Below are positions 1 to 64,000 of a stretch of DNA of 64,000 bases, piece after piece (within the stretch, counting starts at the first letter, position 1; each line of letters begins with the position of its first letter). The DNA is taken from positions 1 through 64,000 of the forward strand of contig JAHBXQ010000005.1 of assembly GCA_019636345.1 (NCBI GenBank), given 5' to 3'. The position numbers and the translations under genes are program-made. The notes under the pieces were generated by a model that did not search any database, was not told the origin of the DNA, and saw nothing but the letters and a program-made list of their open reading frames with translations. The stretch comes from Pirellulales bacterium (lineage in GTDB: Bacteria > Planctomycetota > Planctomycetia > Pirellulales > Lacipirellulaceae).

Positions 1-733
1 TGGCCGAGCACAAGCTGTTGTCCGCTCACGCCGTGGGGGTCGACAGCACGACCTTGGAAGCCAACGCGGCGATGAAGAGCATCGTCCGCAAGGACACCGG
101 CGAAGACTGGCGGGCCTATGTCACGGGACTGATGCGGGAGGCGGGGGCGATCGGTCCCGACGCGGCGACCTTGGTCCCCAGCGTCGAGCGCGCCCAGGAC
201 CACGTCGACGCGACGGAGACGGGCCGGCTCATCGGCAAGATCGCGGCGGACAAGGGGTATCACGCGATCGAGACGCTCACCGGCGTCGAGCGGTCGGCGC
301 TGGTCGGCGCCAAGACCTACACCCCCAGCGCGAGACGAACTGGAACTGGACGGGCAAGACGCCGGAGCAGAAGCGGGCCGTGCTCAACAATCGGGCCCGC
401 ACGCAGCGGGACTACGGCAAGCGGCTGCAGCGCCAGCGGAGCGAACGGGGCGAGCGGAGCTTCGCCCACGTCTGCGAGACCGGCGGCGGCCGCCGGACTT
501 GGCTGCGCGGCCTCGCGAACGTTCGCAAGCACCACCTTCTGAAGGCCGCTGCGCACAACTTGGGTCTGATCCTCCGCAAGCTGCTGGAAGCAGGCAAACC
601 GCGGGCCTACGCGGCGCTGTTGCCGCTTCTGCACGCCGTGCAGATCGCCCAGATTACGCGCCGCCGACTCCTACGCATTCTCGACGACCTGAAAATCAAC
701 TCCCGACGCTCGCCGTTACGGTGGAGTGCATAG
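1..733 (+). pseudogene. Transposase (DDE, IS1182/IS4-like), truncated and frameshifted
   Basis: This is the C-terminal part of a DDE transposase; the reading frame is already open at the left window edge. The first part (to about position 326) carries VGVDSTTLEANAAM, with the first catalytic Asp, and IAADKGYHA, with the second. The match then moves to another frame: from about 329 the sequence reads RETNWNWTGKTPEQKR and on to RSERGERSFAHVCETGGG, which holds the final catalytic Glu, ending at the stop at 733. A single indel near 326-331 therefore broke the gene. The tail HLLKAAAHNLGLILRKL is typical of transposases of this kind in planctomycetes. It is inactive as it stands. The exact IS family is inferred from motifs, and no terminal inverted repeat was identified. 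Confidence 0.85.
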
Positions 734-925
734 TTCCATCAGCCGCAAGAATCCGACATCTTCAACGCACTGCTAGCGGACAGTTATGGCGTTACGCTCT
801 CTTTGAGAGCCGAACCAAAGGCCAGGAAGATCGGGCTGACGCAGGAAGCGTTGATCGAATGGTACAAGCGGGCCGGTTTTGAGGGCGATTGGAATAGGAT
901 GATACGCTTTCCTCGTGAAAACTGA
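734..925 (+). pseudogene. C-terminal gene fragment, possibly GNAT-type acetyltransferase
   Basis: The frame directly after the transposase stop reads as protein-like sequence of 63 residues ending at the TGA at 923-925. It contains LTQEALIEWYKRAGFEG followed by MIRFPREN. The pattern 'L(T/S)xxxLIxWYxRxGF' near a C-terminus resembles the last strand-helix of GNAT-fold acetyltransferases. No start codon or upstream portion is present, so this looks like a gene 3' end cut off when the transposon arrived. The family guess is tentative; that it is a decayed coding remnant is better supported, because it is the only frame with sensible composition here. Confidence 0.4.
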
Positions 926-1015
926 ATGACGACGCCTAATCAAGGCATGATTGAGAACCAAACCAAACTAGGAAACCGTCTTGGCCCGCTCCTTTCAAGC
1001 CGCCCAAGTTCGCGC

Positions 1016-1068
1016 GCCGCGTTGGTGCGGGGCTTCGCTCGGCTCGCTACGCCCCGCACCAACGCGGC
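1016..1068. repeat. 18-bp inverted repeat (REP-like hairpin)
   Basis: Arms 1016-1033 and 1051-1068 are perfectly complementary (core gcgttggtgcggggc) around a 17-base loop of gctcg-type words. The motif 'gggGCTTCGCT...' inside a GC-rich hairpin resembles the hairpin at 58701-58756 in this window, suggesting a dispersed family. No T-tract follows, so a terminator role is not supported. Confidence 0.7.
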
Positions 1069-1279
1069 CCCTGCAGGGACTTTTACAGAACAGAGGGTAC
1101 ACTAACATTGAGCGCGCGAGCGATGCGGAACGGATACGACTATGAGTGCGCACAGGGACGCCGTTCGGGTCGACCCGGCGGGCCAAGCATTCCGCGGTGC
1201 GGCTCGGGCCCGAACCCGCTCTGAGACCCCGCAAAGATCAAAGCAAGGAGCTGCGTCCCCTTCAAGCACCCAGCCGCAA

Positions 1280-1386
1280 GAGGCATTCCATTGCCACGCG
1301 GCGCTCCAGGTTGGGGCGACGGTTGGGAGAAATGCTTCTTGCTCACGCACTCCCTTGCGGACAACCGGTGCTGCCCCGGGGGCGCG
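1280..1386. repeat. Direct repeat unit, copy 1
   Basis: Starts gaggcattcca and ends in a run of G followed by cgcg. It aligns along its whole length with 1515-1620, sharing ttgccacgcggcgctcc, gagaaatgcttcttgct and gacaaccggtgct. Differences are scattered substitutions and small indels, so it is an old duplication or two insertions of the same short element. No coding sense is seen. Confidence 0.75.
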
Positions 1387-1514
1387 CCGCGCGCAACGTT
1401 GCCAATGGCAACATCAGCCCCCGGCTCTGCCGGGGGGTCGGACGATCGCCGCTACGCAGTGGTGCGTGGTTGCCGAGCGACCCCTGGCCAGAGGCCAGGG
1501 CTGCCTGCGCGCGG

Positions 1515-1620
1515 GAGGCATTACCTTGCCACGCGGCGCTCCGGTTTGGGGCGACCGTGGGAGAAATGCTTCTTGCTTGCGCACCGGTTGAGGACAACCG
1601 GTGCTACCCTGGGGGGCGCG
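1515..1620. repeat. Direct repeat unit, copy 2
   Basis: Second copy of the unit at 1280-1386, 235 bp downstream in the same orientation. The interval between the copies holds a small perfect hairpin (arms 1482-1489 and 1493-1500, ccctggcc). Confidence 0.75.
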
Positions 1621-1972
1621 ACAAGGCCGGAATCGTCCCCTCAATTCCCCGCGGGATTTCGCTAGAAAATGGGCCGCCGCATCGCGTAGAACAGATGCTG
1701 CCAGCCGCGCGCTTCGCCCGCGCTTGCGACGCAATCGCGCGCCGGCGCGAGCCGCGACGGGGCGCGAGTTTTGCTCGCCCGCCGCGAGTTTTGCTTGCAA
1801 AACGAGTCCCCTCGCGACCGGCGGCGCGGAGCGCAAGACGTTGGCCCCCAACACGTTCGGCGAAGTCTCCCCCGCCCCGCAGCCCGGAGTTTTGCACGAG
1901 ATAATGATGGAGTTTTGCTCGTCGGCAGAATGACGACACGTTCCCCGCCGACAGCCGCCGCCGGAAACGGAA

Positions 1973-4552
1973 TCAAATCTCCACGGCGCGCAGCGTGCGG
2001 AACGAGGCGCGGTTCGCGTAGGAGCGAACCCCCGTCATGCCGTGCGTGAACGAATCGTCGCGGCACGTGAGCACGGGGTCGGGGGCGTCGTCGATCCAGA
2101 GCTCGATCCGCGACCCGATCACGACGACCTTGAGGAGGTAATCGCGGTCGGCCGCGACGTTGAAGGGCCCCCGCGCCAAGGGGGTCCACGAGTAGTCGCT
2201 TTTGCCCACCAGGACGACGCCGTGAAGGGCGTCGAGTCCTGCGTAATACCCTTTGTAATCGTCGAACCCGAGAGAGGGTTCGGTCACGCGGAACACGAGG
2301 CCTGCATCGCCTTCGGAGCCGACGCTGACGATCGCCTGAAAGGCGACGTCGGCGAAGTCGGTGTTCGTCGCCAGAGCCTTGGCGCCGAGCGGCAGGTGAA
2401 GTCGATTCTTGCGGACGACCCCGCCCCGGTAGACGATCCACGCCGCGCCGTCCCCGTTCTCAAAGTCGGTGCTCCATTGGCGCGGCGGAGGCGAAGGCGT
2501 CCCCAAGACGGGAAAGTTCGTGACCCGCAGCATCTGCGAACCGAACGGGGCCAGCTCGATCGTCTCGGTCGGTTGATCGGACGCCACCGGGGAGGCCGGC
2601 GGGTCGAGCGACAGCAACCCGTCGGGACGCGACTGCCACTCCGGTACGCGCTTGGCGCGGGCCTTGAGAACGACCGGCGCCGCGCCGGTTGCAAAGGGGT
2701 TTTCCGCGAGCGGTCGAGTCTCGAACGCGAGCGGCTCCTCAGGATGGTCGACGTCGACCTCCAGAGCGTAGTTCCAAGGGGTCTCGGAGGCGACCTCGTA
2801 CGACTCGAACCCGGCGACGGGCGAGGTCTCGATCTCGGTCCACTTCTCGTCCATGCGGAGCGAGTAGACCAGCGGCCCCCGGCGGACCGAGACGGCGCCG
2901 TTGACGCCGGGCACGAAGCTCGCCTGCATGGGGTATTGAATTTCGATCCGATCGCCGGTCGTCCACACGCGATCCAGCTCGGCGAACTGGCCGCCGGCGA
3001 CGTCGGGCCAGGGCTTGCCGTTGACGGCCACGACCGGGCGGCGACACCACCCCGGTATGCGCAGGCTGAGCGGGAACTTAGTCGGCTGGTCGACCTGGAT
3101 CGCGACGGCGATCGTTTCGGAAAACGGGTAGTTCGTCTCGCAGACGGCGCGCACGACGGTTCCGTCGGGAAGACGCGTCGTCGCCTCCGACGGGACGTAC
3201 GTCATCAGCGCCAAGCCCCCGGCGGCAGTCGCCGCCCAGGCGTTCTGGACGAGCTTCGGCCACCCCATGTGCAAGTTGTAGCAGCAGCAGGGATACCCCG
3301 ATCTTGCCGCCGGCGTTCTGCCGTCGGCGTAGTCGACCTCGTATCCGACTAGCCCGCGACGGGCGGAGACGTTGTTCGCCAGCGTGTAGTAGACGTGTTG
3401 GCGAAAGTTCTTCGAGAACGCCGCGGGGAGCGCATTGAACGCCACGAGTTCCAGCTCGTCGCCGATGCGAGCGTCTCCCAGGATTCGCAACGCGGTCTCG
3501 GCGCTCAGCATGTTTTCGACGATCGCGCACAGCTCGACCCCTTCGACGGTCGAGCGCCCGGAGACCATCTCCGTCCCCGTGTTGATGCCGAACGACGTGC
3601 CGTGATCGGCGGTCAGATGCTCGATCGCCTGGCGATACGCCGCACGATCGGCGTCGTTCCCGGAGCGCTGCCAGTAGATCGCCGGCGCCTTGAGCGCCTG
3701 GGCCACGTTGACCGAGTGCTTTGGATAGAAGTCGGCGACGGGGCGGGAGGAATTGAAAAAGGCGTTCTCGGCGAAGATCGTCCGCCACTGGTAACTCTGC
3801 TCGTCAAGCAGATCGGCCAGTACGAGCAAGGACTCGTCGCCCGTACGGTTGTAGAGCCAGAACACGGAGTCGATCTCGTCGCCAGCCCGGGCTTTGCCCC
3901 ATTCCTGCAGCGGTCGCTTCGGAAGCCGCTTGAGCATGTGGGCGTAGTACCGGGCGAGAAACGGGACGACCCGGTCGTCGCCCGTCGCCTCGGCATAGTC
4001 GCGCAGCATGACGTTGACGACCATGCGGGGCCACCAGTCGTCGTTCTTCGGCCCGTAAAAGCCGTCCTCGCGCTGCGAGCCGAGGATCGCCTCGACCCAC
4101 GCTTCGGCTTTTGCGACGAGCGCCGGGTCTTGCAGCGTGTAGGCCAGCGAGGTCAGCCCTTTTGCGTAGTACGGCCCCTTCTCCCACCCCTCGCCGTCGC
4201 CGACGCCCCGTGCCAGCCAGGCGCTCGACTCGCGCGTCAAGCTCGGCAACAGCGCGTCGGCCCGACCCGTGAGTCCGTCGCGTTGGAGTTCCAACTGCTT
4301 GAGCATCCAACCCCGGGCGCGGACGCTTCCTAACGGCAGGGCCGCGAAGGGGACCTTTCTCAGCGGCTCGCGCGGAAACACCGCCGTCGCGATCGAGCGT
4401 GGTTTGACGCTCGACGCATCGGCGCCGTGCAGCGAGGACGTCGCCAGTCCCGACGACACGACCAGCGTTCCGACCGTCGTCGCGGAGGCCCGCAAGAACT
4501 GACGCCGTGACGGGGCCGGACGACTGCAGGACTGCTTGGACGGGCGTTTCAT
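1973..4552 (-). CDS. GH127 beta-L-arabinofuranosidase, TAT-exported, with C-terminal LamG-like domain
   Basis: An 859-residue protein that should release beta-L-arabinofuranose from plant-type glycans outside the cytoplasm. The N-terminus has a twin-arginine signal (SRRQFLRAS, residues 15-23). The DUF1680/GH127 domain spans about residues 60-600. GH127 enzymes use a zinc-cysteine centre; its ligands are visible as E340-L-C342 (GVELCAIVEN) and the cysteine cluster C422-C424 (GYPCCCYNLHMG), which includes the nucleophile. Residues of about 690-859 form a second, jelly-roll-like domain (LamG/DUF1080 type, QWSTDFENGDGAAW onward), perhaps for sugar binding. The ATG is preceded by gggag at a suitable distance. 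It is the first of three pectin-side-chain genes in this part and stands about 300 bp from the FecR gene on the same strand. Substrate is inferred from the family. Confidence 0.9.
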   Translation of the reverse strand: MKRPSKQSCSRPAPSRRQFLRASATTVGTLVVSSGLATSSLHGADASSVKPRSIATAVFPREPLRKVPFAALPLGSVRARGWMLKQLELQRDGLTGRADALLPSLTRESSAWLARGVGDGEGWEKGPYYAKGLTSLAYTLQDPALVAKAEAWVEAILGSQREDGFYGPKNDDWWPRMVVNVMLRDYAEATGDDRVVPFLARYYAHMLKRLPKRPLQEWGKARAGDEIDSVFWLYNRTGDESLLVLADLLDEQSYQWRTIFAENAFFNSSRPVADFYPKHSVNVAQALKAPAIYWQRSGNDADRAAYRQAIEHLTADHGTSFGINTGTEMVSGRSTVEGVELCAIVENMLSAETALRILGDARIGDELELVAFNALPAAFSKNFRQHVYYTLANNVSARRGLVGYEVDYADGRTPAARSGYPCCCYNLHMGWPKLVQNAWAATAAGGLALMTYVPSEATTRLPDGTVVRAVCETNYPFSETIAVAIQVDQPTKFPLSLRIPGWCRRPVVAVNGKPWPDVAGGQFAELDRVWTTGDRIEIQYPMQASFVPGVNGAVSVRRGPLVYSLRMDEKWTEIETSPVAGFESYEVASETPWNYALEVDVDHPEEPLAFETRPLAENPFATGAAPVVLKARAKRVPEWQSRPDGLLSLDPPASPVASDQPTETIELAPFGSQMLRVTNFPVLGTPSPPPRQWSTDFENGDGAAWIVYRGGVVRKNRLHLPLGAKALATNTDFADVAFQAIVSVGSEGDAGLVFRVTEPSLGFDDYKGYYAGLDALHGVVLVGKSDYSWTPLARGPFNVAADRDYLLKVVVIGSRIELWIDDAPDPVLTCRDDSFTHGMTGVRSYANRASFRTLRAVEI

Positions 4553-4869
4553 GCTCGATTCTCCCTGCTCATTGCGGAGTCCGACGAGATCGCCTGAGGG
4601 AGTCGCACGTCGTCGTCGTCAGGCGAGTCGAAGACAAGGCCCCGCGGCGAGCGGCCGCGAAGGTCGCCGCTGCGAGAAGCTCAAGATAACCTGCCGAATC
4701 CGAGGCGTCTCGGTCCGAGGGATGCTCGTCACGACTGGCTCGGTCGGCAGACTCACGGAAGACAAGGGGATGCCAGCGCCAGCCAGGTCGCAGGCGCCAG
4801 TCTGAGGTGGCGCCGGGGCAGCTCGACATGCGAATGGCCGGCAGCGTCGAACCGGTGCAGGAGCATGGT
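4553..4869. other. Intergenic region, nothing recognised
   Basis: About 317 bp between the GH127 start and the stop of the FecR-LamG gene, both on the minus strand. No ORF with coding character, hairpin with T-tract or repeat was found. It presumably holds the GH127 promoter, but no clear -35/-10 boxes can be named. Confidence 0.5.
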
Positions 4870-6678
4870 CTACGGTCGCCCGACGAGGTACATTCCCGCC
4901 ACCTCCTCGGGGGAGAGCGGTCGGGAGAGGATCGCGAAATCGTCGATCCGACCGTTGAGACTGCGAATTGATTGCCACAGATCCTGCTGGGGAACCGGGA
5001 TCGGGACCCAGTTGCCGATCTCGCCCGCGCCGATGCGGAGCACCGTGCGGGTCGCGATTCTGTGCGACGAGATCGCCTCGCCGTTGACGAAGTGGGTCAC
5101 GCGTCCCGCGGCTCCGTCGTACACAACGGCCAGATGGAGCCAGCGTCCCAGGACGTCGGGCGTGACGACGCCCGGCGAATCGAAGTCGTGCGAACGGTCG
5201 CTCTCCGCCTTGACCCCCAACCGCAAGGCGCCGTAATTGGTGATCTGCCAATGGACCTCGCCCAGGTCGTGGCCGTCGGTCAACATGATCGAACTGAGCG
5301 ATCGCTCGAAACCCTCGATCCGTATCCAGGCAGTCATGGACAGGGATTCGTGCTCTCCCGGAACGTTGATGCGGACGCGGTCGTTGACGCGTTTGAACTC
5401 GAGCGCGGTCTTCTCGGGCCACCGGCCTTGAGCCACTTGGCAGCCGACGATCGCCCCGTCCAGGACGCTCATCCGCCCCTGCGACCGGCAGGGAAGCGAC
5501 CGCGACCACCCGACGAGGCCTTCAAAATCGAAGTACGCCAACAACGACGGGTCTTGACGGAACTGCTCGCTGAACTCCTTCCAGGCCGTGAAGCGCTCGC
5601 CCTGGTATCGGGAGGCCATATCGGCGAGGGTCGCGGCGTCGACGGGAATACGGTCCGCCGACGCGTCGTCTTTCTCAAGAGCCCCCCCCGGGCGCGCCAT
5701 GATGCTCTCGCCTTGTCGCAGCAGCACCGGTTCGCGCTCCTCGCGAGCCGGCAAATGCAATTCCACTTCGCCGTCAAGAACGTGGCACTTCGAGGACCCG
5801 TCGGCCGCGACGTCGAGGGCGAACTCCGTCCCCAGATCGACCACCTTGTAGGAGGGGGTGACGATCGCGAATTCGTCAGCGACCTTCGGCACGTGAGCGC
5901 GGATCTGGCCGGAATGGCAGACGACCTGCTGGGGGCTCTTGACCTCGAAATCCGCCGGCGATTGAACGATCAAACTGACGCCGTTGACCAACTCGATTTG
6001 GACGGCGCCTTGCACGAGCCTCAGCCGCCGTTCGGGGATCCGGGCTCCGACGTCGGTGGCCATGCGGTCGTCGCTCCACTTGGCGGCCATGACCTGCGAG
6101 ATCACGCCGAAACCCCGAGGAACGCGTCGGGGAGCGCGTTCCCTGCCGCGGACTGCAGGGCGTTTGTCTTCGTCCACCGCGCCTCCGGCAGGAACCTCCG
6201 CAAGGACTGCCGGCGGGGTCGCGACCGACGGCTCCGGCAACTCGACCGATTCGGTCGGAGCCACGGCAAGTTTGTCGTTCTCGCGCAGGGCGAGCATCGC
6301 TGCGACCAGCACGAGCGCCGCCGTCGCCAGGGCGAGCGACGGCCAGGTCCTGCGAATTCGGGAAGCGCCGCCGCTGGCGGGCCCCCGACCGCGGACATCG
6401 AGGGCGCGCGGAGCGAGTTGTTTCGGCGCAGCCTTGCCGGCAGTTCGCGCGCCTTTGATCGCGGCGGCGAGCCCGTCGGCGCCCAGTTCCAAGTCGAGGC
6501 GCGAGTGGAGCCGAATCCATTCCACGTACCGGTCGACAAGGCGGACGTCGGATTGCATGAGCTCCTGCAATCGCCGGAAGTCAGCCTCGGCGATCGTACC
6601 GTCGACCAAGTCGCAGCAGAGCTGGTCGAATTGTTCGAATTCGCGATCCACTCTTCGATTGCCTTGCGTAGCGCCCAT
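4870..6678 (-). CDS. FecR-type anti-sigma/sensor protein with LamG domain
   Basis: A membrane-anchored protein of 602 residues. The cytoplasmic N-terminus (about residues 1-120) resembles the zinc-less anti-sigma region. A single transmembrane helix follows (WPSLALATAALVLVAAMLAL). Next comes the FecR domain, with VNGVSLIVQSPADFEV, GQIRAHVP and YKVVDLGTEFALDV. The last about 200 residues are a LamG/concanavalin-like fold (SMTAWIRIEGFERS to IDDFAILSRPLSPEEVAGMY). In planctomycetes such FecR-LamG proteins sit beside ECF sigma factors and are thought to control them in response to an extracytoplasmic signal. The gene lies 161 bp downstream of the sigma factor and is co-oriented. The ATG at 6678 is preferred over an upstream in-frame TTG at 6726 because it opens the conserved region. 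Confidence 0.85.
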   Translation of the reverse strand: MGATQGNRRVDREFEQFDQLCCDLVDGTIAEADFRRLQELMQSDVRLVDRYVEWIRLHSRLDLELGADGLAAAIKGARTAGKAAPKQLAPRALDVRGRGPASGGASRIRRTWPSLALATAALVLVAAMLALRENDKLAVAPTESVELPEPSVATPPAVLAEVPAGGAVDEDKRPAVRGRERAPRRVPRGFGVISQVMAAKWSDDRMATDVGARIPERRLRLVQGAVQIELVNGVSLIVQSPADFEVKSPQQVVCHSGQIRAHVPKVADEFAIVTPSYKVVDLGTEFALDVAADGSSKCHVLDGEVELHLPAREEREPVLLRQGESIMARPGGALEKDDASADRIPVDAATLADMASRYQGERFTAWKEFSEQFRQDPSLLAYFDFEGLVGWSRSLPCRSQGRMSVLDGAIVGCQVAQGRWPEKTALEFKRVNDRVRINVPGEHESLSMTAWIRIEGFERSLSSIMLTDGHDLGEVHWQITNYGALRLGVKAESDRSHDFDSPGVVTPDVLGRWLHLAVVYDGAAGRVTHFVNGEAISSHRIATRTVLRIGAGEIGNWVPIPVPQQDLWQSIRSLNGRIDDFAILSRPLSPEEVAGMYLVGRP

Positions 6679-6839
6679 TCTCAGCGTCCCCTGCCCGGGA
6701 GCATTGTTTGCGACGGACGCAGCCAAGCGGCCGCCGTCGCGTCATATCGTTCACAATCGTCGTACGAGTCCGCGAGGCCGGCGGAGACGGACCGTGCGGT
6801 GGGTCTCCGGAGGCAGTCGCGCGAACCAGCCGTCAGTGA

Positions 6840-7406
6840 TCATGTCATCGCGATCGCCTTCCTGATGCAACGAAGCAGCACGCGGCGAATCCTCAGCAAG
6901 GCCACGCGCATGGCGTTGTCGGACTTGTTATGCCTCAGCGCCAAGGCCTGAACCGACAGGCCGTTCGAGTATCGTTCGCGAATCAGCGCCCGATTCGCGA
7001 GCGTCAGGTGTTCAAGACACGTCCGCAGGGCCTCCTGGGTCGTGTCGCCGTCGGAGTCGGCCTCCTCTTCGCCGATCGCCGAACGGTCGGCGATCAGTTC
7101 CAGCAGTTCGTCGTTGAACACATGCCGATCGCGACGCCGGTCGCGCAAAAAGGCGCGGACTTGCCAATAGGCGACCTTGCGGGACCAGACGGAGAAATTC
7201 GTCCCCAGGGCGAATTCGTCCCGCTTTCGCCACAGGGTCAGATTCACGTCCTGAAGAATCTGTCTGGCATCGTCCAACCCTCCCAGCATCGAGGCGATGT
7301 ATCGATGGAGCATCAGTTGCGAGTTGGTCAGCAGTTGGACGAAATCCTCGCTGCCGTCCTCAGCCTTGCGGGCTCCGGGCTCTGACGGGTCTCCGTTCTC
7401 GTTCAT
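6840..7406 (-). CDS. ECF sigma factor, Rhodopirellula-type
   Basis: An RNA polymerase sigma factor of 188 residues. Region 2 is seen in FVQLLTNSQLMLHRYIASML and DVNLTLWRKRDEF, followed by FSVWSRKVAYWQVRAFLRD. Region 4 helix-turn-helix is ALIRERYSNGLSVQALALRH and onward, ending in the LRRIR-like recognition helix. This spacing is that of the planctomycete ECF families (Rhodopirellula baltica type). It forms a cassette with the downstream FecR-LamG protein, which is expected to regulate it. Start choice is uncertain: ATG at 7406 gives the usual family length, while ATG at 7484 or TTG at 7496 would add 26-30 residues lacking domain character. Target promoters are unknown; the adjacent arabinofuranosidases are plausible. 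Confidence 0.88.
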   Translation of the reverse strand: MNENGDPSEPGARKAEDGSEDFVQLLTNSQLMLHRYIASMLGGLDDARQILQDVNLTLWRKRDEFALGTNFSVWSRKVAYWQVRAFLRDRRRDRHVFNDELLELIADRSAIGEEEADSDGDTTQEALRTCLEHLTLANRALIRERYSNGLSVQALALRHNKSDNAMRVALLRIRRVLLRCIRKAIAMT

Positions 7407-8064
7407 GGTGCAACAAGCGGGCAAGCGATTCTTCGCCGCGCGGTTGGAGTGGCACGACAAGTCAGCGGCGGGACGAGAGGGCATTTTGAAGCTCAACGAC
7501 GAAGCTTAGCGGAGCAATCCTGGCGCCACAACTTGGGAGGCAGCGCCGACAACGACCGCCGAGGCCGTCTCGCCCCGGCTGTACGATCTCAGGCGTTGCC
7601 CACGGCAAATCTCGCTGTGCCAATGCCCAATATCGAGACCAGCTTTCGAGAGACGCTAAGGATCGGAGTGGCTCGACCCTCTGCATGTGTAATACCGCGA
7701 AACGACTCCGCATTACGGAAAAAGCTTCGAAATGCTGTCCAGCAACGCCAAGCGGCGAAATCTCGCTCGCAGGGGAGCTGTGATTGCTCCCATTTTTTCG
7801 AGTGTGCGAAAAAAACCGTAATGCCGTCGGGGCTCATGGTATTTACACAATAACGGGGACGCCGTCCCCGCTGGCGACAGGCTGGTTCTCCTCGCGCTTG
7901 CCATGTCCGCCCTGGCGGCCCGCGACCTCCGGCGCCCCTTGCAGGGGACGCCGGAGAAGACGCGGCTTTTCGGCGGGATCGGATCGGGTCGAAGTCCTTC
8001 GCTCGCCCATCTTGTCTTTGTCCTGTAATTCCATCGCAAGCGGCGGCGCCGCTTGTGACTCGTT
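7407..8064. other. Divergent intergenic region with small hairpins
   Basis: About 660 bp between the divergently transcribed sigma factor and GH51 genes, so promoters of both should lie here. No gene is supported. The right half holds REP-like GC-rich hairpins: ggggacgccgtcccc near 7856-7870, and an imperfect stem 7927-7939 with 7943-7956 around the loop tgc. Confidence 0.5.
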
Positions 8065-9594
8065 ATGACGAATCACGTCACTCGGAGACAGGCGATCGCC
8101 ACGGTCATCGTCGGCTCGAGCGCGCTGACCGTCGCCACAGCCGGCGAAGGAAAGTCGCCAGCGGACGAAGTGATCGTCGTCGATCCGACCCCTCGATTCG
8201 ATCTCTCGCCCTATTTGTTCATGCAGTTCATGGAACCGCTCGGCGTCACCGACAGTTCAGTGGAAGCGTCCTGGGACCACTCCCGCGACCAGTGGCGGCC
8301 CGATTTTGTCGCGGCGACTCGCCAATTGGCGCCGACGATGATGCGGTGGGGGGGGATTTTCACGGACTTCTATCGATGGCGCGAAGCGGTCGGCCCCCGG
8401 CCCACGCGCGTGCCGATGCACAATCTGATGTGGGGCGGGATCGAGTCGAATCAAATCGGCTCGTGTGAGTTCGTCGAGTTGTGCCGACAGGTCGACGCCG
8501 AGCCGCTGATGTGCGTCAACTTCGAGGGGGACGGCCGGCGACAGTACCGTCTGGCCGGAGGCAATGTGCGGTGGGGAGACGCTCAGGAGGCGGCCGACTG
8601 GGTCGCCTATTGCAACGATCCCGACAATGTCGAACGACGGGCCCATGGCCTGGAGTCCCCGCTGACCGTTCGCTACTGGCAACTCGGCAACGAGACCTCC
8701 TACGACGATCGCGGCTTCTCGCGGGACGTTGCGATTGAAAAAACGCGGGAATTCTCGCGGGCGATGCGGCGCGTCGATCCGTCGATCAAGATCATCGCCT
8801 GGGGAGATTCGGGGTGGGCCCCGACCATGCTCGATCGGGTCGGCGAGGACGTCGATCTGCTCGCCTTCCACCACATGTTCAACCCCGACCGCCGCGAGTC
8901 GCCGGTCCTGGCCGGCCAGCGCTACCGACGCGACCCCGCGGCGACCTGGGACTGCCTGATGACTGCGTGGGAACACAACGATCGCAAGATCCGGGAGGTT
9001 CGCGACAGCCTGGGCGGACGATCTTGTCCGCTGGCGATGACGGAGTGCCACTTCGCAATCCCCGGTCGCAACCGGTGCGACGTGCTGTCGACCTGGGCCG
9101 CAGGAGCGTCCTACGCCCGAATCCTGAACAACCACCAGCGGCACGGCGACATGCTGAAGATCGCCACTGCCGCCGATTTCTGCGGGACGCGGTGGCAGGT
9201 AAACGCCGTGATGATCCCTGTTCCGCACGGGAAGTCGTATCTCATGCCCGTGGCCCGGGTCATGGAACTCTACCGCAAGCACATTGGCGAGCAGGCGGTC
9301 GCCGCAAACGCGGGAGGGGAGTTGGACGTCGTTGCCAGCCGTACCGGCGACCGACTCTTTCTGCACGTCGTCAACACGAATCAAAGTCGTTCCGTCGCGG
9401 CTCGGCTCGTTGTGAACGGCGCCAGCGCAACGGGCGCTCGGGCTTTCACGATCGCGGACGATCCGATGGTCGAGATCGACGACCTCAACAGCGATTCCGT
9501 CATGCAAACCGTCGAGCGGCCTCTGCCCCTCGCAGGGCCGTGGGAGTTTCCCGCGGCGTCGGTAACGGCCGTCGAAGTTCAACTCGCCGCGTAG
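8065..9594 (+). CDS. GH51 alpha-L-arabinofuranosidase, exported
   Basis: A 509-residue glycoside hydrolase that should cleave terminal alpha-L-arabinofuranosyl residues from arabinan or arabinoxylan side chains. Family features are the (beta/alpha)8 barrel with the acid/base in YWQLGNETSYDDRG (E210) and the nucleophile in CPLAMTECHF (E327), plus a short beta-sandwich C-terminal domain (DRLFLHVVNTNQSRSVAARL onward). The N-terminus TRRQAIATVIVGSSALTV resembles a twin-arginine signal, so the protein probably acts in the periplasm or outside. It stands divergent from the ECF sigma/FecR pair, with the GH127 enzyme nearby, which together fit arabinose release. The barrel is more compact than in classic intracellular GH51 enzymes, so another arabinosidase-like specificity is possible. 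Confidence 0.82.
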   Translation: MTNHVTRRQAIATVIVGSSALTVATAGEGKSPADEVIVVDPTPRFDLSPYLFMQFMEPLGVTDSSVEASWDHSRDQWRPDFVAATRQLAPTMMRWGGIFTDFYRWREAVGPRPTRVPMHNLMWGGIESNQIGSCEFVELCRQVDAEPLMCVNFEGDGRRQYRLAGGNVRWGDAQEAADWVAYCNDPDNVERRAHGLESPLTVRYWQLGNETSYDDRGFSRDVAIEKTREFSRAMRRVDPSIKIIAWGDSGWAPTMLDRVGEDVDLLAFHHMFNPDRRESPVLAGQRYRRDPAATWDCLMTAWEHNDRKIREVRDSLGGRSCPLAMTECHFAIPGRNRCDVLSTWAAGASYARILNNHQRHGDMLKIATAADFCGTRWQVNAVMIPVPHGKSYLMPVARVMELYRKHIGEQAVAANAGGELDVVASRTGDRLFLHVVNTNQSRSVAARLVVNGASATGARAFTIADDPMVEIDDLNSDSVMQTVERPLPLAGPWEFPAASVTAVEVQLAA

Positions 9595-9759
9595 CAACCG
9601 CAAGGCAACGCTCCTTTGTGCCGATGCCGATGACAGTGCCTGCAGACATCGTTGACGAACCTCGCCGCAACCAAGCGAAGACCCGGCCGACTGTTGCAAC
9701 TTGACTTTCGACTCTGTTTTTTCGTTCTCTTCCCACCTTTCTTTTCGAGGTCAGTACTC

Positions 9760-10671
9760 ATGAAGCGACAACTGTGGATGCTCCTCCTGGCGGGGATCGT
9801 CGGTGCGCCCGCGGCTCAGGGAGCCTTGGTGAATCGATACTCGTTCAACGACGGCACGGCCAACGACTCGGTAAGCGGCCAGAACGGCATCGTGTACGGC
9901 TCCAACGCCAGCATCGCCGGGGGCGAGCTGAACTTGGCGAACAACCCCAGCCCGAGCTCGAACTCGAACAACGACGGAACCGGCGCCGGCGGTTGGGTCG
10001 ACCTGCCCAACGGGCTCGTCTCCGCCGCCGCGACGGGAGGCGCCAGCGCCCAGGTCTCGATCGAAATGTGGGTCACGATGAACAGCAACGGCGATTGGCG
10101 GGCGCTCTTCTCGGCCGGCCGCAGCAACGGCGGCGAGGGGATCTCCGACAGCGCCGGCGGACGACCGTACATCCAGATTATTCCTCGCACCGGCGACGGC
10201 GGCCGCGGGAACGACTTCCGCGTCACGACCAGCTCGAGCGCCGGCGAAGGACCGACCACCTGGGTCGACGACCTGGGCGACGCCAACGGCACTGATCTTG
10301 CGATCGGATCGCAAGAGCACATCGTCGCCGTTCTCGATCAGTCGGGCGGCCTGCCCGGATCGCTCACGGTGTATCGCAACGGCGCGCTGATGGGAAACTC
10401 CGGGATCTCGGGCGCGCTCGACCTGCTCGCCTTTGCTCCGGACGAGCTCAACGTGTGGCTCGGTCGGTCGCAGTGGAACGACGGCATGGTCGACGCCAAC
10501 TACGACGAAGTGCGGATTTACAACACGGCCCTGAGCGCAGCCCAGGCGCTCGACAACTTCACCGCCGGTCCGAACGTCGTGCTCGGGCCGGTCGTGCCGG
10601 AGCCGACCTGCCTGGTCCTGGCGATCGCGGCCCTGGCGGGCGGAAAGGGGATTCGGCGATTCGGCGCATGA
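9760..10671 (+). CDS. LamG-domain PEP-CTERM protein
   Basis: A secreted protein of 303 residues. It has a signal peptide (MKRQLWMLLLAGIVGAPAAQG), one LamG/concanavalin-like domain (about 25-275, with [20 protein letters not shown] near its end) and a PEP-CTERM sorting tail (VPEPTCLVLAIAALAGG then basic residues). PEP-CTERM proteins are handled by an exosortase and exported to the surface or matrix; no exosortase is in this window. The start at ATG 9760 has gagg upstream and is preferred to an ORF beginning at 9652. The LamG coding sequence is nearly identical at DNA level to that of the gene at 14673, including 77 bp with no mismatch, so it is a recent copy of it. Ligand unknown. Confidence 0.85.
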   Translation: MKRQLWMLLLAGIVGAPAAQGALVNRYSFNDGTANDSVSGQNGIVYGSNASIAGGELNLANNPSPSSNSNNDGTGAGGWVDLPNGLVSAAATGGASAQVSIEMWVTMNSNGDWRALFSAGRSNGGEGISDSAGGRPYIQIIPRTGDGGRGNDFRVTTSSSAGEGPTTWVDDLGDANGTDLAIGSQEHIVAVLDQSGGLPGSLTVYRNGALMGNSGISGALDLLAFAPDELNVWLGRSQWNDGMVDANYDEVRIYNTALSAAQALDNFTAGPNVVLGPVVPEPTCLVLAIAALAGGKGIRRFGA

Positions 10672-10960
10672 TTCGCCGAAAGCAGATGGGCAGATGAATT
10701 GAATCCTTGAGCGGGGAGCGCGACCGGTCGTCGACGGGTCGCTGGGGCAGTCGAGTCGCCGACGGCAGGCGCGCTCTCCCGCTTTGAGGGTTCTCAGCAA
10801 GAAACGACCGACGTGACGACTTGTCTGGCTCAGCATGACGCCGAGCCGCGAACTCGCACAAATTCTCCGAGCGAACGCTCGGCAGTCAGACTCAGGCCCG
10901 CTGACGAGTGCGCTCGACGACGCTCTCAGCACGCCTCGTGAATCGCAAAGCATTTAGATC

Positions 10961-13012
10961 GTGACGCAACTCTCCTCTCGGATCGGCGCCGGCTTCGTTG
11001 CAACGTGCGCAGCGATGGTCGCCTTGTCGCCGGCCAAGACGCTGTTCGCCGCCTACGCCGTCGAGCGGCTCGTCACCGGCTTGAACCAGCCGATGTACGT
11101 GACCCAGGCGCCGGGCGACGATTCGTCGCTGTACATCGTCGAACGGCGCGAGGGAACGAACACGCTAGGGAGGGTTCAAAAATACGACCTGCAGACGCAG
11201 TCGATCACGACGTTTCTGGACCTCTCGGGAACCGTCAACTCGGACGGCGGTCTCTTGGCGATGGAATTTCGTCCCGACTTCGAAACCAGCGGCTATTTCT
11301 ACGTCACGCTGAACGACTCGGGAGTGAACCGCCTGGAGGAGTACCGTGTCGTCGACGGCGCGCCGGTCTTCCAGCGGCGGCTGCTGCAGTACAACAACCT
11401 GGCCAACGTGTTTCACACGATCAATCAGCCGTTATTCCGACCGGGCGGGAGCAGCACCGAGCTTTACCTCACCACCGGCGACGGCGGAACCCAGGCGGAT
11501 CAAGGGTCGTTCAACCCGGCGCTCATCGAGAGCCCGAATTCAATCTACGGCAAAGTGCTGCGCTTCGACCTGAACGCCAGCTATCCGGTTCCGGCCGTCG
11601 ATGCGACGCACGCCGGGGTGAGCGTCGTCGCGCTCGGGATTCGCAATCCTTATCGCTCGTCGTTCGATCGCGAGACCGGCGACTTTTACTTCGGCGACGT
11701 CGGTTTCAACGCGGCAGAAGAAGTGAACTTCATCCCGGCCGGTCATTTCGCCAATCCTGCCGCGCCGCCCCTGGACTTCGGTTGGACCAGCCGCGAGGGA
11801 ACGATCGCCACGCCGGGCAGTTCGGCAGGCGGCCCCGGGTCGCCCGGCGATTTGAATCCCGTCTTCGAGTACTCCCACGGACCGCACATCGTGTTGCCGC
11901 ATCCCTCGGCTCTGTACGGCACCTCGATCACCGGCGGCTACGTCTACCGCGGCCCGGCGGCAGAACTGCACGGGCGGTACTTCTTCTCTGATTTCGTGAA
12001 CGGCAACGTCTACTCGGGGACGTTCGACCCGAACACGCCCTCCGCGGCCTACAACGGCGCGAACATGACCGGCATCGAGAATCACACGGTCCAGTTCGAG
12101 ACCCTGGCCGGCGGCTCCTCGGACATTCGGTTCGTGACGTCCTTCGGCGAAGACAACGCGGGCAACCTGTACATCGTCAAGTTCGGCAACTCGTTCTTTC
12201 CGGCCAACGGCCAAGGAGAGATCTACCGCGTCATCCCCGCGGTGGCGCTTGACGCCGTGGTGAATCGGAGCACCGGCGCCATCACGCTGACGAATAACAC
12301 GGGGGCGCCGCTGTCGCTGAAATCGCTCTCGCTCGCCTCGTCCGTCGGCGCAATCCAGCGCAGCGCCTTGACGCCGATCACCGGCTTCTACGACGCGGAG
12401 GGGGACGGGTCGGTCGACGACGTCAACGCCTGGATCGTCACGTCGCCTGCAGGCAGCTATTCGCTGTTTGCCGAAGCGTCAACCGGCGACCCGGGCACGC
12501 TGGACGCGGGGCAGCAGATCGTGCTTTCGCCGGCAAGCGGCTGGATCCGCTCGCCTGTCGAGGACTTGGCGCTTTCGATCACCGACGCCGCCGACGCCGT
12601 CGTCAACGCCACCGTGATCTACGTCGGAAACGGCGGCAGTCCGTTCGTTCGAAGCGATCTGAACTTCGACGGGGCGTTGACGGTCGCCGACTGGGAGATC
12701 TTCGTCGCCAACGCCGGGGCGACGTTTGTCGGGCTCAGTACGGCGGCCTCGTACGGCTTGGGAGATCTCAACGGAGACGGCGAGAACGGCTATGCCGACT
12801 TTCAGCTCTTCAAAGCCGATTACGTCGCCGTCCACGGCGAGGCGGCGTTCGCGGCGTTGCTCGCCGTGCCCGAGCCCGCGACGGCGGGCTTGCTGCTCGC
12901 GGCAGGAATTGCGTGGACGCGACGGCGGCGCACCGCCAACCCTCGCCGGTCTGCGACCGGCGACCGCCAGTCGCGCATGGATTCGATTCCGCATGCGAGC
13001 GACAGGACCTGA
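10961..13012 (+). CDS. PQQ-type sugar dehydrogenase-like protein with dockerin-like and PEP-CTERM modules
   Basis: A 683-residue secreted protein. After a signal peptide (GAGFVATCAAMVALSP) the region of about 30-410 is a six-bladed propeller of the glucose/sorbosone dehydrogenase type (MYVTQAPGDDSSLYIVERREG, LGIRNPYRSSFDRETGDFYF, GDVGFNAAEEVNF). Such domains oxidise sugars with PQQ in relatives. Next comes an approximately 150-residue domain beginning VNRSTGAITLTNNTGAPLSL, shared with the two following genes. Two EF-hand-like dockerin segments follow (SDLNFDGALTVADWEIF, GDLNGDGENGYADFQLF), then VPEPATAGLLLAAGIAWTRRRR. An extra 27 residues follow the usual PEP-CTERM arginines, which is longer than normal. 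The start is GTG without a clear Shine-Dalgarno. Confidence 0.82.
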   Translation: MTQLSSRIGAGFVATCAAMVALSPAKTLFAAYAVERLVTGLNQPMYVTQAPGDDSSLYIVERREGTNTLGRVQKYDLQTQSITTFLDLSGTVNSDGGLLAMEFRPDFETSGYFYVTLNDSGVNRLEEYRVVDGAPVFQRRLLQYNNLANVFHTINQPLFRPGGSSTELYLTTGDGGTQADQGSFNPALIESPNSIYGKVLRFDLNASYPVPAVDATHAGVSVVALGIRNPYRSSFDRETGDFYFGDVGFNAAEEVNFIPAGHFANPAAPPLDFGWTSREGTIATPGSSAGGPGSPGDLNPVFEYSHGPHIVLPHPSALYGTSITGGYVYRGPAAELHGRYFFSDFVNGNVYSGTFDPNTPSAAYNGANMTGIENHTVQFETLAGGSSDIRFVTSFGEDNAGNLYIVKFGNSFFPANGQGEIYRVIPAVALDAVVNRSTGAITLTNNTGAPLSLKSLSLASSVGAIQRSALTPITGFYDAEGDGSVDDVNAWIVTSPAGSYSLFAEASTGDPGTLDAGQQIVLSPASGWIRSPVEDLALSITDAADAVVNATVIYVGNGGSPFVRSDLNFDGALTVADWEIFVANAGATFVGLSTAASYGLGDLNGDGENGYADFQLFKADYVAVHGEAAFAALLAVPEPATAGLLLAAGIAWTRRRRTANPRRSATGDRQSRMDSIPHASDRT

Positions 13013-13078
13013 CAGGACATCGTGATTGCGACTCTAGAAACTTCTCAACTCAAGCGACTCAAGCAGGAGAATGATTCG

Positions 13079-14587
13079 ATGACTCATCAGCTTGGCGGTC
13101 ATACGTCACTGCGACGTCGGATGCTCGGCGCCGCCCTCTTCGCCTTGATCTTCTCGCCTGCGGCAGACGCCGCATTGCGGAATCAATGGACGTTCAACGG
13201 CAACGCAAACGACTCGGTCGGCGGGCAGAACGCCACGATCGTCGACAACACAGGCATCAGCATGTTTACGGGCGGCGAGCTCGACCTCCGGGCAAACAAC
13301 GGGGCGGGCTCCGGCCAGGACTTCTCGCAACCGGCGACTGTCGGGGCGTACGTCGATCTGCCGAACCACGTCTTCACCGACGCCGTGCTCTTCGGAGAGT
13401 TCGGCCAAGCGACGCTCGAGGGCTGGTTCACAGTCGATACGCACCGCGACTGGGCGCGTCTGTGGGATATCGGCACTAGCTCCGGGGGCGAAGACATCTC
13501 CAACGGGGGAACCGGCCCGTACACGATCTTCACCCCGCAGCGCGGCGATTCGTGGGAACGCCCTGCCGCGTCGACTCGGCAGGGGGGCGAGTCGTTCGTC
13601 ATGTCGGCGACCCCGAATCCGATCCCCGTCAACGTGAAACAACACGTCGTCGTGACCTTTGACCAGTTCGACACGTCCGCCGGCGAAAACGGCACGCTTA
13701 AGCTCTACCTCAACAACGGGACGCCAATCGTCGGGCCGATTGCGACGGGCATGGCGCTCGAGCAGATGAACGACGTCAACGTCTGGCTCGGCCGGGCGCA
13801 GTATCCCGATCCGCTGTTCGACGGACTGATCGACGAGTTCCGCATCTACGATCACGCACTGAGCAGCGGCGAGGTTTCGACCAGCTTTACGACCGGGCCG
13901 GTCCCCGTCCCGCTTCCCGTGCTCCGCGTCGATCGCGCGACCGGAGCCATGTCGCTCGTGAACCCCGCGAGCACCGCGTTCAACCTGACCGGCTACTCCA
14001 TCGGCTCGGCGTCCGGCGGGCTCGTCCCGGGGTCTTGGAATTCCGTCGACGCGGGGAACGTGTTTGACAACAACGGCACGTGGACGCCGAGCTCCTCCAC
14101 GCAGACGCTTATCGCGGAAAGCGTCACGGGCGGCACGCTCGACGGCGGGACCTTGGCCGGAGGGGCGAGCGTCTCGATCGGCAACGCTTGGCTCAGGACG
14201 CCGGTGTCGTCTGATCTCACGTTCAGCTTCACCCTCAACGGCGGTCCGAACGGCGCCGGCGTCGTCGAGTACGTCGGCTCCGCCCCGGCCCGGAGCGATC
14301 TCAACGGCGACGGAGCCCTGACCCCCGCCGACTGGGCGATCTTCACCGCCAACCACAGAACGAACCTCGCCGGCAACTTGCCGGCCGTCGCGTACTCCAA
14401 AGGCGACTTGAACGGGACGCTGACGAACGACTACGCCGACTTTCAGTTGTTCAAGGCCGACTACATCGCGGCCAACGGCGAGGCGGCGTTCGCTGCGTTG
14501 ACCTCGGTCCCCGAGCCGGCGTCGCTGGCCCTGGCGCTGGCCGCCGGCGGGACCCTGCTCTGCCGGCGCTTCAAGAGACGGAGTTGA
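13079..14587 (+). CDS. LamG/dockerin-like PEP-CTERM protein
   Basis: A secreted protein of 502 residues. The ATG at 13079 has aggag 10 bases upstream; an earlier in-frame GTG at 13022 lacks this. Order: signal peptide ending SPAADA; LamG domain (about 30-270, with NVWLGRAQYPDPLFDGLIDEF); the shared domain starting VDRATGAMSLVNPAS; two EF-hand-like calcium loops (SDLNGDGALTPADWAIF and GDLNGTLTNDYADFQLF); PEP-CTERM tail (SVPEPASLALALAAGG, then CRRFKRRS). The final about 90 residues are almost the same as in the preceding protein, so the module has been copied between neighbours. A glycan-binding surface or matrix role is inferred. Confidence 0.83.
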   Translation: MTHQLGGHTSLRRRMLGAALFALIFSPAADAALRNQWTFNGNANDSVGGQNATIVDNTGISMFTGGELDLRANNGAGSGQDFSQPATVGAYVDLPNHVFTDAVLFGEFGQATLEGWFTVDTHRDWARLWDIGTSSGGEDISNGGTGPYTIFTPQRGDSWERPAASTRQGGESFVMSATPNPIPVNVKQHVVVTFDQFDTSAGENGTLKLYLNNGTPIVGPIATGMALEQMNDVNVWLGRAQYPDPLFDGLIDEFRIYDHALSSGEVSTSFTTGPVPVPLPVLRVDRATGAMSLVNPASTAFNLTGYSIGSASGGLVPGSWNSVDAGNVFDNNGTWTPSSSTQTLIAESVTGGTLDGGTLAGGASVSIGNAWLRTPVSSDLTFSFTLNGGPNGAGVVEYVGSAPARSDLNGDGALTPADWAIFTANHRTNLAGNLPAVAYSKGDLNGTLTNDYADFQLFKADYIAANGEAAFAALTSVPEPASLALALAAGGTLLCRRFKRRS

Positions 14588-14672
14588 TCCGCCTGCTGTC
14601 GCCCGTCGCTCGCTTCTCGCTCTCTCTTCTTCGCTCAAGAAAACAAGCATAGATCCGTTCAGGAGTGCAACC

Positions 14673-16184
14673 ATGCGATACCTCAATCACATCCGTCCCG
14701 TTCGCACGGCGTTGTGCGTCGCCCTGGCAGGCGCCGCGATCTTCGCCTCTCAAGCGAGCGCGGCGATCAGCAACCGTTACTCGTTCAACGACGGAACCGC
14801 CAACGACTCCGTCGGCGGCCAAAACGGAATCGTGTACGGCACGAACGCGAGCTTTTCAGGGGGCGAGTTGAATCTGGCGAACAACCCCAGCCCGGGCTCG
14901 AACTCGAACAACGACGGAACCGGCGCCGGCGGTTGGGTCGACCTGCCCAACGGGCTCGTCTCCGCCGCCGCGGCGGGGGGGGCCAGCGGTCAGGTCTCGA
15001 TCGAAATGTGGGTCACGATGAACAGCAACGGCAACTGGCGGGCGCTCTTCTCCGCCGGCCGCAGCAACGGCGGCGAGGGGATCTCCGACAGCGCCGGCGG
15101 TCAGCCCTACGTTCAGATCATCCCTCGCACAGGGGACGGCGGCCGGGGGAACGACTTCCGCGTGACCACCAGTTCCAGCGCCGGCGAAGGGCCGACCACC
15201 TGGGTCGACGACCTGGGCGACGGAAACGGAACTGACTTGCAAATCGGCAGAAAAGAACATGTTCTCGCCGTGCTCGATCAGTCGGGAGGCCTGCCCGGCT
15301 CGCTGACCGTGTACCGCAACGGCGCATTGATGGGAACCTCCGGGATCTCGGGCGCACTGGACTTGGTCAATTTCGCCGCGGACGAAGTCAACGTCTGGCT
15401 CGGTCGGTCACAGTGGAACGACGGCATGGTCGACGCCAGATTCGACGAGCTGCGCATCTACAACACGGCAGTCACCCCCCAGCAGGCCCTGGCCAACGCC
15501 GTCTTCGGGCCGAACGTGACGAACGCCGCCGCGATTCCGTCGATCGAGGTCGACAAGACGACCGGAGCCATTACGCTGAAGAACAACTCAGCGGCCCCGC
15601 TGAATCTGGAGTACTACGCAATCTCCAGCACCGCCGGCGCCATGAACGTCGGCGGCTGGAACAGCCTCGACCAGCAGAACTACAACGCGGTGGACGGCCC
15701 CGACGACGGATCCGTCGCCGGCGATTCGCCCGGCGAAGGCTGGGACGCAGCCGGCGGTTCCAACGCGAACCTGCTCAACGAATTGTTCCTCGGCTCGGCC
15801 GGATCGCTTCTGGCTCCGAACGCGACTTTGAGCCTCGGCAACGCGTACAATACGTCGGTGTTCGGCGGGGCCGACGGCGACCTTCAGTTTGAATTCGGCG
15901 TCAACGGCGGCGCGTTGTTCGAGGGGACGGTTTCGTATGTCACCAGCGGCGGGACTCCCGGCAATTTCAACAACGACACGAAGGTCGACGGGGCCGACTT
16001 CCTGGTCTGGCAGCGAGGTTTTGGCGCTCCTTACGGCCCGGCCGATTTAACCGCTTGGCGCAACAACTACGGCGCCGGAGTTCCGGCGACAGCCGCCGTG
16101 GGCGCAATCCCCGAGCCGGCATCGGCGTCACTCGCCCTGGGCTTGCTCGCAGCGGCATGGCTCGGCGTACGAAAGCGAGTCTGA
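14673..16184 (+). CDS. LamG/dockerin PEP-CTERM protein
   Basis: A 503-residue secreted protein with a good Shine-Dalgarno (aggag) before the ATG. Signal peptide to about residue 35 (ending SQASA); LamG domain (about 36-285), nearly identical in DNA to the one at 9760; the shared domain starting [20 protein letters not shown] (about 290-430); a dockerin-type pair ([19 protein letters not shown] and [10 protein letters not shown]); PEP-CTERM tail ([20 protein letters not shown] then RKRV). It closes a run of four PEP-CTERM genes in the same direction (9760-16184). A strong hairpin (16201-16235) follows the stop. Confidence 0.85.
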
Positions 16185-16200
16185 TCACGCGGGGAACGAC

Positions 16201-16235
16201 GGCGAGCCGCAGTTCGGTCAAATCTGCGGCTCGCC
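16201..16235 (+). terminator. Candidate transcription terminator hairpin
   Basis: Perfect 12-bp arms (ggcgagccgcag, 16201-16212; complement 16224-16235) with an 11-base loop, 17 bp after the stop of the third LamG protein. No T-tract follows, so it may instead stabilise the mRNA end. Confidence 0.45.
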
Positions 16236-16378
16236 GACAGAGGTTGATTGAAATTGCGGACGATTTCCAGGACTTGGCGAGAGGTCCGCACAAGGCGTCC
16301 GGCGACGGCGCAGCGTCGTCGTCCGGGAACTCGCCGAAGAGCGAGACGGCGATGCATGAAAAACAAAGGATCGAGATA

Positions 16379-17488
16379 ATGACTCGGCGTCCACTCAGAC
16401 GGTCCCTCGTTCGGCCCCGACATGGTTTCACCTTGGTGGAATTGTTGGTGGTGATCGCGATCATCGGGGTCCTTGTTGCGCTGCTGTTGCCGGCCGTGCA
16501 AGCGGCTCGCGAGGCCGCCCGCCGCAACGGCTGCGTGAACAACATCAAGAACCTCGCCCTGGGATGCCACAACTACGAGTCGGCGCGCAAGGCGCTGCCG
16601 TTCGGACGCAAGTACAACTACTGGGACACCTACACCTGGTACGAAGCCATCCTCCCCTACATCGAGCAGCAGGCGGTCTACGATCTGTTCTGGACCTTCC
16701 CGCAACAGCTCTCCGGGGCGCCCGGGATCGGCGCCGGACCGAACGGCCCGATCGGCGACGACCCGCGGATGAGAGAGGCCCGCCATGCGCGCATCCCCGT
16801 TTTTTATTGCCCCAGCGACGGGACGCCGATCGAGAACGAGATTACGACGCCCGCCTTCGGGTGCCTGCGCGGCAACTACCGCGGGTGCGTCGGGGCCGGG
16901 GACTTGTACGGCGGGTTGCCGGCCGGCTCGACCTTCCCGACCGCAATTCGCCAGATGCTCGTGGCAGCGGACAGCAACGGCTTGATCGGCGCCTTCGGGG
17001 CCCGCGTGCCGGGACGCTCGGCCGGGGGCAACTATACGGCCGTGACCGTGCCGCCGACGAAACTGGCCGAGTTCTCGGACGGCACGACGAGCACGCTGCT
17101 GTTCTCGGAAGGAATCGCTCCGACAATCACCGGCTGGGGCGGGCCGCTCGGTTCGATGATCTACGGCAACATGGGCGGCTCGCTGTTCTCGGCCGCCGAA
17201 GCGCCGAACACCTCGCTTCCCGATCAAATCATCGGCCCTTGCCCGCAGTGGGACCTCGTGCCTCCCGATACGGAATACACGGCGCCGTGCAATTCGATCG
17301 GCGGGCACCCCGGCGCCGCCAACCCCGGCGCCGCGGCGGCCGCCGCGTACGCCCGCAGCAGACACGTCGGCGGCGTCAACGCCGCCCTCGTGGACGGCGG
17401 CGTTCGGTTCGTCTCCGACTCCATCGACGTCGAGTCGTGGCGCGCCCTGGGAACTCGCGCGCTGGCCGACGTCCCCGCGGCGGACTGA
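16379..17488 (+). CDS. DUF1559 pilin-like protein
   Basis: A protein of 369 residues of the planctomycete-specific DUF1559 (SBP_bac_10) family. The N-terminus has a prepilin cleavage site and helix ([36 protein letters not shown]), as in type II secretion pseudopilins. The large C-terminal domain ends in the family signature H-X9-DG, seen as [17 protein letters not shown]. Function is not established; a surface filament or secretion role is usually assumed. The ATG at 16379 has aagga 8 bases upstream and is preferred over ATG 16352. It is followed by a small lipoprotein gene, an arrangement repeated many times in planctomycete genomes. Confidence 0.92.
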
Positions 17489-17579
17489 CTGGAATCACTC
17501 CTGGGCGGCGCACGACGCGCATGAGCCGAATCGAGACGAGCTCGAAACGCATGCGACAACCACCTCACGGGAAAGCGAC

Positions 17580-18029
17580 ATGAGACGATCCCCGCTCCGT
17601 TCACGTTGCTTGGCGGCACTCGCCGTTGCGATCGTCGCCATGAGCTCAGGCTGCAAGGATGAAACGTCCGTATCCGGCGAGGTGACCTACAACGGCGAAC
17701 CCGTCGGGTTCGGTTATGTCACGTTTCACGCCCAAGGGAGAGGGCGTTCGTTCTCGGCCCCGATCGCCAGCGGGTCGTACCAAGCGTCCGAGGCGACGCC
17801 TGGCAAGTATCGCGCGATCGTGACCGGCTCGCGCCGCCTCAACCACTACTCAAGTTCCGCCGACGCCTACGCGAACGCCCCCAAAGCCGGGCAGCACGTT
17901 TCCGAATCGACCTCCTACATCGAGCCGGAGGCCGCAGGGAACAGCCGGGAATGCGAAATCGCCAGCGGGAAGCAGACGATCGATTTCAAGGTCGTCGACG
18001 AGTCCCGTCCGAAACCGAAAGATTCCTGA
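17580..18029 (+). CDS. Small lipoprotein with carboxypeptidase-regulatory-like fold
   Basis: A lipoprotein of 149 residues. The signal ends at a lipobox, VAMSSGC (Cys at about residue 25). The rest resembles the transthyretin-like/carboxypeptidase regulatory fold common in this lineage: VSGEVTYNGEPVGFGYVTF at the start and a GKYRAIVTG strand later. It follows the DUF1559 gene by 91 bp in the same direction, and these two families recur as a pair, so a shared envelope function is inferred. No catalytic motif is seen. Confidence 0.8.
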   Translation: MRRSPLRSRCLAALAVAIVAMSSGCKDETSVSGEVTYNGEPVGFGYVTFHAQGRGRSFSAPIASGSYQASEATPGKYRAIVTGSRRLNHYSSSADAYANAPKAGQHVSESTSYIEPEAAGNSRECEIASGKQTIDFKVVDESRPKPKDS

Positions 18030-18120
18030 TTGCGTTTGTTCAATAGACCGTCTGCCGCACAGGGGGTCGCGATAGGGCGACCGCCGCGGCAATCGACCAC
18101 CTGACTTGATCCCTGGATGA

Positions 18121-20730
18121 ATGATGACGATTTGCTCTCGAACGGCGCCCTCGCGGTTGCGGAAGTCCTGGTTGGCGGGCTGGCTTGCGCTCGCGTCCCT
18201 CGGCCAATCGTGCTTTGCCGAAGCTCCGGGGCGACTGACCTCCGACGCGCTGCCCGCGACCCCGCTGATCGCATGCGATCCCTACTTCAGCGTCTGGTCG
18301 ACCGGCAAGACCCTGACCGAGGTCGACACGACCCACTGGACCGGCAAACCGCACCGGTTGACGTGCTTGGCGCTCATCGACGGCAAACCGTATCGGCTGA
18401 TGGGCCGCGAACCGAGCGACGTGTCGGCGCTGCCGCAGGTCGGCTCCCAGATCACCCTCACGCAGACTCGCTACAAGTTCGCCGGCGAGGGGTTGGAGTT
18501 ATCGCTTGCCTTCACGACGCCGGCGCTCCCCTTCGATATCGACGTCCTGTCGCGACCGATCACCTATGTCACGGCCGAGGCCAAGGCCACCGACGGTCGG
18601 AAGCATGAGGTGCGGCTGTATTGGGAAGCCTCGTCCGAGTTGTGCGTCAACACGCCGAATCAAAGCGTGGTCGCCAGCCGGTCGAACGGCAACGGCGTCG
18701 CTGCGTTGAAGGTCGGGTCCGTCGATCAGCCGGTCCTCGAGTCGCAGGGAGACGATTTGCGGATCGATTGGGGGTATCTCTATCTGGCCGCACCCGCCAA
18801 GGAATCGACGTCGCTTGCGCTCGGCAAGCCCGCCGAGCTGCGCCGAAGCTTCTCGCAGGGATCGCCGTTGCCGGAGCGGGACGCCGAGGAGTCGTCGCGT
18901 GCCGACGAGCTGTCGCTGGCAATCGCCTTTGATCTGGGCCAAGTCGGCCAGGACGGCGCCACGGCGTGGCTCGTGGCGGCTTACGACGACCTGTTTTCGA
19001 TCGAGTTCATGGGAACCCCGCTCAAGCCTTATTGGCGGCGAAACGGGCTCGACGCCGAGGGACTGCTGGCCGAAGCGGTTCGCGATCGCGACAAACTGCT
19101 GGCCGCGTGCGATGCGTTCGACCGGGAACTCGGCGCCGACCTGCTCGCTGCCGGCGGTTCCGACTTCGCGGCGATCGCCACCGCGGCTTATCGCCAGTGC
19201 TTTGCCGCGGGCAAGTTCGTCGCCGACGCCAACGGCCAGCCGATCCAGTTCTGCAAGGAAAATCACTCGAACGGCTGCATCGGCACCTCCGACGTGTTCT
19301 ATCCGATGGCGCCGCAGTTCTTGCTGTTCGGCCCTTCGCTCGCCAAGTCGTTCGTGGTTCCGTTCATGGAGTACGCGGCGAGCGATCGGTGGAAGTTTCC
19401 CTTTGCACCGCACGACTTGGGGACTTACCCGAAAGCGAACGGGCAAGTCTACGGCGGGGGCGAGCGGAGCGAGGAAAATCAGATGCCGGTCGAGGAGTCC
19501 GGCAACCTGCTGATCCTCATGGCGGCAATCGCGCAGATCGACGGCAACGCCGACTTCGCCGAACGCTATTGGCCGCAGTTGACGCAATGGGCCCAGTACC
19601 TGCGCAAAGAGGGATTCGACCCCGCCAATCAACTCTGCACGGACGACTTCGCCGGCCACATGGCGCACAACGTGAACCTGTCGGCCAAGGCGATCTGCGG
19701 GCTTGGTTCGTACGCCCTCCTCTGCGAAATGCGGGGCGACGACCAGCGGGCGGCGGAGTACCGAGCCGTCGCCGAGGAGTTTGCGAAGCGGTGGGTTTCG
19801 GAAGCCAGCGACGGAGACCAATATCGTCTGGCGTTCGACCGCGCGGGCACCTGGAGTCAGAAGTACAATCTCGCCTGGGACCGCATTCTCGGCCTGAACC
19901 TCTTCAGCGACGAAGTGCTCGCCAAGGAAGTTGCGCACTACCTACGCGTACAGAACAAGTACGGTCTGCCGCTCGACAATCGCAAGAGCTACACAAAGCT
20001 CGACTGGATTCTCTGGACGGCGACGCTGGCCGAGAATCGCGCAGACTTCGAGGCGCTGGTTCGTCCGGTCGCCGTGTTCCTGCGCGAAACGCCGGATCGC
20101 AGTCCGATGACGGACTGGTACGACACGATCTCCGGCAAGAAGGTCGGGTTCACGGCCCGCCCCGTCGTCGGCGGGGTCTTTATGCAACTGCTCCGCGACC
20201 AAGCGAACTGGCAGAAGTGGGCGGAGCGCGACGTGACCCGAGCCGACGATTACGCCCCCCTGCCCCGGATGCCGAAAACGGAGTCTCGCGTCGCCTCGGC
20301 CGATACAAAGTCCGTCCCATGGCGATACGCGACCACGCGTCCGGGCGACGATTGGCAGAGCGAGGATTTCGACGACTCGTCATGGCAGGTCGGTCGCAGC
20401 GGCTTCGGAACCCCGGGGACTCCTGGCGCTCGCATCGGCACGATCTGGGACTCGTCGGAGATCTGGCTCCGTCGGACGTTCGACCTGGCCGAACCGATCG
20501 ACGACACGCTGCGGCTGCACGTCCACCACGACGAGGACGTCGAGATCTACGTCAACGGCGTCCTGGCGGCGCGGCGGAACGGGCACGTGAACGATTATCA
20601 GCACTACCGAATTCGGCCGGAAGCGTTGCAAGCCTTGCGGCCCCGTGACAACGTCCTCGCCGTGCACTGCCGTCAATCGACCGGCGGTCAATACGTCGAC
20701 GTCGGGTTCTGTTCGATCGTCAACGAATAG
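18121..20730 (+). CDS. Glutaminase A-like protein (DUF4965/DUF5127/DUF1793) with galactose-binding-like tail
   Basis: An 869-residue exported protein with a signal peptide (WLAGWLALASLGQSCFAEA). It matches the fungal/bacterial glutaminase-A architecture: N-terminal DUF5127-like sandwich (about 100-330), then an alpha-toroid of DUF4965 (QFCKENHSNGCIGTSDVFYPMAPQFLLF and onward, about 335-510) and DUF1793 (LSAKAICGLGSYALLCEMRG, WNLAWDRILGLNLF-like region, TKLDWILWTATLAE). Despite the name, bacterial members lie in sugar-use loci and may be glycosidases. Residues of about 725-869 add a beta-sandwich of GH2 type (WQSEDFDDSSWQVGRSGFG, LHVHHDEDVEIYVNGVL), probably carbohydrate-binding. It is followed by 314 bp of non-coding DNA. 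Catalytic activity is uncertain. Confidence 0.8.
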   Translation: MMTICSRTAPSRLRKSWLAGWLALASLGQSCFAEAPGRLTSDALPATPLIACDPYFSVWSTGKTLTEVDTTHWTGKPHRLTCLALIDGKPYRLMGREPSDVSALPQVGSQITLTQTRYKFAGEGLELSLAFTTPALPFDIDVLSRPITYVTAEAKATDGRKHEVRLYWEASSELCVNTPNQSVVASRSNGNGVAALKVGSVDQPVLESQGDDLRIDWGYLYLAAPAKESTSLALGKPAELRRSFSQGSPLPERDAEESSRADELSLAIAFDLGQVGQDGATAWLVAAYDDLFSIEFMGTPLKPYWRRNGLDAEGLLAEAVRDRDKLLAACDAFDRELGADLLAAGGSDFAAIATAAYRQCFAAGKFVADANGQPIQFCKENHSNGCIGTSDVFYPMAPQFLLFGPSLAKSFVVPFMEYAASDRWKFPFAPHDLGTYPKANGQVYGGGERSEENQMPVEESGNLLILMAAIAQIDGNADFAERYWPQLTQWAQYLRKEGFDPANQLCTDDFAGHMAHNVNLSAKAICGLGSYALLCEMRGDDQRAAEYRAVAEEFAKRWVSEASDGDQYRLAFDRAGTWSQKYNLAWDRILGLNLFSDEVLAKEVAHYLRVQNKYGLPLDNRKSYTKLDWILWTATLAENRADFEALVRPVAVFLRETPDRSPMTDWYDTISGKKVGFTARPVVGGVFMQLLRDQANWQKWAERDVTRADDYAPLPRMPKTESRVASADTKSVPWRYATTRPGDDWQSEDFDDSSWQVGRSGFGTPGTPGARIGTIWDSSEIWLRRTFDLAEPIDDTLRLHVHHDEDVEIYVNGVLAARRNGHVNDYQHYRIRPEALQALRPRDNVLAVHCRQSTGGQYVDVGFCSIVNE

Positions 20731-21044
20731 CAGCCGTCCCTGTTCGTTTCGTCGGATTCGCGCAGGCTGACGGCATCGTGCAAGCAACTCGCCCATGATC
20801 CGAGGGCGTGAGCCCCTTCGGCGCCACGATGATTTGGGACTTGGCCTTGACGATTGACCGGAACTATCGACACGCATCCTGAAGAGAGTGCTGCAATTGG
20901 CGCAGGTCGGACCGAGTCCGAACTCGGCGCCCCAGCGATCGGCGTCGGCCCCCTGCGCAAGTCAGGATTCGCCGGCGCGACAGCTCGCGGGGGATTCGCA
21001 TCCTCCGCAATGCAGCAGAGAGGCATCTGAGAAGAGAGTTGGGC
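20731..21044. other. Intergenic region, nothing recognised
   Basis: About 314 bp between two rightward genes. It contains no ORF with coding character and no clear terminator. Its last bases (gaagagag, 21031-21038) serve as ribosome binding site of the CotH protein. Confidence 0.5.
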
Positions 21045-24000
21045 ATGGCAAGGCAACGTCGTTTCTCACGCGGATCGCGAACAGGCGCTCGTCGACTTCG
21101 GTTCGAACCGTTGGAATCGCGGCAGTTGCTGGCCGTCGTCATCAACGAGATTCACTACAACCCGGCCGACAACACCAAGTTCGAGGAGTTCATCGAGCTT
21201 CACAACTCGGGACCCGCGACGGTCGACCTGTCGGGGTGGGCGTTCACCGACGGCATTTCGTATGTCTTCCCGACCGGTACGACGATTCCAGCGGGGGGGT
21301 ACGTCGTCGTGGCGCAGGACCCGGCGACGCTGCTGGCCGAGTTCGGCGCCGTCGCCGTAGGGGCCTATAGCGGCGGCTTGAGCGGCGACGGCGAGCGCAT
21401 CGAACTGCGCAATGCTCAAGGCGTTCTGATCGACGAAGTCGATTACGGCGTCACGTTCCCCTGGCCGATCCAACCGGACGGCGAGGGTCCGTCGATGGAA
21501 CTCGTCAATCCGGCGCTCGACAACAACCTGGGCAGTTCCTGGCGCCCGTCGTTCACGACTCCGCTGTTCGCCACGCCCGATCCTTCTCCGCCCCCTGGCG
21601 GCGGCATTGGCGACCTCGTGCATCGCTGGAGCTTCAACGGCAATCTCGTCGACAGCGTCAGCGGCGCCGACGGCGTCTTGGTCGATCCGCAGGGGATCGC
21701 TACGTTCTCATCGACGCGATTGAACCTCAGCGCCAACAGCGGCCAGACTTCGGATCAGACCCCCTTCACCTCAGGGGCGTACGTCGATTTGCCGAACGGG
21801 ATCATCTCGAATCTCGGCGGCGACGCGACATTTGAGTGGTGGGGCACTGTCAGCACCAATCGGACCTGGGCCGAGATCTTCTCGTTTGGAACGAGCACCG
21901 GCGGCGAGAACCTATCCAACGGCGCCGGCAACCAGGAGTATCTGACGCTCATCCCCCAGGCGGGCAACGGACGGTTGCGGTTCACTCACCGCGACGGCGG
22001 CACGGCGACGGAAAGTGTTGTCGACTGGGTGACGCCCTTGTCGACAGGCGTCGAGTACCACGTCGCCGTCACGTGGAACAGCCTGCTCGACCAACAGAAG
22101 CTGTACGTCAACGGACAATTGGTCGGGACGAGCACGACGCTGATCGATCTGGCCGACGTCGAGGACGTCAACAACTGGCTCGGCCGTTCGCAGTGGAACG
22201 ATCCGCTGTTCGACGGCTTCTACAACGAATTCCGCATCTACGGTCAGGCCCTGACTGACGGCCAGGTTGCCGACAGTTTCGCCGCAGGACCCGACGCCGT
22301 CGCCGCGGGGCCTGCGATCAACTCGTTCACGGCCAGCCAAGAAGCAATCCTTGCGGGGCAGTCGGCCACGTTGGCTTGGGACGTGTCGGGGGCGACCTCG
22401 GTCGAGATCAACCAAGGGGTCGGAGCCGTCGGCGCGACAGGCCAAGTCGTCGTGTCGCCGAGCGTCTCGACGACTTACACGATCTCGGCGACCAACGCCG
22501 AGGGGACGACGACCCGGTCGCTTCGCGTTGCTGTGAACCATCCGCGGGCGACTCCGGGGGCACAAAACCAGGCCTATGCCCCGAACGCGGCGCCGGCGAT
22601 CCACGCAGTCTCGCAGCCGGGCCAAACGGTTTCTGGGTTGCCGACGTCGATCACGGCCAAGGTCGCCGATCCCGACGGCGTCGCCTCGGTGCAACTCCAG
22701 TACCAGATCGTGCTCCCCGGGCAGTACTTGCCCGCACGGCTTCCGGCGTCGCATAGCGATCTGGTGACCAACCCTTACGCAGCGCCGACCGCCAATCCGA
22801 CCTACTTCGACTCGGCCAATTGGACGACCGTCGCGATGCGCGACGACGGCCAGTCCGGCGACGCACTCGCCGGCGACTCAGTCTACACGGCGACGATCCC
22901 CTGGCAGGCGCATCGCACGCTCGTCCGCTACCGGATCGTCGTTACGGATTCGCTGGGCGCCTCGGCCACGGCGCCCTACGCCGACGACGCGTCGCTGAAC
23001 TTCGCCTACTTCGTCTACGACGGCGTTCCCGAGTACCACGACAACGCGAACCAAGTGCTCGCCGACGCGGCGGCGATGGCGTCGCTGCCGACGTATCACC
23101 TGATCACGCGCGCCGAGGACCTGGCCGACGCATACGCTTACGACCCCGCGGACGAAATCCCCCAGGGGACCGAAGGGCGATTCGTCTACAACTGGTCGGG
23201 CACGATGGTCTACAACGGCCAGGTCTACGACAACATCACGTACCGGCTGCGCGGGGCCAACGGCCGCTATCTGACCGACGGCAAACGCAGCATGCGATTC
23301 CGCTTCAACGACGGCCACTGGTTCGAGCCGCTCGACCAGGACGGCCAACCGTATCCCGAGAAGTGGAAGACGCTGACCACCGGCAAAGGCTTCGACAACC
23401 GCCAGACGTTGACCTATGCGCTCAACGAGGCGATGACGATGATGCTGTCGAACATGATGGGCGTTCCCGCGCCGGAGACGCATTGGTTCCAGTTTCGCGT
23501 CGTCGACGGCGCCAGCGAAGCGCCCGACCAGTGGCGCGGCGACTTCTGGGGAATCAACTTCGCGCTCGAGGACTACGACAAACGGTTTCTCGAGGCCCAC
23601 GGGCTGGCCGAGGGGAATCTCTACAAACTGATCAACCAGACTCGCAACGCCCTGCGGCAGCAGGACTATCAAGCTCCGTACGCCGTCAACGACGGGTCGG
23701 ACCACGACTACATCGAGAACGTCCTGTCCCGCCTCAGCAGCGACATCGAACATCGCGTCAACCTGGAGAAGTACTTCGTCTTCCACGCCCTAGCCGAGGC
23801 GGTGCGCCATTACGACTACTGGCCCACGGCCAACAAGAACATGGCGTACTACTTCGAGCCGGAGTATACGGCCGAGAACGACTACCTCGGCAAGTTGTGG
23901 CTGCTGATGTGGGACGCCGACGCGACCTGGGGACCGACTTGGAACGACGGCAAAGACGTCGTCTACGACGCGTTGTTCGAGAATGTCAATTCGGCGTACA

Positions 24001-26747
24001 AGAACGCGCTGATCACGCCGCAGTACTACAATACGCTGCGAGAACTGCGCGACTTGCTGTGGCAGCCGGACCAACTGCGAGGGATGCTCGAAGAGCTCGT
24101 ATCGAAGATCCTGCCGCTCGAGGCCGCTGATCGAGCGCGGTGGCAGGGCGCCCCCGCCGACGCCGGCAATTACGACGGGCTGTCGGGGGCGGGGCTCGTT
24201 TCGCTCGCGAATCTCGTCGAGGACATGCTGAACTTCGCGTTCGTCGGGGGGAACTGGCCGGGCGGCGGAATCGGTCCGGGCGGCCGCGCCGCCTATCTCG
24301 ACAACTTGCTCGCCGCATCGGGGGAGGAAGCCCTGATTCCGCACACCCCGACGATCAGCTACGTCGGCGATCCCGGCTTGGCGGCCAACCAACTCGCGTT
24401 TCAGACGACCCCGTTCGCCGACCCTCAGGGCGCCCACACGTTCGGAGCCGTCGAGTGGCGCATCTCGCATGTGACCGACGTCGCGGCCGGACTCGACCCG
24501 ACTCGGACGTTCCTCGACGAGTGGACCGCGAGTTGGACGTCGGGGCCGTTGACCACGACTAACGTCGCGATCGTGCCGCCGCCGAGCGCGGTGACGGCGG
24601 GCGCCGAGCACCGCGCTCGGGTTCGCTTCCAAGACGACACGGGCCGCTGGAGCCACTGGTCCGACCCGCTGACGTTCGTGCCGACCCCGGTCGACAACGC
24701 GCAACTGGCCCAGGACTATCTGCGGATTTCGGAGATCCACTACAACCCCGCTGCTCCCCTGCCGCAGTACGGCGACAATCCTGTCGACGCCCAAGAGTTC
24801 GAGTTCTTGGAGTTGATCAACACAAGCGCAACCGAGACGATCGACCTGACGGGCGTCAAGTTCACCGTCGGAATCACCTTTACGTTCCCTAGCATATCCT
24901 TGCTGCCGGGGCAGCGCGTCGTGGTGGTCGACGACCGAATCGACTTTGAATCGCGGTACGGAACCGGCGTCTTCATCGCCGGCGAATGGACCGGCGCCCT
25001 CAGCAACGGCGGCGAGGAACTGGTGCTGCGGGCGAGCGACGATTCGCTCATTCAACAGTTCATGTTCAGCGACGAATGGTACGTCAGAACCGACGGACGC
25101 GGCTCGTCGTTGGAACCGATCGATTTCCACGGGGACTACAACGACGGAAGAAACTGGCAAGCCAGCGTAGCTTACAACGGTACGCCCGGCGCAGCGCCGT
25201 TGGGACCTGTCGGGGTCGTCGTGAACGAAGTGCTCGCCAACCCGCTGACTCCCGGCGGCGACGCGATCGAACTATTCAACTCGACCGGCGACACTGTCGA
25301 TCTGTCGGGTTGGTGGGTCTCCGACTCAGGCTCGGCCCTGATGAAGCACCAATTCCCCGGCGGGACCATTCTGGCCGCGGGAGGCTTGTTGCTGCTGACC
25401 GAAGCTCAATTCAACCCCGGCAACGGGGGAAGCGCCTCCGATTTTGCATTGAGTTCGTCCGGCGAGCAGGTTTTTCTCGTCGAGGCCGCCGCCAACGGCA
25501 AGCCGCTGCGATTCGCCGACGAAGCGCGGTTCGACGCTTCGCTGCCGGGGGTTTCCTACGGCCGCGTCCCCGACGCCGCCACGGCGTACGGTTTGTATCC
25601 GCTCGCCCATGCTTCGCTCGGATCGCCTAACGGCAAACATCGCTCCTCGAGCGTCGTGATCAGCGAAGTGCAGTACCGGCCGTCCCCGCCGGCGGTTGGA
25701 GCCCCGATCCTGCCGCATCAACTCGAGTTCATCGAGATCCACAACTCCGGAAGCGAGGCTGTCGACCTAAGCGGCTGGAAGCTCGGCGGCTCAATCGCCG
25801 CAACGCTTCCCGCCGGCGCGGTCATCGGAGCGGGGCAAGCGATCGTGCTGGTGAGCTTCAACCCTCTGGACGCCCCCCGCGCGGCGGCGTTTCGCGCCCA
25901 CTACGACCTCGAAGTCTCTGTGCCGTTGTTCGGTCCGTTCGGGCCGTCGTTGGGAGGCGTGGGAGCGGAAATCAAGCTCCTCGCCCCGACCAATCCCCCC
26001 GAACAGATATTTCGTTTGGTCGATCGTACGACGTACGACGACCAAACCCCGTGGCCTGAACTCGCCGCCGGCGCGGGACTGTCGTTGTCGCGGACGGCCG
26101 CTCAGGCCTTCGGCGACTATGCGACGAGTTGGTCGGCCGGCCCGGCGACGCCCGGCGCCGTTCAGTTCGCCCTGCCCGGCGACTACGACCGCGATGCACT
26201 CGTCGCGGGGGGCGATTTCCTGCTTTGGCAGCGTACGGCCGGCGCCAGCGTGCCGCCCGGCTCGCTGCTTGGGGCCGACGGCGACGGCGACGGAACAATC
26301 GGCGCCGACGACCTGGACCTCTGGAAGCTGCATTACGGCAGCAGCCCGCAAGCGGCGGTCGCTGCCGTCGGCGAATCGCTCGTCGCGAGCGCTCTTGCCG
26401 TCGACGGCGAGCCGGAAACGAACGATTGGCAATCGGCGTTCATTCTCAGCCTCGAATCCCCTTCCCGCTCCGATGCCTGGAGCAACTCCTCCGGCGTCAG
26501 CGAGCAAGAACGAGACGCCGCGATCGAGGCGCTGTACGCCAGACGCGCCTCGCCGCTCGAACGCGGCCGGGGAGGAGAACCCTCGTCCGAAACGGAGCTT
26601 CTGCACAACGCGGCTGCCAAGCCCGCGCGGCGACACAGCCGACCGCACGACGCATCGTCACGCTGGCAGAACGTCGACGACGACAAGCTCGCTCCAGCCC
26701 TGCAGTCGGGCTTCGTCCCAAGACTCGCAATGAACCGAGATCGCTAG
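21045..26747 (+). CDS. Giant CotH-kinase/lamin-tail/LamG/dockerin surface protein
   Basis: A secreted protein of 1900 residues. It opens with a basic stretch and the planctomycete sorting motif RFEPLESRQLLA. Domains in order: lamin-tail domain 1 (about 32-165, VVINEIHYNPADNTKFEEF), LamG (about 195-405, [19 protein letters not shown]), an Ig-like segment (about 425-500), a CotH kinase region (about 680-1080, with YRLRGANGRYLTDGKRSMRF and the acidic motif LLMWDADATWG), an Ig/FN3-like linker, three more lamin-tail domains (VRISEIHYNP-like at about 1225, VVNEVLANPLTPGGD at about 1390, VVISEVQYRPSPP at about 1540) and a type I dockerin (GDYDRDALVAGGDFLLW ... DGDGDGTIGADDLDLW). CotH kinases phosphorylate proteins; the partner here is unknown. 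ATG 21045 follows gaagagag; an in-frame TTG at 21039 is less likely. Confidence 0.88.
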   Translation: MARQRRFSRGSRTGARRLRFEPLESRQLLAVVINEIHYNPADNTKFEEFIELHNSGPATVDLSGWAFTDGISYVFPTGTTIPAGGYVVVAQDPATLLAEFGAVAVGAYSGGLSGDGERIELRNAQGVLIDEVDYGVTFPWPIQPDGEGPSMELVNPALDNNLGSSWRPSFTTPLFATPDPSPPPGGGIGDLVHRWSFNGNLVDSVSGADGVLVDPQGIATFSSTRLNLSANSGQTSDQTPFTSGAYVDLPNGIISNLGGDATFEWWGTVSTNRTWAEIFSFGTSTGGENLSNGAGNQEYLTLIPQAGNGRLRFTHRDGGTATESVVDWVTPLSTGVEYHVAVTWNSLLDQQKLYVNGQLVGTSTTLIDLADVEDVNNWLGRSQWNDPLFDGFYNEFRIYGQALTDGQVADSFAAGPDAVAAGPAINSFTASQEAILAGQSATLAWDVSGATSVEINQGVGAVGATGQVVVSPSVSTTYTISATNAEGTTTRSLRVAVNHPRATPGAQNQAYAPNAAPAIHAVSQPGQTVSGLPTSITAKVADPDGVASVQLQYQIVLPGQYLPARLPASHSDLVTNPYAAPTANPTYFDSANWTTVAMRDDGQSGDALAGDSVYTATIPWQAHRTLVRYRIVVTDSLGASATAPYADDASLNFAYFVYDGVPEYHDNANQVLADAAAMASLPTYHLITRAEDLADAYAYDPADEIPQGTEGRFVYNWSGTMVYNGQVYDNITYRLRGANGRYLTDGKRSMRFRFNDGHWFEPLDQDGQPYPEKWKTLTTGKGFDNRQTLTYALNEAMTMMLSNMMGVPAPETHWFQFRVVDGASEAPDQWRGDFWGINFALEDYDKRFLEAHGLAEGNLYKLINQTRNALRQQDYQAPYAVNDGSDHDYIENVLSRLSSDIEHRVNLEKYFVFHALAEAVRHYDYWPTANKNMAYYFEPEYTAENDYLGKLWLLMWDADATWGPTWNDGKDVVYDALFENVNSAYKNALITPQYYNTLRELRDLLWQPDQLRGMLEELVSKILPLEAADRARWQGAPADAGNYDGLSGAGLVSLANLVEDMLNFAFVGGNWPGGGIGPGGRAAYLDNLLAASGEEALIPHTPTISYVGDPGLAANQLAFQTTPFADPQGAHTFGAVEWRISHVTDVAAGLDPTRTFLDEWTASWTSGPLTTTNVAIVPPPSAVTAGAEHRARVRFQDDTGRWSHWSDPLTFVPTPVDNAQLAQDYLRISEIHYNPAAPLPQYGDNPVDAQEFEFLELINTSATETIDLTGVKFTVGITFTFPSISLLPGQRVVVVDDRIDFESRYGTGVFIAGEWTGALSNGGEELVLRASDDSLIQQFMFSDEWYVRTDGRGSSLEPIDFHGDYNDGRNWQASVAYNGTPGAAPLGPVGVVVNEVLANPLTPGGDAIELFNSTGDTVDLSGWWVSDSGSALMKHQFPGGTILAAGGLLLLTEAQFNPGNGGSASDFALSSSGEQVFLVEAAANGKPLRFADEARFDASLPGVSYGRVPDAATAYGLYPLAHASLGSPNGKHRSSSVVISEVQYRPSPPAVGAPILPHQLEFIEIHNSGSEAVDLSGWKLGGSIAATLPAGAVIGAGQAIVLVSFNPLDAPRAAAFRAHYDLEVSVPLFGPFGPSLGGVGAEIKLLAPTNPPEQIFRLVDRTTYDDQTPWPELAAGAGLSLSRTAAQAFGDYATSWSAGPATPGAVQFALPGDYDRDALVAGGDFLLWQRTAGASVPPGSLLGADGDGDGTIGADDLDLWKLHYGSSPQAAVAAVGESLVASALAVDGEPETNDWQSAFILSLESPSRSDAWSNSSGVSEQERDAAIEALYARRASPLERGRGGEPSSETELLHNAAAKPARRHSRPHDASSRWQNVDDDKLAPALQSGFVPRLAMNRDR

Positions 26748-26850
26748 CAGGCTGATTTGGAGCGTTCAGGTCTGCGTTGCAGCGGGATCGCGCAGCACAA
26801 CTGCAAAACATTGACCTTCGTCGCGTTTGACGACCCGGCGCCTGGGAGCG

Positions 26851-27168
26851 TCAGCTTGGCTCGCCTCCGCGAGAAGCTGCTTCGGCGAGATCGATCCGGA
26901 CGAGCCGCCATCCCGACTTGGTCGGGGCGATCGTGTCGCACCAGCGTCGGCCTTGGTGGTCGTAGCGAAGTTGGATTCCGCTCATCGCCCCGGATTGCAG
27001 GGCATGGAGCGCCTCCGCGAGGCTGAGTTCCGCGCCGCTGATCAACTCGTGCGGGCGCCGCCGGGGGATGACTTCGACGTCGCCGCCGAGCGCGGCGACG
27101 TCTGCGACAAGGGCTTCAAGCGTCGGCCCGTCGAGATCGGCTTGGTAGATTTCCGGCAGCAAGCTCAT
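26851..27168 (-). CDS. Conserved-looking small protein at the end of the nap operon
   Basis: A protein of 105 residues with no recognised family. It starts MSLLPEIYQADLDGPTLEAL and is acidic/hydrophobic in its first half (VADVAALGGDVEVIPRR), then has GAMSGIQLRYDHQGRRWCDT and TKSGWRLVRIDL. The second half looks like a small beta-rich fold with conserved-type Tyr, Trp and Cys residues. Its ATG overlaps the stop of the ferredoxin gene by the four bases ATGA, so it is translationally coupled to the nap genes and probably serves them. The long ORF extending upstream to 27360 in this frame is not used, since it lies inside the ferredoxin gene. No signal peptide, so it is probably cytoplasmic. Confidence 0.7.
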   Translation of the reverse strand: MSLLPEIYQADLDGPTLEALVADVAALGGDVEVIPRRRPHELISGAELSLAEALHALQSGAMSGIQLRYDHQGRRWCDTIAPTKSGWRLVRIDLAEAASRGGEPS

Positions 27169-27485
27169 GGGACCAAGGTCTCTCGCCGAGGGAGCAACCG
27201 GATCGCCGGAAGCGGGGCCGGGCAAGCTGCCAGACAATCGCCGCATCCCGTGCAAAGCAAGGAGACGACTTGGGGCGCGCCGTCGACGACGGCGATCGCT
27301 CCCTCGACCGGGCAGCGTTCGACGCAGACCGAACAGACGAGATTCCGATACGCGAGGCAATGCCGCCCCTGAACAACGGCGACAGAAGGCTGCTCAGACT
27401 GGCAGTCGGAGTGCACAACGGGTTCGCTGCTCGCGCGACGCCAAGCGCCGACAAGCCACTGGCGACGGCTGAGTCGACTCGACAT
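27165..27485 (-). CDS. Two-cluster [4Fe-4S] ferredoxin, NapF/NapG-like
   Basis: An Fe-S protein of 106 residues. Two cluster motifs are visible: CLAYRNLVCSVCVERCP (C-x7-C-x2-C-x3-CP) and CTGCGDCLAACP (C-x2-C-x2-C-x3-CP). NapF, the cytoplasmic accessory protein for NapA, has a similar start (SRRxWLxG) but normally more clusters, so this is a shortened relative. Start ATG 27485 lies 5 bp after the napB stop with gagcgag upstream; ATG 27509 would overlap napB and is possible. It overlaps the next gene by 4 bp. Expected role: maturation of, or electron handling for, the nitrate reductase. Confidence 0.75.
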   Translation of the reverse strand: MSSRLSRRQWLVGAWRRASSEPVVHSDCQSEQPSVAVVQGRHCLAYRNLVCSVCVERCPVEGAIAVVDGAPQVVSLLCTGCGDCLAACPAPLPAIRLLPRRETLVP

Positions 27486-27490
27486 CTCGC

Positions 27491-28333
27491 TCACGGCTGG
27501 GTAATCCATCGGGAGATCGTTTCATCGTCCGTCGCACTCGCCGCCGCACCGGGCGGTGCGTCTTCGGTCCCGGCCCACTCGAAACCGTGAGCGGGAACAT
27601 GGCACTGCGTGCAGTTGGTCCGCCAGGGATGGCTGGTGCGGAGGCCGTCGCCGGCCAGAGCGCCATGGCAGGCGGTACAGTCCGAGCGCATCCAGAGTCG
27701 GTGCGGAATCGTCGGCGGCGCCCCAGGACCGATTCGGTCGCCGGAGCCCGGTTCAACGAGGCCGGCGAAGTTGGATTCGACGCGCAGTTGCGAAGCCGTC
27801 GCCCACGGTGCGTCTTGCCTGGCTTCAACATGACACTGCGTGCAGTTGGGGAGCATCTGGTGGCTCATCCGAGGAGCGACAACCTCGCCGACTTTGAGCC
27901 CGGTTCCATGGCAGGCGAGACAAGCCTGCGGGTTGCGCTCGTCGACGGCATGGGGCACGACCGGCGGGGCTCCGCTAAACGCCCGCAACAACGTGCGCGC
28001 CGCGACCGTGGCGCGGCGCTGGTCGGCCGACGGCGACGCGGAACCGAAGGCCTCGACGGGGTCGTCGCGCAAGGTCGGCAACGATTGCGATTGGCTCCAC
28101 TCGGCGTTGGGACCGCGGCGCACGGCGGCCATGCGAGCGTACTCGACGACGACCGCCGCATGATCGACGTCCGGCGGAATCTCGCTCGCCTGGGACAGCG
28201 ACGGCAACGCCGGTTCGGAGCGATCTCGCACGCCGACGAGAAACCCCGCGACCGAAACGCCGATCGTCACCGCGAGCGCCATGTGGCCCAGACGGTCCCA
28301 GCGCTTGGCGGATTGGTCGGCAGGTTTCGTCAC
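27491..28333 (-). CDS. napB: NapB-like nitrate reductase cytochrome subunit with duplicated dihaem module (four haems)
   Basis: A periplasmic electron-transfer subunit for NapA, 280 residues, anchored by an N-terminal helix (LGHMALAVTIGVSVAGFLVGV). Canonical NapB has two CXXCH haem motifs; here there are four: CLACH 138-142, CTQCH 164-168, CTACH 219-223 and CTQCH 241-245. Each half begins with PPxxPH (PPVVPH at 123, PPTIPH at 206) and has an internal SH/SHP histidine, matching the NapB layout twice. The GTG start overlaps the napA stop (GTGA) and has a good gaggtgg site. Likely electron path: quinol-oxidising module to this cytochrome to NapA. The symbol rests on the motif order and position; the duplication makes it an atypical member. 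Confidence 0.8.
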   Translation of the reverse strand: MTKPADQSAKRWDRLGHMALAVTIGVSVAGFLVGVRDRSEPALPSLSQASEIPPDVDHAAVVVEYARMAAVRRGPNAEWSQSQSLPTLRDDPVEAFGSASPSADQRRATVAARTLLRAFSGAPPVVPHAVDERNPQACLACHGTGLKVGEVVAPRMSHQMLPNCTQCHVEARQDAPWATASQLRVESNFAGLVEPGSGDRIGPGAPPTIPHRLWMRSDCTACHGALAGDGLRTSHPWRTNCTQCHVPAHGFEWAGTEDAPPGAAASATDDETISRWITQP

Positions 28334-30834
28334 GGGGCCACCTCGTCGCGGCCGGACAGCGGCAACCGATTGGCCTTCACGACGCGAGCGGCGCTCTTCT
28401 TGTAATCCGGTTGTTTCGAGAACGGATCGATCGCATCGAGAGTCAGGTCGTTGATCGCGGCCCGCTCGTCAAAGAAGGGGACGAACAGCGTTCCTCGCGG
28501 CGGCTTGGCCCGACCGTCAAGCCAGGCCGGCAATCGCATCCGGCCGCGAAGCGTCTGCAATTCCACCTCTTCCCCGTTGGCGATGCCCAGTTCCCGGGCG
28601 TCGTCGGGGTTCATCTCAAGGTACGCCGTCGGCATGGCGCCCGACAGTTGCTTGACGCGGCGGGTCATCGTGCCCGTGTGCCAGTGTTCCAGCACGCGCC
28701 CCGTCGTAAGCATAAACGGGTAGTCATTGCTGCACGTTTCGGCCGGCGGTTGATGGGGGCGGAACCAGATTTGCGCCCGGTCGTCGCCGGTGACCGAGTG
28801 ATAGAATTGGAACCCTTTGCCTGCTGCGACGTTGGGGTCCGCTCCCTCGACGAAGCGCCACCGCGTCTCGCGGAACTCGCCGGGAGCGGTCTCGACGACA
28901 GGCCAGCGCATCCCGCGGCGAGCGACCAGCTCGTCGTACGGAGCGACATCCTTGTGCTTCAGCGCCGTGAACTGCCGATATTCCTCAAAGAGCGTTCGAT
29001 CGACGTTCACGCGGCCGTAGTAGTCCTCCCACTGCCAGATCGGGACTTCTTCGCCCGCATCGTCGCGCATCTCGAAGATCCACCGGCCGTCCCGGTCCTT
29101 GAGCCCCGCGTGCCCCAATTCGAACAGTCGCCGTGCGACGGCCAGCAATTGCCAACAGTCGTCCCGCGCCTCGCCCGGCGGATCGACCATCTTGAACCAC
29201 TGTTGCGTGCGGCGTTCGCTGTTGCCATAGACGCCGTTCTTCTCGACCCACATCGCCGAGGGGAGCACGAGGTCGGCCAACTCGGTCGTCGCGGTGGGGT
29301 ACACCTCCGACACGATGAGAAACTTGTCCGACTGCTCCCCCTTCGCCTTGAACAACTTCTTGGTGTTGGGGAGCGACTGGCCGGGATTGGTGACCTGCAC
29401 CCAAATCGTGTTGATTCGCCCCCCTTCGGCGGTCGGCTTGCAGAATTCTTCGAACATCTGGACCGTGTGAAACCCGATCTCCGGATTCAACCGGCCCGGG
29501 GGGAGATTCCAGCGTCGTTCGACGTCGGCGCGGTGTTCGGGGTTCGCCGCCAACCGCCCTCCAGGCAACGTGTGGCAGAGGGTTCCCACTTCGCGCACGG
29601 TGCCGCATGCCGACGGCTGACCCGTGAGGGACTGCGGCCCGTCCCCCGGCTTGCCCCAATGCCCGCTCAGCAGATGAATCCCGTGCACCAAGTTGTTGAT
29701 CGCCGTCCCGGCGGTGTGCTGGTTCATTCCCATGCACCACAGCGAGACGATTCGTCGGTTCTTGTCTGCGAACAGACGGGCGAGCGTCACAAGTTGGTCG
29801 ACCGGAACCCCCGACAGTTGGGAGGCTTTCTCGGGAGTGTAATACGAGACGAGCCGTTTGTACTGCTCGAAGTCGATCGGCTCGCCCATGAGACCCGCGG
29901 AGCCTTTCTCGGCCGCCAGCGCCACGTAGGCGTCGTGTTCGCACCCCTGCGGCGGGGTGCGGTCGGCGCGGAACGCGCAGTGCTTGGCGACGAACTCCTC
30001 GTCGAAGGCGTTCCACGCGATAAGTTGCCGAGCCACGCAGTTGGCGATCGCCAGATCGCCGTGGGGCTTCATTTGCAGGTAGTGGTCGGCCCGCTCGGTC
30101 GTTCGGGTCCAGCGCGTGCCGATGTCGTAGATCTCGATCTTGTCTCCTCGCACTCGTCGATCGATGACGCGACTGAAGAGAATGGGATGCATCTCGGCCG
30201 GATTGTTTCCCCATAGGACGAGAGCGTCGCACGCGTCGAGATCGTCAAAGCAAGCGGCCGGCTCATCGACTCCGTAGGTGCTTAAGAACCCCGTCACGGC
30301 CGAAGCCATGCAGAGCCGGGCGTTGGCGTCGATCTGATTGCTGCTGAGGCCGGCGCGCATCAACTTCGTGCCGGCGTACCCCTCGGGGACGGTCGATTGC
30401 CCCGAGAGATAGAGGCCGAACTTGGGCCCCGCCTCGAGAATCTTGCGGGCGACGACGTCGATCGCCTGGTCCCATTCGATCGGCTGCAAGCGGCCGTCGA
30501 TTCGCAGCAGCGGCTTCGTCAGCCGATCGGCCCCGTAGAGGATGCCCCCGACGTGATAGCCCTTGACGCAGAGCAGACCGCGATTGACCTCCGCCTGCTG
30601 ATCGCCGGCGACGGCGACGACGCGGCCGTCCTGCACGCCGACTTGAACATGGCAACCGGTCCCGCAAAACCGGCACGGGGCTTTGTTCCAGACGACCCCG
30701 GGCAGGTCCGGGCGTCCCGGGGGCGGCGGAACGTCGACGCTCCCTTGGCACGGTTCGACCTGCACGCCCGCCGCACCGGCGGCGGCCGCCATTGCGGCGA
30801 GTTTGATCGCCTCGCGTCGGTCCACGACGGTCAC
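28330..30834 (-). CDS. napA: Periplasmic nitrate reductase, catalytic subunit
   Basis: A molybdopterin enzyme of 834 residues reducing nitrate to nitrite in the periplasm. The start is GTG 30834, with ggagga 6-7 bases upstream and a 4-bp overlap with napD; an ORF extending to 31011 is rejected. A twin-arginine signal is present (VVDRREAIKLAAMAAAAGAAG). The [4Fe-4S] cysteines are C54, C57, C61 and C89 (CRFCGTGCHVQVG ... NRGLLCVKG). The Mo ligand is C175 in ANARLCMASAVTG, the cysteine-ligated pattern of NapA as opposed to the aspartate of NarG. Other typical segments are LWGNNPAEMHPILFSR, GMNQHTAGTAINNLVHGIHL and the C-terminal MGD-binding GRVLEHWHTGTMTRR. The neighbouring napD chaperone and mobB downstream supply maturation and cofactor. 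Confidence 0.96.
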   Translation of the reverse strand: MTVVDRREAIKLAAMAAAAGAAGVQVEPCQGSVDVPPPPGRPDLPGVVWNKAPCRFCGTGCHVQVGVQDGRVVAVAGDQQAEVNRGLLCVKGYHVGGILYGADRLTKPLLRIDGRLQPIEWDQAIDVVARKILEAGPKFGLYLSGQSTVPEGYAGTKLMRAGLSSNQIDANARLCMASAVTGFLSTYGVDEPAACFDDLDACDALVLWGNNPAEMHPILFSRVIDRRVRGDKIEIYDIGTRWTRTTERADHYLQMKPHGDLAIANCVARQLIAWNAFDEEFVAKHCAFRADRTPPQGCEHDAYVALAAEKGSAGLMGEPIDFEQYKRLVSYYTPEKASQLSGVPVDQLVTLARLFADKNRRIVSLWCMGMNQHTAGTAINNLVHGIHLLSGHWGKPGDGPQSLTGQPSACGTVREVGTLCHTLPGGRLAANPEHRADVERRWNLPPGRLNPEIGFHTVQMFEEFCKPTAEGGRINTIWVQVTNPGQSLPNTKKLFKAKGEQSDKFLIVSEVYPTATTELADLVLPSAMWVEKNGVYGNSERRTQQWFKMVDPPGEARDDCWQLLAVARRLFELGHAGLKDRDGRWIFEMRDDAGEEVPIWQWEDYYGRVNVDRTLFEEYRQFTALKHKDVAPYDELVARRGMRWPVVETAPGEFRETRWRFVEGADPNVAAGKGFQFYHSVTGDDRAQIWFRPHQPPAETCSNDYPFMLTTGRVLEHWHTGTMTRRVKQLSGAMPTAYLEMNPDDARELGIANGEEVELQTLRGRMRLPAWLDGRAKPPRGTLFVPFFDERAAINDLTLDAIDPFSKQPDYKKSAARVVKANRLPLSGRDEVAP

Positions 30835-31100
30835 GTGATTTCCTCCGGCAATTTCGGGGAGACTGAGCCCTGAGTTCCAAGATGGATGAACGCCACGTCG
30901 ACGTTCGCGACGCCTGGCAGACGGCGAAGCCAATCCCACAAGCGCTGGTCGGTCTGCTTGTCGGGCGTCTCCAGCACCAGCGGCAGGCGAACGCCCCGGG
31001 GAGTCGCGCACTCCACGGCCGGCTCGGCGGCCAGGGCGGCGAGGATCGGCACAAGGTCTTCAGGCCGCTCGGCGGTCAGGACAAGTCCGCTGGTAGGCAT
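30831..31100 (-). CDS. napD: NapD, TAT-signal chaperone for NapA
   Basis: A protein of 89 residues with the ferredoxin-like NapD fold: an initial strand (SGLVLTAERPEDLVPILAAL), LPLVLETPDKQTDQRLWDWL and GVANVDVAFIHL, a typical beta-alpha-beta-beta-alpha-beta order. NapD binds the twin-arginine signal of NapA and holds it back until the molybdenum cofactor is in place. Its stop overlaps the napA GTG by four bases, so the two are co-translated. It is the promoter-proximal gene of the leftward nap operon, about 180 bp from the palindrome at 31282. Confidence 0.85.
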   Translation of the reverse strand: MPTSGLVLTAERPEDLVPILAALAAEPAVECATPRGVRLPLVLETPDKQTDQRLWDWLRRLPGVANVDVAFIHLGTQGSVSPKLPEEIT

Positions 31101-31379
31101 CGCTGGGCTTCGCGTACGGGAACGGCTTGAAGAGCGGACGCCGATGGCGCCTTACGCGGCGAATCATCCCTTGGCGAGGGGCTGTCGGCTCTCGACCAGT
31201 GAGAAAGGACTTGGCCGACAGTCGACGCGCCTGATCGTCGGCGCAACCCTCATACGGACAGATTATCGGCTCTGCCGGGACAATTCAAGAATAAAAGAAT
31301 AACTATTCTTGAATTCCCGCGCGCAGGTCGATAAGCTGGAGACCGACTCAGCATGAACCTGGCCATCTGATACCTGACC
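31101..31379. promoter_or_regulatory. Divergent promoter region between nap and cytochrome/NrfD operons
   Basis: A 279-bp region from which both respiratory operons are transcribed outwards. The AT-rich island at about 31280-31316 stands out from the GC-rich surroundings and contains the palindrome described separately. No canonical FNR/NnrR box (TTGAT-N4-ATCAA) was found. Confidence 0.6.
31282..31315. promoter_or_regulatory. Palindromic operator candidate, nap/cytochrome divergent promoter
   Basis: Perfect 12-bp arms: aattcaagaata at 31282-31293 and its complement at 31304-31315, separated by the 10-base spacer aaagaataac. It is far more AT-rich than its context. Two Rrf2-type regulators are encoded nearby (34618 and 38101), and Rrf2 proteins bind AT-rich dyads, so regulation of nitrate respiration from here is inferred. 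Confidence 0.6.
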
Positions 31380-32033
31380 ATGAACCCCGATCGCCGCGGC
31401 TCCGCCCCGTGGAGGGCTGGTCTGCTTGTCGCCCTCGCCACGACCGCCGTGCTGCTCGCGATTGCGGAGGAGTCGCGCGAGTCGCCGCCGCCCGTCGCCG
31501 GCTCGGTCGCGGTGCGCGAGGCGACCGACGGCGTGAATCGTCACGGGGTCGTGATCGTCGGCGCCCGCTCGGCCCCGGGGATTGCGACGGGCGAAATCGA
31601 CCGTCTCGGCGAGCCAGTCCTTGCCAACTGCACGACCTGCCACGCAACGCGTGCACCGAACCCCGCGACGAGCGACGGCGCCCAACTGAGAGACTTCCAC
31701 ATGGGACTCGCCGCCGCTCATGGCGGTCTGCAGTGCGTCGCCTGTCACAATCCGGCAAACTACTCGCAGCTTCGGCTGGCGAGCGGCGAGGGGATTGAGT
31801 TCGCCGATTCGCTCCGGCTCTGCGCCCAATGCCACGGACCGCAATTCCGGGACTATCAGAACGGAGTTCACGGCGGCATGACGGGCTATTGGGATCTCGC
31901 TCGAGGGCCGCGGGTACGGAATCACTGCCTCGCCTGCCATGACGCCCACGCCCCGCAGTACCAGCCGGTGACGCCGGTGTTCGCCCCTCGCGACGGGGTT
32001 TCGCGCGTTCTCGTCCAGGAGGACCGTCCGTGA
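31380..32033 (+). CDS. Tetraheme cytochrome c, membrane-anchored
   Basis: A 217-residue periplasmic cytochrome. The N-terminal helix (WRAGLLVALATTAVLLAIA) acts as signal or anchor. Four CXXCH haem sites are seen: CTTCH (84-88), CVACH (119-123), CAQCH (148-152) and CLACH (183-187). It is not NapC/NirT, which has a different spacing and an N-terminal haem arrangement. The downstream genes encode a TAT-exported Fe-S protein and an NrfD-type integral protein; together they resemble a quinol-oxidising respiratory module (as in Nrf, Dsr or Act complexes). The stop overlaps the next start (GTGA). It probably passes quinol electrons to the divergently encoded NapB. Confidence 0.82.
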   Translation: MNPDRRGSAPWRAGLLVALATTAVLLAIAEESRESPPPVAGSVAVREATDGVNRHGVVIVGARSAPGIATGEIDRLGEPVLANCTTCHATRAPNPATSDGAQLRDFHMGLAAAHGGLQCVACHNPANYSQLRLASGEGIEFADSLRLCAQCHGPQFRDYQNGVHGGMTGYWDLARGPRVRNHCLACHDAHAPQYQPVTPVFAPRDGVSRVLVQEDRP

Positions 32034-32968
32034 ACGATTCCGCGCAGGTGAAACTCCCGGTGCTCGGCGAGGTCGATCGCCGCACGGCGATCAAGGCGGT
32101 CGGGGCGACCCTCGGCGCGGCGGCGTTCGCCAAGGCGATGGCGCCAATCGTCGAATGGGCGTCGCAGGAGACGTCCGCCGCGGAATTTCTGCAGAAGCAC
32201 TTCAAAGAACTCTCCCCCGCCGAGATGACGACCGTGATCGGCCGGTTGCAGGACGAGTCACGCAACGAGTACGGCGTCGAGGCGACGATCGTCGACGACC
32301 GCCCTCTTCCGGGAGTGAAGTTCGGCTACGCGCTCAACCTGTCGATCTGCATCGGCTGCCGGAAGTGCGCCGAGGCGTGCCATCAGGAAAACAACCATGA
32401 TCGCCCGAGCGGCAATTCGTACATCCGCGTCCTGGAGATGGACAAGGGGAGCCTCGACTTGGCGAGCGGCAACGCTCACTACGACCATCCGGTCCCGCAG
32501 CCCGACAAGTTCTACATGCCAGTGCAGTGCCAGCAATGCGAACATCCTCCGTGCGTGAACGTCTGCCCGGTGGAAGCGACCTGGAAGGAAGCGGACGGGA
32601 TCGTCGTCGTCGACTACAACTGGTGCATCGGTTGCCGGTATTGCGAAGCGGCATGCCCGTATCATGCTCGGCGCTTCAACTGGACGAAACCTGAGATCCC
32701 CGCCGAGGAGATCAATCCGAACCAGGGTTACCTCAGCAACCGCATTCGCCCGCAGGGAGTGATCGAGAAGTGCACCTATTGCCTCCACCGGACCCGCCAG
32801 GGTCGATTGCCGGCGTGCCTTGAGGCATGCCCTACCGGGGCTCGCGTCTTCGGCAATCTGCTTGATTCCGACTCGGAGATTTCCTACGTGCTCCGCACGA
32901 AGCGGGTGTTCGTCCTCAAGGAAGAACTGGGAACCAGGCCCCAGTTCTTCTACTTCTTCGACACATGA
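32030..32968 (+). CDS. TAT-exported ferredoxin subunit with four [4Fe-4S] clusters (NrfC/HybA/DsrO-like)
   Basis: An electron-transfer subunit of 312 residues. The GTG start overlaps the cytochrome stop and has aggagg upstream. A twin-arginine-like signal is present (VDRRTAIKAVGATLGAAAFA, 16-35). Four cysteine groups are visible: CIGCRKCAEACH, CQQCEHPPCVNVCP, CIGCRYCEAACP and CTYCLHRTRQGRLPACLEAC, the DmsB/NrfC pattern for four cubane clusters. It should sit in the periplasm next to the NrfD-like membrane subunit and wire it to the tetraheme cytochrome. Whether the operon serves nitrate or nitrite reduction cannot be read from sequence alone; the divergent nap operon favours nitrate. Confidence 0.88.
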   Translation: MNDSAQVKLPVLGEVDRRTAIKAVGATLGAAAFAKAMAPIVEWASQETSAAEFLQKHFKELSPAEMTTVIGRLQDESRNEYGVEATIVDDRPLPGVKFGYALNLSICIGCRKCAEACHQENNHDRPSGNSYIRVLEMDKGSLDLASGNAHYDHPVPQPDKFYMPVQCQQCEHPPCVNVCPVEATWKEADGIVVVDYNWCIGCRYCEAACPYHARRFNWTKPEIPAEEINPNQGYLSNRIRPQGVIEKCTYCLHRTRQGRLPACLEACPTGARVFGNLLDSDSEISYVLRTKRVFVLKEELGTRPQFFYFFDT

Positions 32969-33010
32969 TTCGTGCCACGCCTGGAGTGCACGAAGCGAAG
33001 GATGAGAGAA

Positions 33011-33355
33011 ATGAGCGCTGCAATCTTCTCCCCGGACGCAACCTCGGTCGTCGCCGATTGGAACGATTTGGTCGAAGCGACGCCTGACGCCACCGTTACA
33101 AAGACGCTGTACGACTCGCCCGCGGCGCGACTGGTGCTGTTCGCGATGGACGCAGGTCAGCAACTGACCGACCACAGCGCCGCGAAACCGGCGCTGGTGC
33201 ACGTGCTCGACGGGACGATTGAGTTCGACGTGTCGGGAGCGAAGCACGAGCTCCGCTCCGGCGGCTGGGTTGCGATGCCCGCCGGTGAACTTCACGCTGT
33301 GCGGGCGGTCGAACCCGCGCGTTTCCTGCTGACTCTGCTGAAGGGAACATCCTAG
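33011..33355 (+). CDS. Cupin-fold small protein inside the respiratory operon
   Basis: A 114-residue single-domain cupin. Motif 1 is degraded to DAGQQLTDHSAAKPALVHVLDGTIEF, and motif 2 is seen as LRSGGWVAMPAGELHAVRA. Metal-binding His/Glu candidates remain (DH, VHV, ELHAV). The ATG at 33011 has aagga 8 bases upstream. The stop is directly followed by the ATG of the NrfD gene. Placed between the Fe-S and NrfD genes, it may sense a ligand or metal or assist assembly; no enzymatic role is evident. Confidence 0.72.
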   Translation: MSAAIFSPDATSVVADWNDLVEATPDATVTKTLYDSPAARLVLFAMDAGQQLTDHSAAKPALVHVLDGTIEFDVSGAKHELRSGGWVAMPAGELHAVRAVEPARFLLTLLKGTS

Positions 33356-34621
33356 ATGGACGCCCCCGTCGTCGCCGACCTGCCGGCCAGCCACGCTGTG
33401 ACCTATCCGCGATTTCTGTGGCGGGCCGTGAAGCTTTCCACCGACGGCCCGTGGCACTTCTACGCGTGGATGACCCTGCTGACCGCGCTGTGCCTCGTCG
33501 GGCTGCACGCCTGGGCCGTGCAAGTACGCGACGGGATGCAGGTCACCGGAATGAGCGACCATGTTTCCTGGGGACTGTACATCGCCAACTTCACGTTCAT
33601 GGTGGGACTCGCGGCGGGCGGCGTGATGATGGTTATCCCCGCGTATCTGTACCACGACGACGAGATGCACGAAGTCGTCATCCTGGGCGAGCTCGTCGCG
33701 ATCGCCGCAATTCTCATGTGCTTGGCCTTCGTCACCGTCGATCTCGGACGCCCCGATCGGTTTTGGCACTTGGTTCCCGGGATCGGACGCTTCAATTGGC
33801 CGATCTCGATGCTCACGTGGGACGTCATCGTGCTCAACGGCTACTTGCTGCTGAATCTGCACATCACCGGGTATCTGCTCTACAAGCGATTCCGCGGCGA
33901 GCGGCCCGACAAGGCGTGGTACGTGCCGTTCGTCTATCTCTCGATCGTCTGGGCGATCTCGATCCACACCGTGACGGCCTTCCTTTACTGCGGTCTCGGC
34001 GGGCGACCGTTCTGGAACACCGCCCTGCTGGCGCCCCGCTTTCTCGCGTCAGCGTTCGTCTCGGGGCCGGCGTTCATCGTCGTCGCGATGCTCATTGTCC
34101 GACAAGTCACGGGGATTCGGATCGGCGAAGGCCCGGTGCGCACCCTCGTGGGAATCATGCGGGTCACGATTCTGATCAGCCTGCTTATGGTCGTCTCCGA
34201 AGCGTTCACGGAGTTCTACGCCGGGGGAAGTCATATCGCCTCGGCGCACTATCTGTATTTCGGCCTGCACGGACACGACGCCCTGGCGCCGTGGATTTGG
34301 ACTTCAATCGGCATGATGACCTGTTCCGCGACGCTGCTCTTGACTCCCCGGGTGATTGACCACAAGTTACTGCTCACAACGGCCTGCGTTCTGGCGTTCG
34401 TCGGGGTGTGGATCGAGAAGGGAATGGGCCTCATCGTTCCTGGCTTCATCCCATCGACGCTTCACGAACTGGTCGAGTACCAGCCGAGCATGGCCGAGTG
34501 GAAGATCACCGTCGGGATTTGGGCCCTGGGATTGATGGTCCTCACGCTGGCGTTGCGGATTGCGATCCCCATTCTCACCGACCAGGAGTCGGCGACCTTG
34601 ACCCACGGGCGCAGGGCATGA
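33356..34621 (+). CDS. NrfD/PsrC-type integral membrane quinol-interacting subunit
   Basis: A 421-residue polytopic membrane protein with about nine to ten hydrophobic helices, for example WMTLLTALCLVGLHAWAVQV, YIANFTFMVGLAAGGVMMVI, LVAIAAILMCLAFVTVDLG and WKITVGIWALGLMVLTLAL. The segment FMVGLAAGGVMMVIPAYLY and the 'DLGRPDRFWHLVP' loop are NrfD-family hallmarks (quinone site region). Quinol oxidation or reduction with electrons passed to the periplasmic Fe-S subunit is the family role. The gene starts immediately after the cupin stop, with aaggga upstream, and its stop overlaps the start of an Rrf2 regulator (ATGA). It replaces NapC as the most likely quinol dehydrogenase for NapAB here. Confidence 0.88.
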   Translation: MDAPVVADLPASHAVTYPRFLWRAVKLSTDGPWHFYAWMTLLTALCLVGLHAWAVQVRDGMQVTGMSDHVSWGLYIANFTFMVGLAAGGVMMVIPAYLYHDDEMHEVVILGELVAIAAILMCLAFVTVDLGRPDRFWHLVPGIGRFNWPISMLTWDVIVLNGYLLLNLHITGYLLYKRFRGERPDKAWYVPFVYLSIVWAISIHTVTAFLYCGLGGRPFWNTALLAPRFLASAFVSGPAFIVVAMLIVRQVTGIRIGEGPVRTLVGIMRVTILISLLMVVSEAFTEFYAGGSHIASAHYLYFGLHGHDALAPWIWTSIGMMTCSATLLLTPRVIDHKLLLTTACVLAFVGVWIEKGMGLIVPGFIPSTLHELVEYQPSMAEWKITVGIWALGLMVLTLALRIAIPILTDQESATLTHGRRA

Positions 34622-35052
34622 TTCGCTACGGCAAGACGACGCAAACCGCGATTTCGGCGATGAGCCGCTTGGCCGAAGCGTACGCCGAGGGGACTCACCT
34701 CTCGTCGCACGAGATCGCTAAGGCTCGCAACTTGCCGCAAACGCTGGTCGCCAAGCTGCTGACGACCCTCTCTCAGGCGGGCCTCGTCGTCGGGGCTCGC
34801 GGACCTGGCGGCGGCTACGCGCTGGCGCGCCCTCCCAAGAAAATCTCGCTGCTCGACGTCGCGAGCGTTTTCGAGCGGCCGGACGGGAACATGCTCTGCC
34901 CCTTCGGGCCCCACTGGTGCGGCACGCAGGAGCCATGCCCGCTGCACGACGATTACGTCGCGCTCGCCGAACGGTTCCGCGCTTGGCAAAGCAAAACGAC
35001 CTTGGCCGTGTTCGCCGCGCAGGCCGCCAAGGCGAAGATCGCTCGGAAATAG
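34618..35052 (+). CDS. Rrf2-family transcription regulator (NsrR/IscR-like)
   Basis: A DNA-binding protein of 144 residues. The winged helix-turn-helix covers about 8-70 (TAISAMSRLAEAYAEGTHLS, KARNLPQTLVAKLLTTLSQA, GLVVGARGPGGGYALARPP). Three cysteines at C94, C101 and C107 (MLCPFGPHWCGTQEPCPLH, C-x6-C-x5-C) match the Fe-S cluster ligand region of NsrR and IscR, so it may sense NO or cluster status. The ATG overlaps the NrfD stop by four bases, coupling it to the operon, and it probably controls that operon and perhaps nap through the palindrome at 31282. Confidence 0.85.
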   Translation: MIRYGKTTQTAISAMSRLAEAYAEGTHLSSHEIAKARNLPQTLVAKLLTTLSQAGLVVGARGPGGGYALARPPKKISLLDVASVFERPDGNMLCPFGPHWCGTQEPCPLHDDYVALAERFRAWQSKTTLAVFAAQAAKAKIARK

Positions 35053-35120
35053 ATCGTGCGACGCAGAACCCCTCTGCTCTCGCCCGGCCGCTCGTCGCGG
35101 CGCGAGTCGCCGTCCCCGAC

Positions 35121-35693
35121 TCAAGCGGTTGCCGAGACGTTGGCGTCGAGTGCAGCGGTCGAAACGCCCAACAGGTTCGCCAAGGTCCGTGCGCGTTCCA
35201 AAGCCTGCTCTCGTCGAGTCGTTTCCTGGGGATCGGATTCGAACGCCTCGAAGGCTCGCTGCAGGTCTTCCTGCTCGCTGTCCGACAACGCCTGATCGGC
35301 CATCTGAAACAGGCAATGATCCTCCTTCATAATGTGTTGCCGTAGGAGACTGACGAACTGGCGGGCGTTCTCCGCGAATCGCTCCGGAGACCGCTGGGCA
35401 ACGGCCTCGGCCATGGCTCGCACCAGGTCTCGACCCCGCTGGTGTTCGTAGGTCATGACGCCGGTCGGGCCCTGCTCGCGGGAGAAACCCTTGGCCTCAA
35501 GCAGCGGGAACAGCAAGTCTTCCTCTTTCCCATGGTGAACGTGGTCCGCGTAATCGCGGATGAAACTGAGCGCCTCGGCGGCAGTTTCTGCGTTCCAAGC
35601 TCCCGCGGCGCATTGGTCCGCGAGGAGTTCGAGGCAATCGAGCCCTGTTTCAATCGCGCGATGCTCGCGTTTGAGGATCTCGGTCGGTTTCAT
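35121..35693 (-). CDS. Hemerythrin HHE-domain protein
   Basis: A 190-residue four-helix bundle protein with a di-iron site. Ligand motifs are visible: LKREHRAIE (helix 1), ADHVHHGKEEDLLFP (helix 2), TYEHQRGRDLV (helix 3) and LRQHIMKEDHCLF (helix 4). Such proteins bind O2 or NO or repair damaged iron centres, as in YtfE/RIC. The start at ATG 35693 has gaggag 8 bases upstream. It lies 21 bp downstream of the NO reductase gene on the same strand and is very probably in its operon, fitting nitric-oxide handling. The last about 50 residues are a charged helical tail beyond the HHE core. Confidence 0.85.
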   Translation of the reverse strand: MKPTEILKREHRAIETGLDCLELLADQCAAGAWNAETAAEALSFIRDYADHVHHGKEEDLLFPLLEAKGFSREQGPTGVMTYEHQRGRDLVRAMAEAVAQRSPERFAENARQFVSLLRQHIMKEDHCLFQMADQALSDSEQEDLQRAFEAFESDPQETTRREQALERARTLANLLGVSTAALDANVSATA

Positions 35694-35714
35694 GGTCGTC
35701 GCTCCTCTCAAGGT

Positions 35715-37961
35715 TCAAGCGGTCGGTTGCAGCGAGTCGGGGACGCGCGGCGCCGCGCCGCGGCGGGGTCGCAAAGTCGCCACGAAGATCACGATAGCCA
35801 CGGCGCCGGCGAAGAAAACCGTGTCGCCGGGAACTCTCATCCAGCGCAAGGTCTGCATTAGGTCGGTCTGCATCAGTTCGCTGCTGCGGGCGTACCAGTA
35901 GCCGCGGTCGACGGACGCCCACGTCTGCAACAGCCCCACCGGCAGCAGGCTGCCGACGCACATCGCAAAGAGGCCGACGTTCATTGCCCAAAATCCGAAG
36001 CGGGGGAGCCCGTCGCGCCACTCCGGATCGGGCAGCAACACCCGCAGGCATAACAGCATCAGGCCGATCCCCAACATGCCGTACACGCCGAACAGCGCCG
36101 CATGCCCGTGAACAGGGGTCGTGTTGAGCCCCTGCATGTAGTAGAGCGCAATCGGCGGGTTGATCATGAAGCCGAACAACCCGGCGCCGACCATGTTCCA
36201 GAACGCTACGGCGATGAAGAACGCGATCGGCCACTTGTACCGGCGAAGCCAGAGGGTTTGCTTCGAGAGGCGGAGGTTTTCGTTGGCTTCAAAACCGACC
36301 AGAGTCAACGGCACGACTTCCAGCGCGCTGAACACCGACCCCCAGGCGAGCGCCACTGTCGGCGTGCCCGAGAAATACAGGTGGTGACAGGTGCCGATGA
36401 TGCCCCCCGCCAGAAAGATCGTCGCCGACAGCAGCGCCGCCCCGGCCGCGACGCCGGGCCGAACGACGTTCAGCCGCATGAACACGAACGCGATGACGGT
36501 CGTCGCAAAGACCTCGAAGAACCCTTCGACCCACAGGTGGACGACCCACCATCGCCAGTATTCGACCATCGAAAGATGGGTGTGCCGCCCCCATGTCAGC
36601 CCCGCCCCGTAGAACAACGCAATCGCCGCCGAAGCGACCGCCAGCAGCGCCACAAGTTGCTTGGCCTCGCCTTTCTGCTTCAAAGCGGGCGTCAAGGCTC
36701 TCAGCATCAGCACGAGCCACAGCAGCAGGCCGACCATTAAGGCAATCTGCCAAGCCCGGCCAAGATCGACGTACTCGTACCCTTGGTGGCCGAAGTAGAA
36801 CGAAGCGACGTCGCTCAGCTTGTTGTGGACGCTCAGCCATTCGCCCGCCAGCGATCCGACGACGACCGCCAGCAACGCGGCGAAAAGTACGTTCACTCCC
36901 AGCGCCTGATGCTTCGGCTCGACGCCGCTGACGACCGGCCCGATAAACAACCCCGCCCCCAACCAGGCGGTCGCAATCCAGAACAATCCCGCCTGCACGT
37001 GCCACGTGCGGGCGACGGAGTACGGCAAGTACTGCGAGAGCGGAAACCCGTAGAATCCGTCTCCCTCGACCCCATAGTGAGCGACGACGATTCCCAGCAG
37101 CATCTGGACGAACAGCAGCGCGGCGACGACCCAGAAGAACTTGAGCGTCGCCCGTTGCGAGGGAGTCGCCTTCCAGGCGGCAAGCGGATCGGCGTCCGGC
37201 GGCACGGGAACCGGCTCGTCCTCCTTCTTCGCCGCGTGCCACCACGCCATCGCCGAGATGCCGGCCAACAACATGATGATGCTGACCCCCGTCCAAACCA
37301 CGTTCTCGCCCGTCGGCCGATTGCCGATCAGGGGTTCGTGCGGCCAGTTGTTCGTGTAGGAGATCGTCTGGCCCGGCCGATTGGTCGACGCCGCCCACGA
37401 GGTCCAGAAGAAAAACGCCGCCATGGCTCGGAGACGAGCCTCTTCGGTTACGGCGCCGGCCTGAATCGCGTAGTCGACGTTTCCTTGCGAGAACACCTCG
37501 GAGTAGTGAGCCAAGTTGGCCTCGAAGGCCGCGGACCGAATCGGATCCACGGTCGCGATTCCGGTCTGCTTGTCATACGTGTTGGTCCGCAGCAGTTCGG
37601 TCAGCCGAGCCTGCAGTCGGGCTTGCTCTTCAGCGGCCAGTTCCGCAAACTCGCTTCCTAATTCGTCTTGCGACCAAGCGTCGAGAATGAAGACGGCTTC
37701 CCGGTGGAGCCAATCGGCGGTCCAATCCGGGGCGACATAGCTGCCATGGCCCCAGATCGAGCCAACCTCCATCCCCCCCATCGACTGCCAGACGTTTTGC
37801 CCAGCGGAAATTTGGCCTTCGTCGATCAGCGTACGGCCGTCTGTCGTGACGACTTTCGCGGGGATCGGAGGCATTTCGTCGTAGATCCGCGTCCCAATCC
37901 AGCCGAGAATCAGAAACGACACGAGCATGACGGCGACAAACGCGAACCATAGGCGTTTCAC
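35715..37961 (-). CDS. norB: Quinol-dependent nitric oxide reductase (qNOR)
   Basis: A membrane enzyme of 748 residues reducing two NO to N2O with quinol electrons. The N-terminal part (about 1-225) is the NorC-like domain fused in qNORs but without a CXXCH haem motif (GRTLIDEGQISAGQNVWQSM). The remainder is the haem-copper-oxidase-like core of about 12 further helices. Ligand motifs are VARTWHVQAGLFWIATA (haem), VVHLWVEGFFEVFATT (FeB His and its Glu), GTCHHLYFSGTP (FeB His pair) and TPVHGHAALFGVYGML (haems). GTG 37961 has gagga 7 bases upstream; the frame reaches 38054 but that part would lie in the promoter. A hemerythrin follows in the operon, and an Rrf2 regulator is divergent. Confidence 0.94.
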   Translation of the reverse strand: MKRLWFAFVAVMLVSFLILGWIGTRIYDEMPPIPAKVVTTDGRTLIDEGQISAGQNVWQSMGGMEVGSIWGHGSYVAPDWTADWLHREAVFILDAWSQDELGSEFAELAAEEQARLQARLTELLRTNTYDKQTGIATVDPIRSAAFEANLAHYSEVFSQGNVDYAIQAGAVTEEARLRAMAAFFFWTSWAASTNRPGQTISYTNNWPHEPLIGNRPTGENVVWTGVSIIMLLAGISAMAWWHAAKKEDEPVPVPPDADPLAAWKATPSQRATLKFFWVVAALLFVQMLLGIVVAHYGVEGDGFYGFPLSQYLPYSVARTWHVQAGLFWIATAWLGAGLFIGPVVSGVEPKHQALGVNVLFAALLAVVVGSLAGEWLSVHNKLSDVASFYFGHQGYEYVDLGRAWQIALMVGLLLWLVLMLRALTPALKQKGEAKQLVALLAVASAAIALFYGAGLTWGRHTHLSMVEYWRWWVVHLWVEGFFEVFATTVIAFVFMRLNVVRPGVAAGAALLSATIFLAGGIIGTCHHLYFSGTPTVALAWGSVFSALEVVPLTLVGFEANENLRLSKQTLWLRRYKWPIAFFIAVAFWNMVGAGLFGFMINPPIALYYMQGLNTTPVHGHAALFGVYGMLGIGLMLLCLRVLLPDPEWRDGLPRFGFWAMNVGLFAMCVGSLLPVGLLQTWASVDRGYWYARSSELMQTDLMQTLRWMRVPGDTVFFAGAVAIVIFVATLRPRRGAAPRVPDSLQPTA

Positions 37962-38038
37962 GGCAGTTCCTCGGCAATCACGATGAAGTTGCATTCGGTC
38001 GAGTTCACCGGCTAAAGCGCCGATGCCCGAGATTATCA

Positions 38039-38062
38039 ACCTTGAATTGTACATGTCAAGGT
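38039..38062. promoter_or_regulatory. Palindromic operator candidate, norB/Rrf2 divergent promoter
   Basis: Arms accttga (38039-38045) and tcaaggt (38056-38062) flank a 10-base spacer that contains tgtaca. It sits between the divergent norB and Rrf2 starts in an AT-rich pocket. It shares the 8-mer cttgaatt and the 10-base spacing with the palindrome at 31282. Autoregulation by the Rrf2 protein is likely but inferred. Confidence 0.5.
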
Positions 38063-38100
38063 GTAGATTTTGTTCTAGCAGTCGCGGAGGAAATAGAGAT

Positions 38101-38526
38101 ATGCTGCCGAAAACAGCCGAGTACGCCTTGCGATCGGTCGTCTGGCTGGCCGGGGAGCCCGACCGGCGCGAAGCCGCTGAGCCCCTGGCAGCGCGGACGA
38201 AAGTCCCGCGCCGTTACCTTCACAAGGTCCTGCAGGCCCTCGTGCAAGCCGATCTCGTCGACTCGCAGCCGGGGCCGGGCGGCGGTTACGCACTCAGTCG
38301 CCCCGCCGGCAAGATCAAGATCCTCGATGTCGTCAACGCGGTGTCGCCGCTGGAAAGGATTCACAGTTGCCCGCTCGGCCTGACGTCGCACACGCGATTG
38401 TGCCCCTTGCACAAGGAGCTCGACCGGGTCTACGCCGAGATCGAGAAAGCGTTCGGTCGCGTCACGTTGGCCGACCTGCTTCGTTCGACAAGCAAGATCA
38501 TCCCGCTCTGCGAAGCGAGCAACTGA
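38101..38526 (+). CDS. Rrf2-family transcription regulator, second copy
   Basis: A 141-residue regulator. The start at ATG 38101 follows ggagga; the ORF continuing to 38023 would run through the operator. Winged helix at about 5-70: AEYALRSVVWLAGEPDRREA, KVPRRYLHKVLQALVQADLV and QPGPGGGYALSRPAGKIKIL. Cysteines C90 and C101 lie in HSCPLGLTSHTRLCPLHKEL, with a third near the C-terminus (IPLCEASN). This differs from the three-cysteine pattern of its neighbour at 34618, so the cluster, if any, is bound differently. Divergent position to norB suggests an NO-responsive repressor of the norB-hemerythrin operon. Confidence 0.85.
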   Translation: MLPKTAEYALRSVVWLAGEPDRREAAEPLAARTKVPRRYLHKVLQALVQADLVDSQPGPGGGYALSRPAGKIKILDVVNAVSPLERIHSCPLGLTSHTRLCPLHKELDRVYAEIEKAFGRVTLADLLRSTSKIIPLCEASN

Positions 38527-38580
38527 CGTCGCTTCCGCGCCTGCCGCACCCTTGCAACCGAGCCTCAGTTCGAGACGATC

Positions 38581-39075
38581 GTGAACCGACTCCACGTCAT
38601 TGGCAGGAAGAACCACGGCAAGACAATGCTCCTCGTCGAACTGGTCGCGGAGCTCGTCCGCCGCGGGCGCGTCGTGGGAACGATCAAACACACGCATCAC
38701 CGGCACGAACTCGACGTGCCAGGCAAAGACTCGCACCGCCACCGCATTGCGGGGGCCGCCGCGGTCGGGGTTTTGTCGCAAGGCATGAGCGCGATCTTTC
38801 TGCCCGCCGACGGGCGCCGTGAAGGCGAGGACCGCTATGCGTCGTTTGCGCCGGCCTTCGCCGGGTGCGACTTTGTCCTCGTCGAAGGGGATTCGCAGAC
38901 CGCGGCCCCCAAGCTCGAAGTCTGGCGAGCGGACCTTGGCGTCGAACCGCTCGCAGCGACCGACGACGCCGTCCTGGCCGTCGCGACGGACGACCACCCT
39001 CCCTGCTCCGCCCCCGTTCTGCGCCGTTCCAATCTGGCGAGCATCGCCGATTGGGTGCTTCAGGTCGTCGGCTGA
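38581..39075 (+). CDS. mobB: MobB, molybdopterin-guanine dinucleotide synthesis adaptor
   Basis: A GTP-binding protein of 164 residues. The P-loop appears as GRKNHGKTMLLVELV, then VVGTIKHTHHRHELDVPGKD, which is typical of MobB, and the Walker-B-like FVLVEGDSQ. MobB helps MobA attach GMP to molybdopterin, the form of the cofactor needed by NapA. The start is GTG at 38581. It follows the Rrf2 gene by 54 bp, so it may be co-transcribed. The last coding bases lie about 70 bp before the left repeat of the integrative element, so the element has inserted beside it without harming it. Confidence 0.88.
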   Translation: MNRLHVIGRKNHGKTMLLVELVAELVRRGRVVGTIKHTHHRHELDVPGKDSHRHRIAGAAAVGVLSQGMSAIFLPADGRREGEDRYASFAPAFAGCDFVLVEGDSQTAAPKLEVWRADLGVEPLAATDDAVLAVATDDHPPCSAPVLRRSNLASIADWVLQVVG

Positions 39076-39146
39076 GACGACGATTCGCAGCGAATCGAGA
39101 ATTGCCGAGAAAAACCTGCGTGCGTGGCGAATCGACCTGCGTCGAG

Positions 39147-39167
39147 TGGGCGGCACAAGACTCGAAC
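39147..39167. repeat. Left attachment repeat of the integrative element (21 bp)
   Basis: A 21-bp sequence beginning tgggcggcacaagactc, identical to 45495-45515, which is the 3' end of the tRNA-Val gene (discriminator base, acceptor strand and T arm). Bases beyond the 21 differ on both sides. It is the partial tRNA copy left at the far end by site-specific integration. Confidence 0.92.
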
Positions 39168-39346
39168 ACCCCCGGCGGAACGGGGGGAATTCGAGTAGTC
39201 CGTGGGAAAGCGGCGCAGAATGCGGCGCACTCGGCGCACAAAACGCCCCGTTTGACCCCGATTTGGCGGCCTTGGTCGAGGCTTGGCCGACGCTGCCGGA
39301 AGCGCTGAAGGCGGGCATCCTGGCGATGGTCCGGGGGACGAAGTGA
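39168..39346 (+). other. Spare integrase 3' coding tail (joined to the integrase only in the excised circle)
   Basis: From the left att repeat an open frame runs 59 codons to TGA at 39344-39346, ending FDPDLAALVEAWPTLPEALK and GILAMVRGTK, which reads as genuine protein. The frame within the repeat (GGTRLE) is exactly the frame the integrase uses in the right repeat, and the 6348-bp offset is divisible by three. In an excised circle this segment would follow codon 438 of the integrase, giving a 497-residue protein instead of 444. It also contains a DNA stretch (about 39207-39240) similar to one near 45357-45390 inside the integrase. Confidence 0.7.
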
Positions 39347-39860
39347 CGCGCTCGCTTGTCCTCCCCCGACGGGGCGCCCGGTACGCACGCGAGAGGGGAA
39401 TTTTCTGCCCCAAGTTTGGCCCTACCGGGGCCCCACGGGATATTCGGCCGGCGTTTCTTGGAATCGCCCCCTCCCCCTCGCTGAGCGTTTCCGCCGGGGG
39501 TTAGTCTCGCACTCTCCGCGACCGCGGCATTGGCCGGCAACCACGCTGGACGGGATGAAGCGGCGTTGGCGTGGCTGGTTGTCAACGGTTACACGCCCCC
39601 GCCCGAATTGGCAGACTTCGCAGAGCGGCGCATGCTGCGGTAGAATGCACCATGCCAAGCAGGCGGAAAAGGACCGAGGGGGGCTTGGGGGGTTGTGCGC
39701 TGCGGCCGCGGGCCGACTGTGACAATGGCCGGCGCGAATCTTCGCGCCGAGAGAATTGGGTAGCCGGCTGATCCCCGGTGAACGATCCTTGCGGGTACGG
39801 GGCGCTTGCCTGCCACCGACCCGCACGGATCGGCCCATCGACATAAAGGCAAGACTTCTC
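39347..39860. other. Mostly non-coding segment with a possible decayed ORF
   Basis: A 514-bp interval of the element. Only one stretch looks protein-like: in the frame ending at TAG 39641-39643, codons from about 39506 read LALSATAALAGNHAGRDEAA and LAWLVVNGYTPPPELADF, without an obvious start codon. It may be the 3' end of a lost gene. The rest, including a GC-rich stretch before the next gene, shows nothing recognisable. Confidence 0.4.
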
Positions 39861-40625
39861 ATGGCGTCAGAAGCCCGTGCACTGCTCGACGAACAAATTG
39901 CGGCGTTGAACGCCCTGCGGGACGCGGCCCAATGGGCATATAGAGGTGCGGGTTTCCTGCAGGTATTGGCCATCCGTGGTGATGGGGAAGAGCTTGCCTC
40001 CTACTTGGCAAACCTGACGATTGAGAGACGCGCGGATCTGAACGACTGCTTGAAACGCGCCGAACATTGGTTAGGGCCGACGAATCCGGTTTATGTCCCG
40101 ATTCCTGCAGCTGAAGACGATTATCCGTCGGCCTGCTATGGCGCGGCATGTTTTTTTTCGGCACTGGCGGTCTTGGCTGGTGATGAAGCCAATACAGACG
40201 AACACCTGCCGACCGATGCAGTTGGGCTGGCCCGAGCCTTGGCGGAAAAGTTTCAATCCGGCATCCCCGATTGGCTGCTGTGGCCGCCGGTCGATGAATT
40301 GGAACGCTTGGTCGACGTTGTGCGGCAAGAAACCGACGCGGCAATCAAGTATCACACCGCACGATTTATCGGCATCCGCCCAGCAGCCGAAGCCGACGAG
40401 CACGCCGACGCGACCCAGCCGCCAACGGAGCGCAAGCGCCGTGGCCGGCGAAAGGCCGATTACGAAACGGTCCAACGGGAATCCCAGCTTGCGGCGGCCT
40501 GGGAACAGGCGCGAATAAGCGGCGTTTACAAGCCCGACTTTGCTAAGAACCACGGAACGACCGCGGCAAAGCTCGACTTGCTCTTGGACCGCGTGGGGCA
40601 GCGAAATCGGCGCTCCGACAAATAG
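39861..40625 (+). CDS. Hypothetical element protein with basic, HTH-like C-terminus
   Basis: A protein of 254 residues, not assigned to a known family. Residues 1-165 are mainly helical and acidic (MASEARALLDEQIAALNALR, LANLTIERRADLNDCLKRAE, WLLWPPVDELERLVDVVRQE). After a linker (about 175-195) comes a highly basic block, ERKRRGRRKADYETVQRESQ, then WEQARISGVYKPDFAKNHGT and TAAKLDLLLDRV, which looks like a DNA-binding segment. The ATG at 39861 has aaagg 12 bases upstream; the ORF open to 39756 is not needed. The 3' end overlaps the first iteron-like repeat (40614). A replication-initiator or regulatory role at those repeats is possible but unproven. Confidence 0.65.
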   Translation: MASEARALLDEQIAALNALRDAAQWAYRGAGFLQVLAIRGDGEELASYLANLTIERRADLNDCLKRAEHWLGPTNPVYVPIPAAEDDYPSACYGAACFFSALAVLAGDEANTDEHLPTDAVGLARALAEKFQSGIPDWLLWPPVDELERLVDVVRQETDAAIKYHTARFIGIRPAAEADEHADATQPPTERKRRGRRKADYETVQRESQLAAAWEQARISGVYKPDFAKNHGTTAAKLDLLLDRVGQRNRRSDK

Positions 40626-40744
40626 CTCCGACAACGGCGCGAATTTGTCGGAGAGAAAAACTCCTCGCCGCTTTCTGCGGCAATTCGGTGCTTTTGCCCG
40701 CGAATCGTTCCGACAAATTGCTCCGACAAAATCGATCTGTCGGA
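40614..40744. repeat. Iteron-like array: six copies of TCCGACAA in two ordered modules
   Basis: Forward copies of tccgacaa at 40614, 40627, 40709 and 40722, and inverted copies ttgtcgga at 40645 and ctgtcgga (one mismatch) at 40737. Each module is forward, forward 13 bp later, then inverted. It lies between the hypothetical gene and the HTH gene, directly upstream of the primase. This fits an origin of replication or an operator for the element. Confidence 0.75.
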
Positions 40745-40812
40745 ACGCCCCTTAGTTTCACGTTTATGCGAGCCGCGCTTCGTGGCGAGCAACTGAAGCC
40801 AAGGAATCTGCG

Positions 40813-41031
40813 ATGCGAAACCATGGAACGGGCGCCGCGCTGCTCGTCGACGCCCGCGAGGCGGCGCGGATGCTCTCCGTCTCGCCCCGAAAATTGTGGG
40901 GAATGACGTTCGAGGACTCGCCGGGGCTGCCCTTCGTTCGCTGCGGACGGCTGGTCCGATACTCACCCGATGACCTGCGCCAGTGGATCGACGCGCAGCG
41001 GAAAGGGGGCGACGATGACAACGCCCGTTGA
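40813..41031 (+). CDS. Excisionase/AlpA-type helix-turn-helix protein
   Basis: A small DNA-binding protein of 72 residues. The winged HTH of the HTH_17/MerR-like excisionase group is visible: LLVDAREAARMLSVSPRKLW, then PFVRCGRLVRYSPDDLRQWI. In integrative elements such proteins direct the integrase towards excision or regulate element genes. It lies just after the iteron-like array, to which it could bind, and its end overlaps the primase start by 17 bp, so the two are in one operon. Confidence 0.85.
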   Translation: MRNHGTGAALLVDAREAARMLSVSPRKLWGMTFEDSPGLPFVRCGRLVRYSPDDLRQWIDAQRKGGDDDNAR

Positions 41032-43390
41032 ACGGCTCTTGGCGAAGCTGGCCGACGCCAAGCAAGCCGGCAAAGGGTGGTCGGCGAGCTGCCCGGCGCA
41101 CGACGACCGCCGCGCGAGTTTGTCAATCGACGAGGGCGACGACGGCCGAGCGCTCTTGTTTTGCCATGCCGGTTGTAAGGTCGACGACATTTGCGGTGCG
41201 ATCGGGCTGCGGGTCGCGGACTTGATGACGCCGGGCTCGCTGCCGTCGCCCAACAAGCCGCGACTGAACGGCAGCGCCGGGAGCAACGGCCATTCCCGAA
41301 TCGTCGCCGAGTACGACTACCGCGACGAAGCGGGCGAGCTGTTGTTCCAAGTCGTGCGCTACGAACCGAAGGACTTCCGCCAGCGGCGCCCCAAGCCCGG
41401 CGGCGGCTGGGATTGGAGCGTCAAGGGCGTGCGCGCCGTGCCGTATCGCTTGCCCGAACTGCTGGCCGAGCCGACGCGGCCCGTGGTGGTGGTCGAGGGC
41501 GAGAAAGACGCCGACAATCTGGCACGCATCGGCGTGCTGGCGACGTGCAACGCCGGCGGGGCCGGCAAGTGGACCGCGGAGCACGCCGCGTTCCTGCGCG
41601 GCCGGCGTGTTGTGGTGCTGGCCGACAACGATGAACCGGGGCGCGCCCACGCCCAGCAAGTCGCCAAGTCGCTCGCCGGCATCGCGGCATCGGTGCGCAT
41701 GGTCGAGTTGCCCGGCCTGCCCCCCAAGGGCGATGCAAGCGATTGGCTTGCGGCCGGTGGAACGCGGGATGACTTGAAGCGGCTGGCGGAAGCCGCGCCC
41801 GAGTGGACGCCAACGACGGCGCAAGGGTGGCCCGAGTTGCAGCCGTTCGACGTGTTGGACGTGCCGGAGTTCCCCACGCACGCGCTGCCCGGCGCGGTTC
41901 GCGCGTGGGTCGAAGCCGAGTCACACGCCACGCAAACGCCCGCGGACCTGGCTGGCCTACTGGCCTTGGCCGTGTGCTCAGCGACGGTCGCGCGCCGCGT
42001 TGTGGTTGAGGCGCGGCAGGGTTGGCGCGAGCCGGTCAATCTGTTCGCGGCCGTGCTGCTGGAGCCGGGCAACCGCAAGTCGGCCGTGTTCGCCGACGCC
42101 ATGCAGCCGTTGCGCGAGTTGGAAGCCGAGTTGATTGAAGCCGCGCGACCGACGGTGGCCCGCGCACAATCCGACCGACGGCAAGACGACGCTCGGTTGC
42201 ACAAGCTCGAAAAGGTGGCGGCCGAAAAGGGCGACGCGGAAGCCCGACACGAAGCCGGCGAGCTGGCGGCGGCGCTGGCCGAGCAAGCCGAGCCGGTCTT
42301 GCCCCGGTTGATCGTCGATGATGCCACGGCGGAAAAGCTAGGAATGATGCTCGCCGACCACGGCGGCCGCATCGCCAGCATGTCGCCCGAAGGGGGCGTG
42401 TTCGACTTGATGGCCGGCTTGTACTCCAAGAGCGGCATTCCCCAATTTGGCGTCTACCTGATGGGGCATTCGGGCGACGACCTGAATACAGACCGCGTGG
42501 GCCGCAAGGGTGTGCGCGTCGAGCGGCCGGCGCTGACGTGCGCCTATGCGATGCAACCGGCGGTGATTGAAGGCTTGGCGGAGAACACGGCGTTCCGCGG
42601 CCGTGGGCTGCTGGCCCGCTTCCTGTATGCGGCGCCGCAAAGCTGGATCGGCCAACGCGAGATTGCCCCGACGCCCGTTTCCGATGCCACGCGCGAAGCA
42701 TACCGGCAAACCGTGCGAGCGCTCGCCGACGCGGAAAGTGAGTTCATCTTGCAACTTGCCCCCAGCGCAATGGCAGGGCTGCGCGAGTGGGAAACGGAAA
42801 TCGAAGCGATGCTCGCCGACGGCGGCCAAATGGAAATCATGCGCGACTGGGGCGCGAAGCTGGCCGGCGCCACGCTCCGGCTGGCGGCCGTTCTGCATTG
42901 CATCGCCCACGGCCCAACCGGGCGCATTGACGCGCCCACGTTGGCCGCGGCCATTGAAATCGCCCGCTATCTCGTTCCACACGCCGAAGCCGTGCTGAAC
43001 ATGATGCAAGCCAAGGAAGATTCGAGCGACGCCGATGCGCGGTACGTCCTTCGGTGGATCGAACGCCACGGCCGGCGGGAGTTCACCAAGCGCGACGCTC
43101 ACCAGCACGGCAAGCGGCGGTTTCCGAAGGCCGACGACATCGACGCCGCGTTGGGCGAACTGACGCGGCGGGGGTACGTCCGGCTGCGGCCCGCGGAAGC
43201 GCCCGGCCCGGGGCGGCCCCCTTCGCCCACCTACGAAGTGAACCCGGCGGCGTTCGATGGTGCGAAGCCAGAAAAGCGCTCCCACAATTCCCACAACGCT
43301 CCCGCGAGCCCGTTGGCTGTCGATTTTGAGAATTCTGAGAACGGTTTCGACCCGCCCGAAGGCGAAGGCCGCGTGAGGGTGACGCTATGA
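41015..43390 (+). CDS. Primase-helicase (CHC2-like zinc finger, Toprim, DUF3987)
   Basis: A replication protein of 791 residues. N-terminal zinc-finger residues appear in SCPAHDDRRASLSI and LLFCHAGCKVDDICGAIGL (CHC2 type). A Toprim catalytic region follows (VVVVEGEKDADNLARIGV, VVVLADNDEPGRAHAQQVAK). From about residue 290 the DUF3987 helicase-like domain has a P-loop-like LLEPGNRKSAVFADA and the later VYLMGHSGDDLNTD-type segment. The C-terminal winged-helix part ends ELTRRGYVRLRPAEAPGPG. The start ATG 41015 has a purine-rich site (aaaggggg). Together with the iteron-like repeats it suggests the excised element can replicate itself. It overlaps the next gene by ATGA. Confidence 0.87.
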   Translation: MTTPVERLLAKLADAKQAGKGWSASCPAHDDRRASLSIDEGDDGRALLFCHAGCKVDDICGAIGLRVADLMTPGSLPSPNKPRLNGSAGSNGHSRIVAEYDYRDEAGELLFQVVRYEPKDFRQRRPKPGGGWDWSVKGVRAVPYRLPELLAEPTRPVVVVEGEKDADNLARIGVLATCNAGGAGKWTAEHAAFLRGRRVVVLADNDEPGRAHAQQVAKSLAGIAASVRMVELPGLPPKGDASDWLAAGGTRDDLKRLAEAAPEWTPTTAQGWPELQPFDVLDVPEFPTHALPGAVRAWVEAESHATQTPADLAGLLALAVCSATVARRVVVEARQGWREPVNLFAAVLLEPGNRKSAVFADAMQPLRELEAELIEAARPTVARAQSDRRQDDARLHKLEKVAAEKGDAEARHEAGELAAALAEQAEPVLPRLIVDDATAEKLGMMLADHGGRIASMSPEGGVFDLMAGLYSKSGIPQFGVYLMGHSGDDLNTDRVGRKGVRVERPALTCAYAMQPAVIEGLAENTAFRGRGLLARFLYAAPQSWIGQREIAPTPVSDATREAYRQTVRALADAESEFILQLAPSAMAGLREWETEIEAMLADGGQMEIMRDWGAKLAGATLRLAAVLHCIAHGPTGRIDAPTLAAAIEIARYLVPHAEAVLNMMQAKEDSSDADARYVLRWIERHGRREFTKRDAHQHGKRRFPKADDIDAALGELTRRGYVRLRPAEAPGPGRPPSPTYEVNPAAFDGAKPEKRSHNSHNAPASPLAVDFENSENGFDPPEGEGRVRVTL

Positions 43391-43713
43391 CCGGCACCCC
43401 GATGACGGTGGCAGAACTTTTGGCCGACTGCAACACCCACGGCGTCCGGCTGGCGGCGCGCGACGGCGGCGGGCTGGCAATCGACGCCCCCCAAGCGGAG
43501 CTAACACCGGGCCTGCTGGAAGCCCTAACGGCCCGCAAGGCCGAGCTACTAGCGATGCTGCTGCCTACGGACGCAACGGCCGTGTGCCGATGCGGTTCGA
43601 CAGCTTGGCGCGACGTGGTGATTCACGGCGGGCAATCGGTTCGCCGCGACTGCGCCATATGCGGACGCTTCGCGAACTTTCCGATTTGGAATTCACGCCC
43701 CCTATTTGACTAA
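43387..43713 (+). CDS. TubC-N/zinc-ribbon small protein of the element
   Basis: A protein of 108 residues. The first about 60 residues (MTVAELLADCNTHGVRLAAR, LEALTARKAELLAMLL) resemble the TubC N-terminal docking domain, which occurs in planctomycete element proteins as well as in polyketide synthases. The C-terminus has a four-cysteine zinc ribbon: CRCGSTAWRDVVI and CAICGRFANFPIW. The start overlaps the primase stop (ATGA), so it is translationally coupled and may assist the primase. Function not known. Confidence 0.72.
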   Translation: MTGTPMTVAELLADCNTHGVRLAARDGGGLAIDAPQAELTPGLLEALTARKAELLAMLLPTDATAVCRCGSTAWRDVVIHGGQSVRRDCAICGRFANFPIWNSRPLFD

Positions 43714-43732
43714 ACGACATACAAGGGATAGG

Positions 43733-44173
43733 ATGGCCACAATGAAGCGAAAGTTATCCGACCAAATCCGTCGATGCGTCGATGCGTCAGAGCTTTCGCG
43801 CTACGTCATAGCCAAGCTGGCGCAAATCGACCATGCGGCATTTTCCCGCTTCATGGGTGGAAGCGGCGGGTTTTCCTTAGACAGCTTGGACCGACTAGCT
43901 GGGGTTCTTGGGTTAGTCGTTGAAAGTGAAGTTCCAAAACGAAAGGGTAAGAAAATGAGTACGGAAGTTGGCCACGTCAATCAACAAGGGCAGCGAGTCA
44001 TTCGTCGAATTGGGCCTAGCCCTTCGCACTCGAACCAATCCACCTATCAACTCGAATGCACGCGCTGCGGCAACAATTATGGTGCCAACGGTTGCGACAT
44101 CGATGGTGCGAATGCCGGGGCCGGTCGGCGGTGTCCGCAATGTCAGGAAGGCACCCCCGGCGATCCCATCTAG
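43733..44173 (+). CDS. XRE-like HTH protein with C-terminal zinc ribbon
   Basis: A protein of 146 residues. The start is ATG 43733 after an aaggga site; the TTG at 43706 is less likely. Residues of about 5-60 look like a Cro/C1-type helix-turn-helix: LSDQIRRCVDASELSRYVIA, AFSRFMGGSGGFSLDSLDRL and AGVLGLVVE. The second half holds CTRCGNNYGANGCD and RRCPQCQEG, a probable zinc ribbon. The codon use is less GC-rich than its surroundings. It precedes the integrase by 27 bp; a repressor role for the element is plausible but inferred. Confidence 0.7.
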   Translation: MATMKRKLSDQIRRCVDASELSRYVIAKLAQIDHAAFSRFMGGSGGFSLDSLDRLAGVLGLVVESEVPKRKGKKMSTEVGHVNQQGQRVIRRIGPSPSHSNQSTYQLECTRCGNNYGANGCDIDGANAGAGRRCPQCQEGTPGDPI

Positions 44174-44200
44174 TGATTCCAAACGGAAAGTGAAAAGCCA

Positions 44201-45535
44201 ATGGCCAGCATCGCCCGCGACAAGAACGGCACGCGGCGGATTTTGTTCGTCGCCCCCGACGGCAAGCGACCGACGATCCGACTGGGCAAGGTTTCGCAGC
44301 GGACCGCCGAAGGCGTCAAATACCGCGTCGAGCAATTGTTGGAATCGCTGCGCTTTGGCCGTTCGATGGATGCGGACCTCTCCGAGTGGGTTGTCGGGCT
44401 GGACCCGGACTTGGCCAAGAGATTCGCGGCGGTGGGCTTGATTGCGCCGCGCGAGCCGCGGGCGGTCAAGACTCTCGGCGAGCACCTGACCGAATACTTT
44501 GCCCGGCGAACCGACGTGAAGCCGAACACGCTCACGCACTGGAACCACACAAAGCGACTGTTGCTTGCCTACTTCGGCGCGGACCGGCCGTTGGCCGGCA
44601 TCACGGCCGGCGAGGCCCGCGACTGGGAACGCTGGCTGAAGACTGGCGAAGCCCGTGAGAATCGCTACGCCGGGCACAAGGCGACCGATGGGCTGGCCCC
44701 CAACACGGCCCGCAAGCGCGTCGCCAACGCCAAGCAGTTCTTTCAAGACGCGGTGCAACGCGAACTGCTTGCGCGGAATCCCTTTGCCGAACTCAAGGGA
44801 ACCGTCGGAAGCAACCGCGAGCGGGACCGCTTCATTGATCGCGCCACGGCGACGAAGATTCTGGACGCCTGCCCCGATGCCGAATGGCGTCTGATCTTCG
44901 CGTTGGCGCGGTATGCCGGACTGCGATGCCCGAGCGAACTTCTGGCGCTAACTTGGGCTGACGTGAACTGGGCCGAAAGCCGATTGCTGGTCCGCAGCGC
45001 CAAGACCGCGCACCACGAAGGCAAGGCGACGCGCCTTGTGCCGATCTTCCCCGAGCTGCGGCCGTATCTTGAACAAGTCTGGGACGAAGCCGAGCCGGGC
45101 GCACAGAACGTTGTCACGCGATACCGGGCCGCAAACGTCAACCTCCGGACCCAGCTAGAGCGAATCATCCGCCGGGCCGGGCTCGAATCGTGGCCCAAGC
45201 TGTTTCAGAATCTCCGCGCCAGCCGGGCGACGGAACTGGCCAGCGAGTTCCCCGCGCACGTCGCGGCGGCGTGGCTGGGCCACTCAACATTGGTGGCAAA
45301 CAAACACTACTGGCAAGTGACGGACGCCGATTTCGCCAAGGCCGCAGGGGGCGGCAGCGAAGCGGCGCAAAATGCGGCGCAGTCAGCGCACGCAGAGGGT
45401 CGCGGCGAGTCGCACGACGAACTGCCCGCGCAAAGAAAAGCCCCGGTTTTGCGAGGGTCTGCGCTTAGAAGCGAAACCGTGCAAAACCGGGGCATGGGCG
45501 GCACAAGACTCGAACTTGTGACCTCTACGGTGTGA
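44201..45535 (+). CDS. Tyrosine recombinase (integrase) of the element
   Basis: An integrase of 444 residues. The core-binding domain is at about 85-200 (LGEHLTEYFARRTDVKPNTL) and the catalytic domain at about 205-385. Active-site residues: R242 (ARYAGLRCPSELLAL), K268, R339 (KLFQNLRASRATEL, where box II His is Gln, Q336), H361 (AAWLGHSTLVANKHYW) and nucleophile Y370. The variant box is usual for planctomycete relatives. The 3' end runs into the tRNA-Val gene on the other strand: codons from 433 (GGTRLE) lie in the 21-bp att repeat, and the last six residues LVTSTV come from host tRNA sequence. On excision the tail would be replaced (see 39168-39346). Confidence 0.93.
   Translation: MASIARDKNGTRRILFVAPDGKRPTIRLGKVSQRTAEGVKYRVEQLLESLRFGRSMDADLSEWVVGLDPDLAKRFAAVGLIAPREPRAVKTLGEHLTEYFARRTDVKPNTLTHWNHTKRLLLAYFGADRPLAGITAGEARDWERWLKTGEARENRYAGHKATDGLAPNTARKRVANAKQFFQDAVQRELLARNPFAELKGTVGSNRERDRFIDRATATKILDACPDAEWRLIFALARYAGLRCPSELLALTWADVNWAESRLLVRSAKTAHHEGKATRLVPIFPELRPYLEQVWDEAEPGAQNVVTRYRAANVNLRTQLERIIRRAGLESWPKLFQNLRASRATELASEFPAHVAAAWLGHSTLVANKHYWQVTDADFAKAAGGGSEAAQNAAQSAHAEGRGESHDELPAQRKAPVLRGSALRSETVQNRGMGGTRLELVTSTV
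45495..45515. repeat. Right attachment repeat of the integrative element (21 bp)
   Basis: Identical to 39147-39167. It is the 3' end of the tRNA-Val gene and at the same time the end of the integrase reading frame. The tRNA on this side is complete, so integration left a functional tRNA. Confidence 0.92.
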
Positions 45536-45568
45536 ACGTAGCGCTCTAACCAACTGAGCTAGCCGCCC
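45495..45568 (-). tRNA. tRNA-Val (anticodon CAC)
   Basis: 74 nt on the minus strand without encoded CCA. Acceptor stem GGGCGGC/GCCGCCC, discriminator A (45495), D arm GCTCAGTTGGTTAGAGC, anticodon stem CTACG/CGTAG with loop TTCACAC (anticodon CAC, reading GUG), T arm with TTCGAGT. It is the integration site of the element; its last 21 nt are duplicated at 39147. Confidence 0.95.
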
Positions 45569-45628
45569 GGGGCGATGCGTGATTTTAGCCGAGCGGCGCG
45601 GCGTCGGCTAGCGGGGCCCGCGGGGGGT

Positions 45629-45973
45629 TCAATCCGTGGGCTCTTCCGGGCGGGGGGCGTCGGCTGGGGGCTGTTCGGCGGGCGGGTCGGCGGCGGGCGA
45701 CGCGGCGGGGGTCAGCGGTTCGACGTCGCGGAACTCCGGGTAGTGCTGCAATCGTTGCGGCTTCGGCGGTTCGCTGTAGATCGCGCTGTTGATGTCGTTT
45801 TGGATCCCGCTCAGGTTGCGGCGGAACTCGGCGAAGGCCTTGCCCCAGTGGCGAGCCTTCTCAGGAAGTTCGCCGCCGTAGAGCAGCAGCGCGATCACCG
45901 CCAAGAGCAACATCTCGCCCGGCCCTGGACTCCACATCGCCAGGAGCGGATCGTGGGGCGAGGCGAGGAGCAT
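45629..45973 (-). CDS. TatA/TatB-like protein with proline-rich tail
   Basis: A 114-residue twin-arginine translocase-type protein. The N-terminal helix (GEMLLLAVIALLLYGGELPE) is followed by the amphipathic helix (KARHWGKAFAEFRRNLSGIQ) of the TatA/B family, where the glycine and ELPE hinge are visible. The C-terminus is acidic and proline/alanine-rich (TPAASPAADPPAEQPPADAP). ATG 45973 is taken; 45937 is an alternative. A second TatA gene lies just upstream on the same strand. The many TAT-exported enzymes in this window fit a need for Tat components, but TatC is not seen here. Whether it is TatA or TatB cannot be decided. Confidence 0.82.
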   Translation of the reverse strand: MLLASPHDPLLAMWSPGPGEMLLLAVIALLLYGGELPEKARHWGKAFAEFRRNLSGIQNDINSAIYSEPPKPQRLQHYPEFRDVEPLTPAASPAADPPAEQPPADAPRPEEPTD

Positions 45974-46113
45974 GGCTGCTGAACAGTGAGACGGGGAAAC
46001 TAAACCGTCGCGATGCCGACAACAAGCTCGCATCGCACGCAAGCTTGCCGACTGCGACCTCAGTCCTTTGACGCCGAAAGCAGGGCGACTATTGTCCGCG
46101 GGGGCGCAGGTCG

Positions 46114-46326
46114 CTACGCCTTGGTGTGGGACGAATCGCGACCATCCTCGATCCGGGCGTTGGGATCGGCGTCATCCCCTTTGAGCCCCTTCTTGAACTC
46201 GGTGACCCCTTCGCCCAGCGAACGCATCACGGACGGCAGGCGGTTGCCGAACAACAACAGCACGATGAAGCCCAATATGATGAGCTGCGTCGGCCCGGGC
46301 GAAAAGAACGCGAATAGAGCGGGCAT
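46114..46326 (-). CDS. tatA: TatA-like twin-arginine translocase subunit
   Basis: A small protein of 70 residues: transmembrane helix (GPTQLIILGFIVLLLFGNRLP) and amphipathic helix (SVMRSLGEGVTEFKKGLKGD), the classic TatA pattern with LFGxxLP hinge and FKKG. The short charged tail is normal. ATG 46326 has cgagg upstream. TatA forms the pore for folded, cofactor-containing proteins such as NapA. It is 140 bp upstream of the longer Tat-like gene and may be co-transcribed with it. Confidence 0.9.
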   Translation of the reverse strand: MPALFAFFSPGPTQLIILGFIVLLLFGNRLPSVMRSLGEGVTEFKKGLKGDDADPNARIEDGRDSSHTKA

Positions 46327-46597
46327 GAAGACCTCGGTGTGCGAATCGCACAAAGCGATGGCGCGGGAGTGACGGCGAACGGCAAATGCGGGGGCCGACG
46401 TCGACGCGAGAGCCCGCAGCAATCAATTCTAGTGGGGCCCCGGGGCAAGTCAAACCGGCAACCGGGCTGCACCCCGGCCCGCTGCAAGCCGCACGACACG
46501 CGAATTCCTGCGGGTTCTCGCCGAGCGGGGAGGCCGATTGCACGCGGTCCGCGGGGACCCGGGAGAGGTCCGCCCAGGCGGGACGCTGCGGCGTCGC

Positions 46598-48451
46598 CTA
46601 CTGCGGGCCGCTGCGCCACTCGCGGCGTCGGGCCAGTTCGGTCTCGGGCTCCATCGGCAGGTAGCGATAGTACGCCTCGAGCGACAAGGCCGCGATCGCG
46701 GTCGTGTAGACCTGGCCGCCGCAACCGCCCCACAGCGTGCTCGCGGGCCAACTGCCGTCGGTTCGCTGCTGCGCGAGCAGCGTCCGCACGAGCCCGTCGT
46801 TCCACCGCTGCCAAGCCGCCTTGGCCACGGGAGATCGATCCTGTTCGCGGCAGAGCGCGAGAGTCGCATAGTACCAATAGTACAGGTTCGCTTCCCCGCT
46901 GCCGGGGAGCTCTCCCAGCAAGGTTGCAGCGGCTTCGCCGTAGCAGCCGTCGTCGACCGCGCCCCCCAAGCGGTCGACGAGCAGCTGTCGGCAGAACAGT
47001 CCTTCGGCGGTCATCGACGTGGTCGGGCGGCTGTCGGGGCGATAGCTGGCGAGCCCCCCCGAGGCGCCGCGCGTGACGCTGCGCATGAATCGATCGGCGC
47101 GGGTCCAAACGACCGCCGGCACGTCCAGCCCCGCGAGATCGGCGCTCTTAAGCGCCATCAACTGCCAACCGAGTTGGCTGGTGTCGCCCGGCATGCCGGG
47201 CCAGTAGCGCCAGCTTCCGTCCTGCGGGTTCTGCGTTGCGACCGAATGCCCCGCGGCCGCGGCGGCGACCCGGCGCAATCGCGCGTCGCGCGTGATGGCA
47301 TACGCCTCGCATACGGCGAGCGTGGCCATCGAATGGCAGTACGTGCGGTCGAACGTGGTCGCCTCGCCGGCGAGCGATCCGTCGTGGGCCTGCAGCGCAG
47401 CAAGCCAGTCGAGTCCCCGCGCGACGTGGCGGGCGTACTCTCCGCCCTGATGCGTGTGCCCGCTGCCGAGAAAGGCGAGCAGCGCCAGCCCCGTGACGGC
47501 CGAGTCGGCGCGGCTCCCCGTGCCGGCTCGATCGTGGCCCAAGAGCGTGCGTCGTTCGCCGCCGGCGCCGAAGCGAGCGGCGTTCCACCGCCCGTCGGGA
47601 TCTTGCGCGGCGGCCAACCATGCCAAAGCCGACCGGACGGCCTGTTCGGTCTGGGCGTTGCCCCCGCGGCGCGCGACAATCTCGGCCCGATCGGGGCTGA
47701 ATCGCGCCGCGTACGTCGGCGGCGCCACGGGAGGCGTCGGGCGCGGAGCGGGCTGCTGCGGAGTCGATGCGGACGGCTTGGGCGCAGGAGCTTCTGCCGC
47801 GGTCGACGGCGGCGGCTCCGTTGGCGGCGGCTCGACCGCCGTGTCGACGGACGGCTCCGCTTGCTTGTCGCTCGGGGACTGCGCAGGGGCGGGCTCGGGT
47901 TGCGGCGAGGGCAAGAGCGGCGGCGCGGACAGCGGCTCCGGTGGAGTCGGCGTCGATTCGGGCGGCGGGGACGGGGCTTCGGAAGGCGGCGGTTCGGCGT
48001 ACTGTTCGTCGGTCGGTTCGACGGGAGCGTCCTCGGCAGGCGTCGGCTCGGGCAGCGCCAGCGGCGGCGGTTCCAGCCGTGCCGGGTCTTGCGGGCGTTC
48101 CCACTTTGGCAGCGTTTCCGCCTTGGCCGGGACGACCTCGGCCGGCAACTCCGCGGGAAGCAGCGCGACGCGGATTGGTTCGTCGGGGCCTTCGCCGGGG
48201 ACGCCCGAGACGATTTGCACGGCGGTCGCCAGCACGACCAGCACGACGTGAACCCACAACGACAGCAGGGCGCATTTCCGCCAGGCGCTCGCTTTGCGCA
48301 ATCGAGTGCGCAGCAACAGCGCCACGCCCGCGGACCCCGCGGCCAAGACGAACCAGATCGCCAGCCAGCGATTCCACCCCAGCGGCAGCCAAGCCACCGG
48401 CGGGGAGAACCGCTCGGCGAATGCGATGATTGGGACGGCGCCCGCGGGCAT
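46598..48451 (-). CDS. Membrane-anchored, proline-rich protein with squalene-cyclase-like toroid domain (TonB position)
   Basis: A protein of 617 residues. Two hydrophobic helices (PLGWNRWLAIWFVLAAGSAG and CALLSLWVHVVLVVLATAVQ) are followed by about 130 residues rich in Pro, Glu and Ala (e.g. EPPPSEAPSPPPESTPTPPE), and then by an alpha/alpha toroid of prenyltransferase/squalene-cyclase repeats (about 275-600; repeats such as AQDPDGRWNAARFG, NPQDGSWRYWPGMPG, QRTDGSWPASTLWGG). The catalytic DXDD of hopene cyclases is absent, so it is no hopanoid enzyme. It is the last gene after ExbB and ExbD homologues and has TonB-like topology (helix, proline linker, periplasmic domain), so it may be the energy-transducing partner. 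Its ATG lies 3 bp after the exbD stop. Confidence 0.8.
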   Translation of the reverse strand: MPAGAVPIIAFAERFSPPVAWLPLGWNRWLAIWFVLAAGSAGVALLLRTRLRKASAWRKCALLSLWVHVVLVVLATAVQIVSGVPGEGPDEPIRVALLPAELPAEVVPAKAETLPKWERPQDPARLEPPPLALPEPTPAEDAPVEPTDEQYAEPPPSEAPSPPPESTPTPPEPLSAPPLLPSPQPEPAPAQSPSDKQAEPSVDTAVEPPPTEPPPSTAAEAPAPKPSASTPQQPAPRPTPPVAPPTYAARFSPDRAEIVARRGGNAQTEQAVRSALAWLAAAQDPDGRWNAARFGAGGERRTLLGHDRAGTGSRADSAVTGLALLAFLGSGHTHQGGEYARHVARGLDWLAALQAHDGSLAGEATTFDRTYCHSMATLAVCEAYAITRDARLRRVAAAAAGHSVATQNPQDGSWRYWPGMPGDTSQLGWQLMALKSADLAGLDVPAVVWTRADRFMRSVTRGASGGLASYRPDSRPTTSMTAEGLFCRQLLVDRLGGAVDDGCYGEAAATLLGELPGSGEANLYYWYYATLALCREQDRSPVAKAAWQRWNDGLVRTLLAQQRTDGSWPASTLWGGCGGQVYTTAIAALSLEAYYRYLPMEPETELARRREWRSGPQ

Positions 48452-48454
48452 GTG

Positions 48455-48883
48455 CTACTGCCTCGTCACGGGGCGATCGGCGACGCGGACGCTGACCGAC
48501 AGTTCGGCGATCCGGGCCTGTTGGCACGCGGCCAGCGCCGCCGCGACATGCTGGAATGCACAGGCCGCGTCTCCGCGAATGATCACGGCCAGCCCTGGGT
48601 AGTCGTCCCGGGCTTTGGTCAGCCGCGCTGCGAGTTCCTCCGCGCTCGCCCCCTGGCCGTCAAGCAAGCACCTCCCGTCGGCGAGCACGACGATCTCGCG
48701 AGCCTGAGGCTTGGCGGTCATGGCGGTCGCTTGCGGCACCTCGGGCAGATTGACGCTGACGTCGTGCTCCAACTCGGCGAACTTCGTCGCGACCATGAAA
48801 AACACGATCAACTGAAACACCACGTCGATCATCGGCGTGAGGTTCAGTTGCGGCGTTTCGTCGTGCTGCAATTTCAGCGGCAT
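48455..48883 (-). CDS. ExbD/TolR family protein
   Basis: A protein of 142 residues with a single N-terminal helix: PQLNLTPMIDVVFQLIVFFM, which contains the conserved Asp (PMIDV) used for proton coupling, followed by a periplasmic domain (REIVVLADGRCLLDGQGASA, AVIIRGDAACAFQHVAAAL). ExbD/TolR work with ExbB/TolQ as a proton-driven motor for TonB or TolA. Here the adjacent genes are an ExbB homologue and the cyclase-fold protein, indicating a TonB-like system with an unusual effector. Confidence 0.93.
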   Translation of the reverse strand: MPLKLQHDETPQLNLTPMIDVVFQLIVFFMVATKFAELEHDVSVNLPEVPQATAMTAKPQAREIVVLADGRCLLDGQGASAEELAARLTKARDDYPGLAVIIRGDAACAFQHVAAALAACQQARIAELSVSVRVADRPVTRQ

Positions 48884-49003
48884 GAGGCTCGTCCGAAATC
48901 CGAAGTTCGATACTCGTAACTAGACCGAAAGCGAATCTCGCAAACCGCGATCTCGATTCGCTGCGTGAGGTCGCTTGTCGCAAAGCGACTATTGCCGCGC
49001 ATG

Positions 49004-49789
49004 CTACGCCGCCTTCTTCGGTTTGCGGTTGCGGCGGTCTTCGATCCCCTCGGCCGAGATCAGATTGACGAGTTCCTGGCCGTTGCGATCGATCTCCATC
49101 ACGAGCGCGTCGACGCGCCCCACGAAGAACAGGTACAGGATCAGCGCGGGAATCGCGACCAACAATCCGGCCGCGGTCGACAGGAGCGCCCCGCTGATGC
49201 CGCCGGCGAGCATTTCGGGTCGGCCCATCGCGCCGCTCGAGGCGATCGCGTTGAACGCCTCGATCATCCCCCACACCGTCCCCAACAGTCCGAACAGCGG
49301 GCAGACGGTCGCCACGCCGTTGATGACGCGGAGGAACTTGCGCATTTCATTGGCGGCCCGCTCCCCTTCGTCGAGCACGGCTTGCTCGACCTCGACGGCC
49401 GGTTTGCCCCACTTTCGCAAGGCCGCCTCGAACACGTCGGCGGTCAGGCTGCCGTTTTCCTGGCAATACAGGAGCGACTCGTGCCGATCGAGGGCTCCTT
49501 CGCTCACCTGGAGCAGGAATCGCTCGACGAACAATTTGGGCGCGATCCGACTGCGGCGAAGACTGAAGGCGCGCTCGAACACCACCAGCACCAGCACGAA
49601 CGAGCAGAGCCCGATCGGCGCCACCCACGGCCCGCCGCCGGAGAGGACGCTCCACAGGCTGGTCGTCGGGATCGGCGTCGCGTCCCCGTCAGCGGCTCGC
49701 GCGGCGGTCGGCCCCAGGATGGCCGCCAGCAACGAGAGGAGGACGACCAACCGACGCGGAGTTCGAGGATGACGAAGTTCGGAGTTCAT
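49004..49789 (-). CDS. ExbB/TolQ/MotA family proton channel protein
   Basis: A 261-residue membrane protein. Signal-like N-terminus (RRLVVLLSLLAAILGPTAARA), first membrane helix (WVAPIGLCSFVLVLVVFERA), a cytoplasmic region, then the conserved ExbB core in NGVATVCPLFGLLGTVWGMI and GGISGALLSTAAGLLVAIPA. It forms the inner-membrane proton channel with ExbD. ATG 49789 is preferred over the longer ORF start at 49849. It lies 72 bp downstream of the TPR protein gene and 120 bp before exbD, all on one strand, probably one transcript. Confidence 0.92.
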   Translation of the reverse strand: MNSELRHPRTPRRLVVLLSLLAAILGPTAARAADGDATPIPTTSLWSVLSGGGPWVAPIGLCSFVLVLVVFERAFSLRRSRIAPKLFVERFLLQVSEGALDRHESLLYCQENGSLTADVFEAALRKWGKPAVEVEQAVLDEGERAANEMRKFLRVINGVATVCPLFGLLGTVWGMIEAFNAIASSGAMGRPEMLAGGISGALLSTAAGLLVAIPALILYLFFVGRVDALVMEIDRNGQELVNLISAEGIEDRRNRKPKKAA

Positions 49790-49861
49790 GGTCTTGCGTC
49801 TCTTGAAATCAATCCGCGGACTGATGGTTGGCGACGGGCTGCGGTGCACGACTTGGCAATC

Positions 49862-51241
49862 TCATCGGCGGAGAGTCTGTTCGACGAACGCGCTGCGCGC
49901 TTGAAGCTGCGTAGCCGACTCTGTCCTCGCGAATCGCCGGGCGGCGTCGGCGTAGACCTGAGCCGCTTCTTGCCAGCGGCCTTCCAGTTCCCAGCACTTG
50001 CCGCATTGCAGCGCCGCTCGGGCTTGCCACTCGGCGTGACGGTGTCCGTCGACGGCTTGCTGATACGCAACGCGGGCCTCGGCGTAGGCCCGCTGGTGAA
50101 AGTAGGATTCGCCGATCATCCATTGGGCCATCGCCGCCGTCTCGCTCCCCTGGGCCGCCGGGTCGTCGAGGACTTGGCGATAGGCCCCGCGAGCAGCCGG
50201 GAACTCCCCCCGCCCGGCAAGCGCCCTGCCCCGCAGGTAGTTGGCCTCGTACGCGAGCGGAAACTGAGGCCACCGCCACTCGAGCCAATCGAGCGCCACG
50301 AGGACGTCGTCCCACCGCAATCGCGCTGCCTCAAGCTGCGCCAGCCGCAACGGCGCCAGGGCAGTCCACGGCTCCTTGAGCGCCGCAGTCCGCAAAGCGA
50401 CTTGCCCGAACAACTCGCGGGCCAGTTCGTCCTCCCCCTGGCGATAGGCGATCTCCGCGCGCCAGAACTCCGCCTGAGCCCGCAACGGGTCGCCGGGACG
50501 CTCGGCTCGCAGCCGGTCAAGCGTCGCCGCCGCGGCTTGTTCGTCTCGGTCGGCAAGTTCCAGTTGGCTTTGCAGATAGAGCGTGAATTGACGCAGCTCG
50601 CGGCGACGCGCGACGGTTTCCTCCGCGCCTGGCGTAGCATCGAGCCGCGCCAGCAACTCGCCGGTCCTTTGTCGTCCGGCCTCGCGACGGTCCGCCTGCC
50701 GATCGAGCCACGCAAGCCAGTACGAAGCTTCCATGGCGAGAAGGCCGGTCGGCTCCGTGACGGCGGCCACGGCGAAATGCTCGCCCGCCTCTGCATAGGC
50801 TTGTTGCTCGCGCAAGAGCGCGGCCAACTCGAAATGCCGCCAAGCCTTCTCCGTCGCAGCGTCGCCGTGATCGTCGGCTGACGAAGTCTCGGCGTCGTCG
50901 GTCGCGGGAATCTTTGCCAGCAATTCGCGATAGATCGCGACGGCGTCGGAAGTTTGTCCCAATCGCCGATGGAGCCTGGCGATCCGCGCGAGCAACTCGC
51001 AGCGTGCGGCCTCGTCGGACTCGCCAAGCGATCGCCGCAAGAGCGCAATTGCCCCGTCGTAGTTGCCCGCCTCCTCAAGGCGCCGCGATTGGAGCTCGAC
51101 CGTCGCAGAAATCGGAGGGGCGGAATCCGCCGCGACGGCAGTCCCCGCGAGCTCGCCGGCCGAGGCGATCGATGCCGCAAACGCGACCGTTCCGACCAGG
51201 ACGGTCGGTGCGAGTCGGCAAATTCGCGGCAAGAGGTTCAT
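49862..51241 (-). CDS. TPR-repeat exported protein
   Basis: A protein of 459 residues with a signal peptide (ICRLAPTVLVGTVAFAASIA). Helical tetratricopeptide-type repeats run along the chain, e.g. RLEEAGNYDGAIALLRRSLG, RLGQTSDAVAIYRELLAKIP, REQQAYAEAGEHFAVAAVTE, GRGEFPAARGAYRQVLDDPA and FHQRAYAEARVAYQQAVDGH. It is the first gene of the leftward exbB-exbD-cyclase operon. In Tol-Pal-type systems a TPR protein (CpoB/YbgF) plays an analogous part, so it may couple the motor to envelope processes. ATG 51241 follows aacctctt-type sequence with no strong Shine-Dalgarno. Confidence 0.85.
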   Translation of the reverse strand: MNLLPRICRLAPTVLVGTVAFAASIASAGELAGTAVAADSAPPISATVELQSRRLEEAGNYDGAIALLRRSLGESDEAARCELLARIARLHRRLGQTSDAVAIYRELLAKIPATDDAETSSADDHGDAATEKAWRHFELAALLREQQAYAEAGEHFAVAAVTEPTGLLAMEASYWLAWLDRQADRREAGRQRTGELLARLDATPGAEETVARRRELRQFTLYLQSQLELADRDEQAAAATLDRLRAERPGDPLRAQAEFWRAEIAYRQGEDELARELFGQVALRTAALKEPWTALAPLRLAQLEAARLRWDDVLVALDWLEWRWPQFPLAYEANYLRGRALAGRGEFPAARGAYRQVLDDPAAQGSETAAMAQWMIGESYFHQRAYAEARVAYQQAVDGHRHAEWQARAALQCGKCWELEGRWQEAAQVYADAARRFARTESATQLQARSAFVEQTLRR

Positions 51242-51392
51242 CTCGCATCCTACGAAAACGGCTTGCCGAAACTTCCTTAACGAAGTCTCGGCAAGCCGGA
51301 GTTTGCGTGAATCGTCAAAGCGACCGTCGCGGAGACGGGATCGATGCCTCAAGCAGAAGCAAACCTTCCGTCGACCAACCGCCAGATCATCT

Positions 51393-51965
51393 TCACTGAG
51401 CCGGCACGCCGGCCGAGTCGTTGACGTTCCCCACCATGTGGAGGTGGTTGTGGTCGACGTAGATCACTTCACGTGCGTCTTCGTCTCGCAGCGTGTGCGG
51501 CACCGGCCAGCCGACGCGACGGACGTCCTCGAAGTACACCGTGCATTTGTAGTGAGCGTGGTGCTGCTGAGCAGGCCCGATCAGCGGATAGACACGGGGC
51601 GGATCGATGTAGTCGGCGATCTTCTCCTTGACGATCCGCACGTTGTTGCGGTTGCGTTCGAACAGCAAGGGGATGCCTCCCTGAACGGGCTGAGCCTTTT
51701 CCAGGGCTCGCATCACTTCGTCGTCGCTGGGGGGATCGAGGGCTACGATCTGGGCGCCCGAGGTGATCGGCCCCAAGATCGGCACGCGCTCGTAGCGTTC
51801 CTTCATCCAGAACGCATCTTCCTTTTCCTTCTGCTTGAGTGCAGGAACCGGAATCGGAAACGCGGCGATACCCAGACTGGGGCCCAAGTGGGTGCAGCCG
51901 GAACTGAACGCCGTGGAGCCGAGTACGGCCGCGACAAGCACGAGAGGGGCAGTTCTACGAGGCAT
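51393..51965 (-). CDS. Lipoprotein of unknown function
   Basis: A lipoprotein of 190 residues. The signal ends in a lipobox (GSTAFSSGC, Cys 24). The mature part has GPSLGIAAFPIPVPALKQKE, ERVPILGPITSGAQIVALDP and a His-rich C-terminal segment (AQQHHAHYKCTVYFEDVRRV, VIYVDHNHLHMVGN). It looks like an envelope protein of planctomycetes with no assigned domain. It is 151 bp downstream of the TPR operon start on the opposite side, i.e. upstream of that operon on the same strand, and might share its promoter region. Confidence 0.75.
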   Translation of the reverse strand: MPRRTAPLVLVAAVLGSTAFSSGCTHLGPSLGIAAFPIPVPALKQKEKEDAFWMKERYERVPILGPITSGAQIVALDPPSDDEVMRALEKAQPVQGGIPLLFERNRNNVRIVKEKIADYIDPPRVYPLIGPAQQHHAHYKCTVYFEDVRRVGWPVPHTLRDEDAREVIYVDHNHLHMVGNVNDSAGVPAQ

Positions 51966-52336
51966 CCTGCGAGCCCTTCACCATGAGTAATTCGTTGGCG
52001 GCGCCAGCCGTCCTGGCTGGTCGCCTCACGCGGGCGCGTCGCCCGCTGCTCGCGGCGGGCCGCGAGACTTTTTCCCTACAGAGACAAGTATCGAGCGAAT
52101 CTGGGTAGAACTTGCGGGTAAATCCGATTATTCCGGCGAAAGAAGCCGGGGGGCGTGCTAGCAAGCGACTCGTCGGAACCGCTCCGGGGGCGGAACCGCT
52201 CGACGCGGACGACTTGCGATCCCAGCTGCCTTGCCATTCCCCGAACGCCAATCGCCAGACGCCAACGAAAAAAACCCCTGCCAGCACAAAGCTGGCAGGG
52301 GCAGTTGTCGTCGCGAGAGTTCGGCAGCATCGGCGC
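51966..52336. other. Intergenic region with a terminator
   Basis: 371 bp between the lipoprotein start and the BON gene stop, both on the minus strand. Apart from the hairpin terminator at 52268-52301 no feature is recognised; the promoter of the lipoprotein gene should be at its left end. Confidence 0.5.
52268..52301 (-). terminator. Rho-independent terminator of the BON-domain gene
   Basis: Read on the minus strand: an 11-bp perfect stem (cccctgccagc, 52291-52301 paired with 52275-52285), loop of five bases, then seven T (52274-52268). It lies 36 bp after the stop of the BON gene. Confidence 0.92.
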
Positions 52337-53074
52337 CTAGTGGCAATCCTTGCAGTCCTTAAAGTCGAGCATCCACCAGCCGTCGTCCCATTCCAGGGTG
52401 ACCTTCCGCCATCCCAGCGGGACCTGCGGATAGGGATAGAACGGGCCGATGTACGGCCAAGCCGAGGCCGAGTACTGCTGCGGATAGGTCAGCGCGGCGT
52501 AGTTAGGGTACGACGCATAGCTCGGCCAAGCGTAGTTGGGCATCTGGGGATTGTCGTAGCTGACCGTGCGACCGCCGCCTCCCATGGGGACGTGGCCCAT
52601 CGGCACAGGAGCGCCGCCGTTCATCGCAGGGCCCGCGTACTGGCCGTAGCCGGCCGGCTGCACGCCGCCCATGCGGGCCATCGGCACGGGAACGTTCCCG
52701 CCCTGCACGCCGCCGACGGGCTGGAAGTTGCCTGCAGGCCGCACTTCGCCGGCCAGAGTCGCCGGTGCCGGCGTTTCGGCCGCCGTTGCGGAAGCGACTT
52801 CAAGCCGGTTGATGACCTTCTCGACTCCCGAGCTGCTGGCGGCGATCTTCTCGGCCAGCTGCCTCTGCTGCTGGCTGGTCACCGAGCCCATGAGCCATGC
52901 GACGCCGTCCTGGTACTTGACGCCGACGCGATAGTCCTTCATTTGGCCGCTCTCTTTGAGATTCGCGGCGATCTGCTGGGCGGCGGCGCGATCCGCGGCC
53001 TCGTCGGCCGAAGCTCGCACGGCCGGCGCGAGCGCGACCAGCGCGATCGCCAGGCCAAACAACATCTTTCGCAT
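52337..53074 (-). CDS. BON-domain exported protein
   Basis: A protein of 245 residues. Signal peptide MRKMLFGLAIALVALAPAVR; BON domain at about 28-95 (AQQIAANLKESGQMKDYRVG, DGVAWLMGSVTSQQQRQLAE, GVEKVINRLEV). The remainder is Pro/Gly/Tyr-rich low complexity (VPMARMGGVQPAGYGQYAGP, YPNYAALTYPQQYSASAWPY), ending LEWDDGWWMLDFKDCKDCH. BON domains bind membranes or phospholipid-like partners. The start at ATG 53074 has a strong aggagggg site; the ORF extends to 53245 but is not supported upstream. A terminator follows. Confidence 0.85.
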   Translation of the reverse strand: MRKMLFGLAIALVALAPAVRASADEAADRAAAQQIAANLKESGQMKDYRVGVKYQDGVAWLMGSVTSQQQRQLAEKIAASSSGVEKVINRLEVASATAAETPAPATLAGEVRPAGNFQPVGGVQGGNVPVPMARMGGVQPAGYGQYAGPAMNGGAPVPMGHVPMGGGGRTVSYDNPQMPNYAWPSYASYPNYAALTYPQQYSASAWPYIGPFYPYPQVPLGWRKVTLEWDDGWWMLDFKDCKDCH

Positions 53075-53370
53075 GGTACCCCTCCTGGGCTGGTTCAAGG
53101 CCGTCGCCCGCGGCGCGTCACGCACGCGGCCACGACGACTTTGCTCCGGTGAAAAGCCGGTGTGATCTCGCTGTGATCGACGCGGCGACCCCGTGCGGCG
53201 CGAGGCGCACGCGGTGCGGCGCAAGAGCCGTGCGTCGATCTGCAAGAGAATTTCGGCTCGCGGTTATGCCGAAGGGGAGTCTTTTTCCGATTTTGCCGGT
53301 GATTCGGATTGCGCCGGGCGCCGGCAGCTAGCAGAACGCCGGGCGCCTCGGAGCCGACGTCGCCGCGACG

Positions 53371-53643
53371 TCACCAAGCCTCGCTGCGCGCGGGAGCCGG
53401 ATCGAAGTCCGCGATCGCGACAACGATCATCACCGCCAGCGTCCCGGCCGAAAGTCCCCACAGCGGCCAGCAGAAGTGTCGTCCGGCAAGCGTTCCGAGC
53501 GCCATCACCGACAGCGTCGCGAGAAACGCCGCTTGCACCGCGTCTTCCCCCCGGCGCCGATGGGTTGTTCGCACCAACACCGTCAGGGCGAGTCCGAGCA
53601 GGTGAAGCGCGAACCACGCGCACTGGAGGCTGAGAGAGTCCAT
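53371..53643 (-). CDS. Small membrane protein, hypothetical
   Basis: A protein of 90 residues with three hydrophobic segments: CAWFALHLLGLALTVLV, AAFLATLSVMALGTLAG and LWGLSAGTLAVMIVVAIADF. No family recognised. It has an ATG and a reasonable codon pattern and lies 106 bp downstream of the thioredoxin-like gene in the same direction. The topology (short loops, one basic loop RTTHRRRGE) is credible for an inner-membrane protein. Confidence 0.55.
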   Translation of the reverse strand: MDSLSLQCAWFALHLLGLALTVLVRTTHRRRGEDAVQAAFLATLSVMALGTLAGRHFCWPLWGLSAGTLAVMIVVAIADFDPAPARSEAW

Positions 53644-53749
53644 CGGGGCGCGTCCTTGCGCTGGTGATTGGCGGCTGGGAACCGAGGGGCGGTGTGGCGC
53701 GTCCTTGCGACAACGGCCCGTCGGAGATTGCGTCGTGGGATCGGCGTCG

Positions 53750-55666
53750 CTACTTCTTCGCCGTTTTCGGGGGGGCGAGGAGTTTCTTGAGCTCCTCGTC
53801 GAGATCCATGACTTGAACGTTGTTGTTGACGACCGCCCCTTTGTCGTCCACCAGAATCATCAATGGAAGCGTGATGATCCCCAGATCGTTCGCCAACCGG
53901 CTCTCGAACCCGCCCGGCTCGAAGATTTGCTTCCACGGCAGGCGATGTTCCTTGAGATACGCCGTCAGAGCGGCGCTGTCCGTGTCGAGACTGATCCCCA
54001 ACACGTCGAACGTCTTTCCGCCGTATTTGGCGATGACGTCTTTGAGCATGTCATGGTCCGACTTGCAGGTCGGCGCATCGGACGACCAAAAGTGCACGAG
54101 CGTGATCTTGCCGCGATACTGCTTCAAATCGACGCTGCCGCCGCCCACGGCCGGGCCGGAGATCGCCAGCGGCTTCCCGACGCAGGTCAGTCGCACGATC
54201 GCCCCCTTCGCGTCGACCGCATCGACGCTCTTGGGATACTCGGTCACGATCCGGCGGTAGAATTTCTCGGCCGCCTCGGGCTCGCCGGTGAATTCGCTGT
54301 TCATCGCCAATTGCAGCAGCGCTTCGGAAACGTGCTCGCTGTCCTTGTGTTCGGCAGTGAACTTCTCGAGCTGCTCGAACCAAGCGGCCTGCGCCTTGGG
54401 GGTCGACAGATCGCTGCCGTATTCCGACTGCAGCTTGCGGAAGTGGACGTGCGTCATCAGGTCGTTCGAGGCCCCGTCCTTGACGAACTGCTTTTCCAAC
54501 TCGGCGAGTTCTTCGAGCCCCCCTTCGTACGCTTCGCCCTGCATGGCGAAGTGGATCGTGTCGACGATCTGCTTGAGCCACAGCTCGCGCTCGTCCTGCG
54601 ATCCCGACGCGGCGGCGACCTTCTGCAACACCTTCACGCGCTGGGCGTTCAGCTTGACCCGGGCGGCCGGGGCGGCGCCGACGATCTGCGTGTCGAGCTG
54701 CTCGAGCTGCTCGAGGGCTTCCTGCAGCGCCTCGCTGGGTGGATCGAAATTCTGGCCGGCCAGATGGGGATCGGGCATTCCGGCGGCGTTGTCGAAGAAG
54801 ATGCCCGCGGCGATTTGGCCGGGCGCCGCAAGCGACGGAGCGTCGACCAGTTTCCAAACCCCGCCCACGTCGACCATCGTTCCCAGTTGCAGTTGCTGGT
54901 GATCGTCGCCGTTGCGAATCATCGCCCAGGCGTTTTCGTAAACGATCAGGTCGGCAGCGGCGCCTTTGCTTCCTGCGGGAACGGCCCCGGGTCGCAAGCC
55001 CCCGAAGTCGGCGAACTCCGCGTCGGCGGCGATCTTGCCGCTCTTGGCCACGGCCGCAAAATCCGTCGCGGACTTCTTCACGCGCGGGGCGAGCCGCTCG
55101 GCGACGGCGGGGGCGACTTGCAACCTTTCGACGTCCTCGGCCGTCAGCGCCACGCGCGCAAACCGCTCGGCGTCGCCGGTGCGGAGCGCGAGCACCGCCT
55201 CCTCGGCCGCCTCTTCGGGGCTCAGCCGCTCCCAGGCGTCGAGTTTGCCGTCTTTCCTCGTGTCGATCCCCACCCGCGAGCCGGCCGTTTGCAGCCAGCG
55301 AAAGCGATCGGCCTTGCCGTCGAAGTCGCTGTCGACGTCGCGATAGATCTCGATGCCGTTCTTGAAGTAGCTCCACCGGTCGACGGTCTTGTCGCCGTTG
55401 CTGTCGGCGAACTCGCGAAGGGTCAGCCCGCTGGGGTCGCGAACGACCCAGGCGGTGGCGCCGTCGAGCGTCTCGACCTTGATCGTGCATTGAGCGACTT
55501 CGCCCTCGCCGGGGGTGTCGTAGTCGATCGGCGCCTGAGTCGGCTTGAACTGGAGGGCGTACTCGGCGGTCGGAGCCGAGCCCGCGGCCGACGCCCGGCC
55601 GGGCGCCAGCAGCATGAGGGCGAGAACCAAGAAAACGCCGTATCGTCCGCCGCTAATCCGCCGCAT
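53750..55666 (-). CDS. Exported TlpA/thioredoxin-like protein lacking one active-site cysteine
   Basis: A 638-residue exported protein with a signal peptide (GVFLVLALMLLAPGRASAAG). The first about 470 residues contain a calcium-loop-like stretch (FADSNGDKTVDRWSYFK, RDVDSDFDGKADRF) and long helical repeats (EELAELEKQFVKDGASNDLM). The C-terminus (about 490-630) is a redoxin/TlpA domain: LKQYRGKITLVHFWSSDAPT then CKSDHDMLKDV, ending with the cis-Pro loop ITLPLMILVD. The usual WCxxC is DAPTC, so only the second cysteine (about 534) remains; classic disulphide exchange is unlikely. ATG 55666 has gagga upstream. It may be a redox-inactive scaffold or use a single cysteine. Confidence 0.83.
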   Translation of the reverse strand: MRRISGGRYGVFLVLALMLLAPGRASAAGSAPTAEYALQFKPTQAPIDYDTPGEGEVAQCTIKVETLDGATAWVVRDPSGLTLREFADSNGDKTVDRWSYFKNGIEIYRDVDSDFDGKADRFRWLQTAGSRVGIDTRKDGKLDAWERLSPEEAAEEAVLALRTGDAERFARVALTAEDVERLQVAPAVAERLAPRVKKSATDFAAVAKSGKIAADAEFADFGGLRPGAVPAGSKGAAADLIVYENAWAMIRNGDDHQQLQLGTMVDVGGVWKLVDAPSLAAPGQIAAGIFFDNAAGMPDPHLAGQNFDPPSEALQEALEQLEQLDTQIVGAAPAARVKLNAQRVKVLQKVAAASGSQDERELWLKQIVDTIHFAMQGEAYEGGLEELAELEKQFVKDGASNDLMTHVHFRKLQSEYGSDLSTPKAQAAWFEQLEKFTAEHKDSEHVSEALLQLAMNSEFTGEPEAAEKFYRRIVTEYPKSVDAVDAKGAIVRLTCVGKPLAISGPAVGGGSVDLKQYRGKITLVHFWSSDAPTCKSDHDMLKDVIAKYGGKTFDVLGISLDTDSAALTAYLKEHRLPWKQIFEPGGFESRLANDLGIITLPLMILVDDKGAVVNNNVQVMDLDEELKKLLAPPKTAKK

Positions 55667-55994
55667 GGCGCCGTCCTCGTCGCAGGGGTCCCAATGGCAT
55701 GTCCGACCGGCGGCCGCCGGCCGTCGGAGCGCGTCTCCGGGGGGTGAGGCGAACCGGCCGCCCCTGCCCCGGAACTCGGTTTATAACGGCCAATCGCCGA
55801 GCCCGACCAGAGCGTTTCCCGGTCTTGCGACGGCAAGGCGCTCAAGGACGCGGCTTGTCGACGCGGTTCGTCTGGGGCCCCCTTTGACACCCCCCCGCAG
55901 CGACCTACAATATGGGGCTCCCCAGCAGCAATGCTGGCATCCTGCTGGCTCGGTGCACGACGCTAGCATCGGTCCGCCGGCACGAGCCGCGGCC
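55667..55994. other. Intergenic region, nothing recognised
   Basis: 328 bp between the thioredoxin-like gene start (minus) and tRNA-Ile (plus); it must hold their divergent promoters. No ORF or repeat of note. Confidence 0.5.
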
Positions 55995-56068
55995 GGGCGC
56001 GTAGCTCAGTTGGTTAGAGCGCAGCCCTGATAAGGCTGAGGTCCCAAGTTCGAGTCTTGGCGCGCCCA
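55995..56068 (+). tRNA. tRNA-Ile (anticodon GAT)
   Basis: 74 nt. Acceptor stem GGGCGCG/CGCGCCC with discriminator A, D arm GCTCAGTTGGTTAGAGC, anticodon stem CAGCC/GGCTG with loop CTGATAA (anticodon GAT), T loop TTCGAGT. It is alone, with no rRNA operon in the window. Confidence 0.96.
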
Positions 56069-56076
56069 CTGTTCGG

Positions 56077-56117
56077 CTCCGCCCCGTCGAGGGGCGGAGT
56101 CGGGCTGATTTCTTTCT
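56077..56117 (+). terminator. Terminator of tRNA-Ile
   Basis: Stem ctccgcccc (56077-56085) with ggggcggag (56091-56099), loop gtcga, followed by a T-rich stretch (atttcttt, 56110-56117). It starts 8 bases after the tRNA. Confidence 0.65.
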
Positions 56118-56119
56118 CG

Positions 56120-58516
56120 CTACCGACCCTCGTCGGATGCAACGGCTTCGATCGCGACGACGCCCGGCGCTACGCTCGAAGCGACGGCCTTGATGCTGAT
56201 CGACCCCGTCCCGCTGGCCTTCACGTAGGCGACGCACTGTCCCTGAAACAGCTTGCGGCGCGTCGCCTGGAAGGGTTCGTGGCTGACGATCGAGCCGTTG
56301 TCGACCGCGACGATCGCCCCGGGACCGGTCGCCGTGAACTCGACAAGGTCCTCGCTCCGCGGCAGCGGCGTTCCCCGCTCGTCGACGAGACGAGCCACGA
56401 CGATCGCCACGTCGTCCCATGACGACGTGATGCTCGAGCGATTGGTCGTAAGCTCCAAGCGATGCGCCGCCTCGGCCGTACGCAGTTCATGTCGGGCGAC
56501 CTCGCGACCGGCGTTGCGCGCGATTGCCGTCACTTCGCCTGGCGAGAACGCGACCTCCCAGGTCCGCGGGCGGGCGTCGCCGGGAAGCGGTTTGGCGCCG
56601 AGCGATTGGCCGTTGAGCACCAATTCCACCTCGTCGCAATTGCTGTAGACCTCGACGAGCTCGCGATGAGGCTCCAAATCGCGCGGCGTCCAATCGTCGA
56701 ACAGCACCTGCCGGCGTTGCCACTCGACCGCCTCGTAGCCGGGATCGGTCGGCGTCCTCTCGGTCGCCGCCTCGCGCCGGAAGACGCGAACCATCGGCGC
56801 GTCGCTCCACCAGCTTTGCCGCTCGTAACCGCGCGGATGGACCCGGCCCGAACGGTCAAGCAGACCCGCGTTGAACGTCGTCACCGGCCACCGGCGCGAC
56901 TCGCCCAGGTAGTCGATGCCGACCCACAGAAACTGCCCCGCGTGCTGGGGATTGTCGCGGCATGCCAACCACGTGCCCCGATCGTGCCCCTGCTCGGTGC
57001 CGATGATCTTGCGCGTCGGATCGTCACGCCAAGCCTGCAGCAATTCCTGATCGCGGTAGTTCGTCCCGATCACGTCGAGCATGTCGGCCAAGCCGTTGTC
57101 GTAGTCTCCGCTCACGTTGGGGCGAAACAGCGCCTGCGTCACAGGCCGAGTCGGATCGGCTTCGTGGCACGCGTCGACCAGCCCCCGCAGGATCTCCTTC
57201 GCAAGGTCCTGTTTGGGCGTGTCATGGATTTCGTTGCCGACGCTCCACAGGATCACCGACGGGTGATTCCGGTCCCGTCGGATCGTATCGCGCATGTCGC
57301 GATGCGACCACTCGCGGAAGTGCTTGGCATAGTCGTGGCGACGCTTGCGCACGGTCCAGCAATCGAAAAATTCGTCCATGACGAGCACCCCGAGGCGATC
57401 GCACAGATCAAGAAACTCCGGCGCGACCGGATTGTGAGCGGTCCGCACGGCGTTCACCCCCAGGGCCTTGAGCCGCTCCAGTCGGTCCTGCCAGATCGAC
57501 AGCGGCACGGCGGCGCCAAACGCCCCGCCGTCGTGATGGAGACACACGCCTTGGATCTTCACGTGCCGGTCGTTGAGCCAGAACCCGGTGTCCGAGCGAA
57601 ACTCGGCCGTGCGAATGCCGAACGGAACCGACGTCTGATCGACCAGTTCGTCTCCGCGCTTCACCGCGACAACCGCCGTGTAGAGCCGCGGCGCGTCGAG
57701 TTCCCACCGCTGCGGACGCACGACGACGAGCGAGCACTCGGCGGTCGCCGTTGCGCCCGCGTCGATGCGGCCCGCGCTCTCGCCAGCGGCGACCTGCGCG
57801 CCTTGCGGATCGCGCAGGACCGTTTGGACGCGATAGTCCTCGCCCCTGACGCCGGCGTTCTGCAGTTCGATCGCAACGCGAACCGTCGCCGAGTCGGCCG
57901 TCGCCTCGGGAGTCGTGACGAACACCCCGTCCCGCACGACATGCAGCGGATCGACGACCGCCAGCCGCACATGCCGATAGATGCCGCTGCCGGCGTACCA
58001 TCGCGAGGCGACTTGCTCGGACGTGTCCGTGCGGACCTCGATGAGATTCGCCGCGTCGTCGCCGAACTGGAGTCGGTCGGTCAGTTCGTAGGCGAAGCTG
58101 ACGTACCCGAAGGGCCGCCGGCCGCAATGCTCGCCGTTGATCCAGACGTCGCTGTTGGCCATCACGCCGTCGAATTCGACAAACACGCGCTTGCCGCGCC
58201 AATCGTCGGGCGCCGCGAACCGTTTGCGATACCGGGCGACCCCTGTGGGCAAGAACCCGCCCTCCCCTCCGGCGGGATTCGTCTCGGCGAACGGACCGGC
58301 AATGCTCCAATCGTGCGGGACGTCGACCGTTTCCACGGTCGCGGCGTCCTCCCCCTCGGCGGCGTCGCCCCGTTGGAATTGCCAGCCGCGATCGAAGTCG
58401 ATCACCTCCCGCGGCGACGACTCGCCGGCCGGGGCGCTTGCTGTCGAAGCGTACGGGGACAGCAAGACGACCAACGGCGCCAGGACGACTCTTGCCAATT
58501 CGATTCGATGGAACAC
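56120..58516 (-). CDS. GH2 beta-galactosidase-like glycoside hydrolase, exported
   Basis: A GH2 enzyme of 798 residues with a signal peptide (LARVVLAPLVVLLSPYASTA). Order: sugar-binding sandwich (about 40-190; DVPHDWSIAGPFAETNPAGG, FVEFDGVMANSDVWINGEHC), Ig-like domain (about 195-300), TIM barrel (about 305-560) and C-terminal sandwich domains (about 610-798, DUF4982/Ig-like). Catalytic residues: acid/base E429 in LWSVGNEIHDTP and nucleophile E508 in KIIGTEQGHDRG. It probably cleaves terminal beta-galactosides; galactan side chains of pectin would fit the neighbours, but galactosidase and other GH2 activities cannot be separated here. The start is GTG 58516 with tagggtt upstream. Confidence 0.9.
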   Translation of the reverse strand: MFHRIELARVVLAPLVVLLSPYASTASAPAGESSPREVIDFDRGWQFQRGDAAEGEDAATVETVDVPHDWSIAGPFAETNPAGGEGGFLPTGVARYRKRFAAPDDWRGKRVFVEFDGVMANSDVWINGEHCGRRPFGYVSFAYELTDRLQFGDDAANLIEVRTDTSEQVASRWYAGSGIYRHVRLAVVDPLHVVRDGVFVTTPEATADSATVRVAIELQNAGVRGEDYRVQTVLRDPQGAQVAAGESAGRIDAGATATAECSLVVVRPQRWELDAPRLYTAVVAVKRGDELVDQTSVPFGIRTAEFRSDTGFWLNDRHVKIQGVCLHHDGGAFGAAVPLSIWQDRLERLKALGVNAVRTAHNPVAPEFLDLCDRLGVLVMDEFFDCWTVRKRRHDYAKHFREWSHRDMRDTIRRDRNHPSVILWSVGNEIHDTPKQDLAKEILRGLVDACHEADPTRPVTQALFRPNVSGDYDNGLADMLDVIGTNYRDQELLQAWRDDPTRKIIGTEQGHDRGTWLACRDNPQHAGQFLWVGIDYLGESRRWPVTTFNAGLLDRSGRVHPRGYERQSWWSDAPMVRVFRREAATERTPTDPGYEAVEWQRRQVLFDDWTPRDLEPHRELVEVYSNCDEVELVLNGQSLGAKPLPGDARPRTWEVAFSPGEVTAIARNAGREVARHELRTAEAAHRLELTTNRSSITSSWDDVAIVVARLVDERGTPLPRSEDLVEFTATGPGAIVAVDNGSIVSHEPFQATRRKLFQGQCVAYVKASGTGSISIKAVASSVAPGVVAIEAVASDEGR

Positions 58517-58669
58517 GAGTTAACCCTACGTGGAGAAGTATTGCGAACGAGAGAACCAAGCACGCGCCCGCACATCACGCGAGTCATCGCGAACTGTCAG
58601 GCACATGCGAATCAAACGCCGACGAACAGCTTCAACCGTAAGCGGCGGTCGGGCGGCTGATTTGATGGT

Positions 58670-58781
58670 AGTGATACCATTTGCCAAATTGACGGGTGAC
58701 GGGTGGCCCCCAGCGGATTCCCTGGGGGCTTCGCTGCGCTGCGACCCCAGCCACCCTTCCAAGGGCGTAAACGGTATCACT
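58670..58781. repeat. MITE-like 112-bp element with 13-bp terminal inverted repeats
   Basis: Ends agtgataccattt (58670-58682) and aaacggtatcact (58769-58781) are inverted repeats with one mismatch. Inside are nested GC-rich hairpins: gggtggc (58701-58707) pairs with gccaccc (58750-58756), and cccccag pairs with ctggggg. It lies in the 349-bp gap between the GH2 and CE12 genes, where no gene is seen. Confidence 0.72.
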
Positions 58782-58865
58782 GCCGAATTGATTGACGACT
58801 TGCTCGACTTTGTCGAACCTGCAACGGACGGCTGCAGTGCAAAAATGGAATCGCGATCATCCGCG

Positions 58866-60857
58866 CTATTCGCGAGCCGCAGGGTCCCAGCGGACGCTTG
58901 CCGGGACGGCGAACTCGGCGAATCGCGGCGGGCGGGCGAGATCGAACTCCGGCAATTCTTCGGCCAGCCTCGTCGCCGCTCCGGGATCAGCGTCAGGGAG
59001 CGCCGCGACCACGCAGCTTGCGAGCAGGAAACTGCCGTAGGACGTGTGGTGCGTCGGATCCTGAAACGCAGCGCCGAGATCGTCCCCGAGAGCCCTGTAG
59101 AGCTGCTTGCTCAATGTATGCAGATCGATCAGCGGAACCTCCTCCGCCGCGGCCAGTTCGCGGACGGTCTGCGGATACTCGCCCAGGGTGTCGTTCTCGA
59201 CCCCCGTTTGCCGCTCCATCGAGGTAACCAGAATCGGCGTCGCTCCCCGATCGCGGGTTCGGGCGATCACGTCCGCCAGCAGCCGGCGATACTCGGCAAG
59301 CGCCCCGGGACGGGCGTCTTTCATGTCGTTGTGACCGAACTGAATCAGCAGGTAGTCGCCCCGCTTCAGCAGCGATTCAATCTTCTCGAACCGTCGGGCG
59401 CCGACGCTGCTGCGGACGCTCTCGCCCGACTCGGCGTGATTGGCGACCGCGACGCCGGGTGCGAAGAACAGCGGCAGCATCTGCCCCCAACTTCCCCACG
59501 GCTCGAGCGGCTGATCGGCGACGGTCGAGTCCCCGGCAAGGAAGACGGTCGTCGCGCGCGGCTCGGGGACCACCGTCATCTCTGCCGGCAGGCCGCCGCA
59601 GAATTCCAGCGTCAGCCGATCGTCCCAGGCCCACGCTTCGGAGCCGCGCTCGCGGTCCTTGAGCCGCACGCTCGGCCCGTCGGCGCCGCCAGCGCCGATC
59701 GCCGGCGTGCGAATGTTGACCGTGAATTCCCGCCGCGGCGGCGTCTGGCCGATGCGGCACGCCATGAGCCGTCGCAACTCGGCCTTCACGGCCCGCGGGG
59801 ACGCATCTCCCCGGCCGTAGTTCAGCGTGACGCGATAGTTGCCTTCCGGCAGCTTCACGGAGAAATACCGCGACTCCTCGCTGCGCTCGGCGAGCTGTTC
59901 AAACCCAAACCCGCGCTCGGGGTCGTAGGCGTCGTCAACCGCAACCCAGCTCCCCCCGTCGGCGACGCCGTGCTCGCGGAAGTGGAAGCGGTAGGCATCG
60001 CGGACGCTCGCCTGTCGCGGGCGTCGAGCCGCCCCGTCATCGGCCTCCCCTTCAGGACGTAGGATCTCCGCGAGCGGGCAGTCCGCAAGCCGGCGGATTC
60101 CCTCGGCGACGCACGCCGCGTTGAGCCGCGCCCCCGCCTCGGTCGTGTGCGTGTGGTCCGCGACCGTGAAGAAGTCGCGCGACACCGTCTCTTCGCCAAG
60201 CTGCTCGTACCGCGCGGCGATGATGCCGTTGAGATCGACGAACAGCGCCCCGCTCTGCTCGGCCGCCTCCTTGGCCCACCGGCCGTAGTCGCGATCGGCA
60301 CGCACCACCGTGCCGGCTCGCCACATGTTGCGCGGCACGGGCGACAGGATGATCGCCGTGGCGCCCCTGGCCTTCGCGTCGGCGACGATCTTGCGCAAGT
60401 ACCAGCCGTAGCTGTGCACCGTCTCGGCCTTGCCGGCGGCGGCGACCGTGCCTTGCTCGGTCTCGTCGCCGTTGCCCTTGAGCGAGGCCCGGGGGCGATC
60501 GCCTTCGAACAACTGGCCGCCGTCGTTGTGGCCGAACTGAATGAGCACGAAGTCGCCGGGGCGCAGCCGCTCCAGGGACCGCTCCCACAACCCTTCGGTG
60601 AGATAGGTGCGACTGCTGCGTCCGCCGAGGGCCCGGTTCTCGACGACGGCCGCCTCGGGGCGAACGTGCTCGGCCAGCGCCTGCCCCCAGCCCCACATTC
60701 CCCCCTCGCCGCGACCGCTGCCGTTCTTCACCGTCGAGTCGCCGACGAGGACGATTCGAACCGGGTCGTTCGAATTGTCCGCCGCGAGCGCCTGCGGGCA
60801 GCAAAGGATCGCCGCGTTGATAGCCGCGAAGAAACGCCGTGTGAGAGCTGAATTCAT
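58866..60857 (-). CDS. Double-domain CE12-type acetylesterase (rhamnogalacturonan acetylesterase)
   Basis: A 663-residue exported protein with two SGNH-hydrolase domains. First domain (about 33-265): IVLVGDSTVKNGSGRG (nucleophile Ser 41), FVLIQFGHNDGG and the Asp-His motif DHTHTTEAGA. A middle beta-sandwich (about 285-430, FSVKLPEGNYRVTLNYGRGD) resembles a carbohydrate-binding module. Second domain (about 440-640): TVFLAGDSTVADQPLEPWG, LLIQFGHNDMKDARPG and DPTHHTSYGSFLLA. Both catalytic sets are complete. Family members remove acetyl groups from rhamnogalacturonan, so it would open pectin for other enzymes. It is transcribed in the same direction as GH2. Confidence 0.9.
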   Translation of the reverse strand: MNSALTRRFFAAINAAILCCPQALAADNSNDPVRIVLVGDSTVKNGSGRGEGGMWGWGQALAEHVRPEAAVVENRALGGRSSRTYLTEGLWERSLERLRPGDFVLIQFGHNDGGQLFEGDRPRASLKGNGDETEQGTVAAAGKAETVHSYGWYLRKIVADAKARGATAIILSPVPRNMWRAGTVVRADRDYGRWAKEAAEQSGALFVDLNGIIAARYEQLGEETVSRDFFTVADHTHTTEAGARLNAACVAEGIRRLADCPLAEILRPEGEADDGAARRPRQASVRDAYRFHFREHGVADGGSWVAVDDAYDPERGFGFEQLAERSEESRYFSVKLPEGNYRVTLNYGRGDASPRAVKAELRRLMACRIGQTPPRREFTVNIRTPAIGAGGADGPSVRLKDRERGSEAWAWDDRLTLEFCGGLPAEMTVVPEPRATTVFLAGDSTVADQPLEPWGSWGQMLPLFFAPGVAVANHAESGESVRSSVGARRFEKIESLLKRGDYLLIQFGHNDMKDARPGALAEYRRLLADVIARTRDRGATPILVTSMERQTGVENDTLGEYPQTVRELAAAEEVPLIDLHTLSKQLYRALGDDLGAAFQDPTHHTSYGSFLLASCVVAALPDADPGAATRLAEELPEFDLARPPRFAEFAVPASVRWDPAARE

Positions 60858-61500
60858 GGCTGGTTGTTGCTATTACGCAGTTGAGCAGTTGAGGAGTGCC
60901 TTGTGAAAGCGCCTCACGGGCGATCGGATCTCAGTCGTCGGCTCAAGGCGAGTGGTTCATGCCGAGAGCTGCTGGCGGCGAGCAGCCCGAATTGCCGGGG
61001 CCTGCATGCCCGCGATAGGGAAGCTGTCACATCCGCCGACAAGCAGGCACGAGGAGAATCGGCCTCCGCACGGGCGACGAGCTCCGGGGACAAGCTTGCC
61101 CGCATGCCGTCAGGCTTCGCTCGCAGACTCGCTCTCAAGATACCAACGCACGCCTGCCGCGGGAGCGGTCTCGCCGACGGCTGCGTCCCGAAAGCGCTGC
61201 CAAGCGCCTGGTCGTTGGAACCCCTTTTTTGCAGACCCGCGACGAATTATCGCAATCCGTTCTTGCGACAGTACTTGCAGCAATTCACACCCGCGTAATC
61301 GCTTGTCCCCGTCGTACGCGGCAACTAACCTGATTTCAGGGCGATTTGATTGGCCGACTTGTCTTGAACAGGTTCGATCGCGTCGCTCGCCGAGCCGCCG
61401 TCGCGGGCGATGGTCCTGCGGAATTCACGCCGGCGGTCTCTTCGTAACGCTTGTCTTTCGAACTCTTCCCCTTTGACACACTAGCTGTGAGGAGCGTCTC
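60858..61500. other. Divergent intergenic region, nothing recognised
   Basis: 643 bp between the CE12 start (minus) and the PEP-CTERM gene (plus). The possible ORFs here have no coding character. Promoters for both genes are expected; only the Shine-Dalgarno of the right gene (tgaggag, 61487-61493) is clear. Confidence 0.5.
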
Positions 61501-62847
61501 ATGAAATGGACACAACGATGGTCGTGGCCGATGGTCGCGGCCGCTTGGGCGGTGCTCGCCCAGGCCACTCTGGGAACCACGATTACGTGGTCGTCGCACG
61601 ATACGGGCGTTGATCCGAGCGACAACACCCTGTGGAGCAATCCGGCCAACTGGATCGGCGGCATCGCGCCGGCCGCCTTGGACGACGTTGTGATCGGCAT
61701 CCCCGTTGCCAATGGATCGCGCATCACCGTGAACGATCTCCCGGCCGGCACGCAGATCGACGGGATCGCGATCTTAGCCAACCTGAACGAGGTGAACGGC
61801 AACTCGATCAACCTGGGCGGCAACGTCTCTTACACCGCCGGCGGTTCGAGCATCGGGCGGATCGGCGCCCCGGTCGTCTTGCTGCAGGACACGACTTACT
61901 CGGTCTCGGCGAACACCAGCAATGGCCGACTGGAAGTCAGCGGCGGAATCAGCGGCGCCTTCGGCATCATCAAGGCCGACCCGGGCCGGCTACGATTCGT
62001 CACCACGGCCAAGAGTTACGACGGCGATACGATCGTGACCGGGGGCCTGCTCGACATGTCCTCGGACAACATGCTCCCCTCCGGTGCGGGCAAAGGGGAC
62101 GTGTACGTCGGGGCCGGCGCCCAACTGTTCCTCAACAACGTCAACCTGCAGATCAACGGCCTCAACGACTACAGCGGCGGCGCGGGCACGGTCCTCAAGT
62201 CCGGCAGCAACACCCGCTCGCTGACCATGGGGAATAACGACGCCAACGGCACGTTTTCCGGCGACATCACGTTCACCGGCGGTTCGTCGACGATCATCAA
62301 GACGGGCGCCGGGACGCAGAATCTCAACGGTTCCGTCTCGGTCGCCGGCGCGGGGACCGTGAACGCCGGCGTGCTGAACGTCAACGGCGCATGGACCGGC
62401 AACGCGCTCGTCAACGCCAACGGAACGCTCGGCGGAACGGGGACGATTTCCGGCTCCGTCACCGGCGCGGGAACCGTGTCGCCGGGGACGAGCATCGGCA
62501 TGTTGTCGGCGGGCAGCGCTGTGCTGGGCGGAACCCTGCTGGCCGAAGTCGACGGCGCCGGTCCCGGCTCGGCCGACGTGCTGGCGATTGCCGGAGCGCT
62601 CGACATCACGGCCGCGTCTCTGAATCTGAGCGTCCTTTCCCCGCTGAATGATCCGGCCTACGTGATCGCTACTTACGGTTCGCTCTCCGGCGCCGCGTTC
62701 GCCAACGTGCTGAATCTTCCGTCGGGGTACGTGCTGGATTACGCCTTCAACGGCAACAGCATCGCCCTGGTGCCGATTCCCGAACCGGCGACGATCGCCC
62801 TGGCGGCGATCGCGGCAACGTTGGTCGTCCGGCGGCGCCGCAAGTAA
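61501..62847 (+). CDS. Beta-strand-repeat (autotransporter-associated-like) PEP-CTERM protein
   Basis: A protein of 448 residues with a signal peptide (WPMVAAAWAVLAQATLGTT). The middle has short beta-strand repeats typical of beta-helices: LIKTGAGTQNLNGSVSVAGA-like runs, VNAGVLNVNGAWTGNALVNA and GTLGGTGTISGSVTGAGTVS (about 260-330), as in 'autotransporter-associated beta strand' passenger repeats. PEP-CTERM tail: IPEPATIALAAIAATLVV then RRRRK. It is probably a surface or matrix protein. The ATG has tgaggag 7 bases upstream, and a strong terminator follows. No enzymatic motif. Confidence 0.85.
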   Translation: MKWTQRWSWPMVAAAWAVLAQATLGTTITWSSHDTGVDPSDNTLWSNPANWIGGIAPAALDDVVIGIPVANGSRITVNDLPAGTQIDGIAILANLNEVNGNSINLGGNVSYTAGGSSIGRIGAPVVLLQDTTYSVSANTSNGRLEVSGGISGAFGIIKADPGRLRFVTTAKSYDGDTIVTGGLLDMSSDNMLPSGAGKGDVYVGAGAQLFLNNVNLQINGLNDYSGGAGTVLKSGSNTRSLTMGNNDANGTFSGDITFTGGSSTIIKTGAGTQNLNGSVSVAGAGTVNAGVLNVNGAWTGNALVNANGTLGGTGTISGSVTGAGTVSPGTSIGMLSAGSAVLGGTLLAEVDGAGPGSADVLAIAGALDITAASLNLSVLSPLNDPAYVIATYGSLSGAAFANVLNLPSGYVLDYAFNGNSIALVPIPEPATIALAAIAATLVVRRRRK

Positions 62848-62874
62848 CGTGCCTCATCGCACCAAGCAGCGCTC

Positions 62875-62909
62875 AGGCGCGCCCGGCTTCGCTGGGCGCG
62901 CCTGTTTTT
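62875..62909 (+). terminator. Rho-independent terminator
   Basis: Stem aggcgcgccc (62875-62884) and gggcgcgcct (62894-62903), loop ggcttcgct, then gttttta. It lies 28 bp after the beta-strand-repeat protein's stop. Confidence 0.88.
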
Positions 62910-63008
62910 ATTGGTACCCTGGGCGGACGGCTCGTCTTTCGTGTTCTGCTGAACCGCGGCGCAACTCGTAGCTCCGCGGCCCCGATTGTGGCTTTGGGCG
63001 ATTCACCC

Positions 63009-64000
63009 ATGACACGATGCTTGATTGCAGCGACGCTCGTCGCGATTGGCGCTGTGCGCTGCTTGGCACTCGACGTTTCGATCCTCGACGAGGGTGCGAA
63101 ACCTGGGGGGGATGCGCTCTGCACCGACGCGATCCAAGGGGCCGTCGACCGCGCCTCCGCCGCCGGCGGGGGGCGCGTCACGATCCCCGCCGGCGTGTTC
63201 AAGTCGGGGGCCCTCGTCCTTAAGGCCGGGGTCGAACTCCATCTGGCCGAAGGGGCCGTGCTGCTGGGTTCGACCGACCTGGACGACTACCCCACGCAGA
63301 TGACGCGGATCGAGGGGCACTTCGAGCCGTGGCGGCCGGCGCTCGTGAACGCCAAGGATCTCGACGGGGTGCGGATCACCGGCCCCGGCACGCTCGACGG
63401 CAACGGCAAGCCGTTTTGGACCGCGTTCTGGCGGCGCCGGGCCGAGAACCCCAAGTGCACCAATTTGGAAGTCGAACGTCCCCGGCTGGTCTTCCTCGAA
63501 AACTGCACGAACCTCGAGGTCCGCGACGTGCGTCTCAAGGACTCGGGCTTCTGGAACTTGCACCTCTACAGATGCCGGGACGCGCTGGTCGAGGGGATCT
63601 CGATCGCCGCCCCGCACGGCGATCCCCCCAAGATCGTCGGCGAGCTCCAGCCGTGGGACGAGACGGCGATCGACCGAGCCCCCAGTTCCGACGGCATTGA
63701 CGTCGACAGTTGTCAAAACGTGACGATCCGCAACTGCACGATCTCGGTGGGCGACGATTGCATCGCGCTCAAGGGGACAAAGGGCCCGTTGGCCATGGAG
63801 GACGAGACGAGCCCCCCCGTCGAGAACGTGCTGATCGAAGACTGCAACTTCGTCAGCGGTCACGGCGTGCTGACCTGCGGCAGCGAGGCGACGATCGTTC
63901 GCAACGTGACGCTGCGCAACTGCCGGGTCGGCGCGGCAGTGCCGGTCGTACGGCTCAAGCTCCGCCCCGACACGCCGCAACTCTACGAGAACATCGCGGT
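63009..64000 (+). CDS. GH28 polygalacturonase-family hydrolase, cut by the window end
   Basis: The start of a pectin-degrading enzyme; 330 codons are visible without a stop. Signal peptide TRCLIAATLVAIGAVRCLA. The right-handed beta-helix begins with an N-terminal strand pair (SILDEGAKPGGDALCTDAIQ, AAGGGRVTIPAGVFKSGALV). GH28 active-site motifs are all seen: SSDGIDVDSCQNV (the NTDG-type Asp), ISVGDDCIALK (DD), VSGHGVLTCGSEA (GHG) and VVRLKLRPD (RxK). It would hydrolyse polygalacturonan or rhamnogalacturonan backbones. It fits the double acetylesterase, GH2 and arabinofuranosidases in the window. A long ORF on the opposite strand here is a shadow. The start lacks a Shine-Dalgarno. Confidence 0.93.
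   Translation, partial: MTRCLIAATLVAIGAVRCLALDVSILDEGAKPGGDALCTDAIQGAVDRASAAGGGRVTIPAGVFKSGALVLKAGVELHLAEGAVLLGSTDLDDYPTQMTRIEGHFEPWRPALVNAKDLDGVRITGPGTLDGNGKPFWTAFWRRRAENPKCTNLEVERPRLVFLENCTNLEVRDVRLKDSGFWNLHLYRCRDALVEGISIAAPHGDPPKIVGELQPWDETAIDRAPSSDGIDVDSCQNVTIRNCTISVGDDCIALKGTKGPLAMEDETSPPVENVLIEDCNFVSGHGVLTCGSEATIVRNVTLRNCRVGAAVPVVRLKLRPDTPQLYENIA

Follow-up and report, generated by a model that had tools for sequence, protein, structure and literature searches.

A conserved C-terminal tail predicted to be severed from the integrase when planctomycete elements insert into tRNA genes

Results

An integrative element occupies the 3′ end of a tRNA-Val gene

The features found at the locus are listed in Table 1. 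The window, by which we mean the whole 64,000-nt stretch of Pirellulales DNA that was analysed (contig JAHBXQ010000005.1, positions 1 to 64,000), contains an element flanked by two copies of a perfect 21-bp direct repeat, at 39147-39167 and 45495-45515, spaced 6348 bp apart. An intact tRNA gene is present at one end, a displaced 3′ fragment of it at the other end and an integrase gene in between, the arrangement that characterizes integrative elements targeting tRNA genes. The layout is shared with 18 relatives.

Table 1. Features of the element and its integration site (positions in the window).
Feature	Position	Strand	Remarks
Integrated element, att to att	39147..45515	.	6348 bp plus one 21-bp repeat; delimited by the perfect direct repeat and the 3′ end of the tRNA
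Left att copy	39147..39167	+	3′ piece of tRNA-Val, displaced; same frame as the integrase copy
59-codon integrase tail and stop	39167..39346	+	severed from the integrase when integrated
Candidate arm-type site, P′ side, GCGGCGCAGAATGCGGCGCACTCGGCGCA	39208..39239	+	direct copy of 45360-45391
Hairpin motif DPDLAALVEAWPTLPEALKAGILAMV in the tail	~39254-39331	+	
Five iteron-like TCCGACAA repeats	40614..40729	.	upstream of the Xis-like and primase genes
Small HTH_17 protein, AlpA/excisionase-like (Xis-like)	40813..41031	+	Pfam HTH_17; PHROG excisionase
Primase-helicase	40970..43390	+	Toprim and DUF3987
HTH regulator	43706..44173	+	HTH_31 match, below cut-off
Tyrosine integrase	44201..45535	+	444 aa integrated; 438 aa plus 59-aa tail = 497 aa predicted in the circle
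Candidate arm-type site, P side	45360..45391	+	inside int, coding AAQNAAQSAH
Right att copy	45495..45515	+	within both int and tRNA-Val
Intact tRNA-Val (cac)	45495..45568	-	integration target; the right repeat is the tRNA 3′ end

The integrase belongs to the tyrosine recombinases/phage integrases, which combine a Phage_integrase catalytic domain with a SAM-like core-binding domain, as indicated by matches to PF00589 (E 3.4e-11) and PF13102 (E 1.2e-6), both above the cut-off, and by its assignment to PHROG integrase. Close relatives of it occur in the genome of Bythopirellula polymerisocia Pla144, and its relatives point to a Pirellulales-like planctomycete as host. In gene content (integrase, Xis/AlpA-like regulator and primase) the element fits a phage satellite of the PICI-like type. 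PICI-like satellites lack structural genes and are mobilised by a helper phage. The true start of the primase-helicase gene is probably located downstream of 40970. The TCCGACAA repeats comprise four direct copies and one inverted copy, arranged in two clusters; nine copies are present in the window versus 2.6 expected, and those at 40614-40729 are candidates for iterons, an operator or an origin. The element also contains a 108-aa open reading frame (43387-43713) that matches the TubC_N docking domain (E 2.8e-9). This domain is otherwise known from NRPS/PKS proteins and is odd in a small integrative element.

The integrase frame has two alternative 3′ ends

In the integrated state the reading frame of the integrase runs into the right repeat and terminates as GGTRLE-LVTSTV within the antisense strand of the tRNA-Val gene. 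The catalytic domain, residues 212-375, is intact in this 444-aa form. When the left repeat is read in the integrase frame, it encodes GGTRLE followed by 59 codons, which end in ILAMVRGTK before a stop codon at 39344-39346, and joining the two ends in silico as a circle generated a 497-aa integrase. All of these coordinates and counts (the 21-bp repeat, the frames, 444 and 497 aa, the 59 codons and the stop) had been given in the initial annotation and proved correct upon recomputation. At least 59 open codons follow ~50% of the positions chosen at random from this GC-rich window, and the open frame of the tail is for that reason by itself no evidence for a coding function. The evidence comes instead from relatives, in which the tail, its reading frame and its codon usage are conserved. 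Between att and the conserved motif of the tail in the window, no ATG, GTG or TTG is in frame; the first such codons are the TTG codons at 39263 and 39272, inside the motif.

The tail lies in the integrase frame at the distal att of related elements

When the tail was used as query in a translated search, homologues were detected in 121 out of 297 genomes of the order, and a search with its C-terminal 45 residues detected them in 28 of 246 genomes sampled across the phylum. The integrase itself is present in 238 of the 297 genomes of the order. Most of the tail homologues are found in short open frames, which often precede an integrase gene on the same strand. Loci containing both integrase and tail were searched for triads, in which a direct repeat links the 3′ end of the integrase gene to upstream sequence, and the hairpin motif was sought in three frames behind the distal copy. 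In all 19 integrase/att/tail triads the tail was in the integrase frame through att. The chance of obtaining this result would be (1/3)^19 = 9e-10 if the triads were independent, a figure that overstates the evidence because the 19 triads share descent, yet their sequences have diverged and their att sites are located in different tRNA genes. At least eight tRNA species serve as targets, including tRNA-Val, Met, Glu, Ser, Arg, Ala and Asn, with several anticodons. The number of codons following att in the free form is 57-72 in nearly all triads (range 49-80); that in the integrated form is 4-81 and is set by the tRNA and the sequence behind it. The invariant part across the triads is the tail, unlike the tRNA-derived ending.

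A less biased sample consisted of 40 loci selected by their integrase, in which a distal att was sought within ~18 kb. A distal att was found at only seven of these loci, and at each of the seven the att frame was open for 40-78 codons. Four carry the canonical motif and one (L244) a tail that is homologous by eye and lacks the tryptophan; no recognisable tail motif was detected behind the distal att of the other two (L229 and L233). The tail is common, though it may not be universal. In a separate case (L086/L289, G080:C30), two integrase genes are located near one element and the second of them ends in another tRNA gene (Arg), which suggests neighbouring insertions.

Selection on the tail and its predicted structure

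Selection was analysed on a 24-codon motif in 92 distinct tails. In the integrase frame pN/pS of the motif was 0.47 when pooled and 0.45 in 38 independent pairs; in the other frames it was 0.94 and 1.72. Differences at codon positions 1, 2 and 3 numbered 227, 148 and 345, each of 912. The substitution pattern indicates that the tail is under purifying selection at the protein level. The 36 codons upstream of the motif are open in the integrase frame in 92 of the 96 tails, and in the other frames in 50 and 24. An ATG or GTG of its own is present within these 36 codons in only 34 of the 96 tails (51 when TTG is counted as well). Being selected as protein and mostly devoid of a start codon, the tail would generally be reached only by read-through of att, that is, from the integrase in the circle. 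In the initial annotation it was claimed that integration replaces the C-terminus of the integrase and that the longer tail of the free form is meaningful, and inspection of related elements was proposed as a check. At their distal att the tail is conserved, always in frame and usually without its own start, and this position together with the purifying selection strongly supports the claim. The comparison of these genomes indicates that the C-terminal swap is real and conserved phylum-wide.

AlphaFold, applied to the tail alignment, predicted a disordered first half followed by two helices (38-49 and 52-65), the latter with per-block pLDDT values of 88-95. A helical hairpin is the high-confidence prediction for the C-terminal part of the tail, and a search with this fold against the PDB gave no match.

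Candidate arm-type sites on both sides of the core

A 32-nt sequence containing direct repeats of the GCGGCGCA type, not mentioned in the initial annotation, is present within the integrase gene and again between the left att and the hairpin motif; its GCGGCGCAGAATGCGGCGCACTCGGCGCA sequence gave two matches versus 0.03 expected. In the triads, GCGGCGCA-type repeats are mostly positioned 110-136 bp before att on the integrase side and 58-86 bp after the start of att on the tail side, and in most triads they exceed shuffled controls. Their reading frame differs between the two sides in 16 of the 19 triads. Conservation of the GCGGCGCA repeats across frames points to a function at the DNA level, and they probably constitute arm-type sites for the integrase. 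The possibility that the 39208-39239 copy is a remnant of an integrase gene was discarded, since in most relatives this copy is read in a different frame and keeps a constant spacing to the core.

Relics and the search for free forms

No circle or attP junction was seen in the collections searched. In the search for a free or viral form, no relatives were found in IMG/VR or among phages, and no close ones among plasmids; the aligned tails varied too much to be used in a scan. An intact full-length gene joining integrase and tail was not found in the genomes, which yielded only 5′-truncated or decayed relics. These consist of a 5′-truncated integrase, a tRNA-derived att peptide and the tail in one frame (L290/L092, L283/L100, L288, L278, L279 and L297), and L282 and L284 have the same arrangement with a stop codon upstream. 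The junction in the relics is of the kind that attP or a tandem hybrid would have, and none of them is a complete gene. Chromosomal relics such as L290, L282, L283, L288, L297, L278 and L279 may be scars of tandem integration. One candidate for a full-length fusion of integrase and tail (G124:C2) turned out to be an ordinary tRNA-ended integrase. A synteny comparison did not reveal an empty attB, and the mobB loci of relatives have no tRNA gene nearby.

Discussion

It is very probable that the tail is a state-dependent part of the integrase. The explanation that best accounts for the results, and that we consider probable, is that attP resides inside the integrase gene, that integration severs a C-terminal hairpin and that excision restores the long form. 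According to this model the element carries attP within the 3′ part of its integrase gene, so that in the circle the gene would read through att and the P′ arm into the helical hairpin to give the 497-aa protein. Recombination with the 3′ end of the tRNA-Val gene would cut the gene at att. The hairpin codons would be left behind at the opposite end, where they lack a usable start, and the chromosomal gene would then end in a few tRNA-antisense codons and specify 444 aa with the catalytic domain intact. Upon excision the long form would return. With this domain left whole, an integrase, albeit a different one, can still be produced from the integrated element. The initial annotation proposed that activity, stability or partner binding of the integrase would differ between the two states; by analogy with phage Mx8 the two forms would differ in activity. 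The recurrence of the arrangement in relatives throughout the phylum, with many different tRNA genes as targets, suggests that the integrase senses whether its element is free or inserted.

The open frame at the left end could be thought to derive from an older integrase gene decaying at the same tRNA gene and foreign to that of the present element. The resemblance of the repeat at 39208-39239 to the integrase stretch coding AAQNAAQSAH, as well as the occurrence in other genomes of relics joining an integrase C-terminus, att and tail, would fit such an origin. It is nevertheless highly improbable, since in every triad the tail follows, in frame, the distal att copy of the very element that carries the integrase, and since it is under purifying selection; moreover, the repeat, with its change of frame and fixed distance to the core, fits arm sites in DNA, and its constraint as DNA implies that the left end is not an old integrase remnant. 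Just as improbable is that only DNA, the attP arm and core sites, is conserved and that the reading frame is incidental. The arm-like repeats flanking the core are indeed conserved as DNA in two frames, but the hairpin motif located downstream of the arm displays an excess of third-position differences and a pN/pS below 0.5 in the integrase frame only, and its fold is predicted confidently. The tail might also be a separate small gene that is translated independently while the element is integrated, as the minority of tails with an upstream ATG or GTG (about half with TTG) could allow. Against this argue the window itself, with its lack of in-frame starts between att and the motif, and the reading frame, which continues uninterrupted through att in 92 of 96 tails and is always that of the integrase; this alternative is barely more credible than the previous two.

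The direction of the switch is less clear. The long form may be the integration-competent one, its hairpin helping the assembly of the attP complex or contact with a partner, and the short form may be attenuated or altered such that the integrated state is stabilised and excision relies on a second factor, for instance the Xis-like protein. We give about an even chance to this direction, in which the hairpin promotes integration, its loss stabilises the integrated state and excision needs the Xis-like protein. The tail may instead be real and the switch reversed or neutral, the long form being unstable or inhibited and the short form the active excision enzyme. The present data fit either direction, and mycobacteriophage repressors are known to carry tags at the C-terminus that are lost upon integration; however, Magrini and colleagues (in 1999) reportedly found the prophage form of the Mx8 integrase to be less active, and the tail ends without an obvious degron-like sequence. 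We regard a reversed or neutral switch as unlikely, though far less so than the three alternatives above.

The logic of a C-terminal swap is known from Mx8. In this phage and in Mx9, attP is inside int and integration creates a new int 3′ end, which alters the enzyme and does not inactivate it (PMC6070905, citing Tojo 1996 and Magrini 1999). The planctomycete elements resemble Mx8 in having attP in int with the frame continuing on both sides, as in all 19 triads. The integrases, however, are only distantly related (28/88 identities in one segment), which places the planctomycete enzymes outside the Mx8 family, and the C-terminus of the Mx8 protein is unrelated to the planctomycete tail. What differs here is a conserved tail module, shared by many elements with many tRNA targets across the Planctomycetota. 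No report of such an integrase tail swap in Planctomycetes was found in the open-licence literature. In the mycobacteriophage system of integration-dependent immunity, attP is located in the repressor gene and integration removes a C-terminal segment, switching the behaviour of the protein. There too attP is in a coding gene and a C-terminus is lost, but the protein is a repressor and not an integrase. The 'suicidal' integrases of archaea (SSV1, pTN3 and pT26-2) also have their recombination site in the integrase gene, which is separated upon integration; this splits the catalytic from the N-terminal domain and disables the enzyme, and self-disrupting recombinases are claimed to be exclusively archaeal (PMC8371274). 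The enzyme studied here differs from these in that the catalytic domain stays whole and only the C-terminal tail is removed. For ICEKp1, int expression likewise depends on the integrated or excised state, through promoter switching (PMC13023037); there a promoter is switched and here the C-terminus of the protein.

It is somewhat probable that the element belongs to a phylum-wide family in which a severable C-terminal integrase hairpin serves as a state sensor, one that is present in the free form only, is removed by the integrase itself, is kept across tRNA targets and has arm sites embedded in two frames. Mx8, as the one well-studied bacterial case, could pass for an oddity. The same logic across the Planctomycetota and in many tRNA genes would point to a general strategy for recombination directionality, for which dozens of naturally occurring pairs offer a test. 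Where a segment is expressed in the free state only, purifying selection acting on it would be a record of repeated excision. For annotators, an orphan hairpin tail can serve as a marker for the far ends of such elements. Many draft contigs (L103, L105, L107, L116, L124, L151, L159 and others) stop ~0.2-2 kb past an orphan tail. This may reflect branching of the assembly at att, where integrated states are mixed with excised or empty ones, or the presence of elements in several copies.
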